Virus record (IMG/VR): IMGVR_UViG_3300042568_001401 | Coordinates: 1 to 48,724 of that record | Length of the DNA: 48,724 bases | Reading direction: 5' to 3' (one strand) | DNA from: a virus | In this document: in pieces, positions 1 to 48,724 of the stretch | Layout: each line of letters starts with the position of its first letter | Numbering within the stretch: the stretch's first letter is position 1 | Position numbers and translations under genes: made by a program | The notes under the pieces: model-generated | Database searches by the model: none | What the model was told of the DNA's origin: nothing | Seen by the model: the letters and a program-made list of their open reading frames with translations, nothing else

Positions 1-1361
1 AGTTTCTGCTTGATATCAACATCCATGTCACGCAACTGAGTGCGCTTGGTCTGCGTCAGCTGGTCCATCGGAATACGAGTGGCGCGGCTGATTTCCTGCA
101 TGATTTCTGTACGGTTCACACACCAGCCACCAGCATCCTGCACCTTCTGTTTGGCACAGGCTGTATCAATCATGTCAATGGCCTTATCTGGCAGCTTCTT
201 GTCAGTCTGATACCGTACGGTCAAATCCACAGCAGCGTCAATCGCCTCATCTGTAATTTTGCCGCCGTGGAAGTCTTCAAACTTGCTCTTGATCCCTCGC
301 AGAATCAGCTTGGCTTCAGCTGGCGTGGGTTCATCCACTCCCAGTCGATAGAACCGACGCATCAAAGCACGATCCTTTTCAAAGCTCTGGCTGAATTCCT
401 CCCAGGTGGTGCTGGCGATCACTTTGATTTTGCCTTTGCTAATGGCCGGCTTGATCATGTTAGCAAAGTCCGGGCCGCGATCAGCACCACCGCCTGCACC
501 TCTCATCTGATGCGCTTCATCCACAAACAGAATGCACTTGCCCAGTGAGCTCAGACTATCTATTACTTCCACCAGTTTTTCTTCAAACTCGCCGCGATAT
601 TTGCTGCCTGCCACCAGAGTGCCGATATCCAGATTCCACACGGTCCAATCTCGGAGGTAGTTGGGAACTTCTCCATTCACAATGTTCAGTGCCAGACCTT
701 CAGCCAATGCAGTTTTACCCACACCCGGATCGCCCACCAACAGCACATTGCTCTTGTTGCGTTTTGCTAGTACCTGGGTGATTTCAGAAATTTCAGTTTC
801 TCGCCCAATCACTGGGTCAATACGCCCGTCCCGAGCTTGGTCGTTGAGATTTACACAGTATTTTTCCAGACATTCCAGTGCTTGTTTCTGATCAATTTCT
901 CCGTGACCACTTTTATTTTGTTTGTGTTGCTGATATCTCTCAGCGCAGAAGGGTTCAAATTTTTCTCGTTCTACGCCATACTTGAGTAGAATATAAGAGG
1001 AAAAACTGCTGGTTTCGTGCATAATGGCTGTGTATAGATTCAGCAACTGTAGCTGATCCTGGTTCTGAAACATAGCCTGACTAGCAGCCCGATTAAAAAT
1101 TCGCTCCAAAGACGCAGTGCGAGTAGGAGTAGTATCAGGCGTTTTGGATTTTAGAGTACGATGATTCTCCAAATAAGTCTTGAGCTCTGACCCCAGGTCA
1201 TCAACATCGACACCAAAATCTTTTAGTACCGTTTTGAAATTTCGGTAACAGATCATGCTATAAAGCAAATGTTCTGTAGTCACATATTGATGGTTCAGAG
1301 CGTTAGCATATTCCACGGCTTTACTGAGTACAAGTGTAATTTCTGGATTATCTTTTAGCAA
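1..1361 (-). CDS. clpA: ClpA-type AAA+ unfoldase, 3' part beyond the window
   Basis: About 453 N-terminal codons are visible; the gene leaves the window at base 1. The protein has a Clp N-domain (about residues 1-150), then an AAA+ D1 module with Walker A GDPGVGKTAL near residue 209, Walker B ILFVDEAH near 277 and an arginine-finger region RALMRRF near 332. It passes directly into the D1-D2 linker (IPMDQL) without the coiled-coil M domain of ClpB, so ClpA is the better call. It should unfold substrates for a ClpP-type protease; a ClpP-like protein is encoded at 39914-40543. I chose a TTG start at 1361 because AAGGA lies at the right distance upstream, there is no in-frame ATG, and the upstream stop is at 1404-1406. 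dnaJ lies directly upstream. Confidence 0.88.
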   Translation of the reverse strand, partial: MLKDNPEITLVLSKAVEYANALNHQYVTTEHLLYSMICYRNFKTVLKDFGVDVDDLGSELKTYLENHRTLKSKTPDTTPTRTASLERIFNRAASQAMFQNQDQLQLLNLYTAIMHETSSFSSYILLKYGVEREKFEPFCAERYQQHKQNKSGHGEIDQKQALECLEKYCVNLNDQARDGRIDPVIGRETEISEITQVLAKRNKSNVLLVGDPGVGKTALAEGLALNIVNGEVPNYLRDWTVWNLDIGTLVAGSKYRGEFEEKLVEVIDSLSSLGKCILFVDEAHQMRGAGGGADRGPDFANMIKPAISKGKIKVIASTTWEEFSQSFEKDRALMRRFYRLGVDEPTPAEAKLILRGIKSKFEDFHGGKITDEAIDAAVDLTVRYQTDKKLPDKAIDMIDTACAKQKVQDAGGWCVNRTEIMQEISRATRIPMDQLTQTKRTQLRDMDVDIKQK

Positions 1362-1381
1362 AGTATTTTCCTTTAGTATTA

Positions 1382-1411
1382 ATGATAGCAATTGTCGGTG
1401 CCATTAGTCAA
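1382..1411 (-). promoter_or_regulatory. sigma70-like promoter of clpA
   Basis: TTGACT (1406-1411) and TATCAT (1382-1387) are separated by 18 nt, with TTGC directly before the -10. It sits in the short gap between dnaJ and clpA and matches the other early-type promoters in the window. Confidence 0.65.
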
Positions 1412-1417
1412 AACAAA

Positions 1418-2203
1418 TTAGCTCAAAATACTCTTTAGTTGCTCTTTTTGGTCATCTGTCAGTTTAGGTAACTCAATGTGAATTTTTATCATCATGTCTC
1501 CTCGCTGTCGACTAACACGAGTAAAACCACCCTGACCTTTGACTCTCAATATTGTGCCTGGTTGGCAAGCATCAGGTACACGGATTTCCAGATTTGATCC
1601 AAAAGGATCACGCACTGCGACAGAACACCCGATCCAGGCATCAACCACAGACAGTGTTTTTTCTGCATAAAGATCCCCGTTACGAAGTTCAAAATTATCA
1701 TAGGGCTGAACACGGATTCGTACATAAAGATCGCCGGGTGGCAGTTTGGGGTTAATTGTACTACCCTGGCCACTGTATTTCACAGCATCTCCAGTTTGAG
1801 AACCAGGCGGAATAGTGATATTAACGGTGCGAGTTTTTCCGTTGTCATCGATCTCAATAGTTTTAGTGCATCCCTGAATATGCTCTGCAACTGTGATCAT
1901 AATGGCGGCTTCAAAATTGGGATTCGCAGGTCTATACCCAAACCCCTGTGTGCTGAATTTTTCAAAGATTTCTTTAAAGAAATCTTGTTCATTGAAATTT
2001 GAGAAAGGATGTGAGTTCTGACTATGTGTTTGATTTTTTTGGGGATTGGTCAGCTGCTGATAAGCGTTTTGTATTTCCATAAAACGATCAGGATCACCAC
2101 CTTTGTCGGGATGATGATCCTTTGCCAATCGTCTGTATGCCGCTTTGATTTCATCTGCTGAAGCAGTCTGGTCTATCCCCAGTACTGTCCATGGATTGGG
2201 CAT
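1418..2203 (-). CDS. dnaJ: DnaJ-like (class B J-domain) co-chaperone
   Basis: 261 aa. The J domain occupies about residues 3-65 with the HPD motif (DHHPDKG), followed by a short Phe-rich linker and two DnaJ C-terminal beta domains (about 100-258). The cysteine zinc-finger repeats of class A DnaJ are absent, so this resembles CbpA/class B proteins. Expected role: stimulating host DnaK on phage or host clients. It lies between the small basic protein gene (2206-2391) and clpA; the start ATG follows the upstream stop by 2 nt, suggesting translational coupling. Confidence 0.9.
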   Translation of the reverse strand: MPNPWTVLGIDQTASADEIKAAYRRLAKDHHPDKGGDPDRFMEIQNAYQQLTNPQKNQTHSQNSHPFSNFNEQDFFKEIFEKFSTQGFGYRPANPNFEAAIMITVAEHIQGCTKTIEIDDNGKTRTVNITIPPGSQTGDAVKYSGQGSTINPKLPPGDLYVRIRVQPYDNFELRNGDLYAEKTLSVVDAWIGCSVAVRDPFGSNLEIRVPDACQPGTILRVKGQGGFTRVSRQRGDMMIKIHIELPKLTDDQKEQLKSILS

Positions 2204-2205
2204 GT

Positions 2206-2391
2206 TTACTTGTTGTCTGCTGCGTTCTTGGCTTCCTGAATTTCAGCTCTGCGAGCCTTGGCCAGTTTGCCCATGTCACCCAGTGCTTTGCGAGCACGAG
2301 CGGCAGCAGCCTTTACTCCCTTGCTTTCAAACTTCTCAGTTTCAGCAACATAAGTCTCATAAGCAGAAACAATTTGTTCATGTAGTGTCAT
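2206..2391 (-). CDS. Small histone H1-like (Hc1-type) basic protein
   Basis: 61 aa, Lys/Arg/Ala-rich and predicted helical. The segment KGVKAAAARARKALGDMGK followed by LAKARRAEIQ resembles the KAAGTRVRKGMQELK core of bacterial Hc1/H1-like DNA-binding proteins. The role in DNA compaction is inferred from this similarity only. AGAGGAG lies upstream of the start. It is in the same operon as dnaJ and clpA. An alternative is an unrelated helical structural peptide. Confidence 0.5.
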   Translation of the reverse strand: MTLHEQIVSAYETYVAETEKFESKGVKAAAARARKALGDMGKLAKARRAEIQEAKNAADNK

Positions 2392-2453
2392 TGATGTTTA
2401 TACGCTCCTCTGAATAGTTATTTTGTTGAATACTCTGTGCTGAAAAATTCTCG

Positions 2454-3068
2454 CTAAAACCGTTTGGCTTTGGGAAATCCAGATTTGCTTTTTACTGGTG
2501 TGTCTGGAGTGGTATCCACACTGATGTTAATTTGTGGTTGTACATAGGGCTGCGGCGCTGGCTGTGCAACCGGTTGCGGCGTTGGTGTATATACTGGTTC
2601 ACTGTAACCGGGATTTACGCCAGGGTTAGCAGGCATCTGGTTAAACTGTGGTGGTGTGTTTTGTATGGGCTGAGGGAACTGACCAGTGTTAAACTGATTG
2701 TTCTGCGGCGGCACATACTGTGGAATCAGTGGACCAGTTTTTGCGTTTGTATCCCAACTACCAGGCATTTCGGGCATTCCGCCAGTGTCGGTACCAGAAA
2801 TTTTTTCCTGACCTCGGCTCCAAGCACTAACACCAATCACAGCACCCATGGCAATATGAAACATGCCGCCACCCTGGATGGTTAGTGGTTGCCACTGTAT
2901 GTAAGGTTGGTGAGTTGCTACACTATAGATTCCTAACAGAATAGGCCCTAGCATGAAATCAAATAGAACAATAATAGCATAGTTCCAGGCCATAAGTGGG
3001 CGCCAGAGTTCTTTAAGATAGCCGTCCACGCTCTTGTATTTTTCGGCTCGTCGAGCAATTAAACCCAT
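2454..3068 (-). CDS. Holin-like membrane protein (3TM holin family)
   Basis: 204 aa. Hydrophobic segments lie at about 26-50 and 66-84, with the pattern RPLMAWNYAIIVLFDF ... GGGMFHIAMGAVIGVSAWSRG typical of the Holin_3TM / GTA holin family. The C-terminal half (about 105-190) is an extended Pro/Gln/Asn-rich tail ending in a basic patch, longer than in typical members. It lies next to the lipase and spanin genes, consistent with a lysis cassette in the cytoplasmic membrane. It ends in TAG; a second in-frame stop follows 12 codons on. Confidence 0.75.
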   Translation of the reverse strand: MGLIARRAEKYKSVDGYLKELWRPLMAWNYAIIVLFDFMLGPILLGIYSVATHQPYIQWQPLTIQGGGMFHIAMGAVIGVSAWSRGQEKISGTDTGGMPEMPGSWDTNAKTGPLIPQYVPPQNNQFNTGQFPQPIQNTPPQFNQMPANPGVNPGYSEPVYTPTPQPVAQPAPQPYVQPQINISVDTTPDTPVKSKSGFPKAKRF

Positions 3069-3090
3069 TGTAATTCTCCTTGTTTGAATT

Positions 3091-3879
3091 TTACCCTTGA
3101 GGCATTACTATGCCATTCTTAAATCGTTCCAGTGCAGCCACATACTGTACCATACTGTGACTGTCCACATATCCCAGTGTATCGTCAGTGGCTGCTCTTT
3201 TCCAAGCAGTGAGACGATCCCATTCTCGGTTGAATACATTATGGTTAGGTACCACGTTACCCCAACTGTTGATGTAATGCATTTCACCAAAATGCCCGTA
3301 TCCCATAAGCACTCCAGGGCTACGAGGAACTATGTCCATATTATTGACCCAGCGATGATGTTCAATACCAGCACAAGTCAAACGACTGCCCAGCATACTA
3401 AATGCACGTGGCGCCCCATAGGTATAAAGTTTTTGTGGTTTAATCATTTCAGGATCGTGTAACATGCGCACAGCCATGATGCTGGCCATTGCTCCGCCCA
3501 GACTATGTCCAGCAAAAAACACAGGCTTATAACCATCTTCCAGGATGTGATGTTTTACTTCATCCCAAAGATTGTCCACGCTCTGGCGAAATCCTGCATG
3601 TACCATACCCAAACGAGGTTCTTTAGCGTACCAGACTTTGAGGTCAGCTATTGCATCACGTGGGTCAGATACTTCTGTTCCACGACATACCACAATGTTC
3701 TCGGTGCGATTTTCCAAAATGTATCCCTGAGAACCATTACGATCCAGGAAAGTTACATTGGTGTACCCTAGTTTTTTAAATTGTGGACGAGCTTCTTTGG
3801 GGGCTTGATAACACAGTCCACTTAACACTGCAAAAAACCAACTCTGTTCAGCAAAGGAAAGGTCTTTAACTCCAGGCAT
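3091..3879 (-). CDS. Class 3 lipase (alpha/beta hydrolase)
   Basis: 262 aa. The nucleophile elbow GHSLGGA (Ser126), Asp182 in NNMDIVPRSP and His241 near the C-terminus fit the Ser-Asp-His triad of Lipase_3 enzymes; VVCRGTE at 63-69 matches the oxyanion-loop region. No signal peptide is seen. It sits between the o-spanin and holin genes, so a role in membrane or outer-membrane lipid disruption at lysis is a reasonable inference; a lipid-metabolism role is the alternative. AAAGGAG precedes the start. Confidence 0.85.
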   Translation of the reverse strand: MPGVKDLSFAEQSWFFAVLSGLCYQAPKEARPQFKKLGYTNVTFLDRNGSQGYILENRTENIVVCRGTEVSDPRDAIADLKVWYAKEPRLGMVHAGFRQSVDNLWDEVKHHILEDGYKPVFFAGHSLGGAMASIMAVRMLHDPEMIKPQKLYTYGAPRAFSMLGSRLTCAGIEHHRWVNNMDIVPRSPGVLMGYGHFGEMHYINSWGNVVPNHNVFNREWDRLTAWKRAATDDTLGYVDSHSMVQYVAALERFKNGIVMPQG

Positions 3880-3937
3880 TTTTGATCTCCTTTTGGTATA
3901 TTATATTTACACCATTTGAGACCAAAATAGTATAGTG

Positions 3938-4528
3938 TTATTTCTTCACATACTGTGGTATCAGTTTAGCCAGCCGTTTTTTAGCACCAGCGGCTGGTTG
4001 AGTGTTATTGCTAATAGGATTGGCTGGTGGTGCAGCAGTGGGCGCGGATGCGGGTGTTTCGGCAGGTTTGGCCACAGGCGTTTCGGCAGGTTTTGTGACT
4101 GGTGTATTGGTTTGTGCAGCCTGCATCTGAGCTATTATACTGGCAGGAGGAGTTAGGCTTTCTGGATTATCCGGAACCCCATAGTAGCTCTTCAATGCGA
4201 AAATCACTGATTTTTGTTGAGAAACATAACCGCGTATCTTGGTCATGTTAATGCTTAGAGCTTCGTAACCTTTTTCATCCAGTGCAAAAAATACTGGTTG
4301 TAATCCACTGTCTTTGATTTTTTTCATTTGTTCCTGAAAGTTGGATTCCGTAACGATTTGCCACCGCATACCGTCCAGTTGTAGTGGTGGGATAGCAGGC
4401 AGATCAATGGGTTTTCTGTCAACCGGAGCAACTTGAACTTGAACTTTGCGACTAAAACAACTACTTAGCAGCAACAGGTTTAGGCTGAGCAAGCAGGTCA
4501 GGACAAAGTGAATTGGTGATTTTGCCAT
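3938..4528 (-). CDS. Outer-membrane lipoprotein, o-spanin candidate
   Basis: 196 aa. It begins with a lipoprotein signal (hydrophobic stretch then LLLLSSC, Cys24). The body has no recognised domain; the C-terminal third is a Pro/Ala/Thr-rich linker with TPVTKPAETPVAKPAET repeats and a basic end. It starts inside the 3' end of the upstream i-spanin-like gene (68-nt overlap in another frame), the arrangement of Rz/Rz1 pairs. The function rests on that architecture and the lipobox; the protein is longer than most o-spanins. Confidence 0.7.
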   Translation of the reverse strand: MAKSPIHFVLTCLLSLNLLLLSSCFSRKVQVQVAPVDRKPIDLPAIPPLQLDGMRWQIVTESNFQEQMKKIKDSGLQPVFFALDEKGYEALSINMTKIRGYVSQQKSVIFALKSYYGVPDNPESLTPPASIIAQMQAAQTNTPVTKPAETPVAKPAETPASAPTAAPPANPISNNTQPAAGAKKRLAKLIPQYVKK

Positions 4529-4955
4529 TGCGTTCTCCTTCGGATAGTGGACTGCCAGTTAATAGTTCAAAGCACCTCAATTGTTCCAACGTACCACGGT
4601 TTACTGCTCGTTCTATGGTGTCGGTTTTTTCTACCGCAGCTTTTCCTAATGTGGTTACTGCACCAGTGGCAGGGTCAGTTCTGGGTCCCAGTTTTGTTCT
4701 CATATCATCAATACTCTGCTGGGTTCGTTGCATTGCACGATTTACTTCGCCTCTGAGCTCAGTGGCTTTTTTGATGTCTTTTTCTATCTGTTCACGTATG
4801 GCTTTTTGCTGCTCTACTTCTATTTCTTTACGAGCAATTTCAGCAGCCTGTTCTTGTAATTTTTTCTGACTGCTGCGATAATAAAGCCAAAATCCCAGCA
4901 TCATGACTGCTAGTCCAACACCCACAATAGCCATTAATTTTGCTCGCATGAACAT
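4461..4955 (-). CDS. i-spanin (Rz-like) inner-membrane protein
   Basis: 164 aa. One N-terminal transmembrane segment (about 6-26) is followed by a long charged coiled coil (about 30-90), then a C-terminal part containing LRCFELLTGSPLSEGERNG and a conserved-looking CPDLL. This is the layout of Rz-type i-spanins that span the periplasm and bind the o-spanin. The two cysteines could form disulfides. It ends in TAG within the o-spanin gene. Confidence 0.78.
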   Translation of the reverse strand: MFMRAKLMAIVGVGLAVMMLGFWLYYRSSQKKLQEQAAEIARKEIEVEQQKAIREQIEKDIKKATELRGEVNRAMQRTQQSIDDMRTKLGPRTDPATGAVTTLGKAAVEKTDTIERAVNRGTLEQLRCFELLTGSPLSEGERNGKITNSLCPDLLAQPKPVAAK

Positions 4956-4966
4956 AAGAGATCCTT

Positions 4967-5506
4967 TTAGATACCAGCTAGATTTTGTAATTGCTTGAGA
5001 TCCTGGTCTTCCACAGGTGCAGTGGATACTGGTAACCCTGCTGCTGTTTTAAGATCATCAATGGGTTTTTGATAGCGTTTACGATATTCTTTAGGGCTCA
5101 GCGGGACAATGTTATCAAAATTTTCTTTGGTGAAAGGCTGGTACTCTTTGTCTTTCATAAATTTGAATTTCCACTGGTTGGGATTAATACCACTGGCTGC
5201 TTTGAGATCGCTGAGTATCTTGTGTATTTTTTCATACATTGTGGTTCTTCTAGCCAGTTCCATAAACACCAGATAACGGTTGATACTGATCTCACTATTA
5301 CTGATATCAGCATCCAGAACAAAATCATAACCACGTTCCAGAAAATCCACCAGGTCACTTGCAGCAACTTTGTCATCCACTGTGAAGCTGATTACACAAT
5401 TTTTGTCATCACGACTCATTTTGCTTTTGTATTCATCCACATGAATCCAATTTTGCAAAACATTTTCCAGATCGCCCACTTCAAAACTTTCAGTTAGATG
5501 TTTCAT
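4967..5506 (-). CDS. Conserved T4-like phage protein of unknown function
   Basis: 179 aa, soluble and acidic. The N-terminus MKHLTESFEVGDLENVL resembles proteins I recall from marine T4-like phages, usually annotated as hypothetical or virion-associated. No catalytic motif is visible. Its start overlaps the stop of the upstream gene (ATGA), so the two are probably translationally coupled. MKHLTESFE could be a capsid-targeting-like N-terminus, but that is weak here. Confidence 0.65.
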   Translation of the reverse strand: MKHLTESFEVGDLENVLQNWIHVDEYKSKMSRDDKNCVISFTVDDKVAASDLVDFLERGYDFVLDADISNSEISINRYLVFMELARRTTMYEKIHKILSDLKAASGINPNQWKFKFMKDKEYQPFTKENFDNIVPLSPKEYRKRYQKPIDDLKTAAGLPVSTAPVEDQDLKQLQNLAGI

Positions 5507-6078
5507 AATCCCAAACCTCCAGTTTGCTCTTCTCCAGCGGCTCCTTGCATTTCGTCTGATACCTGCTGATCCACTTGATCGCTGTTGACACCCTGTTTGT
5601 CCAGATCTTTCTCGTATGCAGCATCAATGTCATCCAGATCCACTGTGCTGTTTAGTACATCTGCCACACCGCGTTCAATGTCTTTGATCAAACTCTTGGG
5701 TAAATCAATGGTTACTAACCATATCTGCTTTTGTGCAATACGGGGTTTTTTAATACCAGGACGATAGTCATCAGCTGATTTAACCTCAATGGGGTACAAT
5801 AACCAATCTTTGGACCACTGCACACGGGCTCCAAAGTTCAGTAATCGTTCAGCACCAGCTGGGTCTGGCATCATACCATAGGGCCACATAAACGTGCATT
5901 TTACACGATACTTGCCAACTTCAGGCCCCTGAACCAGCTCACCAGTCTTCCAGTTCATAAAAGCATACAGATTCATTTCGTCCAGCACTCTTTCAAAATC
6001 CAATAGAGTATTCAGAGAAGAGCTGGACATGCTCACTTGTTTTATGTTTTCAATAATTTCTTTCAGCTGAGTTGCCAT
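5503..6078 (-). CDS. Conserved T4-like phage protein of unknown function
   Basis: 191 aa. The block MSSSSLNTLLDFERVLDE and later CTFMWPYGMMPDPAGAERLL resemble a protein conserved in marine T4-like phages. No enzymatic motif is seen. The C-terminus (about 165-191) is Gln/Gly/Glu-rich. It is the first gene of the minus operon leading into the lysis genes, preceded by a late box at 6097-6104 and a GGAAGG ribosome-binding region. Confidence 0.65.
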   Translation of the reverse strand: MATQLKEIIENIKQVSMSSSSLNTLLDFERVLDEMNLYAFMNWKTGELVQGPEVGKYRVKCTFMWPYGMMPDPAGAERLLNFGARVQWSKDWLLYPIEVKSADDYRPGIKKPRIAQKQIWLVTIDLPKSLIKDIERGVADVLNSTVDLDDIDAAYEKDLDKQGVNSDQVDQQVSDEMQGAAGEEQTGGLGL

Positions 6079-6096
6079 CTTTTATTGCCTTCCATT

Positions 6097-6104
6097 TATT
6101 TATA
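6097..6104 (-). promoter_or_regulatory. T4-type late promoter box
   Basis: A perfect TATAAATA on the minus strand, 18 nt before the ATG of the 191-aa gene. Unlike the leaderless late genes in this window it leaves room for a GGAAGG ribosome-binding site. Confidence 0.7.
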
Positions 6105-6226
6105 CTATCTGAACGAAAAGGCATACTGTTTACTTAGTCAAAATTTTCAGCAAAAACACATTGTGGTGAATATTTTTTCATATCGCTTAAATATCATAGA
6201 CATCCACTAAATCCAGGGAGGACTTG

Positions 6227-6952
6227 ATGTCGAAGAAAAGACAGCAACAAAAAGCGGCAACTAATGCCAACAACACGATCCAATTTGATCGAGTACAGAA
6301 AAATTCCCTTAATATTGTACCTCGAAACACTGTCCAAGAGGAATATTTGGACTTGCTCATGGACCCCACTAAGTATATTGTTTTTGCAGTGGGTCCTGCA
6401 GGTACCGGCAAAACTCTCTTGGCCATGATGGCTGGCATACAAGCCTTGCGTGATGGCACAGTAAAACGATTGATATTAACCAGACCAGCCGTGGGAGTAG
6501 AGGGTGAAAGCCATGGTTATTTGCCTGGTGACCTCAATAGCAAAATGGCACCATGGACTCAACCACTGTTTGATATCATCAGAGAATGTTATGATATGAA
6601 CCAAATTGAACAAATGATCCAGAATCAAACCATTGAGCTAGCACCTCTGGCATACATGAGAGGTAGAACTTTCAAGAATGCTTGGGTAATAGCTGACGAG
6701 ATGCAAAATGCCACACCTGCCCAAATGAAAATGTTGCTTACCCGCATTGGTGAAGGTAGCAAAATCATACTCACTGGTGATCTTGCACAAACTGATCGCA
6801 AAGCATCCCAAAACGGGTTGCTGGATTTTAAAACTCTAGTGTCTCAGATAGGAAAATGCCGCTTTGTGAGCGGAATTGAATTCAATTACAATCACATCGA
6901 GCGGCATCCTGCTGTTGCTGAAATTTTAAAAATTTACGGCGAAACTGTTTGA
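6227..6952 (+). CDS. phoH: PhoH-like P-loop ATPase
   Basis: 241 aa. Walker A GPAGTGKT at 56-63, Walker B VIADEMQN and the sensor-like LTGDLAQTD identify the PhoH family, which is widespread in marine phages; its cellular role is unsettled (RNA metabolism or phosphate stress). I start at ATG 6227 because GGGAGG ends 5 nt upstream; a TTG one codon earlier would be too close. It is one of four plus-strand genes, transcribed divergently from the lysis operon. Its last 19 bases overlap the convergent 139-aa gene. Confidence 0.9.
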   Translation: MSKKRQQQKAATNANNTIQFDRVQKNSLNIVPRNTVQEEYLDLLMDPTKYIVFAVGPAGTGKTLLAMMAGIQALRDGTVKRLILTRPAVGVEGESHGYLPGDLNSKMAPWTQPLFDIIRECYDMNQIEQMIQNQTIELAPLAYMRGRTFKNAWVIADEMQNATPAQMKMLLTRIGEGSKIILTGDLAQTDRKASQNGLLDFKTLVSQIGKCRFVSGIEFNYNHIERHPAVAEILKIYGETV

Positions 6953-7353
6953 TCTGAAATAGTCTCGGTATTTGGTTCCGCTGCTGGTTGTTGTGGATGT
7001 TCAACTGGCAGCGGACCAGACGTTTCGGGTACAATTTCATTACCTTGTTCGTCAACGGCCTTGATGCCCACGGCTGCAAAGATACGATCAAAGTAAGTTT
7101 GATAGTTCTTATAGAAATAGGCAAACACCATGTCAAAATCAGTGCCAATGCGATCAGCGACACTGCATTTCAGCATCTGCTGGCCAAAAATATCCAGCAC
7201 CACGTTGTTTTCCCTGAGGTCTTTATCAGTGGGTTTGATCACGAAATTTACCGATTCGTCCCAGCGAAAATTTTCTTGGTCTAGAATATAGCCCTTTTCG
7301 CTGGTTCTTTTTGGGTCCCGAGGAACCTTGTAGTATTTTGCTAGTAGATACAT
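6934..7353 (-). CDS. Conserved phage hypothetical protein
   Basis: 139 aa. It begins MYLLAKYYKVPRDPKRTS, like a small protein family I recall from T4-like marine phages, and has a Pro/Glu-rich C-terminal tail (about 108-139). No known domain. It lies directly downstream of the clamp-loader gene (8 nt gap) and converges with phoH. Confidence 0.6.
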   Translation of the reverse strand: MYLLAKYYKVPRDPKRTSEKGYILDQENFRWDESVNFVIKPTDKDLRENNVVLDIFGQQMLKCSVADRIGTDFDMVFAYFYKNYQTYFDRIFAAVGIKAVDEQGNEIVPETSGPLPVEHPQQPAAEPNTETISDQTVSP

Positions 7354-7361
7354 AGTCTTCC

Positions 7362-8291
7362 TTAATTGATTTGTCCTAATTCTGTGAACATGGCTGCTAC
7401 GTTGATTTCGTGATCAGCAACCATGCTGGCGTTCACTGCTGCTTTGCGTATAATCAAAATAGCCTGATCCTGTCCCTCTGGTGTTTTGCTCCATAATTCC
7501 AGGTTCTGATAAGCCCAGGTGATCAGTTCCTCAACATCATCTGCAGATATATTGTTGCATATCAGATTACGAGCTTCACGAATTTTACCACTCTTGAACA
7601 AGTCAGTAGCAGTGATACGATAATCCGCAGTGCCAGTATGAGCTTCTTTGCTCAACGTCAACTGGCCGTTTATGGTATTCATTTGACAAATGTTGATGCA
7701 TTTTCTAAGATCAGGAAACGTGGCTTTTACATAAGTGTCTAGAATATCTAAAGTTTGTTCAGTAAACTCCACGTTTTCATTGATAAGAATTTCTGCTATG
7801 CGTTGAGTGAACCCAGTGATGTTGAGTTTTTCAATATGAAACCCCTGACACCGACTTTTGATAGCTGGCAAAATTTTGTGCGGAAGATTGCAGGTCAAAA
7901 TAAATCTAGCCGTGTCAGCATGAGTTTCCATGATGTTTCTCAAGCCAGCCTGTGCTGGCTGACTCAAGTGATCGGCTTCTTCCAGCAAAACCACTTTGCT
8001 GGGACCAAAGGGCATAGTGCTCACGAAGTTCAAGATATTGGTTCTGATATTTTCAATACCAGTTATTGCACTGGCATTGATTTCCAACATATCATAGGGA
8101 TGTATGTTTATAGCACCAATCAATATTCTGGCCAGTGTGGTCTTGCCAGTACCTGGTCCTCCGCTAAACAACAAATGGGGGATCTGTTGATCCTGTATCC
8201 AATTTTCAATCTGAAGTTTCTGCTGCTCACCAGCAAACACATACCCCTCAAGTGTCTTGGGGCGGTATTTTTCTACCCATAGATCTTTCAT
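7362..8291 (-). CDS. Sliding-clamp loader ATPase (gp44/RFC small-subunit type)
   Basis: 309 aa. AAA+ features: box II PKTLEGYVFAGEQ, Walker A SGGPGTGKTT (43-52), DExx-type Walker B VVLLEEADHL (near 105) and the clamp-loader signature SRC (near 148) with the C-terminal RFC-like helical domain. It should load the phage sliding clamp as part of the replisome, as T4 gp44 does with gp62. No gp62 or gp45 gene is visible in the window. A TATAAAATA-like sequence ends 5 nt before the ATG. Confidence 0.92.
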   Translation of the reverse strand: MKDLWVEKYRPKTLEGYVFAGEQQKLQIENWIQDQQIPHLLFSGGPGTGKTTLARILIGAINIHPYDMLEINASAITGIENIRTNILNFVSTMPFGPSKVVLLEEADHLSQPAQAGLRNIMETHADTARFILTCNLPHKILPAIKSRCQGFHIEKLNITGFTQRIAEILINENVEFTEQTLDILDTYVKATFPDLRKCINICQMNTINGQLTLSKEAHTGTADYRITATDLFKSGKIREARNLICNNISADDVEELITWAYQNLELWSKTPEGQDQAILIIRKAAVNASMVADHEINVAAMFTELGQIN

Positions 8292-8317
8292 GTTCTTATT
8301 TTATATATTCCTTCTGA

Positions 8318-8545
8318 TTATCGATGTTTAAGAGTCCAGTACGCAACTGCTTGACTTATCATTTCTTTCAGTGAGGGATCTCGCTCACTATCCACCAACA
8401 TATCCAACAATTCTACCAATTGGAATTCTGTGTACTGGTTTTTATTCCAAAACGAAGAACGCCTTATTCTTATGGTTTTGCCACCATTGGGACTTTCGTA
8501 TATAAGTTCTTTGAGGTGAGTGCTGCGATCGTGATGGCTATTCAT
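8318..8545 (-). CDS. Small hypothetical protein
   Basis: 75 aa, basic N-terminal half and helical C-terminal half (FQLVELLDMLVDSERDPSLK). Not recognised. It is the gene just upstream of the clamp loader. TATAAGATA lies 4 nt before the ATG, so a modified late or early -10 element may drive it. Confidence 0.55.
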   Translation of the reverse strand: MNSHHDRSTHLKELIYESPNGGKTIRIRRSSFWNKNQYTEFQLVELLDMLVDSERDPSLKEMISQAVAYWTLKHR

Positions 8546-8600
8546 GTTCTATCTTATATATTATACAAGTGGCGTTGCTGAGATTTTTTGTATTAGATTT

Positions 8601-8777
8601 TCAACCCCATCTCAATACAAACATAGTAGCATACCGCTCATTACTGGTTATCAGTGTTGGACAACCGTTTACAATATCAATTAGCCATTGTTCATGCTGA
8701 TCAAAAGTTAACACACACCAATCAACTATTTCGATTACTGAGTTGGATTTATTGGATGAGATTATATATTTTTGCAT
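8601..8777 (-). CDS. Small paralogous protein with C-terminal ATMF(V)LR motif
   Basis: 58 aa, start ATG 8775-8777 and stop TGA 8601-8603. It ends ITSNERYATMFVLRWG, closely matching the end of the next gene (8790-9008), and the DNA of the two ends is visibly similar (for example CAAACATAGTAGC against CAAACATGGTAGC). No strong ribosome-binding site. It belongs to the small-protein family described in the findings; function unknown. Confidence 0.6.
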   Translation of the reverse strand: MQKYIISSNKSNSVIEIVDWCVLTFDQHEQWLIDIVNGCPTLITSNERYATMFVLRWG

Positions 8778-8789
8778 CTACTGCTAGCT

Positions 8790-9008
8790 CTATCTCAATG
8801 CAAACATGGTAGCGTATTGTTCATTATCAGTGCTTATGAACCATTCTTTGCGGCTACTTATTCCTTGCCAGTCTATCCACCATGATTGTTTATCAGCAAA
8901 ATTTTCACAACACCATTCAGAAACTTCACCCAGCTTGCCTTCCCAACTGTATGCATCAAATTTTACAATTTGGTGTTTGTGCCTTATATTAGGCACTTTA
9001 CTCGGCAT
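8790..9008 (-). CDS. Small paralogous protein with C-terminal ATMFALR motif
   Basis: 72 aa from ATG 9008, which overlaps the upstream stop by 11 nt; longer in-frame starts would run deep into the 168-aa gene. A Trp-rich middle (EWCCENFADKQSWWIDWQG) is followed by WFISTDNEQYATMFALR. It is a tandem paralogue of 8601-8777. Phage proteins with this ending are known to me only as uncharacterised. Confidence 0.6.
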   Translation of the reverse strand: MPSKVPNIRHKHQIVKFDAYSWEGKLGEVSEWCCENFADKQSWWIDWQGISSRKEWFISTDNEQYATMFALR

Positions 9009-9504
9009 CGTCTGATTCATCGTCTTCGTACTCCTCAATCTCCCAAATCTCATCATCTTCGGTCTCATCATACAAACGATAGTATTGTTCGTAAGGGTTC
9101 AAAATTCGCATGGCATAAGATGGTAAAGTTAGTGTCAGCAGCGTTATATCCGTATCCTTGTAGAATTCACTGATATAAAAGTTGTTGCCGCAAATGCCTT
9201 TAACCAGCAGGATCTTGCCCTGTTTGAGCTGATGATTTTCAACGGCTCGATTCACACTGTCTGCATACAAGGCGCCATACAAAACTCTGATGGGCGGTTT
9301 TTTATACTTGAGACGAGCAATGTCATTAGAGGTAGGTTTGGTAATTGTTGCACAATTATCTTGATCAATACGCAACACACATTTGCGAATTTTGATGCTG
9401 CCCTTGGTGTGATTGGAGTCAGGTGTTTCTTTTGTGCTCCAGGGCATTTCGCAAGAGACGTGGTTAACATAATAAGAACGCCCACGTGCCTTGATGGTCC
9501 ACAT
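8998..9504 (-). CDS. Conserved phage protein; upstream frame holds an amber codon
   Basis: 168 aa from ATG 9504, with a strongly acidic C-terminal tail (EDDEIWEIEEYEDDESDDAE). The start is problematic: no ribosome-binding site lies before 9504, whereas GGAGAA sits before an ATG at 9585 in the same frame. That frame reads MT, then TAG (9577-9579), then ITELLANDLIFHFNKKHLE and on into this protein without another stop. The natural product may therefore be 195 aa with codon 3 read through or mutated from CAG. Function unknown. Confidence 0.65.
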   Translation of the reverse strand: MWTIKARGRSYYVNHVSCEMPWSTKETPDSNHTKGSIKIRKCVLRIDQDNCATITKPTSNDIARLKYKKPPIRVLYGALYADSVNRAVENHQLKQGKILLVKGICGNNFYISEFYKDTDITLLTLTLPSYAMRILNPYEQYYRLYDETEDDEIWEIEEYEDDESDDAE

Positions 9505-9586
9505 TGGGATAGTTGGGTCTTCTAAATGTTTCTTGTTGAAATGAAAAATCAGGTCATTTGCAAGTAGTTCGGTAATCTACGTCATA

Positions 9587-9784
9587 TTATTCTCCTAGTA
9601 TATCAAAAATGTTAGCGTATTGATATTTATCAATTTTTAACCCTTCCCAAGACCATTCAAATACTGTTCGTTTATAACACCATTCTAACCACACACGCTT
9701 TTTAGAAATAGTAGTGACAGGGTACCATGCGAACCATTTATTCCATTCAGTTACACAGCCATGATAGCTTGATAAATCATACAT
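9587..9784 (-). CDS. Small Trp-rich protein directly downstream of a tRNA
   Basis: 65 aa, aromatic-rich (WNKWFAWYP, WLEWCYK, FEWSWEG) and ending YQYANIFDILGE, a looser match to the ATMFALR-type endings of its neighbours. The ATG lies 9 nt after the CCA of the minus-strand tRNA and has no Shine-Dalgarno, so the mRNA 5' end may be made by tRNA processing. Not otherwise recognised. Confidence 0.5.
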   Translation of the reverse strand: MYDLSSYHGCVTEWNKWFAWYPVTTISKKRVWLEWCYKRTVFEWSWEGLKIDKYQYANIFDILGE

Positions 9785-9793
9785 AAAAATAGT

Positions 9794-9867
9794 TGGTGCG
9801 CCCGGTGGGACTCGAACCCACGTCCCGGGGTTTTAGAGGCCCTGCTACACCCTACAGCTTCGGGCGC
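9794..9867 (-). tRNA. tRNA-like gene with irregular anticodon arm (Arg-UCU or CUA?)
   Basis: A 7-bp acceptor stem GCGCCCG/CGGGCGC, discriminator A, encoded CCA, a 5-bp T stem with loop TTCGAGT and a D arm GCTG/TAGC are all present. The anticodon arm is abnormal: only GGG/CCC pairs enclose the 9-nt loop CCTCTAAAA. The acceptor resembles tRNA-Arg(UCU), and UCU is in the loop without U33. Placing U33 at the T instead gives CUA, an amber-reading anticodon, but with mismatched stem ends. The identity is therefore open; a decayed tRNA is possible. Confidence 0.65.
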
Positions 9868-9877
9868 ACTTTAAATT

Positions 9878-10252
9878 TTATTGCCAATCCAGTGGCAAAA
9901 TCAAGTTGGGAGGCGGAGCATGAAACAAAGCTCGGATATAAGCCTCAGGATAATCAGCTAGCCCGCAACCCACTTTGGTCAGCAAAAACGTCAATTGAGG
10001 ATTTTGGTAACAAAACTCGTACAGCTTGATTACGGATGCTGCAAGTTCCTCCCAAGTGAGTTGATCCAACCTTCCGTTAAGTGTGGGGAAAGCATAACAC
10101 TGTCCGGTTAACCCCTTGCCTACTCCCAACTCAGCACCCCATTGGCGATGTGCCTGCAGGGCGGCGCCTGCACCATGCCGCCCTGCCGTATTGGAACCGA
10201 ACACAAAGATTTCGTTCGGTTCCAGCTGAGTGATTACTTCAGCTTGAGGCAT
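9878..10252 (-). CDS. Macro-like phage non-structural protein (A1S_2505-type)
   Basis: 124 aa. The opening EIFVFGSNTAGRHGAGAA and later KVGCGLADYP match the family often annotated as A1S_2505-type phage non-structural protein; the glycine-rich loop suggests an ADP-ribose/macro-type ligand site. A nucleotide-related role is inferred, none is proven. It follows rIIB by 2 nt in the same operon and precedes the odd tRNA. Confidence 0.75.
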   Translation of the reverse strand: MPQAEVITQLEPNEIFVFGSNTAGRHGAGAALQAHRQWGAELGVGKGLTGQCYAFPTLNGRLDQLTWEELAASVIKLYEFCYQNPQLTFLLTKVGCGLADYPEAYIRALFHAPPPNLILPLDWQ

Positions 10253-10254
10253 TG

Positions 10255-11016
10255 TTAGTTGCCCTGACCTTCCGCTTCGGTGTTGGCATTTTCCTGCACT
10301 GCCGCAGTGAACGCTTCAGCCGGATCCACGCCCAGCTCGCCAATCACTTCGTACCGGCAGCAGCGGCCCTTGGTGTCGCCGTAGTCAGCGGGAATCGAAA
10401 CCACATCGCGAGGATTGATCTTGAGGATCATCACCCGTTCGCCACTAAAGTGATTCAGATAATCCTGACTGCAGAAGTGCAAGCCAGTGCTGCAGGTGCG
10501 ATCCTTGTCGTCATCCACCTGGTTGCGTTCCATCTCCACCGTCTTGCCCACGCTGTTGTCGAAAGTACCGCTGTACACATCCTTGTAGTCTTCGCGAACT
10601 TTCTTGTAAGCCAAGAAGTGTCCGTCGGAAGTAATAGGCAGCTGGCCCTTTTCCAGGAAACCGTACAGCTCAGTCACAGCTCGCTTGCTGGGGTTCTGCA
10701 TAAGGTTCTCCATGAAGTTAATCATGGGCTCAATGGGGAAGCCTTCCTGGAACATCTTGATCAGGCGCAGAGCCAAAACATTGTGGAACTCCTGATCCTT
10801 CCAGAACATCTTGTCGCCCTGGATGCTGATATTGCCAGCACCGTAGTTGAGCACGATCTTCTTGGGTTCAACCAGGTCCTGAACCTGCTGCCAGTCGTTG
10901 GCCTTGATGGCCTCTACAATCTTATCGTAGGCAATATGCGCCCGATTGATCGTGTGTGAATTAGTCCCAATCACAATCACAATGTTGGAACCCTGAATCA
11001 AATATGGAAAAGACAT
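10255..11016 (-). CDS. rIIB: rIIB-like protein
   Basis: 253 aa. The conserved core GFLEKGQLPITSDGHFLAYK, then SGTFDNSVG and CSTGLHFCSQDYL, is diagnostic of T4 RIIB homologues. In T4, rIIA and rIIB act in exclusion and lysis-related membrane physiology; the mechanism is unresolved. The C-terminus is Glu/Ala-rich. GAGGAG precedes the start and rIIA lies directly upstream, as in T4. Confidence 0.92.
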   Translation of the reverse strand: MSFPYLIQGSNIVIVIGTNSHTINRAHIAYDKIVEAIKANDWQQVQDLVEPKKIVLNYGAGNISIQGDKMFWKDQEFHNVLALRLIKMFQEGFPIEPMINFMENLMQNPSKRAVTELYGFLEKGQLPITSDGHFLAYKKVREDYKDVYSGTFDNSVGKTVEMERNQVDDDKDRTCSTGLHFCSQDYLNHFSGERVMILKINPRDVVSIPADYGDTKGRCCRYEVIGELGVDPAEAFTAAVQENANTEAEGQGN

Positions 11017-11037
11017 AAAATCTCCTCTTGTGTGTAT

Positions 11038-13185
11038 TTACTTCTGGTCGATGAGGTTAATATATTCCACCACTGCTTCGAAGTCCATACGGAAATCGTA
11101 ATGAACGTAACGCAATAGAGGATAACGTTTGAGCACTTGTGCAGCTTCTTTCTTTATCAACTTTATCTGCTCTGTCACGGGCGACTTAATTCCAAAAATT
11201 TGGAACAAATCGTTTAAGCTGTTGCCATCAACCACGCCTTGATCTTTAAAGTTCAGCTTCTCACTTAATTGACGATAAGCACTGTTGGGGCTCAACTGAT
11301 CTGCTACACGTTTATTGTAGCAAAGTTTTTCGTAGCAGTCAATGGATTGTCTAAACAAATTCCCAACCTTCTTGGTGTCGAACGTTGTGAGAGACTCAAC
11401 CATAAACTGTTCAAGATTGATCCAATTGGGCATAGCCTGAACCTTGCTGAGATCAGCCTTCCGAACACCGTAGATATTCAGTGTGTTAAACAACCCAGAT
11501 TTCTGTATTTTGTCGTAGAGCATCTTGATGTCAGAGATTTTGAAATCGCTGATCACTTCATAGTTGCTCAAGGGCATATAATAAAACTTGGCGTCGGTGT
11601 CAAAACTTGCCAAGTCACTAGTTGCCTGCCAAACCAGTTCCCTTCGAGCAGAATAGCTGCCGTGGTTGCGTGGTTGCAGCATCAAAATAGTCACATTGGA
11701 TGCTCTGGCTTTGCGCTCTTCTTGATCCAACGAACTGACTTTCTGGATCTGTTTGGCCTGTGGATTGTAGATTGCATCATAGAACGCTTGAACGTTCATG
11801 GGTTTCTTACGATCCAACGGATCCAGGACGAAGAACGTATTGCGGATATTGTTTTTTCGAGCATGATACTGAGTGCGCTGTAAGGCTCCAACTTTGGTAT
11901 CATTTTCCACAAACATATGTCCAGGGTCGATCTCGATGTTCCAACGTTTTATGTTTTGATTTGTATTATAATCATACTCATTGCTGGCTTTCAGCCTGTT
12001 TAGAGTGCTATAGTATCCAGCTGACCGAAACGACGACAAATTGATGTTCCATTCAACCAACTGGGTTTCACTGAGCTTTATGATCTTGGAAACGAGTCCA
12101 CGTGTCCAAGAATAAGCAGGATGAGGATTTCTTGTCAGATATTCTACTATCACTGAACGCCATAGTTTGTGTCGACTCTTTTCCTGTAGTAGTTCGAATC
12201 GTTCCCAAACATTATCCACACACCCAACACTCTGAACCAGTCGATCAAACAGTGCTGAGTTTAGCTGTTCCAGTCGTTGGCGAATATTTTTGATAGTATT
12301 CGCGTCGTAACTGAGGCCCTCACGGCTGGCTTGAAAATCCAGTTCCCCGATGTTAAATTCAAGTACCAGATTGCAGTTCAATAACTCGGACAGATGCTTC
12401 AAATTTTCTTGTGCATTGGGGATCTGAATCGGATAGGCAATGTTTCCCATGACCGCATAACAAGCGCCTTGACCGACGCCGTGATACACTGAAGCTTCAA
12501 AAAGGTGAACACCTGGAATCAAATTTTGTTCAACGTATTTTACTTTGTAATCCGTCACATACTGGGCAAAATGATCGTTGCCGTAAACCTTTGGTATCAG
12601 CTGAAACCAACTGTATACATTTACTGCTTCGTCGCGGAACTTGGAAAAGTCTTGACCATTTACGCTGAACTTGATTTCCACGCCATTGGGTTCATCAGTC
12701 TGCATGCTGCTCATCAGCGCGATGCTGGGTACTCCCTGCTCGTTAATAAAAGCAGTGTATACACCACAAACACCATCCTTTACCGCAGTCACTGTGAAGT
12801 TGTCAGTGTAGCTAAACGGACTCTTGCTGCCCAACCCCAGTGCGCCGATAAATTCGTTGCTGGTGGTCTTGGTACTTTCGAAGTAGGTGGTGTAGATATT
12901 GGTCACTTGATCGTGATTCAAACCCACGCCATAATCCCGGATACTAAACCAGGGCTCAAACCCGTTGGGCAGGTGAACATCAAAAGGAAGGTCGGGGCAA
13001 CCAGCAGCCACGTGACTGTCAACTGCATTGCAGCTGAGTTCGCGGATGATAGCTCGAATCTTGTTCGCATACAGGCCACTGCTTAAAATTTGGAAACTTT
13101 TTGCCGTCGCTTTGATAGCAAAATTGTTCACTTGAGCGACGTTGCTGAGTACTGCATTATTTTCAGGTGTGTTGTTGATAATCAT
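11038..13185 (-). CDS. rIIA: rIIA-like protein with GHKL ATPase fold
   Basis: 715 aa, close to T4 RIIA in length. An N-terminal GHKL/HATPase module is visible: N-box RELSCNAVDSH (about 48-58), G1 box IRDYGVGLN (near 101-109) and the glycine-rich GALGLGSKSPF lid (near 132). The rest has no recognised domain. It sits immediately upstream of rIIB. Confidence 0.9.
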   Translation of the reverse strand: MIINNTPENNAVLSNVAQVNNFAIKATAKSFQILSSGLYANKIRAIIRELSCNAVDSHVAAGCPDLPFDVHLPNGFEPWFSIRDYGVGLNHDQVTNIYTTYFESTKTTSNEFIGALGLGSKSPFSYTDNFTVTAVKDGVCGVYTAFINEQGVPSIALMSSMQTDEPNGVEIKFSVNGQDFSKFRDEAVNVYSWFQLIPKVYGNDHFAQYVTDYKVKYVEQNLIPGVHLFEASVYHGVGQGACYAVMGNIAYPIQIPNAQENLKHLSELLNCNLVLEFNIGELDFQASREGLSYDANTIKNIRQRLEQLNSALFDRLVQSVGCVDNVWERFELLQEKSRHKLWRSVIVEYLTRNPHPAYSWTRGLVSKIIKLSETQLVEWNINLSSFRSAGYYSTLNRLKASNEYDYNTNQNIKRWNIEIDPGHMFVENDTKVGALQRTQYHARKNNIRNTFFVLDPLDRKKPMNVQAFYDAIYNPQAKQIQKVSSLDQEERKARASNVTILMLQPRNHGSYSARRELVWQATSDLASFDTDAKFYYMPLSNYEVISDFKISDIKMLYDKIQKSGLFNTLNIYGVRKADLSKVQAMPNWINLEQFMVESLTTFDTKKVGNLFRQSIDCYEKLCYNKRVADQLSPNSAYRQLSEKLNFKDQGVVDGNSLNDLFQIFGIKSPVTEQIKLIKKEAAQVLKRYPLLRYVHYDFRMDFEAVVEYINLIDQK

Positions 13186-13191
13186 GTGTTT

Positions 13192-13419
13192 TTAACCAAC
13201 CAAGGACAATTTCTTTTCAATCATCTTCTTTTCCAGTGCAGCAAAAATTGCTGGGAGAAACTTATCAGGAATTGAAATTCGATTACAAATTTTTCCATCG
13301 CTGTCGACGCAGCGAATATCTGTCATACCCAAAGCGTCTGCATCATCGCAAACTTCAAAACGGTCACCGGAATCGTCGTCCCAAATTTTATAACAAACTT
13401 CCGTCGTAATTCGCGCCAT
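13192..13419 (-). CDS. Small acidic hypothetical protein
   Basis: 75 aa, Asp-rich in the middle (DDDSGDRFEVCDDADALGM) with a Lys-rich helical end. Not recognised. It is the first gene after the promoter at 13460-13488 and is followed by rIIA after 6 nt; AAGGAAAA precedes the ATG. Confidence 0.6.
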   Translation of the reverse strand: MARITTEVCYKIWDDDSGDRFEVCDDADALGMTDIRCVDSDGKICNRISIPDKFLPAIFAALEKKMIEKKLSLVG

Positions 13420-13459
13420 TTGTTTTCCTTGTGTAGTGTGTGTTTTCTGCTACTCTTTT

Positions 13460-13488
13460 AGTATAGCAAATTGGGCAAGCAAATGCAA
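13460..13488 (-). promoter_or_regulatory. sigma70-like early promoter
   Basis: TTGCAT (13483-13488), 17 nt, TATACT (13460-13465), with TTGC before the -10 and AAAAGAGTAGC after it, shared with the promoters at 13757 and 46593. It is placed to drive the 75-aa gene and rIIA/rIIB. Confidence 0.7.
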
Positions 13489-13500
13489 CCAAATTGTTTA

Positions 13501-13716
13501 CTATTTGGAGATGACGTACCAGGTCAACTGTTCAGGCAGAATCTTCACCAGCTGAACAGGGTATTGCATTTTAGATCCAGGATAGCTGTTAATTTTAACT
13601 CGAATTTGCTTGGGAGTAAATTTTTCAATTACCCCAACATCGTACGAACGATATCCGTCCTGAATTAAGATAACATGATCGCCAATGGCCAGCTCTTGAT
13701 TTAAGAAATCTTTCAT
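13501..13716 (-). CDS. Small beta-rich (SH3-like) hypothetical protein
   Basis: 71 aa. ELAIGDHVILIQDG, then VGVIEKFTPKQIRVKI and QLVKI has the alternating pattern of a small SH3/KOW-like barrel. Function unknown. It is a monocistronic gene with its own promoter upstream (13757-13785); CAGGAGA precedes the start. It ends TAG followed by TAA. Confidence 0.6.
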   Translation of the reverse strand: MKDFLNQELAIGDHVILIQDGYRSYDVGVIEKFTPKQIRVKINSYPGSKMQYPVQLVKILPEQLTWYVISK

Positions 13717-13756
13717 CGAAACTGTCTCCTGTGTGCTGTGTTACTGCTACTCTTTT

Positions 13757-13785
13757 AGTATAACAGTTTGGGCAATCTGGGTCAA
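13757..13785 (-). promoter_or_regulatory. sigma70-like early promoter
   Basis: TTGACC (13780-13785), 17 nt, TATACT (13757-13762). It drives the 71-aa gene, leaving a leader with a ribosome-binding site. Confidence 0.75.
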
Positions 13786-13822
13786 CCAAATGCAAATTTA
13801 ATTGCCTTTGGTTTTCAACAGT

Positions 13823-14020
13823 TTATACAGAAACGTCGAATACAGTTTCTTGTATTTCGTAACTGTACCCATTGAGGCCGTCCAGTTTACGACGTTCCTG
13901 TTCGCACTGAACGTAGAATTCAGCTTTTTCGCGATAAGCAAACACTTTGTCAAGGTTTTTGTACTCTTTATTTTCATAAAGAGGAGAGTAGATTTCAAAT
14001 ACAACCCAAACTGGTGTCAT
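13823..14020 (-). CDS. Small hypothetical protein
   Basis: 65 aa. MTPVWVVFEIYSPLYENK and KVFAYREKAEFYVQCEQER suggest a small alpha/beta fold like other phage accessory proteins. AAAGGA precedes the start. I preferred this frame over an overlapping one at 13798-14004 because it has a ribosome-binding site and a balanced composition. Confidence 0.6.
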   Translation of the reverse strand: MTPVWVVFEIYSPLYENKEYKNLDKVFAYREKAEFYVQCEQERRKLDGLNGYSYEIQETVFDVSV

Positions 14021-14043
14021 ATTGATCCTTTGTTTTCAACAAC

Positions 14044-14562
14044 TTACACAGGGCGGCTGATCTGGTCCAAAATGGCCCACAGATTGCCCAGTGCAGGGTA
14101 CTGGTTGATATGATTTGCGTTGTAAAGAGCATTTCGGAACTTGGGGTACTCAGCACAGTACTTAGAGTACATGCTGCTACCCTGTTTCTGGCTGTAGCGA
14201 GTGTTGGCAATGCGGTCCGCAACCTTAACAATCACAGCCAACGGATTGGCTGCAATTTTGGGGTAGGTGCGTTCAGCACGTTCCCGGCGGTTCTTGCCCA
14301 GTTCGTTGGTAACGTCGTACACCACATCAGCTGTGGCTTCGCCCACTTGGTTCTTCAGGTCGTTGTAGGTGATAGAGGTGTCTTCCAGCAAATCGTGGCA
14401 AAGAGCAGCCTTCATAATCACGTCGTTGTCGCCAAACAGCGGCAGCAACACGTTGTACACATCCATCAAGTGTACTGAGTAGGGCTGGTTGTCGTAAAAC
14501 AAATTGCGTTGAGCGTGCAAATTGCTGGCGTAGTCTGCGGTGTTTTGATGTTGTTGTTTCAT
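14044..14562 (-). CDS. HD-domain ppGpp hydrolase-like protein (SpoT/MESH1 type)
   Basis: 172 aa. YSVHLMDVYN ... ALCHDLLEDTSITYNDL ... VKVADRIANTRY is the HD-hydrolase core of RelA/SpoT and MESH1 proteins, with HD in CHDLLEDT and the distal Asp in VADR. There is no synthetase, TGS or ACT domain. Inferred role: degrading (p)ppGpp and so preventing the host stringent response, together with MazG nearby. The -10 of its promoter is 9 nt before the ATG, so the leader should be only a few nt. Confidence 0.8.
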   Translation of the reverse strand: MKQQHQNTADYASNLHAQRNLFYDNQPYSVHLMDVYNVLLPLFGDNDVIMKAALCHDLLEDTSITYNDLKNQVGEATADVVYDVTNELGKNRRERAERTYPKIAANPLAVIVKVADRIANTRYSQKQGSSMYSKYCAEYPKFRNALYNANHINQYPALGNLWAILDQISRPV

Positions 14563-14571
14563 TGTTCTTTT

Positions 14572-14600
14572 AGTATAGCAAGTTGAGCGGGGTTAGTCAA
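14572..14600 (-). promoter_or_regulatory. sigma70-like early promoter, near-leaderless
   Basis: TTGACT (14595-14600), 17 nt, TATACT (14572-14577), preceded by TTGC. Only AAAAGAACA separates the -10 from the ATG of the HD-domain gene. Confidence 0.75.
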
Positions 14601-14615
14601 CCAAACTGCAAAGTT

Positions 14616-14840
14616 TTAGGGCAGATATTTTTTGAAGACCTTGTAAGCAAGTTCCTCTACACGATCACGACGCCGCCAGTAAGCAGTCACAAAATCAGGA
14701 GAAGGCACTGCACGAAGTCTACGTTTCCACATAGCAACACTATAACAGCTATATTGTTCGGCCGCTGCTTTGGCGGTATGGTACCACCGGCCATTGATCT
14801 TAACCGACGGGCGATTTTGAATGGTGATTTTGTTTTTCAT
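14616..14840 (-). CDS. Small basic hypothetical protein
   Basis: 74 aa from ATG 14840, Arg/Lys-rich (MWKRRLRAVPSPD, YWRRRDRVEE). It resembles small phage proteins with a HTAKAAAEQY motif that may form a helix-turn-helix-like unit, but this is not certain. It starts 5 nt after the stop of the 70-aa gene; a longer reading to 15032 would overlap that gene entirely. Confidence 0.55.
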   Translation of the reverse strand: MKNKITIQNRPSVKINGRWYHTAKAAAEQYSCYSVAMWKRRLRAVPSPDFVTAYWRRRDRVEELAYKVFKKYLP

Positions 14841-14844
14841 TTTC

Positions 14845-15057
14845 TTACCATTCTTTGCGATCAGTACACTCGGTGTAGCCAGCCATGTACTCAGCCACTT
14901 CTTCTGCCGAAGTGACCAGCACTTCTTCTCCGCAGTAGGTGCCCTCAGGCCACCAATGTGGTTTGGGTTCACGCCCATAGTAAGCGTCAGCGGCACCGCG
15001 GTCATAAAAGCCACCGTGCCTGTTACGGTCAAATTGAGGAAGCGTTGTGTTTTCCAT
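14845..15057 (-). CDS. Small conserved phage protein (RGAADAYYGR family)
   Basis: 70 aa. RGAADAYYGREPKPHWWPEGTY and EEVAEYMAGYTE recall a small family common in tailed phages (general form RG.ADSYYGR...P..YP.GTY). Function unknown. It has a perfectly placed early promoter whose -10 lies 9 nt before the ATG, implying an almost leaderless mRNA. Confidence 0.7.
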   Translation of the reverse strand: MENTTLPQFDRNRHGGFYDRGAADAYYGREPKPHWWPEGTYCGEEVLVTSAEEVAEYMAGYTECTDRKEW

Positions 15058-15066
15058 TACTCTTTT

Positions 15067-15095
15067 ATGATAGCAAACAGGCTAAAAATTGTCAA
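15067..15095 (-). promoter_or_regulatory. sigma70-like early promoter, near-leaderless
   Basis: TTGACA (15090-15095), 17 nt, TATCAT (15067-15072), preceded by TTGC and followed by AAAAGAGTA then ATG. Confidence 0.75.
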
Positions 15096-15112
15096 CCAAA
15101 TTTAAAAATCAC

Positions 15113-15137
15113 AAAGGCCGACTAAAAGTCGGCCTTT
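15113..15137 (-). terminator. Rho-independent terminator
   Basis: An 11-bp perfect stem AAAGGCCGACT/AGTCGGCCTTT with a 3-nt loop. On the minus strand it is followed by TGTGATTTTT. It lies downstream of the 81-aa gene and just upstream of the next promoter, so it insulates the two units. A second, weaker hairpin (ATGGTTTGG/CCAAACCAT, about 15160-15202) lies between it and the gene. Nothing else is seen in 15096-15222. Confidence 0.7.
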
Positions 15138-15222
15138 GGGTGGTTATTCAGTTGTATCCAGTATGGTTTGGTTATAGGAAACCAGTCCGCAAACCAAACC
15201 ATCCTGGGGTTAAGGTTGGAGG

Positions 15223-15468
15223 TTAGACCAGCTCGGCGCTGAGCACACGCTCCCAGCGAACGCTGCGCCATTCGGACTTCTGGGTGTCCCAAACAGCCTG
15301 CATCTGATCATTGCTGCGAGCAGCCTTGGTGGCTTCCGTAGCCGGCATCTTGTCAGCCCGGAGGGTGGCGTGAATGTCACGAATCGTGCCATCAGCCTTC
15401 TGATACCGCAGGCAAACCACGCCTTCCGTGAGCCGCGTCTGAACCATCTGCTTTTGAGTGTTTGTCAT
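15223..15468 (-). CDS. WYL_2/DUF2693-like Sm/SH3-fold phage protein
   Basis: 81 aa. CLRYQKADGTIRDIHATL and the ending MQAVWDTQKSEWRSVRWERV match the small WYL_2 (DUF2693) family of T4-like phages, predicted to form an SH3/Sm-like barrel. A divergent paralogue is encoded at 28440-28700. It is monocistronic, with a promoter upstream and a terminator downstream. Confidence 0.75.
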   Translation of the reverse strand: MTNTQKQMVQTRLTEGVVCLRYQKADGTIRDIHATLRADKMPATEATKAARSNDQMQAVWDTQKSEWRSVRWERVLSAELV

Positions 15469-15505
15469 GTGTTTTTTCCTTAAAGGACGTTTTAACTACT
15501 CTACA

Positions 15506-15534
15506 AGTCTAGCAACTGCCCTGGCTGCCGTCAA
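15506..15534 (-). promoter_or_regulatory. sigma70-like early promoter
   Basis: TTGACG (15529-15534), 17 nt, TAGACT (15506-15511), preceded by TTGC. It precedes the 81-aa WYL_2-like gene. Confidence 0.7.
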
Positions 15535-15563
15535 CAAAATTTCTAAAAATTTTTGAATTTTGG

Positions 15564-15914
15564 TTAAGCAGCATTTCCGTTAATGGTGTCGTCGGATCCT
15601 GGATTTTCGTCGCTCACTGCCAAGATTGCATCCACTTCCACTCGGCGTATCACCAGCTTTTCACCCGCAGGTTCAGTGAGCTCCACACCACGAGTCCAAC
15701 GTCCATGCTCAATCAAAACATATTGGCCCACAGTGATGTCCTTTTGTTCGTGGCCCACCGCGTATACCTTGGCCCACCGGGGTCTGATACCACTGCTGCG
15801 AGCGTCGTCGCCCAGCAGCACGATTCCGCCCTGGGTGACTCTTTCACCAAAATGCATGTCCTGCACAATCACATGGTCGTGCAAGGCTTTGATATTTCCC
15901 TGAGTCTTAAACAT
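15564..15914 (-). CDS. GroES-like co-chaperonin (cpn10, gp31 analogue)
   Basis: 116 aa. ALHDHVIVQDMHFGERVTQGGI followed by WAKVYAVG and VGQYVLIEHGRW are the cpn10 beta-barrel with its mobile loop; the barrel motif V.AVG is preserved. Like T4 gp31 it probably replaces or assists host GroES in folding the major capsid protein. The C-terminal 20 residues are a polar extension. The upstream gene ends 3 nt before it. Confidence 0.88.
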   Translation of the reverse strand: MFKTQGNIKALHDHVIVQDMHFGERVTQGGIVLLGDDARSSGIRPRWAKVYAVGHEQKDITVGQYVLIEHGRWTRGVELTEPAGEKLVIRRVEVDAILAVSDENPGSDDTINGNAA

Positions 15915-15917
15915 GAG

Positions 15918-16205
15918 TTACTTTTTTTCTCCAATTGGGGGTTTTGCATCTGCAGACACACTGACTTCCACCAAAGCACTGGATTTGCGACTTTTTTCTG
16001 GTGGTTTGGGCACAGTGCTATGCAGCTTGTAGTATTCAGTCATTCTTTGATTGCGAGTTTTGGTAATTTTTCCAGTGGTGGGGCTGAGTTCGTCACCACG
16101 AGCATTGACTCTCATGTTTCCCACAGCCACAGTTTTTTCATTTTTAGATTTGAGTGCTTCCATATCAATCGGAACGCCATTTGAAGTTGTTACAATGTTT
16201 GCCAT
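15918..16205 (-). CDS. Small conserved hypothetical protein
   Basis: 95 aa, basic and largely disordered in appearance (NEKTVAVGNMRVNARGDELS, then Lys/Ser-rich). This resembles a short protein found in many T4-like phages. Function unknown. AAGGAAAAA precedes the start. Confidence 0.6.
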   Translation of the reverse strand: MANIVTTSNGVPIDMEALKSKNEKTVAVGNMRVNARGDELSPTTGKITKTRNQRMTEYYKLHSTVPKPPEKSRKSSALVEVSVSADAKPPIGEKK

Positions 16206-16223
16206 AGTTTTTCCTTTGTGTTT

Positions 16224-16733
16224 TTATTTAAGAAATTCTGCGATATCCAGATCCCAATACAAACTGTTGATCTGATGTACTCCTATTTTGTAAAGTGCGA
16301 AGCTGGCTACACTGCTACCGCGTCCTACTCCCATCACAATATCGTGTTGTTGAAACACTGTGACCATGTAATGAAGGTACCTCAACAGATCCAGTAGACC
16401 ATAATCTAAATAAAGCAGCAGTTCCTGCCCCATGCGCTGGAGCTCTGCCTGGTCATTGCACCTACTGAGCAAAAGTTCAGCAATGTCCAGTTGTTGGAAC
16501 TCCGTGGGCATCTGCCAGTTTGATTGCATTTTTTCGTGCATGTCAGCGGGATCAGCAGTCTCCAACCAAGCATGTACGATGTTTAAATCACTATATGTGT
16601 CAGTGACACCCAAATTGTGTTTGAGTGGATCCAGTACAAAAACTCCAGACAAATCCTTGTTGGGATCTGTACGGATTAAATCCAGCAGTTCAGCCTGAGA
16701 CCAACCCACTTGGCCACACGCATTAATCTTCAT
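16224..16733 (-). CDS. DnaE-like fragment with GxGRGSS motif
   Basis: 169 aa from ATG 16733 (11-nt overlap with the upstream stop). The last 45 residues, GVGRGSSVASFALYKIGVH then YWDLDIAEFL, match the nucleotide-binding loop of the DNA polymerase III alpha palm, where GPGRGS leads into the DxD catalytic segment. The protein stops just before that segment and the N-terminal PHP region is missing, so polymerase activity is unlikely. Small DnaE-like proteins of this kind occur in other T4-like phages; the role is unknown. Confidence 0.7.
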   Translation of the reverse strand: MKINACGQVGWSQAELLDLIRTDPNKDLSGVFVLDPLKHNLGVTDTYSDLNIVHAWLETADPADMHEKMQSNWQMPTEFQQLDIAELLLSRCNDQAELQRMGQELLLYLDYGLLDLLRYLHYMVTVFQQHDIVMGVGRGSSVASFALYKIGVHQINSLYWDLDIAEFLK

Positions 16734-17403
16734 CAGTCTGTTTTCCGCCATTGAAAACTTCAGCATTAAATTTGGGAGATTTCCGACCCTTCTTGATATC
16801 TATTACTTCTGCTGCACGATCTGGAATAAATTCATAAGTTTCTTCAGTTTCAGCAGTTTCCTCCCAACCCAGTTCTAGATCTTCCCAGGTAGTCACAGTG
16901 ATGTCACCCACTGCATCAAATGTCATAAGATCACTGCGATGCCACCAGGGGATTCGATTTTTACGTCGACCCTTTAATTTGGTTCCTTTGGCAAAAGGAC
17001 CCATAGCGTCGCCGGCTTCAAATTCATACCAAACCTGGTCACCAAATTTACTACTGATTCTTACTTTGTTACAGGTAATAGCATCTTCCAGAGCTGCATT
17101 GATTTTGCAGTACAGAGCAATGCCAATCACCTGATCATAGGCTTCTTCTGGAAGCACTACCATTTTTTCTGGGTAGATATCAGTGAGTTTTTGCATCAGG
17201 GGATTATTATGACTTATGAAAATACTGTGAGCAAAAAGTTCATTCACAATCACTTTCATTCGTTCGAAAGCAATATTTTGATGGCGTGCATTTTCGCTTT
17301 TGGTCACCATGTGTAAATCTACTGAAAAATGATTGGGGAAAATTTTATCATCATAAGCACATATTCCCAAAAAATCACTGTGCCAATCCAATTTTACATT
17401 CAT
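16723..17403 (-). CDS. Conserved phage hypothetical protein
   Basis: 226 aa. DWHSDFLGICAYDDKIFPNHF, QNIAFERMKVIV and VLPEEAYDQVIGIALYCKIN recall a protein of marine T4-like phages. The C-terminus is Glu- then Lys-rich. No catalytic signature. AGGAATCTATT precedes the ATG and overlaps the TAG of the 74-aa gene upstream. Confidence 0.6.
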   Translation of the reverse strand: MNVKLDWHSDFLGICAYDDKIFPNHFSVDLHMVTKSENARHQNIAFERMKVIVNELFAHSIFISHNNPLMQKLTDIYPEKMVVLPEEAYDQVIGIALYCKINAALEDAITCNKVRISSKFGDQVWYEFEAGDAMGPFAKGTKLKGRRKNRIPWWHRSDLMTFDAVGDITVTTWEDLELGWEETAETEETYEFIPDRAAEVIDIKKGRKSPKFNAEVFNGGKQTDED

Positions 17404-17412
17404 AATAGATTC

Positions 17413-17637
17413 CTAACTGATATCAATCACATCTGATATCTTTTGATTTTTGCTGAGTTTTTCTAACAACGCCTGATTGCGTCGAATCTGTTCTGCTGCC
17501 AACGATTCACGAATCATGATAGCTTGTTGAACAACACTACCATTTCCATTACCACGCAATACCATATTTATTTTGGAGATACGTTCCTGCAACTCCTGAT
17601 CAGTGAGAGTAGTGAGATCCTGGAGCAAAGGGTGCAT
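17413..17637 (-). CDS. Small helical hypothetical protein
   Basis: 74 aa, predicted entirely helical (LTDQELQERISKINMVL, QALLEKLSKNQ) and possibly a coiled coil. Its ATG overlaps the MazG stop (TAATG), so it is translationally coupled to mazG. Not recognised beyond similar short proteins in T4-like phages. Confidence 0.55.
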   Translation of the reverse strand: MHPLLQDLTTLTDQELQERISKINMVLRGNGNGSVVQQAIMIRESLAAEQIRRNQALLEKLSKNQKISDVIDIS

Positions 17638-18038
17638 TAAAGGTCCCCCGCCTTTCTGTTTTCACTGTAGTAAACATTAAATTTACCACCAGGATATCTG
17701 GACTGAAGTTTGTTGACATTTTCTGCAATCACCTGATTGGGGTCCAGACCCAATGCAATACAGGCTTGAATCCAGTACCACATGATGTCTCCCAATTCTC
17801 TCATAAGATGAAAATGAGTTTCAGGGTTAAATGATTTGCCCTGAAACATCACTTTCTTTAGTATTTCATTGAATTCGCCAGTTTCGCTGCTAAGACCAAT
17901 TCCAGCAGTGAGCAGGCGGGGGACATTAAAATTGCTGGCGTGTGCGGCCATTACATCATCCAAGTGGTCCTGGTTCTTACTGGGGTTACTGGTAACCCCA
18001 TCTACAAATTGTTTGTAAGCGTTGAGATCTACGTTCAT
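17637..18038 (-). CDS. mazG: MazG-like nucleotide pyrophosphohydrolase
   Basis: 133 aa. AGIGLSSETGEFNEILKK and ELGDIMWYWIQACIALG carry the metal-binding ExxE and ExxD motifs of all-alpha NTP pyrophosphohydrolases. Phage MazG is proposed to adjust nucleotide or ppGpp pools; with the HD protein at 14044 this suggests control of starvation signalling. A late-type box lies exactly 5 nt before the ATG. Confidence 0.85.
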   Translation of the reverse strand: MNVDLNAYKQFVDGVTSNPSKNQDHLDDVMAAHASNFNVPRLLTAGIGLSSETGEFNEILKKVMFQGKSFNPETHFHLMRELGDIMWYWIQACIALGLDPNQVIAENVNKLQSRYPGGKFNVYYSENRKAGDL

Positions 18039-18043
18039 ATGTG

Positions 18044-18051
18044 TATTTACT
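18044..18051 (-). promoter_or_regulatory. Late-type promoter box, AGTAAATA, 5 nt before mazG ATG
   Basis: AGTAAATA-CACAT-ATG. The box differs from TATAAATA at two positions but has the same spacing to the start codon as the other leaderless late genes. Confidence 0.5.
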
Positions 18052-18081
18052 CAGCATAACACAGATCCCAGAAATATTCAA

Positions 18082-19131
18082 TTAGTAACCCAATTGTGTT
18101 GCTATTAAACTTGCGCCCTGAATCACAGTAAAAGTGTTGCCACTGGTTTTGGAACTCACGCTCACTGTGACGTTACCAGTATGAGTAAATGTTCCAGTAA
18201 TGCGAACAAACTTAGCACTGGTACTGCTGGTTGTGACTGTACTGCCAGTGCTGTCTGAAGTGATTGCTGTGTTTGCTGTGAATGCACTAGTGGGTCCAGC
18301 TTGTTGTTCCACCACATAGTAACAGGTTCCTGCGCTGAAATTCATTGCCAAACTATGAGTGTCTGTGCTTCCGTTGGAATGAATAATGGGCAAAGCTGCT
18401 TCAAACTTGTAGACTTTATTAGCCAAAGCAGTAAAAGACAATGTGCCCACTGTGGAATTTCCCACCACCACAAATGAATTGCCGGTTATTACTGCATTCG
18501 CAGTCAGATACTTCACAATGGGTTTGGGTTTGCTATCCACTTCTCGTACAGCAATGGCGCCGCCAGCATCAGCGGTATCAAAAACCAGATCATAATAACC
18601 AGTGCTGGGGAATGTGATCACACGGGTGGTGTGATCATAGTTGGACAGAGCTCGATCGTACAATGAGATAGCCGCTGGCAGGGTGATGGTGTGAGTCACG
18701 TTTGTTACATTAACTCTGAGTTTCAGTTCGCCGTACTTTCCACTGGGTGGTAGGTTGCTGAATGCCAAAGTGCTGGATACGCTAGACCCACTCAGTGTCA
18801 CAGTCTGAAAACTACCATCAGAATAATCAATAGTAAGGGTTCCAGCGGTAGTAACAGTACCTTTGGTAGCAGTGGTCAAGCTACAATCTTTAAATACCGC
18901 CCCTTCCAGGATTGCATCAGCTAAATTGTTGCTAGTAGCTGATGGTGTGCTGCCGTAGGTTAACGGAGCTTTTACCACCACTTTGTCCATGAGATCATTG
19001 ATTTCACGAGCGGTTACTGTAAAATTATTCTTGATACTGGTGAAATTATCTCTGAATCCCTGGCTGTTGTTATCAACTCCAGCTACTGGATAATTCTGAT
19101 TAATGCTATTGGGTGTGATTTGACTAGACAT
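18082..19131 (-). CDS. Virion structural protein, tail-fibre or baseplate associated
   Basis: 349 aa, Thr/Ser/Val-rich and beta-structured. The N-terminus SSQITPNSINQNYPVAGVDN then NSQGFRDNFTSIKNNF is a signature of structural proteins of T4-like marine phages, and the same GFRDNF-like motif opens the 1112-aa fibre (DAFRIINENFTDLY). Its start overlaps the stop of the 1543-aa gene by 8 nt. Precise virion location unknown. Confidence 0.75.
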   Translation of the reverse strand: MSSQITPNSINQNYPVAGVDNNSQGFRDNFTSIKNNFTVTAREINDLMDKVVVKAPLTYGSTPSATSNNLADAILEGAVFKDCSLTTATKGTVTTAGTLTIDYSDGSFQTVTLSGSSVSSTLAFSNLPPSGKYGELKLRVNVTNVTHTITLPAAISLYDRALSNYDHTTRVITFPSTGYYDLVFDTADAGGAIAVREVDSKPKPIVKYLTANAVITGNSFVVVGNSTVGTLSFTALANKVYKFEAALPIIHSNGSTDTHSLAMNFSAGTCYYVVEQQAGPTSAFTANTAITSDSTGSTVTTSSTSAKFVRITGTFTHTGNVTVSVSSKTSGNTFTVIQGASLIATQLGY

Positions 19132-22100
19132 CTACTATTCCTCTATCTATGATAGTGCTGTGAATGAACTTAATGTATTTAGTGCCTTGATCTGTTTCCA
19201 GGTATGTATCTGTGTTCTGATCAAAGAATTCTGTGGTTCTGTTATCAAAAACTGTGCCATCTGCCGCGTTCATCTGTGAGTCACGATTGATGAAACCCGG
19301 CACCGAATAACCAATCCCCAGTGTTGCTGGATCCACCAAACTCACAACCTGCCCGCCGTGGCGAACACCAGAGCGCACAATCACACTGTCAAATGTTTCG
19401 CCAGTGTAACCAAGTGACTGTTCAAACCTCAAAGTGATAATGCCTGATTCATTTTCCAGCATTCTCCAGATACCAGCTCGCTGATACTGATCTTGTGGAG
19501 TGTCCAACAGCACAAAATAATCTGCCGGGAAAGAGGGTTCTGCGCTGTGTGCGTAGACACAAACATAATATGCTCCGTTGTAGCTCACTATGTCTCCCTG
19601 AGTATAAGATGAACCGCTGCTCCATACTGTGTATGCTCCTGGTGTAGTAAATGTCAGTGTATCACCGTCATTTAATGTTTGTACACTATTGAGTGTGACA
19701 GCTCGGGTTACGGCATCTATGGAAGTCACAGTGGGCGATCCTGCGATAGTACCACCACTCACTGTTTGACCCACTGTGATCAAATATACAGAATCCAATA
19801 TCACTGTTTGACTTGCGACAGTATTTCCAGTTACCACCGCGGTAACTGTTTGTGTTTTGGTAAGTTCAGTGTATCCCGGAATTATTCGATAGGTTTCGTA
19901 ATTGTCACCGTACAGATCCACAAAACTGACCTGCGTTCCAACGTCCAGTGTTTGCCCAACGTCCAGTGTTTGCACAACACTCAGTGTAACAGTGTTGAGA
20001 ACCGTATCAACAGCAGTTACTACTGGTGCTCCGATTATGCCAGTGCCTTGTGCAGTCATTCCTTCACGAATTCTGTCCACGCTATCCACAGTAATAACGG
20101 TGTTTGAAGTCGTGGACGCAATCAAAGTCACCAGTTCAGTTTCATCAAAACTGGGATTGAGTCTTCCCCAACCATCGTAGTCGGGGAATTCTTCAATTTC
20201 CGAAGCAGCAAAATTTTCCTGTTTGTAAAATACCAAAGTCTTGTTGTGTAAGCTGCCACGAGCACCATCCACCACACCAGCAATTTGTAGATCTCGCATC
20301 AGTTTTCCATTGATCTGGCAGAATGGTGAATCCACAGCAAAGTCCACTTCTCCCACAATACGAATTGGCACATTGTCATCTATTATTATTTGATCCCAAG
20401 TAGTGGGTTGATTGTCTTTGAACTGATCCAGATCTTTATCATAGTTTAGAGCCAATCCGTCGTCCCAAGCATAACGGTCAGTTACTGCACTAACAGTATT
20501 GACTTTTAGTACCTGCTGTAGTTTATACAAGGCCAGTTTTCCTGTGCCGGGTTTGAGATATACCAGGGGAACAGCCTGAACATAGTTCAAATATCTATTA
20601 TTAGGTTGTCTGCTGGTCATCCAGCTGGGCAAAAATTTACGATTGTTGGGAGTCAACACTGTTCTAAATCTGCGTTGCATGTTGGGCAAGCTGGCAGGGT
20701 AAAGATCCAACAGTCTATCCTGACTCACATCCAGTAGTTCGGTATCTGTGCTATCCAGAGCTGTATCAGTTGTAATCGGTATGTTTAGGCTTCTAACATC
20801 CACGGTACCAGTTATGGTGTTACCAGTACTGGTAGTGAGATTGTCCAGTGGGTCTACATAGATAACTTCGTATTCTACATTGCCGTTTGAATCCAAACTC
20901 TGTGCCCATCGAAGTTCACGAAAAACATATCTTTTGTTATAATGATATGCAGCTATGGCACTAATTACTTCAGCATCTTTGGCAGTGTCCAATCCATACC
21001 CCACCAACATGCGATATCTGTTCTGTCTTCCAAACCAATGATCATCTGGACGATATACGTTTTCATCTGGTATTATCAGGTCGTTGTATATAGCTCTGGA
21101 GATTTCATTACGATCACGCTCGTTGAGAGCAAATTCCAGATAAAAGTTGCTACTGGGTCGTGTTTTATAATCCAGAACACGGAATGTGAAAGTTTTGGTG
21201 CTGCTTATGAGTCTTTGAATAGGATCATTCAAATATGTTTCAGCCACAACATTCACGGTATAGGTTCTATCAAAAGTGGTCTCTCCAGTGGATACGTCAA
21301 AGGTAGTTCTATCATTGAGAACAAAATGCTGATGACTGATTCGGCCTTCAATTTCTCCGTTTTCAGAAATCCTCAAACCACGTGGAATATCTGTGCCGTC
21401 AAATCCCAGTGTAGTATTGTTACTTATGGTTTGTGCAGAGCTCAGTCTCACTGTGCTGTTTGACTCATTGATCTCTAGCACCAAGGGATAGCCCACTATG
21501 CCTTCTCCACTCACAGTCATATTGAGCGCCAAATTATCCACGCTGTCCAGTCTGATATATTCAGATTGTGTGAAATTGCCCAGCACTGTTTTGAAGTTTT
21601 TTGACACAAACCGATATTTTACTTTGCTTCCGCCCTGATTCACAGCCTCCACGCGAAATTTACAAGGAACACCGCTCATGATATCACCCAAATCAGTATC
21701 AGTAACCCAGTTGAGCAAATAGTTGGCGCTGCTGCTTATAGTAATCTGCTTTTCCCACAATGTACTAGATGGGTTCACCAAATGATATTCTGTAAATGTT
21801 GGCACCGTTTGATTACTGGAGAAAGTCAGGGTGTCGCCGGCATATACTCCAGACCCAGTGGGCGCTGCACTCAGTGTCACAGTGGATAATGTATTATTGA
21901 TACTGAGTACAGTGGTGCCTCCTGTTATGTTGTTGCCAGTCACTGTGGCTCCCACCACAATTTCAGCTACACTATCCAAAATCATAGTATCAGTCACACT
22001 GTTAGATTGCACCACAGCAGTGGGGTCCCAGTTGCTTCCGGTCTGATACAATCTTTTTACACTGGGCTCGGAATAACTATCAGCATTGGTACCAGTAAAT

Positions 22101-23755
22101 CTCTTGGCATACACAATGCTTCCCTGCTGAATCTCTTGAACAAACTCCAGCACATAATAACCAGGAGTAACTGATTCCACAAATTTCCACAAACCAGCTC
22201 GTTTATTCTGAATTGAACTGCTGGTACTAGATGAACTCTCAGTCCACCCTGGAATAATTGTGCTGGTCTCATCAAACCACCCGTCTGCTTCAACGGTACT
22301 GGGATCTGTGGTATAAGTGGTTCCGTCTAAACCATCATAAGTCGCTGACATGTTTTCTTGTTGAAAAAACACAATGGTTTTATCAACAAAATTGGTGTAA
22401 GGAACATCTAGCCCCAGATTATCCAGAACAGCCTGTGTTTGGTTGTTTACAATACTAAACGGCAGAGTAGTTGCATAGTCAGTCTGGATGGCGATTTCAC
22501 TGGCTTCGTGTTTCTTTTTGTATACTCTGACCCAAAAGTTATAGACTTTTTCGCCCTGTGATATGGGTTTCAGATAACCGTATAACCATCCAGTGTCTGT
22601 GTTGATTGCTAAATCTTCCGGAAGAACTTCGTCCAGATCCTGCGTGATCAAATCACCATCAGTGTCATCAGGGTTTCTACTAGCAGTATATTCAATGGTT
22701 GGAGGAGTTAAAAAACCCAAAGTTTGTAATAGTGTGCCACTGACTTCCACTAACACAATACTGGGGTTTTCAGTGTAAATCAGCAAACGCCCGTTATTGA
22801 CTTCGGCACTAACACCAGGCACGATTGCTCGATTGATGTCAGCAGCCAGATCCACCACAGTGGTTCCAGTGAGCACCACAGATTTCCCATCTATGCTGAT
22901 CTCGTCATCCTGAGTCAGAACCGGGTCAACCACTGAACTTACCACAGTGGGCCTTCTCACAATGGGCAAAATTTCAAAACCAATATCATCGCCGTCAAAA
23001 TCTCTGGCAGAAAATCTATAGTAAAAATAATTTTCATCCAACACTGTGTCTATAGCTGTGCCACGATCCAACAATACTGGCGCTCGAAATGAAATACTGC
23101 TATCACTCAAGCTGCTGTCGGTGTAGATTTCAACAGTATCGCTGGTGAGCAGATCACTTTGTACGATAATAATGTTGTAGGTGGCAATAACTGGAATTTT
23201 GCCATCAGTGATGTTTATATCAAAATTATAAGTAACGCTGGGTTCAGTCACTGGCTCAGCATACCCAGTGATTCTGCCAGTGGAACTGAGTTCCAGTCCC
23301 AAAGGCAATCTACCGCCCACAACACGATAAGTTAGTGTATCACCAGGATCACGATCCAGTGCGGTTACATCAACCTCTACCCAGGTGCCGTCAGCAAATG
23401 TTCCCAGATTTCGATTGGAGTAAGGTGCTGTTCTGGGCTCTGGTGGATCTTCACCAGTGACTATGATACTAAAAGTTCTGTCGCTGAGTTCTCCCAGATC
23501 ATTGATGCAGCGAATCACAAACGTAAACACTGTTTCTTCGTTTACATCCAGCGGAACTCCGCTGAGTTTCCCACTGGGATACCCTTTGATGTTTCCAGAA
23601 GGCGTTAAGATCAATCCGGGTGGCAATCCGCCACTCACAATCTGAAATTCTGCGCGACTGTTTCCAGTGGACACTTGCAGTTCAAGTTCATAGGGTTTGA
23701 GTTCAACAGCAGTTCCCAAACTTCCTGCGTTAGTGATCCATTGAGGTGCAGCCAT
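19124..23755 (-). CDS. Giant virion protein with Ig-like modules
   Basis: 1543 aa. It begins with putative Ig/cadherin-like domains of the He_PIG type (GGLPPGLILTPSGNIKG near residue 42; GGRLPLGLELSSTGRITGY near 146), which recur along the protein. Four related beta modules of about 55 aa containing ILDSV...G.TVSG...V..I....TVTLS lie near residues 590, 715, 1235 and 1335. A 6-residue direct duplication (QTLDVG twice) comes from an 18-bp tandem repeat near 19943-19978. Likely a tail-fibre or adhesin-like component. It ends in TAG. Confidence 0.75.
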   Translation of the reverse strand: MAAPQWITNAGSLGTAVELKPYELELQVSTGNSRAEFQIVSGGLPPGLILTPSGNIKGYPSGKLSGVPLDVNEETVFTFVIRCINDLGELSDRTFSIIVTGEDPPEPRTAPYSNRNLGTFADGTWVEVDVTALDRDPGDTLTYRVVGGRLPLGLELSSTGRITGYAEPVTEPSVTYNFDINITDGKIPVIATYNIIIVQSDLLTSDTVEIYTDSSLSDSSISFRAPVLLDRGTAIDTVLDENYFYYRFSARDFDGDDIGFEILPIVRRPTVVSSVVDPVLTQDDEISIDGKSVVLTGTTVVDLAADINRAIVPGVSAEVNNGRLLIYTENPSIVLVEVSGTLLQTLGFLTPPTIEYTASRNPDDTDGDLITQDLDEVLPEDLAINTDTGWLYGYLKPISQGEKVYNFWVRVYKKKHEASEIAIQTDYATTLPFSIVNNQTQAVLDNLGLDVPYTNFVDKTIVFFQQENMSATYDGLDGTTYTTDPSTVEADGWFDETSTIIPGWTESSSSTSSSIQNKRAGLWKFVESVTPGYYVLEFVQEIQQGSIVYAKRFTGTNADSYSEPSVKRLYQTGSNWDPTAVVQSNSVTDTMILDSVAEIVVGATVTGNNITGGTTVLSINNTLSTVTLSAAPTGSGVYAGDTLTFSSNQTVPTFTEYHLVNPSSTLWEKQITISSSANYLLNWVTDTDLGDIMSGVPCKFRVEAVNQGGSKVKYRFVSKNFKTVLGNFTQSEYIRLDSVDNLALNMTVSGEGIVGYPLVLEINESNSTVRLSSAQTISNNTTLGFDGTDIPRGLRISENGEIEGRISHQHFVLNDRTTFDVSTGETTFDRTYTVNVVAETYLNDPIQRLISSTKTFTFRVLDYKTRPSSNFYLEFALNERDRNEISRAIYNDLIIPDENVYRPDDHWFGRQNRYRMLVGYGLDTAKDAEVISAIAAYHYNKRYVFRELRWAQSLDSNGNVEYEVIYVDPLDNLTTSTGNTITGTVDVRSLNIPITTDTALDSTDTELLDVSQDRLLDLYPASLPNMQRRFRTVLTPNNRKFLPSWMTSRQPNNRYLNYVQAVPLVYLKPGTGKLALYKLQQVLKVNTVSAVTDRYAWDDGLALNYDKDLDQFKDNQPTTWDQIIIDDNVPIRIVGEVDFAVDSPFCQINGKLMRDLQIAGVVDGARGSLHNKTLVFYKQENFAASEIEEFPDYDGWGRLNPSFDETELVTLIASTTSNTVITVDSVDRIREGMTAQGTGIIGAPVVTAVDTVLNTVTLSVVQTLDVGQTLDVGTQVSFVDLYGDNYETYRIIPGYTELTKTQTVTAVVTGNTVASQTVILDSVYLITVGQTVSGGTIAGSPTVTSIDAVTRAVTLNSVQTLNDGDTLTFTTPGAYTVWSSGSSYTQGDIVSYNGAYYVCVYAHSAEPSFPADYFVLLDTPQDQYQRAGIWRMLENESGIITLRFEQSLGYTGETFDSVIVRSGVRHGGQVVSLVDPATLGIGYSVPGFINRDSQMNAADGTVFDNRTTEFFDQNTDTYLETDQGTKYIKFIHSTIIDRGIVDV

Positions 23756-23794
23756 AAAATTCTCCTATACAAATTACACAATGTCGTCAATTTG

Positions 23795-23802
23795 TATTTA
23801 TT
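23795..23802 (-). promoter_or_regulatory. Late-type promoter box, AATAAATA
   Basis: AATAAATA lies 39 nt before the ATG of the 1543-aa gene, with AGGAG near the start codon, so this structural gene has a normal leader. Confidence 0.5.
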
Positions 23803-23832
23803 GTTTGTGAGAGCAGTTTGATAGATGCACCG

Positions 23833-26800
23833 TTATTTCTTCAATCGGTTAACTTCTTCTGTTAATTCCTGTATGGCTTTGACCAGCAATGGTATCAAAC
23901 TCTGATACGCCATACCAAGATATTCATGTCCTTGTTGAACTACGTCATCAACATAAACCTGATCTTTCAATACTTCTTTGACTTCCTGTGCTATAAAGCC
24001 AACATGAATGTTTTGACTTTTGTTGTATTCTGGAACATAGTTAAATGAAACTGGTCTCAGTCGTTGTATCAGATCCAGACTGTTATCTAAACTGTTTACA
24101 TTGGTCTTCAATCTCAGATCTGACCCGTTCACATATGCACCTGCACCCCAAACACCAGTACCGTTGCATTGTAAATTATAAGCACCTTGATCTGTTGTGC
24201 CGCCAACCAGAACTTCACCGTCAGAATTCACATAAATTCTCTGTACTCCATCACCATCTGCAATAATAATTGTGTTTGATAGAGTTGCACCTAATCCTGT
24301 TACGTTGGCACCAATAATAGTATTATTATCACCGGTTTCAATACCCGCGCCAGTATTATAACCCAAAGCAGTATTGTTTACTCCAGTGGTTACACCAGGT
24401 AAAGTACCCCACCCGATGGCAGTATTTTGTAATCCAGTAGTATTCACATTGAGTGCTTGGTATCCAACAGCAATATTAGTAGCAACAGCAGCATTGCCTA
24501 AACTTAAATTTAAATTGTTAAATGTGGCACCAGTAACGTTACCACCAACATTGAGGTTTCCCACAATTCCAACACCACCGGCTACCTTTAAAGCACCTGT
24601 GGTTGTGCTGGTGCTGTTAGTGTTTGCAGTAATATCAGTAACGCCTGTGGTTAACGACATCAAGTTGCCCAACTGAGTGATATTGGGTTGTGCTGCTGTG
24701 GTTATGTTGCCCACGATATTGGTAGCACCAATGTTGCCCACATTGGCATTACCTGTTACGCTTAACCCTCCACCACTGCTGATGTTTCCAGCTGAGAGAT
24801 TGCCAGTCACTGTGAGACTGCCCAGTGTCCCCACAGATGTGATATTGGGTTGTGCTGCTGTGGTAAGGTTGCCGCTCAGATTGCCGGCACTCACTGTGCC
24901 AGTCACTGTGAGAGTATCTGTTCCGTTCCAGGTTAAATTTGCACCAGTGTCGGTGATTGTTGAACCTGTGGTTGCATAATAACCCAACCGATTTGCTGTT
25001 CCGCCGCTTACAACGCCAGCAGCCACCCAGCTGAGATTGCCTGCGCCGTCGGTTTTTAACACATAATCTGGGCTGCCTCCAGAAATTTTAATATTTGCTA
25101 CATTACCCAAATTGGAGTTGTTGGTAACCAACAGGTTACTGGTGTCTAGATTGCCGTTGCTGACCACGTTGCCGCCAGTGATGTTACCAGTGGCTGTGAT
25201 CAAACCAGCAGTTCCCAGGTTGCCCACATTGGCGTTAGCAGTTACGCTCAGCGTTCCGGTGAACACTGCATTGTTGGCGCCAACATTGCCCAGATTAGCG
25301 TTCCCAGTTACACTCAGTATTCCACTCACACTGTTGATGTTGCCCGCAGTGATATTGCTGGTCACAAACAAATTAGCTTGACCAGTGATATTGCCCGCCA
25401 CAGTGAATGCATCATCATAGGTCAGAGCACCAACGCCAGCACGTCCCAGTTTATAATTGTTGGCATTACCGAACACAACATAAGCATTGGCTGCATCCTG
25501 ACCACCTCTCAAACTCATGGTGTTGGTAATGTTAATGTCGCCAATCCAGATGTCATCTCCCACACGGTAATTGGTACCATTTCCGTTATTGTTGGTTATC
25601 ACTAAATCCGCAGTGGCGTTGCCAGTGACGTTCAGGACACCACTCACACCGTTGATATTGCCAGCAGTGATGTTGCTGGTGATTGCTAGATTACTCTGTC
25701 CAATGACGTTTCCACTCACTGTGAGGCCAGTAAGAGTTCCCACCACAGTGATATTGGGTTGTGACGGTGTTTCCAAGTTACCTACAATGCTGCCAAAAAC
25801 ACCTCTGGTGGCACCAATGTTGCCCACGTTGGCGTTGCCACTGGCGCTGATCGTGGTCACACCACTCAGTGAACCAGCCAGTACCGCTGCTGTGGCACCA
25901 ACGTTGCCCACGTTGGCGTTGCCACTGGCGCTGATCGTGGTCACACCACTCAGTGAACCAGCCAGTACCGCTGCTGTGGCTCCAATGTTGCCCACGTTGG
26001 CGTTACCGCTCACGTTCAAAATACCACTGACTCCGTTGATATTTCCAAAAGTGGCATTGGCTGTTATTACTGCATTACCAGCGCCAATGTTGCCCACATT
26101 GGCATTGCCAGTTACACTCAGAATGCCACTCACACCGTTGATATTGCCAGCAGTGATGTTGCTGGTTATTGATAGATTGGATTGCCCAATAATGTCGCTG
26201 GTAAACACCCCCACCGCTGCGCCAATGTTGCCCACATTGGCATTACCGCTTACAGAAAGTATACCACTGACGCTGTTAATGTTGCCGAATGTGCCATTGG
26301 CTGTGATGACTGAATTTGTGGCTCCAATATTGCCCACATTGACGTTGCCACTAGCATTGATTGTGGTCACGCCACTGAGTGGGCCAGCCAGTACCGCTGC
26401 ATTTGCTCCAATGTTTCCCACATTGGCGTTGCCACTAGCATTGATTGTGGTCACGCCACTGAGTGGGCCAGCCAGTACCGCTGCATTTGCTCCAATGTTT
26501 CCCACATTGGCGTTGCCAGTCACGCTCAACGTTCCTGTAAAAACCCCTGCGCCGGCGCCCAAATTACCCACATTGGCGTTGCCAGTGACGCTTAGTATGC
26601 CACTCACTGAGTTAATGTTGCCAGCACTGATGTTTGAACTAGCTGTGACGTTGCCAGCACTCAAAATACCAGCGGTAATCAAATTGCCACCAGTGATATT
26701 GGCTGTGGCTGTGATCAATCCGGTTGTTCCCAGGTTGCCCACATTGGCATTGCCAGTTACACTTAGTATGCCGCTCACTGAGTTGATGTTGCCAAAAGTG

Positions 26801-27171
26801 GCATTGCTGGTTACTGTGGCATTAGAGAACGTGCCCAGAGTGGCTGAAATGTTTCCAGTTATATTGACTAAACCAGTGGCGTCAATATTTCCTGCTACCA
26901 AGTTTCCAAACAAAACAATATTGCTGTCATTGGTTAGCAATGGCTGCCAACTGGCTCCATTGCTAAAATACATCAGATCTTCAGCCACGCTGTATGCAGT
27001 GACACCAATGTTTTGTGTAGCATTTGGAAAACTCACCACATTAGCATAGTTGGTGATTCCGGCAGTGTATAAATCTGTGAAGTTTTCGTTTATGATTCTG
27101 AAAGCGTCGCGAAGGCGAACACCAGTACCATCATTTGCTACGTTACCAATATTGATCAGTTGCTGACTCAT
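23833..27171 (-). CDS. Repetitive tail fibre with S74 intramolecular chaperone
   Basis: 1112 aa. Residues about 100-880 are made of glycine/asparagine-rich repeats (NINSVSGILSVTGNANVGNIGA and variants), expected to form a trimeric beta-helical shaft. About 900-1000 has YadA/LbR-like repeats (NTAIGWGTLPGVTTGVNNTALG). The C-terminus SDLRLKTNVNSLDNSLDLIQ ... GFIAQEVKEV is the Peptidase_S74 chaperone that self-cleaves after folding, with the SD dyad at its start and a coiled coil at the end. A host-recognition fibre is the likely role. Confidence 0.88.
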   Translation of the reverse strand: MSQQLINIGNVANDGTGVRLRDAFRIINENFTDLYTAGITNYANVVSFPNATQNIGVTAYSVAEDLMYFSNGASWQPLLTNDSNIVLFGNLVAGNIDATGLVNITGNISATLGTFSNATVTSNATFGNINSVSGILSVTGNANVGNLGTTGLITATANITGGNLITAGILSAGNVTASSNISAGNINSVSGILSVTGNANVGNLGAGAGVFTGTLSVTGNANVGNIGANAAVLAGPLSGVTTINASGNANVGNIGANAAVLAGPLSGVTTINASGNVNVGNIGATNSVITANGTFGNINSVSGILSVSGNANVGNIGAAVGVFTSDIIGQSNLSITSNITAGNINGVSGILSVTGNANVGNIGAGNAVITANATFGNINGVSGILNVSGNANVGNIGATAAVLAGSLSGVTTISASGNANVGNVGATAAVLAGSLSGVTTISASGNANVGNIGATRGVFGSIVGNLETPSQPNITVVGTLTGLTVSGNVIGQSNLAITSNITAGNINGVSGVLNVTGNATADLVITNNNGNGTNYRVGDDIWIGDINITNTMSLRGGQDAANAYVVFGNANNYKLGRAGVGALTYDDAFTVAGNITGQANLFVTSNITAGNINSVSGILSVTGNANLGNVGANNAVFTGTLSVTANANVGNLGTAGLITATGNITGGNVVSNGNLDTSNLLVTNNSNLGNVANIKISGGSPDYVLKTDGAGNLSWVAAGVVSGGTANRLGYYATTGSTITDTGANLTWNGTDTLTVTGTVSAGNLSGNLTTAAQPNITSVGTLGSLTVTGNLSAGNISSGGGLSVTGNANVGNIGATNIVGNITTAAQPNITQLGNLMSLTTGVTDITANTNSTSTTTGALKVAGGVGIVGNLNVGGNVTGATFNNLNLSLGNAAVATNIAVGYQALNVNTTGLQNTAIGWGTLPGVTTGVNNTALGYNTGAGIETGDNNTIIGANVTGLGATLSNTIIIADGDGVQRIYVNSDGEVLVGGTTDQGAYNLQCNGTGVWGAGAYVNGSDLRLKTNVNSLDNSLDLIQRLRPVSFNYVPEYNKSQNIHVGFIAQEVKEVLKDQVYVDDVVQQGHEYLGMAYQSLIPLLVKAIQELTEEVNRLKK
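25808..25975 (-). repeat. 84-bp tandem repeat in fibre gene
   Basis: Two nearly identical 84-bp units (28 codons, GNANVGN(I/V)GATAAVLAGSLS and continuation) with period breaks at 25808, 25892 and 25976. A second, essentially identical pair with the same period lies at about 26341-26508 (AAVLAGPLSG type). Confidence 0.8.
26341..26508 (-). repeat. 84-bp tandem repeat in fibre gene
   Basis: Two copies, almost base-identical, encoding SGNANVGNIGANAAVLAGPL and continuing to TTIN. They are the same class of unit as at 25808 but more recently duplicated, since they differ by about one base. Confidence 0.8.
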
Positions 27172-27207
27172 TTGTTATACCCTTACTGGGTATTTAGCAA
27201 CAAATGT

Positions 27208-27654
27208 TTAAACTTCCAATGGTTTAACCTCGATGTGATCAAATTCCAACTCAAAATCTGGAGTCACCGTTGGTAGTGGATTCAGATGTTGGGTACTGTT
27301 CACAGTGACATGAGGAGTATATTCAGGCCAATCATGGCTAGCACCGTGCTTTTCTAACAGTTTAAAAATTTTATGTGCATCTGGACAATTAATCAAAACT
27401 GTACAGGCATGATCGCCAAGATTTTTCCATTCTGATATTTTTGCTTTAATACTCACAGATTTTTGAATAGCCACTGCCTGTGGCAGAGGTGTTCTGCTGT
27501 AACAAAGTGTGCAGTGGAATTCTTCAGCCGGGTCATGTGGTATGCCTTGTTGATCACACCAGTCAGCTAGCTGCTGTGCTGTTTGTGTGGTCAGTTTCAG
27601 TGACGCATAAGTGCCATTTTGGTGTTGGTGAACTGAAATTTCTGATACAGTCAT
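27208..27654 (-). CDS. 2H phosphoesterase / 2'-5' RNA ligase-like protein
   Basis: 148 aa. Two HxT motifs, HCTL (near residue 47) and HVTV (near 114), are at the spacing of the 2H phosphoesterase superfamily. T4-like phages carry such proteins; activities include 2'-5' oligoadenylate or cyclic-nucleotide cleavage, so a counter-defence role is possible but not shown. Its ATG overlaps the SOD stop (ATGA). Confidence 0.8.
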   Translation of the reverse strand: MTVSEISVHQHQNGTYASLKLTTQTAQQLADWCDQQGIPHDPAEEFHCTLCYSRTPLPQAVAIQKSVSIKAKISEWKNLGDHACTVLINCPDAHKIFKLLEKHGASHDWPEYTPHVTVNSTQHLNPLPTVTPDFELEFDHIEVKPLEV

Positions 27655-28199
27655 ACCAACCTCTGATTCACAACATCCCAGTTGATGATTTTCCAGATAT
27701 TCTTAATGTAACGAGCTTTGTCTGGCTTGTTTTCTCCAACGGTCCAGCTGTGTTCCCAAAGATCCACCGCCAACACAATAGATTTGTTGTAGTTCTGATT
27801 GGCCAGCGTGCGAATATCACCAGCTCTGCTGAGATAACACCAACCAGATCCTTGCAGTGCCATTGCTGCTTCAATGAACTTTTCTTTAAAGTTTTCGTAG
27901 TCACCAAACTCTTTATTAATTTTGTCCAAGATCAATCCGGTGGGTTTGTTAGCACCACCAGGTGGTCGAAGCTGTGGCCAAAAAAGATTGTGCAACATGG
28001 CTCCACCATAGTTAAAATCAGGGTCGCCCTCGCCCGCATTATAACGGTCCACGTATCCTCGACTCAGCTTGCCATAATGATATTCCACCGTGGCCTGACT
28101 CATCACGGGCTCAAGCTCATCAGTGCGATAAGGCAAAGAGACCAGACTGAGTTTGTCTGGTCTCTTCTCTGCTTCGAATAGTTTAATGTACTCTTTCAT
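27651..28199 (-). CDS. Fe/Mn superoxide dismutase
   Basis: 182 aa. The metal ligands are present: His41 (VEYHYGK), His70 (GGAMLHNLFW), and Asp146 and His150 (VDLWEHSW), with gateway Tyr49. The residue matching the second-shell His30 of typical MnSOD is Leu45. The N-terminus MKEYIKLFEAEKR precedes the enzyme core and resembles T4 internal-protein leaders (MKTYQEFIAEA), suggesting capsid packaging and cleavage after FE. A late box lies 6 nt before the ATG with no ribosome-binding site. Confidence 0.88.
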   Translation of the reverse strand: MKEYIKLFEAEKRPDKLSLVSLPYRTDELEPVMSQATVEYHYGKLSRGYVDRYNAGEGDPDFNYGGAMLHNLFWPQLRPPGGANKPTGLILDKINKEFGDYENFKEKFIEAAMALQGSGWCYLSRAGDIRTLANQNYNKSIVLAVDLWEHSWTVGENKPDKARYIKNIWKIINWDVVNQRLV

Positions 28200-28205
28200 A
28201 TAGAG

Positions 28206-28213
28206 TATTTATG
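28206..28213 (-). promoter_or_regulatory. Late promoter box, CATAAATA, before SOD
   Basis: CATAAATA, then 6 nt, then the SOD ATG. It overlaps the end region of the IF-1 gene, so SOD can be expressed late independently of it. Confidence 0.6.
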
Positions 28214-28214
28214 T

Positions 28215-28433
28215 TCACTTGACTCTATAAACAATTCTCGCTTTGGTGAGATCATAAGGACTGATTTCCAGATCCACAGTATCTCCCAGGATAATCCTGA
28301 TTTTGGCTTTGCGCATTTTTCCGCTCATGTACGCCAATACACTGTGTTCTTCAGTAATCTGTACCCGGAAGGTTGTAGAGGGTAGAACATCCACCACTAC
28401 GCCGGTCATTCTAATACAATCGTCTTTTGACAT
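28215..28433 (-). CDS. infA: Translation initiation factor IF-1
   Basis: 72 aa, the exact size of bacterial IF-1. The sequence follows E. coli IF-1 along its length: VLPSTTFRVQI, AYMSGKMRKAKIRIILGD and SPYDLTKARIVYR correspond to LPNTMFRVEL, AHISGKMRKNYIRILTGD and TPYDLSKGRIVFR. It is an S1/OB-fold protein that binds the 30S A site. An infA gene is unusual in a phage and could bias initiation toward phage messages, for example leaderless ones (inference). A GATAAATA box ends 7 nt before the ATG. Confidence 0.93.
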   Translation of the reverse strand: MSKDDCIRMTGVVVDVLPSTTFRVQITEEHSVLAYMSGKMRKAKIRIILGDTVDLEISPYDLTKARIVYRVK

Positions 28434-28439
28434 CTGAAT

Positions 28440-28700
28440 TTATTTATCCGTTACCTCAATAAGTCTTTCCCAGCGAAATGATCGCCATTGATTAAGTTCC
28501 AGATCCCAAACCACTTGCAATTCATTATTGGGTGGTCCAGCATGACTGGTTGGGTCCTGAGAAGGAATCAGCTCGGAGCAACAAGTGCCAGTTAAACTCA
28601 CTGTGCGTTTATTGCTGAGTTGAAACTTTAAAACCAGAACTGATTTTGTCAAACGCTCTCGAATCTGATTCTTTTGATCTTGTTTTGTGAAATCTATCAT
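28440..28700 (-). CDS. WYL_2/DUF2693-like small phage protein
   Basis: 86 aa. LVLKFQLSNKRTVSLTGTC and LQVVWDLELNQWRSFRWERL place it in the same family as 15223-15468, about 13 kb away. It overlaps the stop of the upstream gene (ATGA). The IF-1 late box lies at its 3' end. A small Sm/SH3 fold is expected; function unknown. Confidence 0.7.
   Translation of the reverse strand: MIDFTKQDQKNQIRERLTKSVLVLKFQLSNKRTVSLTGTCCSELIPSQDPTSHAGPPNNELQVVWDLELNQWRSFRWERLIEVTDK
28441..28448 (-). promoter_or_regulatory. Late promoter box, GATAAATA, before IF-1
   Basis: GATAAATA, 7 nt, then the IF-1 ATG. The box also contains the TAA stop of the upstream gene. Confidence 0.55.
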
Positions 28701-29155
28701 GCGTTGTTTTCTAATGACAGTGTTATAGCTGATAGGTATTTTTCTCGAGTATCTTTAATCCAAGTAGAATCATACACGGATTCCACATGTTTGATTAGTA
28801 TTTCCATGAAACGTTCAGCAGTATCATGATAACTGGGAAACCACAGTGAATTGACTCCAGTTTCCTTGAGCTGACTAAAAAGCTCCAGTTGTTCAGGGGT
28901 ATAATTACGAGTCAAGGGCTGCCCTGCTTCTGCTAACAGTTTAGCCAACTGTGTACTAAGATCCACAGCAGCAGCCAGCAACGCCACAGTGTCTGGTTCC
29001 ACATGATATTTTCTACTCTGTCCATTTTTATTAACAGAGATCAGAGTGTGTCCCACGGGGATATTATGCGATAAATTGCCAGAAAATTCCACATCATTTA
29101 TCGATACCAGTTCAAAGGTACCATCATCCAGTTTGCGATAGAGATTATTCTTCAT
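28697..29155 (-). CDS. Hypothetical protein
   Basis: 152 aa, mostly helical with no recognised motif. The opening MKNNLYRKLDDGTFELVSIND suggests a short beta region followed by helices. Its start lies within the end of the 140-aa gene (11-nt overlap). Context: late accessory gene operon. Confidence 0.5.
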   Translation of the reverse strand: MKNNLYRKLDDGTFELVSINDVEFSGNLSHNIPVGHTLISVNKNGQSRKYHVEPDTVALLAAAVDLSTQLAKLLAEAGQPLTRNYTPEQLELFSQLKETGVNSLWFPSYHDTAERFMEILIKHVESVYDSTWIKDTREKYLSAITLSLENNA

Positions 29156-29567
29156 GGATTAATTTTGCCAACATTATTAACTGTTCATGAGATTTCTTGA
29201 GATTTTCAATTGCATTGTACCAGCCAATCACAGCATCTTTGATAGTGGGATTCTCCAGGTCCAGTTCTGATGGAAGTGCCAGAAATTTTTGATTTTCCAG
29301 GAGTTGTTTGATGCTGCCTAAACCCTTTATTTTGATGTCAGCTATTTCGATAACTCCTTGTTCACCCATGCCCCAAGGATCATTAAACCAAACATTGTTG
29401 GTATACGGGTTACAAGAACTAGTGGTTGCGCATGTGGATGTGGTTGTGGTTGTGGATGTGGTTGTGGGAACGTGTATTCCCGTAGGGAGGGAGGTCGTGT
29501 AAGCCCAGCCTCCGCCGTTAGTATCGGTTATAAAATCTTCTAATTTAGGTATTAGATATGTGCTCAT
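29145..29567 (-). CDS. Hypothetical protein with Thr-rich linker
   Basis: 140 aa. Residues about 32-52 form a Thr/Ser/Cys-rich stretch (PTTTSTTTTTSTC) that looks like a flexible linker between an N-terminal segment and a helical C-terminal domain (QLLENQKFLALPSELDLE). No family recognised. A late box lies exactly 5 nt before the ATG. Confidence 0.55.
   Translation of the reverse strand: MSTYLIPKLEDFITDTNGGGWAYTTSLPTGIHVPTTTSTTTTTSTCATTSSCNPYTNNVWFNDPWGMGEQGVIEIADIKIKGLGSIKQLLENQKFLALPSELDLENPTIKDAVIGWYNAIENLKKSHEQLIMLAKLIHEE
29425..29465. repeat. TGTGGT-type low-complexity tract
   Basis: An imperfect run of TGTGGA/TGTGGT units encodes the Thr-rich linker on the minus strand; it could vary in length between isolates. 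Confidence 0.6.
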
Positions 29568-29572
29568 GTTGC

Positions 29573-29580
29573 TATTTATT
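29573..29580 (-). promoter_or_regulatory. Late promoter box, AATAAATA, 5 nt before ATG
   Basis: AATAAATA-GCAAC-ATG of the 140-aa gene. It overlaps the stop codon region of the upstream 387-aa gene. Confidence 0.6.
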
Positions 29581-30739
29581 TGTAGGCCTTGAGCAGCAGG
29601 AATTCTTCAGTGATGCGTCCGTTGAGTTTGCTTTCCACTGCTTTGATGTCTTCAAACCACTTCTTGCTGGCTGGTTTACCTGCTGCCATGAGCTCTTTAA
29701 GTTGAGCATCGGGCTTGCGCAGTGTCTTGCAGATGCTGCGAGTTTCGCTGTAGCCTAAAATCTTGCTGCCCTTGATGTACAAGGATCCCTGAGAATCGTC
29801 CGCCAAGTAGATACCCAGCTTGCGCTTCTTCACGTTGTAAACCCAAAGTTCAGTGGCTTTGAGTATCTGCGTGGGGTCGATGCTCTGAATCTTGAGCTCC
29901 ACATCTTTGTCCAAATACTTGAGCTTGCTCACCATTTTCTGCGGAGTTTGTCCTCTGCGAGTCTTGGGCTTGCGAGCAGCAGCCTTCATAGTACCGTAGC
30001 TAAAAAGCTGTTCCAGAGCTTTGGTGCACCAATCCACCATGCGAGTGATCTGGCGCTTTCCGTATTGGCTGTATCCTTCAACTAGTTGAGGGTCGGCGCC
30101 TTTTTGTACTTCACGAAACTCAAGCAACTGCTTTTCCAGATCCGCAGTAAGATCTCGAACTCGAGCTTGTGGAATGTTGTACCGAATCAGGATGGGAAGC
30201 AGATTGGGTTCTGATTGACAGCCGCCAACAACAAAATCATCAAAATGACCCTGAATTTCACCACCACATTCGTATATCTTTTCCTGAAGATGATCCTGAA
30301 TTGTACGTTTCTTCACTGGAGCGACTGCGACAGATTTGGCTTGTTCAGCCATTTCAGCACGTTTTGCAATCACCATTTCGGTCAGTGCTGCCTGAATCTT
30401 GCGTAGATCCCGAATACGCAACACATACCCCATCTGAGCTGAACGACACAACCAACCCATAGTGGGTGACATATTTCCGTGCTTGCGCACAATCTGTGCC
30501 AGATCAGCACGTTTAGGGCTTTGGCTCAACCATTCAGCCACAAATTCGTTGGCACGCTTGGCGTCCTGAGTGATGTTGTACCAGCGAAATGCCGCACCCA
30601 AAGCGCAATTGCGCTGATTGGGAGTCCAAATATATTGATCTTCAGCAGTAGGCCACGTGGGCTCCGTAGAACCCACTATGCTAGCGTCAACGCCACGATA
30701 AACAAGACCGCGATTTTTTGCAGGCTGTGCTTTACTCAT
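29576..30739 (-). CDS. Conserved phage hypothetical protein
   Basis: 387 aa, basic and helical in the middle (coiled-coil-like, about 125-165 and 215-250), with a beta-rich C-terminal third (ELWVYNVKKRKLGIYLADD). It resembles a protein of marine T4-like phages; function unknown. It is expressed from a sigma70-type promoter whose -10 is only 6 nt before the ATG, so it should be an early leaderless message, unlike the late genes around it. Confidence 0.6.
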   Translation of the reverse strand: MSKAQPAKNRGLVYRGVDASIVGSTEPTWPTAEDQYIWTPNQRNCALGAAFRWYNITQDAKRANEFVAEWLSQSPKRADLAQIVRKHGNMSPTMGWLCRSAQMGYVLRIRDLRKIQAALTEMVIAKRAEMAEQAKSVAVAPVKKRTIQDHLQEKIYECGGEIQGHFDDFVVGGCQSEPNLLPILIRYNIPQARVRDLTADLEKQLLEFREVQKGADPQLVEGYSQYGKRQITRMVDWCTKALEQLFSYGTMKAAARKPKTRRGQTPQKMVSKLKYLDKDVELKIQSIDPTQILKATELWVYNVKKRKLGIYLADDSQGSLYIKGSKILGYSETRSICKTLRKPDAQLKELMAAGKPASKKWFEDIKAVESKLNGRITEEFLLLKAYK

Positions 30740-30745
30740 ATCACT

Positions 30746-30774
30746 AGTTTAGCAATCATTTTGCTGGTTGTCAA
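30746..30774 (-). promoter_or_regulatory. sigma70-like promoter, leaderless
   Basis: TTGACA (30769-30774), 17 nt, TAAACT (30746-30751), preceded by TTGC. Only AGTGAT separates the -10 from ATG, so transcription should begin at the start codon. Confidence 0.75.
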
Positions 30775-30803
30775 TATTTTTTAACTGTTTTGAAATCAAC
30801 GGT

Positions 30804-32264
30804 TTAGCTGTATTTGAACGTCATTCGGCCTTTTTGTCCTGAGAACCAGTAGGATTTTTCAGAACTGATTTCCAGTTTACCAGTAAACTCCATGGGGAAA
30901 ATCACTTCCCATTTGTCCAGAGTCAGCTTGCCTGTTGTTTTGTTGGCGTCTGGTCGAAATTTCGTATACATGTGCAGCTGAATCAGCGAAGAGCTGTTGA
31001 GCACGTCCAATGCTGCTCTGCTGAAATCCGGACCCTGATTGATTTTTTCAACCACAGCTTTGGCGACCATGGCCAGTGCATGAAACCCAATAGTGTAACC
31101 CACAGTTTGATTCTGATAAAACTCACTGTTCTGTATATCGGAAGCCAATTTCATGGGTCCCGAATCCAGTTGTGCTTTCAGCGGGTCAACAGAACTATCA
31201 AATTTTCTACTGGCTTTGAGTTTTCTTTTCAGTTGGTCTCGCTCAAATCTGTTTTTCTCAAAGGAATCCCTGATGGCTTGCGCCTGATCTTGGGTAATCA
31301 AACCCATGGTTATGCCCAACGTCAGAGGGGATTCACGTGTTTTTTCTTTCACCAATATATCAATCAATTTTTCCAGTTTCTTCACATGAGCTTTCTTTAG
31401 TAAATCACTGTTCTGATCCCGTAAAGTTTCTATCCCATCATAGATGTTGGATACGCTGGCTGTTGCACCTTTGTTGCCTTTGCTGCTGATTCCAATACGA
31501 ACTCCGTCTGGGGTCACCAAATAACTGTCAACCAGGCCTGCATTCATAATGTTGGGAAATTCTATACTACAACTGTTCCAGGATTTACCCTTTAACAACG
31601 CTCGTTTAGCAGCATCAGTCTGTGGTATTTTGTTCATCCACAACATAATGGGACCGATGATCTCGCCCAGATCGTCACGAATTGCTGCTGTTTTGGATGC
31701 AGGTATAGAAAATTCAAATTTGCCTGTGTTCACCAACGTTTCCAGGTCCTGATAAATCTGTTTGCCCTGATCAGCATTTTGTAAATTGGTTTTAAGTGCA
31801 TTCAAAATCGCCCTGGGATTGGCAAATTTTGTCTGCGTGGGCAGCAGATTAGTGGGTTTGAATCCGCTGAGATTTTTGAGAGTTCTTCCACCCTGAAAAA
31901 TAAAACCACCCAGTTCGTTATTGTCCCACTGCCCCAAAGAGTCTGGATCAATTTTGGTAATCCATTTAACAAATGCAATTTTTTTATCACTGTCAACGAC
32001 ATTGAAGACTGCAATAGCAAACGCTCGGTACATGTTCTTGTACTCGTTGATTTGAGTTATATCAGATACATTTTGATCTTTCAGATTATCCAGTGTCTTT
32101 TTGTACTGGTCCAGTAGCTCAGCAGTCTCAGCTTGGCCATATTTGGGAAATCTTATGATTTCTTCTAGTCTGATTTCCACACCATCTTCATTGCGCCATA
32201 GATCATCACGCTTCCTGAACAAAATACCGCGTGATGCTTCCCTTAACAGTTCTTCAATAAGCAT
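30804..32264 (-). CDS. Hypothetical, possible virion nuclease-like protein
   Basis: 486 aa from ATG 32264; the longer reading would overlap the upstream gene. The N-terminus MLIEELLREASRG resembles a T4-type capsid-targeting leader with an LRE|A cleavage site. Around residue 250, SIEFPNIMNAGLVDSYLVTP ... IGISSKGNKG looks like a PD-(D/E)XK nuclease core (E ... D ... SxK), but this is a by-eye guess. A late box lies exactly 5 nt before the ATG. Confidence 0.55.
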   Translation of the reverse strand: MLIEELLREASRGILFRKRDDLWRNEDGVEIRLEEIIRFPKYGQAETAELLDQYKKTLDNLKDQNVSDITQINEYKNMYRAFAIAVFNVVDSDKKIAFVKWITKIDPDSLGQWDNNELGGFIFQGGRTLKNLSGFKPTNLLPTQTKFANPRAILNALKTNLQNADQGKQIYQDLETLVNTGKFEFSIPASKTAAIRDDLGEIIGPIMLWMNKIPQTDAAKRALLKGKSWNSCSIEFPNIMNAGLVDSYLVTPDGVRIGISSKGNKGATASVSNIYDGIETLRDQNSDLLKKAHVKKLEKLIDILVKEKTRESPLTLGITMGLITQDQAQAIRDSFEKNRFERDQLKRKLKASRKFDSSVDPLKAQLDSGPMKLASDIQNSEFYQNQTVGYTIGFHALAMVAKAVVEKINQGPDFSRAALDVLNSSSLIQLHMYTKFRPDANKTTGKLTLDKWEVIFPMEFTGKLEISSEKSYWFSGQKGRMTFKYS

Positions 32265-32268
32265 ACAA

Positions 32269-33546
32269 CTATTTATGAAAATTTCTGTACCAGCTGACCT
32301 GTCTGGCCAGTTGAACGCCTCGCTTGCGAGTTTCAGCATTGTCACTTTGTTTCATACGATTAGCACGACTCTTTAGTCGCTTGAGGTCACTGGCTGTGAT
32401 TTTCTCATCTTTGCCTTTGCCAGCTTTACGCTTTAAACTGCCAGGTCTGCTGCCGGGTTTGGCACGCTGAGTGAAATCCTCGATCACATCTATAGTGAAT
32501 TCCGTTACCTGTTTGTGTTCAATATCAGTTGATTTCAAGTACTGTTGTAGGTTTTTAACACCAGTTTTGAATGCCCATCTAAGTCGGTGATCCTCGTAGG
32601 GATCACCACCGCTTACGTGAGCGGCGCCAGTGTCGGGATCAATAAACAAAGGAACTACATATTCACCCATTTCTGGCAATTTTCTAGTCCAAATAGCCAC
32701 CGCCCCGGGCCAGTGTGTATCGTCACTGACTATAACCACATCCAACTCCTTGGACAACATTTGATAAATGTTAGCAGTTAAATTTTTACCACGGTAAGAC
32801 GGATGGGTCCAGATTGTAGACGCCACCAGTGCTTTTTTATGATTCAGCATTTGTTCTGAAAAGCTAATACTCACTACGAACTCGTCTTCATCATCCAAAA
32901 CCACAGCACGACGCTGTTTAGAACCAGAAAGTGTGATATAAGTTACTGTAATGTCGGGGAATCCTGGAAGATCATAATTTTGAAATCGTTCATATTTTAG
33001 CATTGATCGCAGCATTCTTTCCACACTGGGATTCATGAAGTCATCAGAATGACCACTATCAGCCATTTGTAAAATTTCATTTACTTGATCTTCATCAATA
33101 GTTTTATTGGCGAATTTCAGCATCTGCTCCTGACTGGCTTGATTTGACAGCGTGGGTTTCAGACCTGGATGCAGTGGAGTAGGCCAATCCCCATACTCGA
33201 CCCAACAAAATCCCTTTGATTCCCAATTTAGTTCAGGCTCAAATTCTTCATCAATCACTGCCAAAAAGATATAGTATTTGTGACCTCTCGTGGGTTCCAC
33301 AAACACACTAATGGGGATCATTTCTGCTGGACCTGAGTATCCACTTTCTTCTGCCATTTCTCTCTTGGCTGCTGTTTGTGCATCCTCACCTGGGTCAATT
33401 TGTCCACCCCAACAGCCCCAGGTATTGGGATGACTAACATATTGGCTGCGATGGTTAAGACAAAACCTTCCAGTACTCTTGGCTACAATCAGGCAACCAG
33501 CAGCTTTGCGAATCTTGTTGGTATCAAACATTTCATTCAGTATCAT
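32269..33546 (-). CDS. NUDIX hydrolase fused to GNAT-like domain
   Basis: 425 aa. The N-terminal domain has a full Nudix box G48-x5-E54-x7-REMAEESGY and should cleave a nucleoside-diphosphate derivative. The middle (about 225-310) contains STIWTHPSYRGKNLTANIYQ and VVIVSDDTHWPGAVAIWTR, an acetyl-CoA-binding-like GNAT pattern shared with the 551-aa protein upstream. The C-terminal 60 residues are Lys/Arg-rich (nucleic-acid binding or a tail). Its ATG overlaps the upstream stop (ATGA); it ends in TAG inside the late box of the next gene. Confidence 0.8.
   Translation of the reverse strand: MILNEMFDTNKIRKAAGCLIVAKSTGRFCLNHRSQYVSHPNTWGCWGGQIDPGEDAQTAAKREMAEESGYSGPAEMIPISVFVEPTRGHKYYIFLAVIDEEFEPELNWESKGFCWVEYGDWPTPLHPGLKPTLSNQASQEQMLKFANKTIDEDQVNEILQMADSGHSDDFMNPSVERMLRSMLKYERFQNYDLPGFPDITVTYITLSGSKQRRAVVLDDEDEFVVSISFSEQMLNHKKALVASTIWTHPSYRGKNLTANIYQMLSKELDVVIVSDDTHWPGAVAIWTRKLPEMGEYVVPLFIDPDTGAAHVSGGDPYEDHRLRWAFKTGVKNLQQYLKSTDIEHKQVTEFTIDVIEDFTQRAKPGSRPGSLKRKAGKGKDEKITASDLKRLKSRANRMKQSDNAETRKRGVQLARQVSWYRNFHK
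32270..32277 (-). promoter_or_regulatory. Late promoter box, CATAAATA, 5 nt before ATG
   Basis: CATAAATA-GTTGT-ATG of the 486-aa gene. The box includes the last codons of the 425-aa gene and abuts its TAG stop. Confidence 0.6.
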
Positions 33547-35198
33547 AACTGTTCCTCTAGATCACTAATTCTATTTTTGAAATCAAATGCTAGGACCAAA
33601 TGCTTGTTTGATGAGTTATACGCTGTTTTAGGGTCACCTTTGATGTATTTTTGTTTGTAATAATCAAATAATCTGGGGTTAATGCCAATTTTTTCCAATC
33701 CCGGAGTTCCGTCAGTTCTATACCATATAGATTTTCCTTCTGGTGTCTGCCCAAGGTCACTGGTTATGATAACTCCGTAGTGTTGTGCTACTTCTTTATA
33801 AATTCTAGCTCCTAGATTCAGGTTTCCATATTCAGGAGTTACGTGAACATTTTTAACTTGCCAGGATTTTCTTTTTACTTCAAATTTGACCCAAGCCACA
33901 ATATCAATCTCGCCATGTACTTCATTGGTTGCTACTAATTCTTTAATCAGACCCTGGTCAATTATGTTCAGTTGGATGCCCTCGTGGCCACTTAATGGCA
34001 TAGTTTTGTGTGGGAACTTCAGCATGGATTTGAGTTTAGGCGATCTCAGAATAGAATGACGACCAACGGGATCTAACATATCAGTTTCACTCAGCTGTTT
34101 GTCGTTTGAATGAAAATATTCAGGATGTGTTTTGCCAAAGTCACGCATCAGAATTCCAGCAGCAGCATTGGCTTGGTTTTCATGTTCACTGCCAGTTTCA
34201 CCGCTGTGATCTTCCAGTTCATTATTTAATCTTTGTACATAATGAACTAATTCATGAGCCAGTGTTCTCATGATGTCCATGGGATGTCTTTTATCTAGCA
34301 CTAACACAATATGATCAGTGTGTGGGTCAAAGTATCCAAAAGCAGTAGGGTGGCTGGTAGCAAAATTCTTTTGAAATTTAATTTTGGGCAATTGCTGTAA
34401 CTCCAGTTTTTGTACTGCAAACTTTAGAAAATCCGTCAGTACCTGCCCACTCTGTACAGATTCCGAAACTATGTCAGAACTCTTTTTTTTAGGCTTGGAT
34501 GTTTTAGTTATCATAACAGCAGTTTTTGTGAGGTTAGGTACCTTTTTAGCATCAAACCCTGGTCCCAATATACTAACCACGTACTCAATGAGTTCATTGC
34601 CGTCAAAACCCTTTTGGTAAATTCTGCCACCAGGTCTCAAAATCCAAACTGATCCGGGCTCATCTCCGGGTTCGAAATTTTTAGTTCGATCGATATCGTC
34701 TCGATATCCTCTAACACCAATAACAGCCATACCTCCAGTTTTGAGCAGTTTGCCAATGTGCTTTACTACTCTGTCTCGAATGTTCGGTGGCAACACGTTC
34801 AACACATTCAAACACACCACAGCGTCGTATTGTTCGGTAATCTCTGATGACTTTGTGAAAGTGGGCTTTGATTTGGCTCGTTTGGGTTCAGGCTCATAGG
34901 AATCAACTTGAGCAATATCTGTTAACACCGATCTCATGGCATTTGTGCCGGATCCCAGACCTGCACCATAATCCAGAACTCTGGCTCCTGGTTGGATAAG
35001 AGGCAACAATAGCGAAGCTGCTTTAGCGTAACTGGTTTTCGTGGCTTCTACTTGCGTGGTTTCTGACCCAGGTTGATGCTCAATATCCTCATCATCTTCT
35101 TTTTTGGATTTTAACTTTTCCACATTCAGTAAAGATGGATCGTCCTTTTTGTTTGAACCTTCGCTAATGTTTACGCTTAAAAAATCCCGGAGTTTCAT
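33543..35198 (-). CDS. Methyltransferase - zincin - GNAT fusion protein
   Basis: 551 aa with three parts. About 50-200: a Rossmann SAM-methyltransferase (VLDYGAGLGSG at 74-84). About 255-390: a zinc metalloprotease-like domain with HELVH (315-319) and a downstream acidic Glu/His segment (SGETGSEHENQANA). About 425-510: a GNAT-like domain (VTPEYGNLNLGARIYKEV and ITSDLGQTPEGKSIWYR) related to that of the 425-aa protein. The N-terminus MKLRDFLSVNISEGS may be a capsid-targeting leader with ISE|G. Late box 5 nt before the ATG. Confidence 0.8.
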   Translation of the reverse strand: MKLRDFLSVNISEGSNKKDDPSLLNVEKLKSKKEDDEDIEHQPGSETTQVEATKTSYAKAASLLLPLIQPGARVLDYGAGLGSGTNAMRSVLTDIAQVDSYEPEPKRAKSKPTFTKSSEITEQYDAVVCLNVLNVLPPNIRDRVVKHIGKLLKTGGMAVIGVRGYRDDIDRTKNFEPGDEPGSVWILRPGGRIYQKGFDGNELIEYVVSILGPGFDAKKVPNLTKTAVMITKTSKPKKKSSDIVSESVQSGQVLTDFLKFAVQKLELQQLPKIKFQKNFATSHPTAFGYFDPHTDHIVLVLDKRHPMDIMRTLAHELVHYVQRLNNELEDHSGETGSEHENQANAAAGILMRDFGKTHPEYFHSNDKQLSETDMLDPVGRHSILRSPKLKSMLKFPHKTMPLSGHEGIQLNIIDQGLIKELVATNEVHGEIDIVAWVKFEVKRKSWQVKNVHVTPEYGNLNLGARIYKEVAQHYGVIITSDLGQTPEGKSIWYRTDGTPGLEKIGINPRLFDYYKQKYIKGDPKTAYNSSNKHLVLAFDFKNRISDLEEQL

Positions 35199-35203
35199 GT
35201 GAT

Positions 35204-35211
35204 TATTTATC
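35204..35211 (-). promoter_or_regulatory. Late promoter box, GATAAATA, 5 nt before ATG
   Basis: GATAAATA-ATCAC-ATG of the fusion gene. Confidence 0.6.
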
Positions 35212-35222
35212 CATTTGTGTTT

Positions 35223-36839
35223 TTAAAAATCTCTATATACTTGTACTTCCGAAGGCATTGGACCATTCAGTGTTGATGCCCAAGCTCGGATCTTGTTGTC
35301 TCTGTCTGCATCTGTGCTATTGAAGCGATGCAGTATCCGGCCATTCGAATCCACTACTTTCCAGGAGTACTCTCCAGGTTTGGGTGCTTCGGGTTTTGTT
35401 TCAGGTGCAGTCTGAGGTTTAGATCTGAGTTGGGTTAGTTCTCTCTGTTGAATGATACCAGTCATTGCAGCTCTAAACTCTTCTTTGTTAATTTCACCTG
35501 CTAGCACTTGTGCAAACAGACTGCGAGTGGAGTCGTTGCCAGGCTTGATTATCTTGTAGAATTTTTTGAGGTATTCTTTTCTGTAAGCGTCTGGGTCCAT
35601 GGCTGCGCTCAACGCCACAGTGTAACGATTTACCACAGCTAACAATTCCTCTATTGGCTTATCTAACCAATTATCACCAGGACTGCGGAATTCTACCCTG
35701 TTATCATGTATGTTAATGCTGTCTATGTGGCGAGTCTTGCCTGTGTGTATATATTTAGATGTAATCTGAGTAAAATGCTTGCGCATTTGATTGAAAATTT
35801 GATCTGTATATGCAGAATCAAAAGCGGCAGACGAAGTTAAGTTAGCTGCTTTATTTTTAATTTCACGAGTCATGTTTCTGGAATAACTGTTAAATTCTCT
35901 TTCAAACTGTTTCAGCACATACTCATCGCCGCTCAGTATAACCAGTTTAACATAATCAATTTTTGCCCGATCAAACGCAGGAAAACTCATGTTGATATGC
36001 AATCCGGTTTCAGAATCAGTATAACAGTTACGTTGCCCCCAGTTATAAATCTTAGCGAATTCTCTCACAGCTTGTTCATATGGCAGAGGTGGTCCAATAA
36101 TTTCCACTCCATGATCAGAGTTATTTGAGCTCAATGAGGAGTCCGGTTCCACGATGTAATAGTCACCGCCCCTGGCCACACCATGATAATCTTCACTCCA
36201 AGTAGCATTACGACCAGTTACATTTTTTATTGTTTTTGATACTTCTCCAAATACAGATGCTTTCTTGATGCGTGGCCATTCAATTTCGCCCGAGTATCTA
36301 TTATAGATATCACTGGCCATTGTTAAATCTTCGCTTGATAAAAAGTCTTCAAATGTATAATGATCGTCAAAATCTTGGAGATATTGTTCGTGAGCCATGT
36401 TATATTCATGGGTTTCATTTGATATTGCTTGCTCAACATGGTCTTCCAAATAGTCTAAGTCATACCCTTCGGTGTCTTTGATATCTGTGTTGTCAACTAT
36501 CCATTCTCGAACATAATCAGTTTTTGCTGATTCCCAATCACGGTTAATTTGAACTGTTTTCCAATATTCAAAATCTTGATCTATGCTTCTCATGAAACGT
36601 CTAACTGCACGACTGGAATTTGGACCATCTAAAAAAAAGTCTTCAACATCGTCGTATGTTTTCATTTTTTCATCATAATCAAAATCTGGTTCTTCATCCA
36701 GATCATATATGTTACCGTCCACAAACATTTCCATTTCAAAACCCAGTGTGGGTCTCAATTTGGCTGCCTGTGTGCTGAGACTGCCCGGGGCCATTTTGAT
36801 TTCAGTCACATTTTGTTCTATTAGATCACGAAGTTTCAT
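35223..36839 (-). CDS. Amidoligase-like (COOH-NH2 ligase) protein
   Basis: 538 aa. GFEMEMFVDG (33-42), ELxSS-like VEPDSSLSSN, VEIIGPPLPYEQAV, ETGLHINMSF and VEFRSPGDNW follow the Amidoligase_2 pattern of the glutamine-synthetase-like ligase superfamily, which forms amide bonds using ATP. The substrate is unknown (peptidoglycan, protein or nucleotide). The N-terminus MKLRDLIEQNVTEIKMA is nearly the same as that of the 551-aa protein, suggesting a shared targeting leader. The gene follows the flavodoxin-like gene by 3 nt. Confidence 0.75.
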   Translation of the reverse strand: MKLRDLIEQNVTEIKMAPGSLSTQAAKLRPTLGFEMEMFVDGNIYDLDEEPDFDYDEKMKTYDDVEDFFLDGPNSSRAVRRFMRSIDQDFEYWKTVQINRDWESAKTDYVREWIVDNTDIKDTEGYDLDYLEDHVEQAISNETHEYNMAHEQYLQDFDDHYTFEDFLSSEDLTMASDIYNRYSGEIEWPRIKKASVFGEVSKTIKNVTGRNATWSEDYHGVARGGDYYIVEPDSSLSSNNSDHGVEIIGPPLPYEQAVREFAKIYNWGQRNCYTDSETGLHINMSFPAFDRAKIDYVKLVILSGDEYVLKQFEREFNSYSRNMTREIKNKAANLTSSAAFDSAYTDQIFNQMRKHFTQITSKYIHTGKTRHIDSINIHDNRVEFRSPGDNWLDKPIEELLAVVNRYTVALSAAMDPDAYRKEYLKKFYKIIKPGNDSTRSLFAQVLAGEINKEEFRAAMTGIIQQRELTQLRSKPQTAPETKPEAPKPGEYSWKVVDSNGRILHRFNSTDADRDNKIRAWASTLNGPMPSEVQVYRDF

Positions 36840-36842
36840 AAA

Positions 36843-37610
36843 TTACAGCCCTTGTTCTCTCATGTAATCATGATTTTTTATAACAGGCATAGTTACTGGC
36901 TCATTGATTTCATCCAGTGGCTCTGTTTCAACTGGTTCAGGTTCAATTGGTTCAGACTTGGCGGCAGAAACATGTGGCTGCCAGCTCATGTAATCAGGTC
37001 TGGGTTCTTTGTTTTCCTGAACCTCAGCGCCAATCTTACGACGTCTGAGCAGCTGAGTCCAGGCAGCTTGATTTCTAGCAAATAGTTCAATGTGTTGTTG
37101 TGTTCTCTGGTCAGTGCGGATGTCTTTGCGATCTTGCATCACACAGGGCACAATTGCATCTGGTGGCACAGTGAATCCCATGTTGGTTGCAAAGTTCAAT
37201 AGTAGCCCAGTGATTTGTTGAAAGCCGTCATCACTGCCGCTTATGATTGCACCAAATGTTTTGCCATACAGGGGATTGATAGCAGTCTTGATGGCAAAAT
37301 CGTCATAGTAGCACATGCGTTCCATCAGGGCCTGGATCAGGCTGCTGTGTATTCCCCACCAGATGGGAGTGGAGAAAATCACACAATCAGCTCCCAGTAC
37401 CTTGGCTAGTGCTTGAGTCATACCATCAGCGTTGCCGCTTTCAGTAACATTGCTTACACCAGGTTCGTACTGGATTTTTCTCAGATTGAACAATTCAACT
37501 TCTTTGAAACCCCGTTCCAGTAGCTGCTTTTCCACTAATTTTGCAATATAAGCACTATTGCTGTCTGATTGTTTTTGCTTCAGTGATCCCAAAAATATAA
37601 TGGCTTTCAT
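36843..37610 (-). CDS. Flavodoxin-like NAD(P)H-dependent FMN reductase
   Basis: 255 aa. IIFLGSLKQKQSDSNSAYIA is the phosphate-binding loop of the flavodoxin/WrbA fold, followed by VIFSTPIWWGIHSSLIQALMER and AIISGSDDGFQQ. Residues about 195-255 form a Pro/Glu-rich extension with PEPVETEP. It may reduce quinones or detoxify reactive species, fitting the SOD nearby. A perfect late box lies exactly 5 nt before the ATG. Confidence 0.82.
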   Translation of the reverse strand: MKAIIFLGSLKQKQSDSNSAYIAKLVEKQLLERGFKEVELFNLRKIQYEPGVSNVTESGNADGMTQALAKVLGADCVIFSTPIWWGIHSSLIQALMERMCYYDDFAIKTAINPLYGKTFGAIISGSDDGFQQITGLLLNFATNMGFTVPPDAIVPCVMQDRKDIRTDQRTQQHIELFARNQAAWTQLLRRRKIGAEVQENKEPRPDYMSWQPHVSAAKSEPIEPEPVETEPLDEINEPVTMPVIKNHDYMREQGL

Positions 37611-37615
37611 GCCGG

Positions 37616-37623
37616 TATTTATA
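37616..37623 (-). promoter_or_regulatory. Late promoter box, TATAAATA, 5 nt before ATG
   Basis: A perfect TATAAATA followed by CCGGC and ATG of the flavodoxin-like gene. Confidence 0.7.
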
Positions 37624-37635
37624 CAACAATGCTGA

Positions 37636-38799
37636 TCAGCGGTGCCACAACAGGAAGCTGGTAATTACATCTGGTCTGAATGCTGCACGATCGCCGTCGC
37701 CCTGAGTCACAATCACATGCCATCTGGGTTGATCACTCTGTGGTGTATCCAGCATCTGATCATAAGTGATGATGTCCTGCACAGGCACATGGTAGGTCTT
37801 GGCCAACTGTTGACGGAACGTGTTCAGGCTCTTGGCGTCCTTGAACTGAATGCGACCCTTGGCATCTTTAATAAGTGCATTGCCTTCGTGCTGGATCAGA
37901 TCCCAGAACATGCTCTGTGGCACAGTGATGGCCTGCTTGACAGTTTTACCAGCGTCTTTTGCTCGTTGAATCTGAATAACATCGCTGCGTTTGGCACCAG
38001 TGCTGAAGTTGATCAGGAAGTTACTGGGAAGATTTCCAACAGCGATATCAGCCACTTTGGTATAGGCATAAAACTGCACATCGGGGTTTGCTTTGGCCAG
38101 ATCCAAAGCCATCTCCAGGTACTCTTTGCTGAAGAAGTCACCAGCGTCATGCCAACGAACCACCAGCTCTATGTCTTTCTTCTTGAGCTTTTTCTTGATT
38201 TTGTTAATTTCAGTGCTGATTAATCCAAAGTATCCAGCTGGGTCGTTCACCAAAAAGTTAAGAGCTCGGGCAGCACTCAGTGAGCTGGTAGGAAACATCA
38301 CATACCCACCACGTCGAGCATAGCAGTATTTCTGACATTCGCCAGCACTGGGGCAGGTTGTGATTTCCACAAACTCGCCAGTTTCTTCGTCCACCACTAT
38401 GCCTTTGAGTGCTGGTAAACTGATGTCATAGAGCACTTTGTCCTTGTCGCTGCTCTTGACCATCTTGGCACTGGGGGCACTCTTGACCATCTTGGTGTTG
38501 ATGCCCATCAGCGTCAGCGGTCGCTTGGTGATTTTCTGTCGCAACTGATCCAGATCCCAAACGTCCTCAGCATCATCAGTCTTGGTGATGTTGCTGGCAT
38601 GTATGTACGCACCCATGCGTTCTTTGGGAGTCTTGGTCTTGCTCTTGATTCTGCCAGCCATGGCTTGCATCTCGGGATCGGTAATTCTGCGCTGTCCTGG
38701 TGGGTTCAGCTTGAGAGCTTCATCCAGCTGGTCGTTGAGATCCAGTCTGTGGACTGTGAATCCACCCAATCGTTTTTCCATTAATTCTCTAGTGTTCAT
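37636..38799 (-). CDS. GP88-like cysteine-motif protein
   Basis: 387 aa. TTCPSAGECQKYCYARRGGYV and later VRWHDAGDFFSKEYLEMAL with VQFYAYTK match the phage GP88 family, which has a conserved Cys cluster (C-x6-C-x3-C) and an HD(A/S)GDF motif. The biochemical role is not established; an Fe-S or zinc site is plausible. The N-terminus MNTRELMEKRL is helical. A late box lies exactly 5 nt before the ATG. Confidence 0.75.
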   Translation of the reverse strand: MNTRELMEKRLGGFTVHRLDLNDQLDEALKLNPPGQRRITDPEMQAMAGRIKSKTKTPKERMGAYIHASNITKTDDAEDVWDLDQLRQKITKRPLTLMGINTKMVKSAPSAKMVKSSDKDKVLYDISLPALKGIVVDEETGEFVEITTCPSAGECQKYCYARRGGYVMFPTSSLSAARALNFLVNDPAGYFGLISTEINKIKKKLKKKDIELVVRWHDAGDFFSKEYLEMALDLAKANPDVQFYAYTKVADIAVGNLPSNFLINFSTGAKRSDVIQIQRAKDAGKTVKQAITVPQSMFWDLIQHEGNALIKDAKGRIQFKDAKSLNTFRQQLAKTYHVPVQDIITYDQMLDTPQSDQPRWHVIVTQGDGDRAAFRPDVITSFLLWHR

Positions 38800-38804
38800 G
38801 TCAT

Positions 38805-38812
38805 TATTTATG
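38805..38812 (-). promoter_or_regulatory. Late promoter box, CATAAATA, 5 nt before ATG
   Basis: CATAAATA-ATGAC-ATG of the GP88-like gene. It sits at the edge of the gene-free region. Confidence 0.6.
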
Positions 38813-39300
38813 ATGTGCTACGCACATCAGCGTCTTCGCTTCCGCAGTCAGCTCGACGCGATTTTTAATGAACTTTTAAGATATCACTGCTATAGATTCA
38901 GCCACTCTTCGCCCGTCCGCGGGGCGAAGCGGAAAAGATCTGCTATGAGTTCTTGATCCAGTCAATACAGAAGTTTATGCGGAGGCGGTTGGCCTGTACC
39001 CCCTGCTTCTTCTTCGTTTCACACACGTTGGACCATAAGGGCAAACTCACTTAATCCTGCTCAACCTTCAAGCTAATGTGCGAAAACCAACGGAAACACA
39101 CAGACACAGTATTGACATGCGTCAGTGTGTTTAGCGGTTGTATCTTTTTCACAGAGCCGCTATCATTTGTTTAGGTGCGTAACTCGCAAGATCCGTCCGC
39201 AATATCCGATGCTGACTCAATGCGGGTCGAGCTGCCTCGACCAAACAGTGTTACTATGAATGATTGGGCTGGATTTTGTCCAGCCCAGGCTTAAAACGAT
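38813..39300. other. Gene-free, GC-richer, hairpin-rich region
   Basis: No convincing gene in 488 nt. Hairpins: GGGCTGGA/TCCAGCCC (near 39270), GGTCGAG/CTCGACC (near 39228), CCGCA/TGCGG around 39200-39228, AGCGG/CCGCT around 39133-39164, AAACACAC/GTGTGTTT around 39092-39130 and ATGTGC/GCACAT next to the GP88-like gene. Composition is visibly richer in G+C than the flanks. A minus-strand 35-codon frame starting GTG near 39048 and ending TAG near 38943 has AGGA upstream but little else. Candidate structured RNA, origin or foreign insert. I could not identify tmRNA, RNase P or rRNA signatures. Confidence 0.5.
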
Positions 39301-39903
39301 TTACTTCTGAAATGCAACTCCAAAAGTCCAGACAGTGCGATGCAGATAACCACGTTGTAGTTCATAAGAAGTCACTACTGCAAGCCCCGGAGTAAGATTG
39401 TAACCCACACCCAGCTTTTTAATATTGTACTTGGTGTTACGATCATTAGTCAAACTTTTGCTGATTTCGTATCCAGCTCTGAGAGTCATTGCACCCAGAG
39501 CATAACGAACACGTGGTTCAAAAATATAACCCGTATCGTTTACTCCATCAGGTCCAAACAACTGGCGAACTCCACCACGGGCACCAATCTCCAGATCCTG
39601 TAACTTGATCAGATTGTTTTTCAACAGTGCAGCACTGGCTTGGCTGGGTGTATTCTGACGTTGTTGGAAAAACTGTACGTTTTGCCAGTACATGGGGGCA
39701 TTGTAATTTCTGCTCTGCACTGACTCTAGGCGAATTTCTGCAGCCAGATTATCACCCGATAGCTTAATGGTATCAGTGATTCTGACTCCCTTGGCTAGGG
39801 ATTGCACTTGGTGATCCTTCATGCTAACTGCTTCCAGCCTGATCTGATGATCCAGTGCTTGGCACTGAAACGCCAACATTGCAAAAAACAGTATCTTTTT
39901 CAT
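39301..39903 (-). CDS. Exported beta-barrel-like protein
   Basis: 200 aa from ATG 39903. MKKILFFAMLAFQCQA is a Sec signal peptide. The mature part alternates polar and hydrophobic residues in beta-strand fashion (VRYALGAMTLRAGYEISK, LAVVTSYELQRGYLHRT) and ends TFGVAFQK, similar to outer-membrane barrels though not ending exactly in Phe. A phage outer-membrane protein could act in superinfection exclusion; this is inference. Confidence 0.6.
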   Translation of the reverse strand: MKKILFFAMLAFQCQALDHQIRLEAVSMKDHQVQSLAKGVRITDTIKLSGDNLAAEIRLESVQSRNYNAPMYWQNVQFFQQRQNTPSQASAALLKNNLIKLQDLEIGARGGVRQLFGPDGVNDTGYIFEPRVRYALGAMTLRAGYEISKSLTNDRNTKYNIKKLGVGYNLTPGLAVVTSYELQRGYLHRTVWTFGVAFQK

Positions 39904-39913
39904 ATCAACTCCA

Positions 39914-40543
39914 TTATTTGTAGGGATAATAGGTAGCCACCCGGTCTGCAATCCCCAGTTTAATTGCATCACGAGCCTCCAAGTAAACATCACTGGGAGG
40001 AAGCAGGTACTGACGTATGTCAGCATCAGTTTTCAAACTGGTGCAGGTTTTAATATGATTTATTAAACGTCGTTCCAGCCTGGCGAGTTCAGAAGTTTGG
40101 GCCATTAGTTCATGAGCCTTGCCACCAGTATACCAACTGAATTGGTGGCTCATGATACTGGTGTTGGGCGTGACAGTGCGATGACCAGGTTCACCAGCCA
40201 TGAATGCAAACAGGGCACTGCTGGCTATGCTGCCAATACCCACGGTATGAATGGGAATACGGCTGCCTTTCATCACATCAATTAAACCAAAACAAGCACT
40301 TAAATCACCGCCATCACTCATGAACATCAGAGTAATGTGTTGTGGTTTTCGGTTTGCTGGGCTGTAATTTTTATTCAGTATAAATTTGATACATCTGGCC
40401 ACGCTGGAGGTGGTAAATTCCTCACTGAACAGATAAATCCCATTTCGATCCAGATTAGATGTGACATCTGAATCAAAATAGGATTGATCGTCTAGAAATT
40501 CTGATACTTCTGCACTGCCAGAATTTTTTTTGTTTTTTGACAT
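39914..40543 (-). CDS. clpP: ClpP-like serine protease
   Basis: 209 aa from ATG 40543. The ClpP fold is evident: FMSDGGDLSACFGLIDVM, nucleophile region GIGSIASSALFAFMAGEPGHR, His in SIMSHQFSW and the helical ARDAIKLGIADRV end. It lacks an obvious long handle. It may pair with the phage ClpA at the left edge, or be a head-maturation-type protease; the first is favoured by the extended ClpP-like C-terminus. Confidence 0.82.
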   Translation of the reverse strand: MSKNKKNSGSAEVSEFLDDQSYFDSDVTSNLDRNGIYLFSEEFTTSSVARCIKFILNKNYSPANRKPQHITLMFMSDGGDLSACFGLIDVMKGSRIPIHTVGIGSIASSALFAFMAGEPGHRTVTPNTSIMSHQFSWYTGGKAHELMAQTSELARLERRLINHIKTCTSLKTDADIRQYLLPPSDVYLEARDAIKLGIADRVATYYPYK

Positions 40544-40547
40544 AGCG

Positions 40548-40892
40548 TTATATACAATCTGCACATTTGGTGTAAAGAAAACCGAAAATATTGCGAATCT
40601 CCGCAGGCACACCACCACAATCTTCACACACAAAGGAACTTCTGTTCTCGTATTCATTGGTGATGTCCCATAGGGTATCACTTGATTGATACAAGTAGAC
40701 TCGCAAAGTTCCAAATTTTTGTTTTAGTTGTAGCAGTCTGCCATCCCAACCTGCTTGAAATAGTTTCTCAAACATTTCAGTCAGTAGATCATTCCAGCCA
40801 ACACCCACATACCCTGATTGCAAAAATTTTTCCACAGAGTATGTTACAGGATTTGCCGGATATTCCAGATAGGTGATAACTTTATCAGTCAT
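40548..40892 (-). CDS. Small zinc-ribbon-like phage protein
   Basis: 114 aa from ATG 40892, whose TAATG overlaps the upstream stop. LQLKQKFGTLRVYLYQSSD is a conserved phage motif (KFG.LR.Y), followed by CEDCG and CADC, which would form a zinc ribbon. The family is common in phages but uncharacterised. Confidence 0.65.
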   Translation of the reverse strand: MTDKVITYLEYPANPVTYSVEKFLQSGYVGVGWNDLLTEMFEKLFQAGWDGRLLQLKQKFGTLRVYLYQSSDTLWDITNEYENRSSFVCEDCGGVPAEIRNIFGFLYTKCADCI

Positions 40893-41152
40893 TAGTCCAA
40901 CTTTAGAGTAATCCATACGTCTTTGGAGATTTCCATCTGACACTGGTCATCCTGAATTCTGGTGGGTTTACCACCAGTGCTTGCGATCACTGGGCAGACT
41001 TTGTTCACTGTTTGTGTGTGAGCTTCGCGAAATTTGCAAATTCTGAAGTACTCCCAAATCCCAAAACCAGCCACCAAGACAACCACCACAATACTCATTG
41101 TGAGGTCATTAATATAACGATGCGAACCACTGACTTTACTTAAAGATGTCAT
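40892..41152 (-). CDS. Single-TM membrane protein
   Basis: 86 aa. One transmembrane segment (about 18-36, MSIVVVVLVAGFGIWEY), then a mostly polar domain with two cysteines (CPV, DDQCQ), probably periplasmic. GAGGAATT precedes the ATG and overlaps the TAG of the upstream gene. Not recognised. Confidence 0.55.
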   Translation of the reverse strand: MTSLSKVSGSHRYINDLTMSIVVVVLVAGFGIWEYFRICKFREAHTQTVNKVCPVIASTGGKPTRIQDDQCQMEISKDVWITLKLD

Positions 41153-41161
41153 AATTCCTCT

Positions 41162-41485
41162 CTATAGATCAAACATGTTCATAACAAACCAAATCAGTTT
41201 ACAAAATATATGCAGGGCCTGATCTGTGTGAAAACCAATGTCTTCATTGCTTTTGTGGAAGTCTATTACCAAATGGGTTATGGTTTCGTAACTAGCCAAT
41301 CTTAGACTGCCAGTCACCAGCAACACCAAGCTGCCATGCACCACGCTGTGGGCCAACAGACTCCAAAACCAGGGTATACCTGGTAAAGGATTTTTATGAT
41401 TTTTGGATCGAGCCAAAAAATCATTTTGAAACACATAATCGCCAAAAAAATGACCTGCCAATAACCACCATAACACATTAAACAT
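41162..41485 (-). CDS. DUF3307-like membrane protein
   Basis: 107 aa. LLAGHFFGDYVFQNDFLARSK and LLAHSVVHGSLVLLVTGSL, with further hydrophobic helices, match the DUF3307 family of small polytopic membrane proteins seen in phages and bacteria. Conserved His residues lie in the helices. Role unknown. Its ATG overlaps the stop of the 46-aa gene. Confidence 0.7.
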   Translation of the reverse strand: MFNVLWWLLAGHFFGDYVFQNDFLARSKNHKNPLPGIPWFWSLLAHSVVHGSLVLLVTGSLRLASYETITHLVIDFHKSNEDIGFHTDQALHIFCKLIWFVMNMFDL

Positions 41486-41618
41486 TTTTACCCCTACGCA
41501 GGCATTGACGAATAAACATCACACCGGCACTTACAACAGGCACTATTACAGGCCATCTAGTAGGCGCAAACACACCGTGAACTGGACAAAACAAAAATTC
41601 TGTGATATCGTTTAGCAT
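41478..41618 (-). CDS. 46-aa single-TM peptide
   Basis: ATG 41618 to TAA 41478. FLFCPVHGVFAPTRWPVIVP then VVSAGVMFIRQCLRRG: an extended region followed by a short hydrophobic segment and an Arg-rich end. It overlaps the next ATG by 8 nt and an AATAAATA box lies 7 nt upstream. No homologue recognised. Confidence 0.55.
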   Translation of the reverse strand: MLNDITEFLFCPVHGVFAPTRWPVIVPVVSAGVMFIRQCLRRGKNV

Positions 41619-41628
41619 GTCTTTGTAT

Positions 41629-41907
41629 TTATTTCTGCACTGACTGTTCCTGAATTATGTATTTTAGATAGCAGCGACCACTTATGTCGTAAAATTTCAT
41701 CTCCACAGTTTCTGACTGTTCATCCGGGTAGGCCTTGCGGGTCTCCACACTGACATTTGAAGACACTGGGTGAACAAAGGAAACCTTCTGTCCTGGCGGT
41801 AACTGAATGTGAGTGACGTGCGGATCAGTGGTGGTGTGAACTTCATTCTGTTGACGAATCCTGCAACTCATCAAAAAAACCATTAACAAAATCATTGCGT
41901 AGCGCAT
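41629..41907 (-). CDS. Small lipoprotein
   Basis: 92 aa. MRYAMILLMVFLMSCRIRQ is a signal peptide with lipobox LMSC (Cys15). The rest is beta-rich with no domain assigned. A phage lipoprotein may act at the outer membrane, for example in receptor masking as seen for T5 Llp; that is only an analogy. Confidence 0.65.
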   Translation of the reverse strand: MRYAMILLMVFLMSCRIRQQNEVHTTTDPHVTHIQLPPGQKVSFVHPVSSNVSVETRKAYPDEQSETVEMKFYDISGRCYLKYIIQEQSVQK

Positions 41908-41916
41908 GGGTGCCTC

Positions 41917-42048
41917 TCAGATAAAGAAATACATCTCGATATTTTTCTTGTTTTTGCGTTTGTTGTGGGTGTGCCAATCCATTAATCGATGCACCAGCAT
42001 TATGGGCAACGGAATCAGTATCAGCAAAATAATCAATGTGAGAATCAT
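41917..42048 (-). CDS. 43-aa single-TM peptide
   Basis: ATG 42048 to TGA 41917. A hydrophobic helix (LTLIILLILIPLPIMLVH) is followed by a basic tail (NKRKNKKN), so the C-terminus is probably cytoplasmic. It starts by ATGA overlap with the upstream gene. Not recognised. Confidence 0.5.
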   Translation of the reverse strand: MILTLIILLILIPLPIMLVHRLMDWHTHNKRKNKKNIEMYFFI

Positions 42049-42365
42049 GTGGAAAGGATACGCCAAACTATCAGTTGTTCGAGGCTTGACATGTCTGCCA
42101 CAGTTAACAGCGTCTCATTGGGGACAATTTTGTATCTATGCTTGATAGCCCGCTCACGATACTGATTGATGCGACCTGCCAAACATGGCTCCCAAATTTC
42201 AAAGCTCAATTTTTTGGTGTCGATGTGGCCAGTGATGTGAGCGCATTTAAACTCAATCCTGGAAGCATTGCCCATTATATCCTCGTAGAAGATTTTTTCA
42301 GAACTTAAAATCACAAGTGCTCTGAAAAATCCGCGATCATCTTGTGCTGCCCAAGCAATTCTCAT
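42045..42365 (-). CDS. Hypothetical protein
   Basis: 106 aa from ATG 42365 (a longer start would overlap the 87-aa gene). MRIAWAAQDDRGFFRALVIL and IEFKCAHITGHIDTKKLSFE suggest a small alpha/beta protein. Not recognised. Confidence 0.5.
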   Translation of the reverse strand: MRIAWAAQDDRGFFRALVILSSEKIFYEDIMGNASRIEFKCAHITGHIDTKKLSFEIWEPCLAGRINQYRERAIKHRYKIVPNETLLTVADMSSLEQLIVWRILST

Positions 42366-42375
42366 TTGTGTATTC

Positions 42376-42639
42376 TTAGTATCCGTATTTGAGTACAAAA
42401 AATGTTAGCAATTCGGGGTCATCAACTATCAACGTGGCATCACGGTATTCGTCTGCTCCTTTGAAGCCAGACAACCCCCATTCAGATTTCATCCATTTGA
42501 CAAAATTTTTTCTGCTGGCAGTTATAGAATATCCTTTTTGTGCGGTTCTCTCTCCATATGGGCCAAATTCTAAAGTCCAGGCAGCAACAAATGCTCGCTT
42601 GATGTGGTTGTTGTTTGGATCGCTGAGTTTAACAGTCAT
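42376..42639 (-). CDS. Small paralogous protein, LLTFFVLKY ending
   Basis: 87 aa. It starts MTVKLSDPNNNHIKRAF and ends DDPELLTFFVLKYGY, sharing both ends with the next gene (SDPEFRQI ... DNPELLTFFLIKYAA). The middle is variable and contains KWMKSEWG, matched by TWLHKEWG. A tandem duplication is clear. Function unknown. Confidence 0.65.
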   Translation of the reverse strand: MTVKLSDPNNNHIKRAFVAAWTLEFGPYGERTAQKGYSITASRKNFVKWMKSEWGLSGFKGADEYRDATLIVDDPELLTFFVLKYGY

Positions 42640-42640
42640 G

Positions 42641-42847
42641 CTATGCTGCGTATTTGATTAGGAAGAATGTCAATAGCTCTGGGTTGTCAATTTTGATGTT
42701 ATTTGTATCACTAATGTCAATACCCCATTCTTTATGCAACCAGGTGCTAAAAGAACCGGCACAGCCAGTACGCCACCAGTCAGTGACTGGACGACGACAT
42801 GCTGCATCTATCTGACGAAATTCTGGGTCACTAGTTTTAATAATCAT
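42641..42847 (-). CDS. Small paralogous protein, LLTFFLIKY ending
   Basis: 68 aa, IIKTSDPEFRQIDAACRRPV at the start and IDNPELLTFFLIKYAA at the end. A tandem paralogue of 42376-42639, and more distantly of the proteins at 8601, 8790, 47443 and 47667. Confidence 0.65.
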   Translation of the reverse strand: MIIKTSDPEFRQIDAACRRPVTDWWRTGCAGSFSTWLHKEWGIDISDTNNIKIDNPELLTFFLIKYAA

Positions 42848-42850
42848 ATT

Positions 42851-43066
42851 TTACGCCAGATTACCGTGGAAGTAGTACTTGCGGCGACTGGGGTCAGCAG
42901 GCGAGCCCAAATACTGAAACCCAGCATAGTTGCCGGTTTCGTGAAGCACGTTTTCCAGCACGCTGATCATAGCAAATCGTTCAGCGTCAGTGCAAGTGCT
43001 ATGCTCCAAACGATAGTTGATGTTGATCACCAACTCCCTTACGCTGAATGTTTTTCTGTTTGCCAT
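42851..43066 (-). CDS. Small conserved phage protein, leaderless
   Basis: 71 aa from ATG 43066. FSVRELVININYRLEHSTC and VLENVLHETGNYAGFQYL resemble a short family common in phages with NYAGF(R/Q)YL. Function unknown. The -10 TATCAT lies 6 nt before the ATG, so this should be a leaderless early mRNA; the upstream in-frame ATG would lie inside the promoter. Confidence 0.65.
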   Translation of the reverse strand: MANRKTFSVRELVININYRLEHSTCTDAERFAMISVLENVLHETGNYAGFQYLGSPADPSRRKYYFHGNLA

Positions 43067-43072
43067 ACTCTT

Positions 43073-43102
43073 ATGATAGCAAGACAACGTGAGCGATGTC
43101 AA
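43073..43102 (-). promoter_or_regulatory. sigma70-like promoter, leaderless
   Basis: TTGACA (43097-43102), 18 nt, TATCAT (43073-43078), preceded by TTGC; AAGAGT then ATG. It is back-to-back with the plus-strand late box at 43110. Confidence 0.7.
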
Positions 43103-43109
43103 TTCTTAG

Positions 43110-43117
43110 TATAAATA
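43110..43117 (+). promoter_or_regulatory. Late promoter box, TATAAATA, 5 nt before ATG
   Basis: A perfect TATAAATA followed by ATTAC and ATG of the ADP-ribosyltransferase-like gene. No ribosome-binding site fits between them. Confidence 0.7.
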
Positions 43118-43122
43118 ATTAC

Positions 43123-44250
43123 ATGAGATTCAGGGAAATCAAACACTTCGTGATTGAGTCAACAGAAGATGCTGTGGATTTTTTGAGAAAATATGTTAAC
43201 GATCCCATGAACAGATGGATCAGTGCAGACCGATTTGACAACATTCTCAGCTATTTTCCCTATCAGGGTGGTAAGCTGTATCGCGGTATGAATTTTCTTG
43301 ACCGGGAATCTTATGAAAAGTTTCTAGACGATATCAAAGATGGAGTGGTCAAAACACAATCAATCACCAGCTGGACCAGAGACTTGGACACTGCTTCACA
43401 GTTTGCAATCACCAGACCAACTTATTACTTTAACTCAGTGTTAGCATCTGCTGAATCGGCTCGACAAAAAAGTGGCGAACATATGGTTGGTTACCGAGGA
43501 GTGATTCTGACCACAGTTGTTCCTGCAGAAGTTGGAGTGGATGTTAATCAATCTGGTGTGGGTGCTGAGGATGAAGTTATCTTACCGGCTGGAAACTACA
43601 AAATTCAGATATTCAAAGAGTTTAAACCATTTGCCCAACAGGTCGCTGGACGAGATCCCAACGAACTCATTCAGTCTATTTCTCAAGAACAGTTTCGCTC
43701 TCAAGAGGAATATAAAAAATTGTTTTATTTCCTGCTCACAAACAACAAACCTGAAAGTTTCTCATCTGCCAGCAAACAACATATTTTTCGTTTACTATAC
43801 AGGAAACCCTACACTCCAGGTAACATTGCGTACGACGACCGTGTGAGTTACTTTGGATCTTTTGAAGTAACGCCCAGGTATAACTTCGCACCTTTTGGTC
43901 TCACAGAATACTTTTTGGACCAGGACCTAAAAAAACTGAGAAAAGACGCTGACCTCATGCTAAATGACGTGATGAAGACACTTAAACCCAAACTGGCTGA
44001 ATTTGGAATCTCAGTGGTAGATGTTAAACTCACTATTCACCATATTGAATGGGTATTGAAGATGGCATCGCCGGGGGCAATTAGTAAGTACACAAAATTT
44101 ATCAAATCAATTGTGGCACCAGAAAAGCAAAAGTTAGAACTCTCAGTCAGAGACATAAACAAAATCACTGACTCAAAACAAAAATCCAAAGCCATCGACG
44201 AATACAAAGAAAAGATCACCAGATTGATTCGTTTTGCTTCACAGGTTTAG
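43123..44250 (+). CDS. ADP-ribosyltransferase-like protein (R-S-E type)
   Basis: 375 aa from ATG 43123. The R-S-E signature is visible: Arg54 in LYRGM, the STS-like strand QSITSW (79-84) and E149-D-E151 in GAEDEVILPAG (ExE), as in arginine-specific mono-ADP-ribosyltransferases such as T4 Alt. The last 200 residues have no recognised domain. T4 Alt is packaged in the head and injected; the N-terminus MRFREIKHFVIESTED fits a targeting leader with VIE|S. The late-only leaderless promoter agrees with a virion protein. Confidence 0.75.
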   Translation: MRFREIKHFVIESTEDAVDFLRKYVNDPMNRWISADRFDNILSYFPYQGGKLYRGMNFLDRESYEKFLDDIKDGVVKTQSITSWTRDLDTASQFAITRPTYYFNSVLASAESARQKSGEHMVGYRGVILTTVVPAEVGVDVNQSGVGAEDEVILPAGNYKIQIFKEFKPFAQQVAGRDPNELIQSISQEQFRSQEEYKKLFYFLLTNNKPESFSSASKQHIFRLLYRKPYTPGNIAYDDRVSYFGSFEVTPRYNFAPFGLTEYFLDQDLKKLRKDADLMLNDVMKTLKPKLAEFGISVVDVKLTIHHIEWVLKMASPGAISKYTKFIKSIVAPEKQKLELSVRDINKITDSKQKSKAIDEYKEKITRLIRFASQV

Positions 44251-44391
44251 TATTGCTGCTACATTTGATCATAAAAACGCATATAGAACAGGATCTCCTA
44301 TCCAAACAGTTACGATCTTACTGTCATGATTGTCTATTACAATGCTGTTCAGTGTTGTCATGCAGTTTGACTATCAAAGTGCCCACTGAAA

Positions 44392-44904
44392 TTAAAAATA
44401 CCGATATCTTTCTGTTAGGTTTGATTTGTTTTCCACCAAACGATCGAACTGACCACTCTCGCCATCGATGTAAAAACCACTGGGATCCAGGATCCGACCA
44501 CGTAGCTCTACCCAGCTGTGTGGTACCCACCGAAACTCTTCTTCCAGATTGTTTTGGTAGATATATGTTTTGCGATCTTTTCGCTTCTTGGGGTTTAGAC
44601 CAGTTGATCTCATCTGTCTGATATCATGACTGGTTAAAGCATCCGGTGTTAGAACCGGGTGATCCAGATGAAACCAACCTTGTGCTTTGATTTGCTTTCC
44701 GTTTGTGGTAATTATGTAACCAATTGGTATTATTTCTGCAAAACCCGACAGCCCTTTTGTGTCCAAGAACTCTAAAAAATTCTGACTGGCCGAAATGCAT
44801 CCGTCAGTCGTAAAATACTGGTCAAGTTTATCCTGACTTTGTTGTCTCCAAAATTCAATTAACAAAGGATCAAATTTTTTGACCATTACCTCTGAGATAA
44901 ACAT
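44392..44904 (-). CDS. Papain/transglutaminase-fold-like protein
   Basis: 170 aa. A Cys in DGCISASQNFLEFL, then FRWVPHSWVELRG and RILDPSGFYIDG, give a Cys-His-Asp order like transglutaminase/papain-fold phage proteins (HSWVEL and DPSG motifs). Either a cysteine peptidase or a catalytically inert relative is possible. It converges with the ADP-ribosyltransferase gene; the 141-nt gap between them holds no clear terminator. ACTAAATA lies 6 nt before the ATG. Confidence 0.6.
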   Translation of the reverse strand: MFISEVMVKKFDPLLIEFWRQQSQDKLDQYFTTDGCISASQNFLEFLDTKGLSGFAEIIPIGYIITTNGKQIKAQGWFHLDHPVLTPDALTSHDIRQMRSTGLNPKKRKDRKTYIYQNNLEEEFRWVPHSWVELRGRILDPSGFYIDGESGQFDRLVENKSNLTERYRYF

Positions 44905-44910
44905 ATAATC

Positions 44911-44918
44911 TATTTAGT
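44911..44918 (-). promoter_or_regulatory. Late-type promoter box, ACTAAATA
   Basis: ACTAAATA, then 6 nt, then the ATG of the 170-aa gene; two mismatches to TATAAATA. Confidence 0.45.
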
Positions 44919-44956
44919 GATACACTGAAAAAGTCTATCACTAAGCCCAGTAATTT

Positions 44957-45042
44957 TGGTAGTCGGAGAGGGAGTCGAACCCTCATGTCTTGCGACGTCA
45001 GTTCCTAAGACTGATGCGTATTCCTAATTTCGCCATCCGACC
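44957..45042 (-). tRNA. tRNA-Leu(UAG)
   Basis: Acceptor GGTCGGA/TCCGACT (one G-U pair), anticodon stem TCAGT/ACTGA with loop CTTAGGA (anticodon TAG), a long class II variable arm (CGTCGCAAGACAT), T arm GAGGG-TTCGACT-CCCTC, discriminator A and encoded CCA. Confidence 0.92.
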
Positions 45043-45066
45043 ACATGAATTTTTGTATTTCGGCGG

Positions 45067-45084
45067 GAGCAACCTAAGTTGCTC
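45067..45084 (+). terminator. Possible terminator hairpin
   Basis: GAGCAAC-CTAA-GTTGCTC, followed on the plus strand by TTCTTTATTTATTT. There is no plus-strand gene directly upstream other than 43123-44250, so its use is uncertain. Apart from an ACCCTTGGGT palindrome, the rest of 45043-45243 shows nothing clear. Confidence 0.4.
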
Positions 45085-45243
45085 TTCTTTATTTATTTAT
45101 CTCTACCCTTGGGTGGAAGACCGAAAAAACTTGGTAGACCCTTTGAGCAAATTGCCCACTTTGAGTAATCTTTGCTAAATATATTTGTGGTTCGCGATAT
45201 GCAACTATCCAACCACTCTATAACTTCTAGGGAGTCACAGCAA

Positions 45244-45927
45244 ATGTATTTATCTGATACCGAACACCTTCTAAAATGTCAGTATTGCGGAAGGCCTGCC
45301 AAAACAAAAAACTCAAACGCTCAACACGAAATTCGATGCCATCACAATCCAAACCCATCGAAAATAAAACCTTCTTACGGGATGTTAGGAAAGAAAGGGT
45401 CTAATCAACATATCAAATCCAAACAAACTGGAGAGGAATATGTTATCGCTGAGTCAACAAGAAAAAAGATTAGTGAAGCAAACAAAAAACGCAGAATGTC
45501 TCTAGAAGCTAGAGAAAATCACAAAAAATCTATGACAAGAGCAGTTGAAAATCATCCCGAATCACATCTTTATGGAAACTCACGTAGAACAAAAAGATAT
45601 TATCATAATGATTTTATTTGTCAGGGTAAATGGGAACTTGATTTTTATAAATGGTGTTTAGAACAAAACCTCAAAGTTGAACGTGGAACTTCGTTTCCTT
45701 ACTATTGGGAAGGTCAAACTAGGAAATATTTCCCTGACTTTTATCTTCCTGAACTAAATCTTTGGATTGAAGTAAAAGGTTTTGAAACTGAACGTGATCG
45801 AGCTAAGTGGAAAGAATTTCCGCATTGTTTGAAGATTGTTAAAGAACAAGAAATCAAAGCAATTAGAACCGGAAATTTTTTATTGGTGGACCTGGTTGGG
45901 ATTGAACCAACGACCCTTCGGTTATGA
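45244..45927 (+). CDS. Homing-type endonuclease in the tRNA cluster
   Basis: 227 aa from ATG 45244 (AGGGAG upstream). N-terminal zinc finger C12-x2-C15 ... H28-x3-C32; a NUMOD3-like basic segment (TRKKISEANKKRRM); then a PD-(D/E)XK/Vsr-like nuclease core with Glu131 (GKWELDFY), Asp165 (YFPDFYLP) and E176-x-K178 (IEVKG). It interrupts a minus-strand tRNA cluster. Its last codons (LVGIEPTTLRL) are the antisense of tRNA-Met, so the real functional end is before about residue 213. AT-rich compared with its surroundings. Confidence 0.8.
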   Translation: MYLSDTEHLLKCQYCGRPAKTKNSNAQHEIRCHHNPNPSKIKPSYGMLGKKGSNQHIKSKQTGEEYVIAESTRKKISEANKKRRMSLEARENHKKSMTRAVENHPESHLYGNSRRTKRYYHNDFICQGKWELDFYKWCLEQNLKVERGTSFPYYWEGQTRKYFPDFYLPELNLWIEVKGFETERDRAKWKEFPHCLKIVKEQEIKAIRTGNFLLVDLVGIEPTTLRL

Positions 45928-45960
45928 GCCGATCGCTACTGACCACTGAGCTACAGGTCC
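45884..45960 (-). tRNA. tRNA-Met(CAU), elongator-type
   Basis: Acceptor GGACCTG/CAGGTCC, anticodon loop CTCATAA (CAT), T arm GTTGG-TTCAATC-CCAAC, A73 and encoded CCA. G1-C72 pairs, so it is not a bacterial initiator; a lysidine-modified Ile tRNA is the alternative. It overlaps the 3' end of the endonuclease gene on the opposite strand by 44 nt. Confidence 0.9.
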
Positions 45961-45974
45961 ACATTTTGCCTTTA

Positions 45975-45995
45975 ACTCCATTGAGCTACGGGTCC
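45975..45995 (-). pseudogene. 5' fragment of a second tRNA
   Basis: GGACCCGTAGCTCAATGGAG reads as the acceptor 5' strand and D arm of a tRNA similar to the adjacent tRNA-Met, but it breaks off into unrelated sequence; no anticodon or T arm follows before the intact tRNA. Confidence 0.65.
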
Positions 45996-46010
45996 ATACT
46001 CAGATTAAAA

Positions 46011-46123
46011 TCACAATGTAAACTCAACTACTTTATGGTCCCCGACTGCGAGGGTCATTTTAATGATCTAGTTCTAATTCTAGTCTTTTCAAAACAGTCT
46101 AGTTAGTTGAGTTCACACTGTGA
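46011..46123 (-). ncRNA. Structured RNA element, copy 1
   Basis: A 113-nt element closed by a 20-bp outer stem (46104-46123 with 46011-46030). Inside, minus strand 5' to 3': AGACTG, an A-rich segment, a CTAG/CTAG hairpin, ATTAAAATG, then CCCT-CGCAGTC-GGGG. GACTG (46095-46099) is complementary to CAGTC in the last loop (46044-46048), a possible 5-bp pseudoknot. Two outer-stem pairs and one inner pair are G-U on the minus strand but A-C mismatches on the plus strand, marking minus as the RNA strand. No protein frame. Confidence 0.7.
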
Positions 46124-46131
46124 AATTGTTA

Positions 46132-46234
46132 TGCAGATTAGCAAACTTCCTAACGGTGACCCTGACTGCGAGGGTTATTAATGGATGGATTATAAGTCCA
46201 ACCTTTTTAAATACAGTCTGTTTGCTAATCTGCA
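46132..46234 (-). ncRNA. Structured RNA element, copy 2
   Basis: A 103-nt element with the same order of parts as copy 1 but a different, perfect 15-bp outer stem (46220-46234 with 46132-46146). Hairpin GGTTGGA-CTTATAA-TCCATCC, then ACCCT-CGCAGTC-AGGGT; AGACTG is repeated upstream, so GACTG/CAGTC can pair again (46214-46218 with 46164-46168). It starts 9 nt after the stop of the 94-aa gene and precedes copy 1 and tRNA-Met in the same direction. Confidence 0.7.
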
Positions 46235-46243
46235 AAATCGTTG

Positions 46244-46528
46244 TTACGGCTTGTTGAAGAAGCCCCGCAGAATCTGCACCTTAACAGTGGGCTCGAACTG
46301 TTCCGCCAGCTTGTGAACAGCAGCTTCGTTGGCCTTCTTGCGGTTGTACGCATCCTTGTGGTAGGGCTTAACGGTGGCGACATCCATCACCTCACCCTGC
46401 TCGCCCACCAGCACAGCGGTGGTGCTCATGCGATTCTGTGTGACCTGCCGACCACGCTGGAAAAACGTCACTGGAGCCAGCTGCCGATAAAACTCAATAC
46501 TGCACTGCTTACCATTGATAACAACCAT
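46244..46528 (-). CDS. Small hypothetical protein
   Basis: 94 aa, basic, beta then alpha in pattern (MVVINGKQCSIEFYRQL, AAVHKLAEQFEP). It has a leader of about 60 nt with AGAGGA before the ATG and is driven by the promoter at 46593-46621. The two structured RNAs follow in its 3' region. Not recognised. Confidence 0.6.
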   Translation of the reverse strand: MVVINGKQCSIEFYRQLAPVTFFQRGRQVTQNRMSTTAVLVGEQGEVMDVATVKPYHKDAYNRKKANEAAVHKLAEQFEPTVKVQILRGFFNKP

Positions 46529-46592
46529 TTTTTTATCCTCTGTGTGTTCTGTGTTTACTGCTAAATTTTGTTCTGTTTACTGCTACTCTTTA

Positions 46593-46621
46593 AGTATAGC
46601 AAATTGCTCAACTTTAGTCAA
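46593..46621 (-). promoter_or_regulatory. sigma70-like early promoter
   Basis: TTGACT (46616-46621), 17 nt, TATACT (46593-46598), preceded by TTGC and followed by TAAAGAGTAGCAG, the same initially transcribed region as at 13460 and 13757. It should drive the 94-aa gene, both RNA elements and tRNA-Met. Confidence 0.75.
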
Positions 46622-46630
46622 ACAATTTGG

Positions 46631-47029
46631 TTACCATCTTTTATTGGGTTGTGGATGCAGGAATTGCACAATGCTGCCATCCAGATAATGCACAGTGTAA
46701 TCACTGCTAATGTAGCCGTCATTGGGGTTGGTATACCCATCACTCTCACTACATGGATGCCAGCGATCTCCACAGCATTCACAATCTTTGTTCTCTTCTA
46801 CTCCGTTGAAATAAATGCCAATATCGCATGCACGACTGTTTGCATGTTCAGCATCAAATGCTTGAATGAACACATGGCAGTCAATACTCTGTTCTTCATC
46901 CACATCATAACTACCACCACTGTTGTTTTGATCAAATGAATAAAAGCGTGGCGCCTTTTTTGCCAGTAAATCAAAAGTCAATTGATCCAGATGTTCATTT
47001 GCGGGTTTTAGGAGCTTGCTGGTAAACAT
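46631..47029 (-). CDS. Hypothetical protein abutting tRNA-Leu
   Basis: 132 aa from ATG 47029; an in-frame extension to 47080 would lie inside the tRNA. Acidic, with CECCGDRWHPC as a possible metal-binding knot and a C-terminal YTVHYLDGSIVQFLHPQ strand pair. The ATG is 6 nt after the tRNA CCA with no ribosome-binding site. Confidence 0.55.
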   Translation of the reverse strand: MFTSKLLKPANEHLDQLTFDLLAKKAPRFYSFDQNNSGGSYDVDEEQSIDCHVFIQAFDAEHANSRACDIGIYFNGVEENKDCECCGDRWHPCSESDGYTNPNDGYISSDYTVHYLDGSIVQFLHPQPNKRW

Positions 47030-47035
47030 AAATTT

Positions 47036-47123
47036 TGGTGGGGATGGAGGGGGTCGAACCCTCACGCTCATTGAGAGCAACGCGGTTTAAGCACGTTGTG
47101 GCTGCCGATTACACCACATCCCC
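47036..47123 (-). tRNA. tRNA-Leu(UAA)
   Basis: Acceptor GGGGATG/CATCCCC, anticodon stem ACGTG/CGCGT with loop CTTAAAC (anticodon TAA), a long variable arm, T arm GAGGG-TTCGACC-CCCTC, A73 and encoded CCA. Confidence 0.92.
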
Positions 47124-47148
47124 AAGTTGCACTGTTCTTACTTATTTA

Positions 47149-47177
47149 AGTATAGCACACTACTGGCAAATTTTTAA
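47149..47177 (-). promoter_or_regulatory. Probable promoter of tRNA-Leu(UAA)
   Basis: TATACT (47149-47154) preceded by GTGC; the -35 at 17 nt is TTAAAA, a weak match. It lies 26 nt before the tRNA. Confidence 0.5.
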
Positions 47178-47192
47178 GCATTTTGGTTAACT

Positions 47193-47453
47193 TTAGTTGA
47201 TCCAATAGTTCAAATCAACAGGTTTGGACCTTCTCTCACGCTCTGCTATTTCCTGAAGTTCATCACGGATCTGAAGCACACGATTGGTTAACGCCAGGTT
47301 TGAATCCATCAACTCCTTGATTTCAATAGAGAGTTGAGCACCTTCTTTACGTCGAGCCTCCAGATGCTCAGTCTCTCTTTTAACAAACCAGCGCCGAAAC
47401 AACCAACCTGCAGTAATGCCTACCGCAAATGACAAAAAGACACTAACCAACAT
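47193..47453 (-). CDS. Single-TM coiled-coil protein
   Basis: 86 aa. A transmembrane helix (about 3-20) is followed by a long charged coiled coil (about 25-76), similar in layout to the i-spanin but without its C-terminal cysteine motif. It overlaps the upstream gene by 11 nt. Not recognised. Confidence 0.55.
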   Translation of the reverse strand: MLVSVFLSFAVGITAGWLFRRWFVKRETEHLEARRKEGAQLSIEIKELMDSNLALTNRVLQIRDELQEIAERERRSKPVDLNYWIN

Positions 47454-47670
47454 ACACCACCTCTGTGTTTTGATTGGAAAACTTTAAAATAAACATAGTG
47501 GTTAACTCCTTGGGCAGTATCCACCCACTGTGGATAAAGCAATTTTTTGGCGCCACTTCATTGAGCCAATGATCGATTTCTGCTATTGTTAGCAGATTAT
47601 ATGGTGAAAAATATATAATATCACTCTCAGAGTCAGAGTTACTGTAGATTGTGAATTTCATTGTCGTCAT
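47443..47670 (-). CDS. Small paralogous protein, LTTMFILKF motif
   Basis: 75 aa. WILPKELTTMFILKFSNQNT then EVVYVG parallels the neighbour (INQSTLSFFALKFSDPKVKF). It starts by ATGA overlap. A member of the small family described in the findings; function unknown. Confidence 0.6.
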   Translation of the reverse strand: MTTMKFTIYSNSDSESDIIYFSPYNLLTIAEIDHWLNEVAPKNCFIHSGWILPKELTTMFILKFSNQNTEVVYVG

Positions 47671-47915
47671 CCAACTCGATCCTCATAGAGAACAAATTTT
47701 ACTTTTGGATCACTAAATTTCAATGCAAAGAATGATAAAGTAGATTGGTTGATCTCCCAATATAACCTATTATTGAGTACTACTTTGATATCCGTCTGTT
47801 GGTCTAACCATTCGTATATTTCACAGTACAGTGAGGATGATACATCACTGGGTAATACAACTCGAATATTCATTTTGTCGGCATGTTCAGAGGGTCTGAC
47901 CCTAACAAAAATCAT
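47667..47915 (-). CDS. Small paralogous protein, LSFFALKF motif
   Basis: 82 aa. MIFVRVRPSEHADKMNIRVV, a middle EIYEWLDQQ matching HWLNEVAP of the next gene, then STLSFFALKFSDPKVKFVLY. Overlapping starts and stops with both neighbours. Confidence 0.6.
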   Translation of the reverse strand: MIFVRVRPSEHADKMNIRVVLPSDVSSSLYCEIYEWLDQQTDIKVVLNNRLYWEINQSTLSFFALKFSDPKVKFVLYEDRVG

Positions 47916-48139
47916 AATCTCACGTTAAGCCATTTTTGATTGGTATCTTTGGTTTGCTCCCAAGTGTTCTCATCACACCATTCCAGCTTGCCTTTGGTCC
48001 AATTCTGCTGAGCAATAGCTTTACAATGATCAGGATCCTGTGCTAGTATAAAACCACTTACGTGGTCTCGTTCTTTTGATCCAGTCAGGGGGTTGTGTGT
48101 GGAAAAACTAATTCCACAGTGAAAAACTCTAAGATTCAT
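47912..48139 (-). CDS. Small hypothetical protein
   Basis: 75 aa from ATG 48139; the longer frame would lie over the 50-aa gene. MNLRVFHCGISFSTHNPLTG then HVSGFILAQDPDHCKAIAQQ has a small alpha/beta look. Not recognised. Confidence 0.5.
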   Translation of the reverse strand: MNLRVFHCGISFSTHNPLTGSKERDHVSGFILAQDPDHCKAIAQQNWTKGKLEWCDENTWEQTKDTNQKWLNVRL

Positions 48140-48281
48140 TCTGAAACCATTCGCGTTTTTGATGTTTATACCTGCGCTGATGCTGAGCCTTGCTCTTTTT
48201 GCTGGTCTCAATCTTGCCAGGTCGAACCCCGGAACGAATTTTGGCAGGGTCATGTTTGGGAAGTGAAATTCTCAAGTTCAT
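48129..48281 (-). CDS. 50-aa basic peptide
   Basis: ATG 48281 to TAG 48129. MNLRISLPKHDPAKIRSGVR then KSKAQHQRRYKHQKREW: strongly basic, perhaps nucleic-acid binding. It has an early and a late promoter overlapping just upstream and no ribosome-binding site. Not recognised. Confidence 0.6.
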   Translation of the reverse strand: MNLRISLPKHDPAKIRSGVRPGKIETSKKSKAQHQRRYKHQKREWFQNES

Positions 48282-48286
48282 AACAA

Positions 48287-48320
48287 TATTTATTGTAGCA
48301 TCTAACAATCACAATGTCAA
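48287..48320 (-). promoter_or_regulatory. Overlapping sigma70-like and late promoters
   Basis: TTGACA (48315-48320), 17 nt, TACAAT (48292-48297). The same bases continue as AATAAATA (48287-48294), exactly 5 nt before ATG 48281. Confidence 0.65.
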
Positions 48321-48324
48321 CTGC

Positions 48325-48498
48325 CTACTTGTCGTGTATCACGTCAACGATCACAAACATCATCCAGATCCAGACCAAAGCAAACACTGCTTTAAATGCC
48401 GGGTTGTTTAGGATGCTATTCTGAATCAGAACGTTGACGAATGAATACCCCAACCAGCACCAGACCAGAATAAAAATCAGTGACAAAAGTGATCTCAT
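48325..48498 (-). CDS. 57-aa membrane peptide with two TM segments
   Basis: ATG 48498 to TAG 48325. LLSLIFILVWCWLGYSFV and FALVWIWMMFVIVDVI are two hydrophobic helices joined by a short polar loop. It could be a small holin-like or antiholin-like peptide, but this is not supported beyond topology. Perfect late box 5 nt before the ATG. Confidence 0.6.
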   Translation of the reverse strand: MRSLLSLIFILVWCWLGYSFVNVLIQNSILNNPAFKAVFALVWIWMMFVIVDVIHDK

Positions 48499-48503
48499 AG
48501 ATC

Positions 48504-48511
48504 TATTTATA
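48504..48511 (-). promoter_or_regulatory. Late promoter box, TATAAATA, 5 nt before ATG
   Basis: Perfect TATAAATA-GATCT-ATG. It is divergent from the plus-strand box at 48537. Confidence 0.7.
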
Positions 48512-48536
48512 CTAGTATATGAACAGTCAAATAATT

Positions 48537-48544
48537 AATAAATA
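48537..48544 (+). promoter_or_regulatory. Late-type promoter box, AATAAATA
   Basis: AATAAATA, then CACCGGGAGTTCTTT and ATG; this gene keeps a ribosome-binding site (GGGAG). Confidence 0.5.
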
Positions 48545-48559
48545 CACCGGGAGTTCTTT

Positions 48560-48724
48560 ATGGATGACATTTTTAAACTCATAGCTGACGTAGGGTTTCC
48601 CATGGCAGCAGCTCTGGCAGCCGGGTACTTTATCTTTTTGGTTTTAAAATTTATTCTGGATGGTGTTAAAGGCAGCGTAAAATCGCTCAGTGGGTTGATT
48701 ATGGCGCTGGACAATCGTGTAAAG
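48560..48724 (+). CDS. Small membrane protein, cut by the window end
   Basis: 55 codons visible. DDIFKLIADVGFPMAAALAA then GYFIFLVLKFILDGVKGSV has one hydrophobic helix and resembles small holin-like (BhlA-type) proteins of tailed phages (MDELFKLIAEVGFPI pattern). The 3' end is outside the window. Confidence 0.6.
   Translation, partial: MDDIFKLIADVGFPMAAALAAGYFIFLVLKFILDGVKGSVKSLSGLIMALDNRVK

Follow-up and report, generated by a model that had tools for sequence, protein, structure and literature searches.

In bacteriophage T4, the RNA genes rnaC (species 1) and rnaD (species 2), which are 139 and 119 nt long, lie 6 nt apart on the same strand within a tRNA cluster that also includes the homing endonuclease gene segB. 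According to the available text of a 2010 review, the roles of both RNAs were unknown and the characterisation of any small trans-acting RNA of T4 was still lacking at that time (PMC3014915). The accessible parts of a 2022 study describe RNAC and RNAD, with Northern blot validation, as late RNAs of unknown function (PMC9697503), and those of a 2025 study report that lines of a T4-like phage evolved on one host shared a mutation of the rnaD region (PMC12685909). GOLLD and ROOL are non-coding RNAs of phages and prophages, also of unknown function, that are often encoded near tRNA islands; pseudoknots have been predicted for ROOL, and many GOLLD RNAs exceed 800 nt (PMC12286853, available portion). 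T4-like cyanophages contain the structured RNAs manA, commonly found in potential 5' UTRs, and wcaG, which appears to regulate exopolysaccharide or high-light genes (PMC2864571, available portion).

Here we describe two elements, W1 and W2, on a 48.7-kb virus record, which was analysed over its whole length of 48,724 nt and is called the window. With lengths of 113 and 103 nt and a spacing of 8 nt, they are much shorter than GOLLD and ROOL, the latter being some 600 nt long. ToxI, the RNA of type III toxin-antitoxin systems, likewise consists of repeated pseudoknotted RNAs adjoining a small gene, but its unit is about 36 nt, compared to 103-113 nt for W1 and W2, and no toxin family was recognised beside the pair when the adjacent 94-aa ORF was compared with Pfam, NCBIfam, PADLOC and, by fold search, the PDB. 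The likeness to rnaC and rnaD lies in the adjacent RNA pair inside a phage tRNA cluster, and an endonuclease ORF is present among the tRNA genes, like SegB in T4. However, the folds of the T4 RNAs differ, lacking a long closing helix P1, and our core model R1 matched neither the T4 locus (E up to 5) nor the T4 genome (E up to 1). By this model and by fold, W1 and W2 are judged to be unrelated to rnaC and rnaD. The 3' part of rnaC appeared tRNA-like by eye; it scored 17.5 bits with the tRNA-Sec model, far below the cutoff. Furthermore, the T4 RNAs are late according to the accessible text of the 2022 study (PMC9697503), whereas the promoter-like sites found here are of the sigma-70 type.

Architecture and genomic setting of the two elements

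Judged by its RIIA, RIIB and clamp-loader genes, which are of the T4 kind, the phage is T4-like. For one of its proteins, the best-covering isolate relative was Synechococcus phage BUCT-ZZ01 (29.7% identity), and the 27 records matching this protein included 11 Pseudomonas phages and 7 Sinorhizobium phages. In the minus direction, the locus comprises a promoter-like site, tRNA-Leu (TAA), a DUF7296 ORF, a second promoter-like site, the 94-aa ORF, W2, W1, a tRNA-like 5' part, tRNA-Met and then tRNA-Leu (TAG):

47036-47123, minus strand: tRNA-Leu (TAA), upstream of the pair
start overlapping tRNA-Leu (TAA), minus strand: DUF7296 ORF, 149 aa as called
46593-46621, minus strand: promoter-like site TTGACT-17-TATACT, upstream of the 94-aa ORF
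46244-46528, minus strand: 94-aa ORF, ending 9 nt before W2
46132-46234, minus strand: predicted RNA element W2, which precedes W1 in the minus direction
46234-46220 / 46146-46132, minus strand: P1 of W2, 15 of 15 pairs, all Watson-Crick
from 46219, minus strand: AGACTG of W2
46203-46183, minus strand: P2 of W2
46175-46159, minus strand: P3 of W2, loop CGCAGTC
46011-46123, minus strand: predicted RNA element W1, second of the pair in the minus direction
46123-46104 / 46030-46011, minus strand: P1 of W1, 20 of 20 pairs, two of them G-U
from 46100, minus strand: AGACTG of W1
46085-46065, minus strand: P2 of W1
46054-46040, minus strand: P3 of W1, loop CGCAGTC
45884-45960, minus strand: tRNA-Met (CAT), downstream of the pair
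45172-45927, plus strand: endonuclease ORF (phrog_15137, E 9.9e-22), between tRNA-Met and tRNA-Leu (TAG)
44957-45042, minus strand: tRNA-Leu (TAG), downstream of the pair

The original prediction, made from the sequence of this stretch, had given exactly these boundaries for both elements and had correctly placed them between the small gene and tRNA-Met. Also the parts that it had named as shared (AGACTG, the A-rich strand, P2, ATTAA and the P3 loop CGCAGTC) were present in both elements, in the order P1 - AGACUG - A-rich strand - P2 - AUUAA - P3 - P1'. In both elements P3 reads CCCT-CGCAGTC-RGGG, and its loop CGCAGUC is complementary to the GACUG strand inside P1, which makes a pseudoknot possible. 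W1 and W2 are paralogous structured elements. A tRNA-like reading of P3, which has the size of a T-arm, was dropped by eye because the loop sequence was unfit and a CCA end was lacking.

For the 94-aa ORF, the only Pfam match was APS_kinase, below the cutoff (E 0.02), and no NCBIfam or PADLOC family was found. An AlphaFold model of the protein, based on a two-row alignment, reached a pLDDT of 82.3, and the best PDB match of the fold search had E 0.12, above the threshold of 0.001. The promoter-like site upstream of this ORF agrees with the consensus at 10 of 12 positions and has a TG before the second hexamer; because the scan returned six promoter-like sites in total versus 5.5 expected, its weight lies in its quality and place. 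It could drive transcription of the ORF, W2, W1 and tRNA-Met. Between the small gene and tRNA-Met, two promoter-like sites with 9 of 12 matches were found on the same strand, both overlapping W1, and the scan revealed no terminator-like hairpin in the stretch from the pair to tRNA-Met. The promoter-like stretch 46574-46637 has 78%-identical copies at 13441-13504 and 13732-13789, and is perhaps a shared early promoter.

Two further observations concern the tRNA genes. Between W1 and tRNA-Met, the stretch 45968-45997 (minus strand) resembles by eye the 5' half of a tRNA, with acceptor and D arm, and is perhaps a relic of recombination within the tRNA cluster. At 9794-9867 (minus strand) lies a tRNA with a CUA anticodon, called Pyl by ARAGORN. 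TAG stops end 6 of the 52 ATG-started minus-strand ORFs of at least 80 aa, and ORFs read through TAG contain at most three in-frame TAGs. TAG is not generally reassigned in this phage, and the tRNA is possibly an amber suppressor.

Conserved place, conserved pairing and strand

An exact DNA pattern scan revealed one independent homologue, located at 2172-2277 of a 15.9-kb contig (L017; stretch L015). The core is shared and the P3 loop is the same, CAUAAA replaces CAUUAA, and the P2 sequence differs. The homologue lies between tRNA-Leu and tRNA-Met (the latter downstream, at 2542-2615), and directly upstream a 96-aa ORF that is 49% identical to the 94-aa ORF ends at position 2168, so that the gap between gene stop and RNA is 3 nt, compared to 9 nt for W2. 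Another protein shared by both phages shows 56% identity. With identities of 49% and 56% and tRNA-Met downstream in both cases, the element thus kept its position during the divergence of the phages. A model built from W1 and W2 alone, as had been proposed, recovered the homologue with 37.1 bits (E 2.5e-6 in 240 kb), a score that is inflated because the contig had been picked by an exact DNA pattern; the next best match in the 12 sources had 11.7 bits. Upstream of its two tRNA-Leu genes, L017 contains the promoter-like sites TTGACA-18-TATACT and TTGACA-17-TAGAAT (six promoter-like sites versus 3.2 expected), and a terminator-like hairpin follows tRNA-Met (two overlapping terminator-like hairpins versus 1.7 expected).

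Directly after the homologue, in the place occupied by W1 in the window, L017 contains a second RNA-like region (2283-2415), whose interior differs and whose outer stem (UUUCAGACUGGCU...AGUCAGUCUGAAA) comprises 13 bp. Its fold has a z score of -2.76 (1 of 200 shuffles as stable), and it did not match the R1 core model.

Because P1 could not be aligned, it was compared arm by arm. The unrelated outer stems of W1 and W2 had been predicted to pair, and they do so at 20 of 20 and 15 of 15 positions, with arms that are specific for each element: the P1 helix score with the element's own arm was 20 for W1, 15 for W2 and 11 for the homologue, versus 5-8 for cross-element pairings. Shuffled 3' arms reached the observed score in 0 of 2000 cases for W1, 0 of 2000 for W2 and 83 of 2000 for the homologue. 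The prediction implied that outer stems in related contigs should covary as well, and the homologue indeed has a third, unrelated outer stem, which pairs at 15 of 17 positions and is followed by two inner pairs. Hence, the outer stems stay paired though their sequence changes, in three elements from two phages.

The core was aligned in four rows, i.e. W1, a one-base strain variant of W1, W2 and the homologue. In this alignment, 96.9% of the 64 cells were paired, and 5 of the 16 pairs changed on both sides, all five of them in P2. Sliding the partners destroyed the pairing signal. Of 500 column shuffles, none reached the observed share of paired cells, 5 reached the number of two-sided pairs, and 136 that of further pair types. 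The two-sided count in P2 leans on the alignment, because in the drawn register W2 and the homologue have one broken P2 pair each, and shifting the register by one improves the pairing of P2 in W2. Little variation is seen in P3 and the pseudoknot, where all changes are one-sided (U-A/U-G and U-G/C-G), so that both are plausible on the basis of complementarity. For the pseudoknot, which had been proposed for W1 and W2, the complementarity of GACTG and CAGTC was found in both elements and extends to the homologue; the two strands are identical in all of them, and the only change that bears on the pairing is one-sided, from U-G to C-G at the sixth pair.

The minus-strand folds were far more stable than shuffled sequences, with z scores of -6.73 for W1 and -5.61 for W2 (0 of 200 shuffles as stable in each case). 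The homologue was less striking (z -2.64, 3 of 200 shuffles as stable). On the plus strand, the z scores were -3.89 for W1 and -6.02 for W2, again with 0 of 200 shuffles as stable in each case. The G-U pairs from which the minus strand had been deduced are correct for W1, two in P1 and one in P3. However, only W1 folded better on the minus strand, by 8.7 kcal/mol, whereas W2 favoured the plus strand by 4.7 kcal/mol (-40.0 versus -35.3 kcal/mol), on which its P3 extends outward, an extension absent on the minus strand. The homologue favoured the antisense strand by 1.8 kcal/mol (-38.3 versus -36.5 kcal/mol), and the strand argument is therefore weaker than originally put. Two pairs hold across the elements only on the minus strand. 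One is pair six of the pseudoknot, which is C-G in the homologue and U-G in both window elements; the other is the final pair of P3, which is U-G in W1 and U-A in W2 and the homologue. The conserved unpaired stretches are A-rich on the minus strand. Because the gene, the promoter-like site and the tRNAs all run in the minus direction, the minus strand is likelier, and from the pair evidence together with this direction we judge it to be very probably the functional one.

Known RNA families and distribution

At the gathering cutoff, the Rfam 15 covariance models matched the window at four tRNAs only, in line with the original prediction, which gave no confident match of the pair to a known class. 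Lowering the threshold to E 10 (4227 families, run with no positive control) gave a snoRNA match over W1 (13 bits, E 7.6) and a second one outside the pair (E 1.8), both regarded as chance. The families named as the first to exclude, manA (RF01745) and wcaG (RF01761), did not match at E up to 10 in the same search, which lacked a positive control, and neither at the cutoff nor at E up to 10 was there an Rfam match of W1 or W2 to ribozyme families, GOLLD or ROOL. The homologous locus gave three chance matches (E 2.9-9.1). A literature search of titles and abstract openings, in which subscription journals were largely uncovered, found no description of these elements.

IMG/VR was scanned with five DNA patterns, which would miss relatives whose loop or strand has changed, and with two protein scans for the small gene. 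Each of four pattern scans returned three strain copies that are 99.8-99.9% identical to the window over 2.3-4.0 kb. One of these scans (6 stretches) additionally returned L002, L003 and L006, which contain a different RNA (see below). The scan that found the homologue (8 stretches) included, besides L015, four others that were rejected on reading their folds. A scan of 38 stretches comprised L015 and 34 others, which were dismissed with R1 scores of at most 20.9 bits, mostly from 16 pattern bases, and a scan of 9 stretches comprised L015 and five others, which were rejected on reading and did not match R1 at E up to 1. The fifth scan listed at least 120 stretches. When 110 distinct pattern matches were filtered by stem, W1 and its variant (score 20) and W2 (15) stood above all others; the filter could miss true relatives, because the homologue, with a score of only 9, ranked behind four unrelated matches (10-11) and tied with four more. 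The protein scans for the small gene returned the same four contigs only, and a further protein scan returned 17 loci of the wider clade.

Applied to 22 records, R1 gave nine matches above 73 bits in five of them (the window, the three strain copies and G001) and at most 12.1 bits in the other 17, an absence that means little because many of these records are fragments. Those weak matches that were inspected looked like coding or unstructured sequence. The 48.7-kb record contained no further copy (third R1 match 5.4 bits), and none of 12 isolate records matched at E up to 1, under stricter filters and with no positive control among the records. One pattern scan of genome contigs yielded three stretches, judged unrelated by fold reading alone; one of these (L224) has a strong P3-like hairpin. 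A DNA similarity search of 50,697 phage records returned 13 at E 0.2-9, all dismissed as chance because each spans 10-18% of the query. Among the best 60 hits of a home-made descriptor scan of 470 kb of loci (duplicates included) were the known units and noise, and the homologue was absent. In summary, three distinct elements and a one-base variant were found, from two phage lineages, and with IMG/VR finds from this phage (the window and three strain copies) and the homologue's contig, the family looks narrow.

The different structured intergenic RNA belongs to another phage group and was found at 14050-14170 of L002, at 4479-4598 (minus strand) of L003, and in L006, which is identical to L002 over 8.4 kb. 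It has a stem CCCUAUG/CAUAGGG with a nested inner stem GACUGCG/CGCAGUC, and a downstream hairpin has a loop that is able to pair with CUGGAAUC (L002) or GUCGAAUC (L003), both sides of the pairing having changed. The two RNAs are 85% identical over 121 nt, compared to 68-80% for ten other matching stretches of both contigs. L002 and L003 had no Rfam gathering match, and the records of all three had no R1 match at E up to 10.

Possible roles of W1 and W2

W1, W2 and the homologue are best read as a new, narrow family of small structured phage RNAs. In view of T4 rnaC and rnaD and of the other tRNA-island RNAs (GOLLD and ROOL), as described in the sources cited above, we assign a probability of roughly 55% to W1 and W2 being trans-acting small RNAs released from the transcript of the phage tRNA operon. 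Minus-strand transcription, processing to discrete species and action in trans are inferred. A polycistronic transcript would contain the small gene, both RNAs and tRNA-Met, and W1 and W2, about 100-113 nt long, would be freed either by RNase III, cutting at the long outer stems, or by the nucleases of neighbouring tRNA maturation. In the fold of each RNA, P1 would close a three-way junction, and base pairs between the P3 loop (GCAGUC) and the GACUGU strand just inside P1 would lock it. P1 would need only to be helical, and the conserved core, which includes the AUUAA linker and the unpaired A-rich strand, may be the recognition site for a protein or RNA partner with which the RNAs would act in trans during infection. 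The homologue, with its third outer stem and the same neighbours, speaks for this reading; the mixed strand result of the folding, the small number of elements, the merely one-sided changes in P3 and the pseudoknot, the less exceptional P1 and fold of the homologue, its inflated model score, and the late class of the T4 RNAs as opposed to sigma-70-type sites were counted against it.

The main rival is that W1 and W2 are parts of the mRNA without a separate job, acting in cis by protecting the 3' end of the small-gene mRNA and/or by marking cleavage from the tRNA-Met precursor. In both phages the RNA precedes tRNA-Met and is separated by 3-9 nt from the stop codon of the same gene, long helices would suit RNase III or the blocking of exonucleases, and from the gene to tRNA-Met the only promoter-like sites are the two that overlap W1. 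However, a plain stabiliser needs no invariant unpaired core and loop, and it is the core that is conserved while the stem sequence is free; we regard this reading as unlikely, but worth keeping in mind. A junction with a pseudoknot is a usual architecture of aptamers, and riboswitches are known in tandem copies, which would fit a riboswitch-like or put-like element (aptamer or antiterminator) that regulates transcription of the downstream tRNA. Yet no protein gene follows directly downstream on the same strand, the terminator-like hairpin is missing, and no riboswitch family was among the Rfam matches at E up to 10, so that such a role appears improbable. Slightly more doubtful still is an undescribed class of self-cleaving ribozymes by which the operon transcript would be processed: a compact pseudoknotted junction with an invariant core between units that need processing would be in keeping with it, but Rfam gave no ribozyme match and the sequence suggests no cleavage site.

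Two other readings abandon the minus-strand RNA. An antisense or regulatory RNA of the plus strand, opposite the gene and the tRNA, would agree with the better plus-strand folds of W2 and the homologue and with the longer P3 of W2, but W1 loses its 8.7 kcal/mol, two pairs (pair six of the pseudoknot and the final one of P3) no longer hold throughout, and the flanking gene and three tRNAs within about 1.1 kb are all on the minus strand; there is little to recommend it. An element acting at the DNA level, such as a mobile hairpin or a recombination or origin site, could be invoked because an endonuclease ORF and a tRNA fragment are located fairly near the inverted repeats. Mobile-element terminal repeats usually keep their sequence, whereas the arms of W1 and W2 have diverged, and the element occupies the same place in two divergent phages, with no further copy in the record, which makes this reading highly improbable.

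A variant of the small-RNA reading is that W1 and W2 also pair with each other, because GACUGU and GCAGUC are identical in both paralogues while the stems have fully diverged. The resulting RNA-RNA dimer or ring would be a small counterpart of the RNA-only assemblies of GOLLD and ROOL, but the fold within one molecule explains the same data, and we consider such assembly a long shot.

According to the accessible parts of the literature, non-coding RNAs of phage tRNA clusters, e.g. the T4 RNAs C and D, still lack a known role (PMC3014915, PMC9697503, PMC12685909). The general weight of the present elements is limited because the family looks narrow in the collections searched. Nevertheless, the small size of this compact, duplicated RNA, which combines an invariant core with a free outer stem and a putative pseudoknot, makes it accessible to probing, mutation and structure determination, and its conserved link to one small gene is a concrete starting point.
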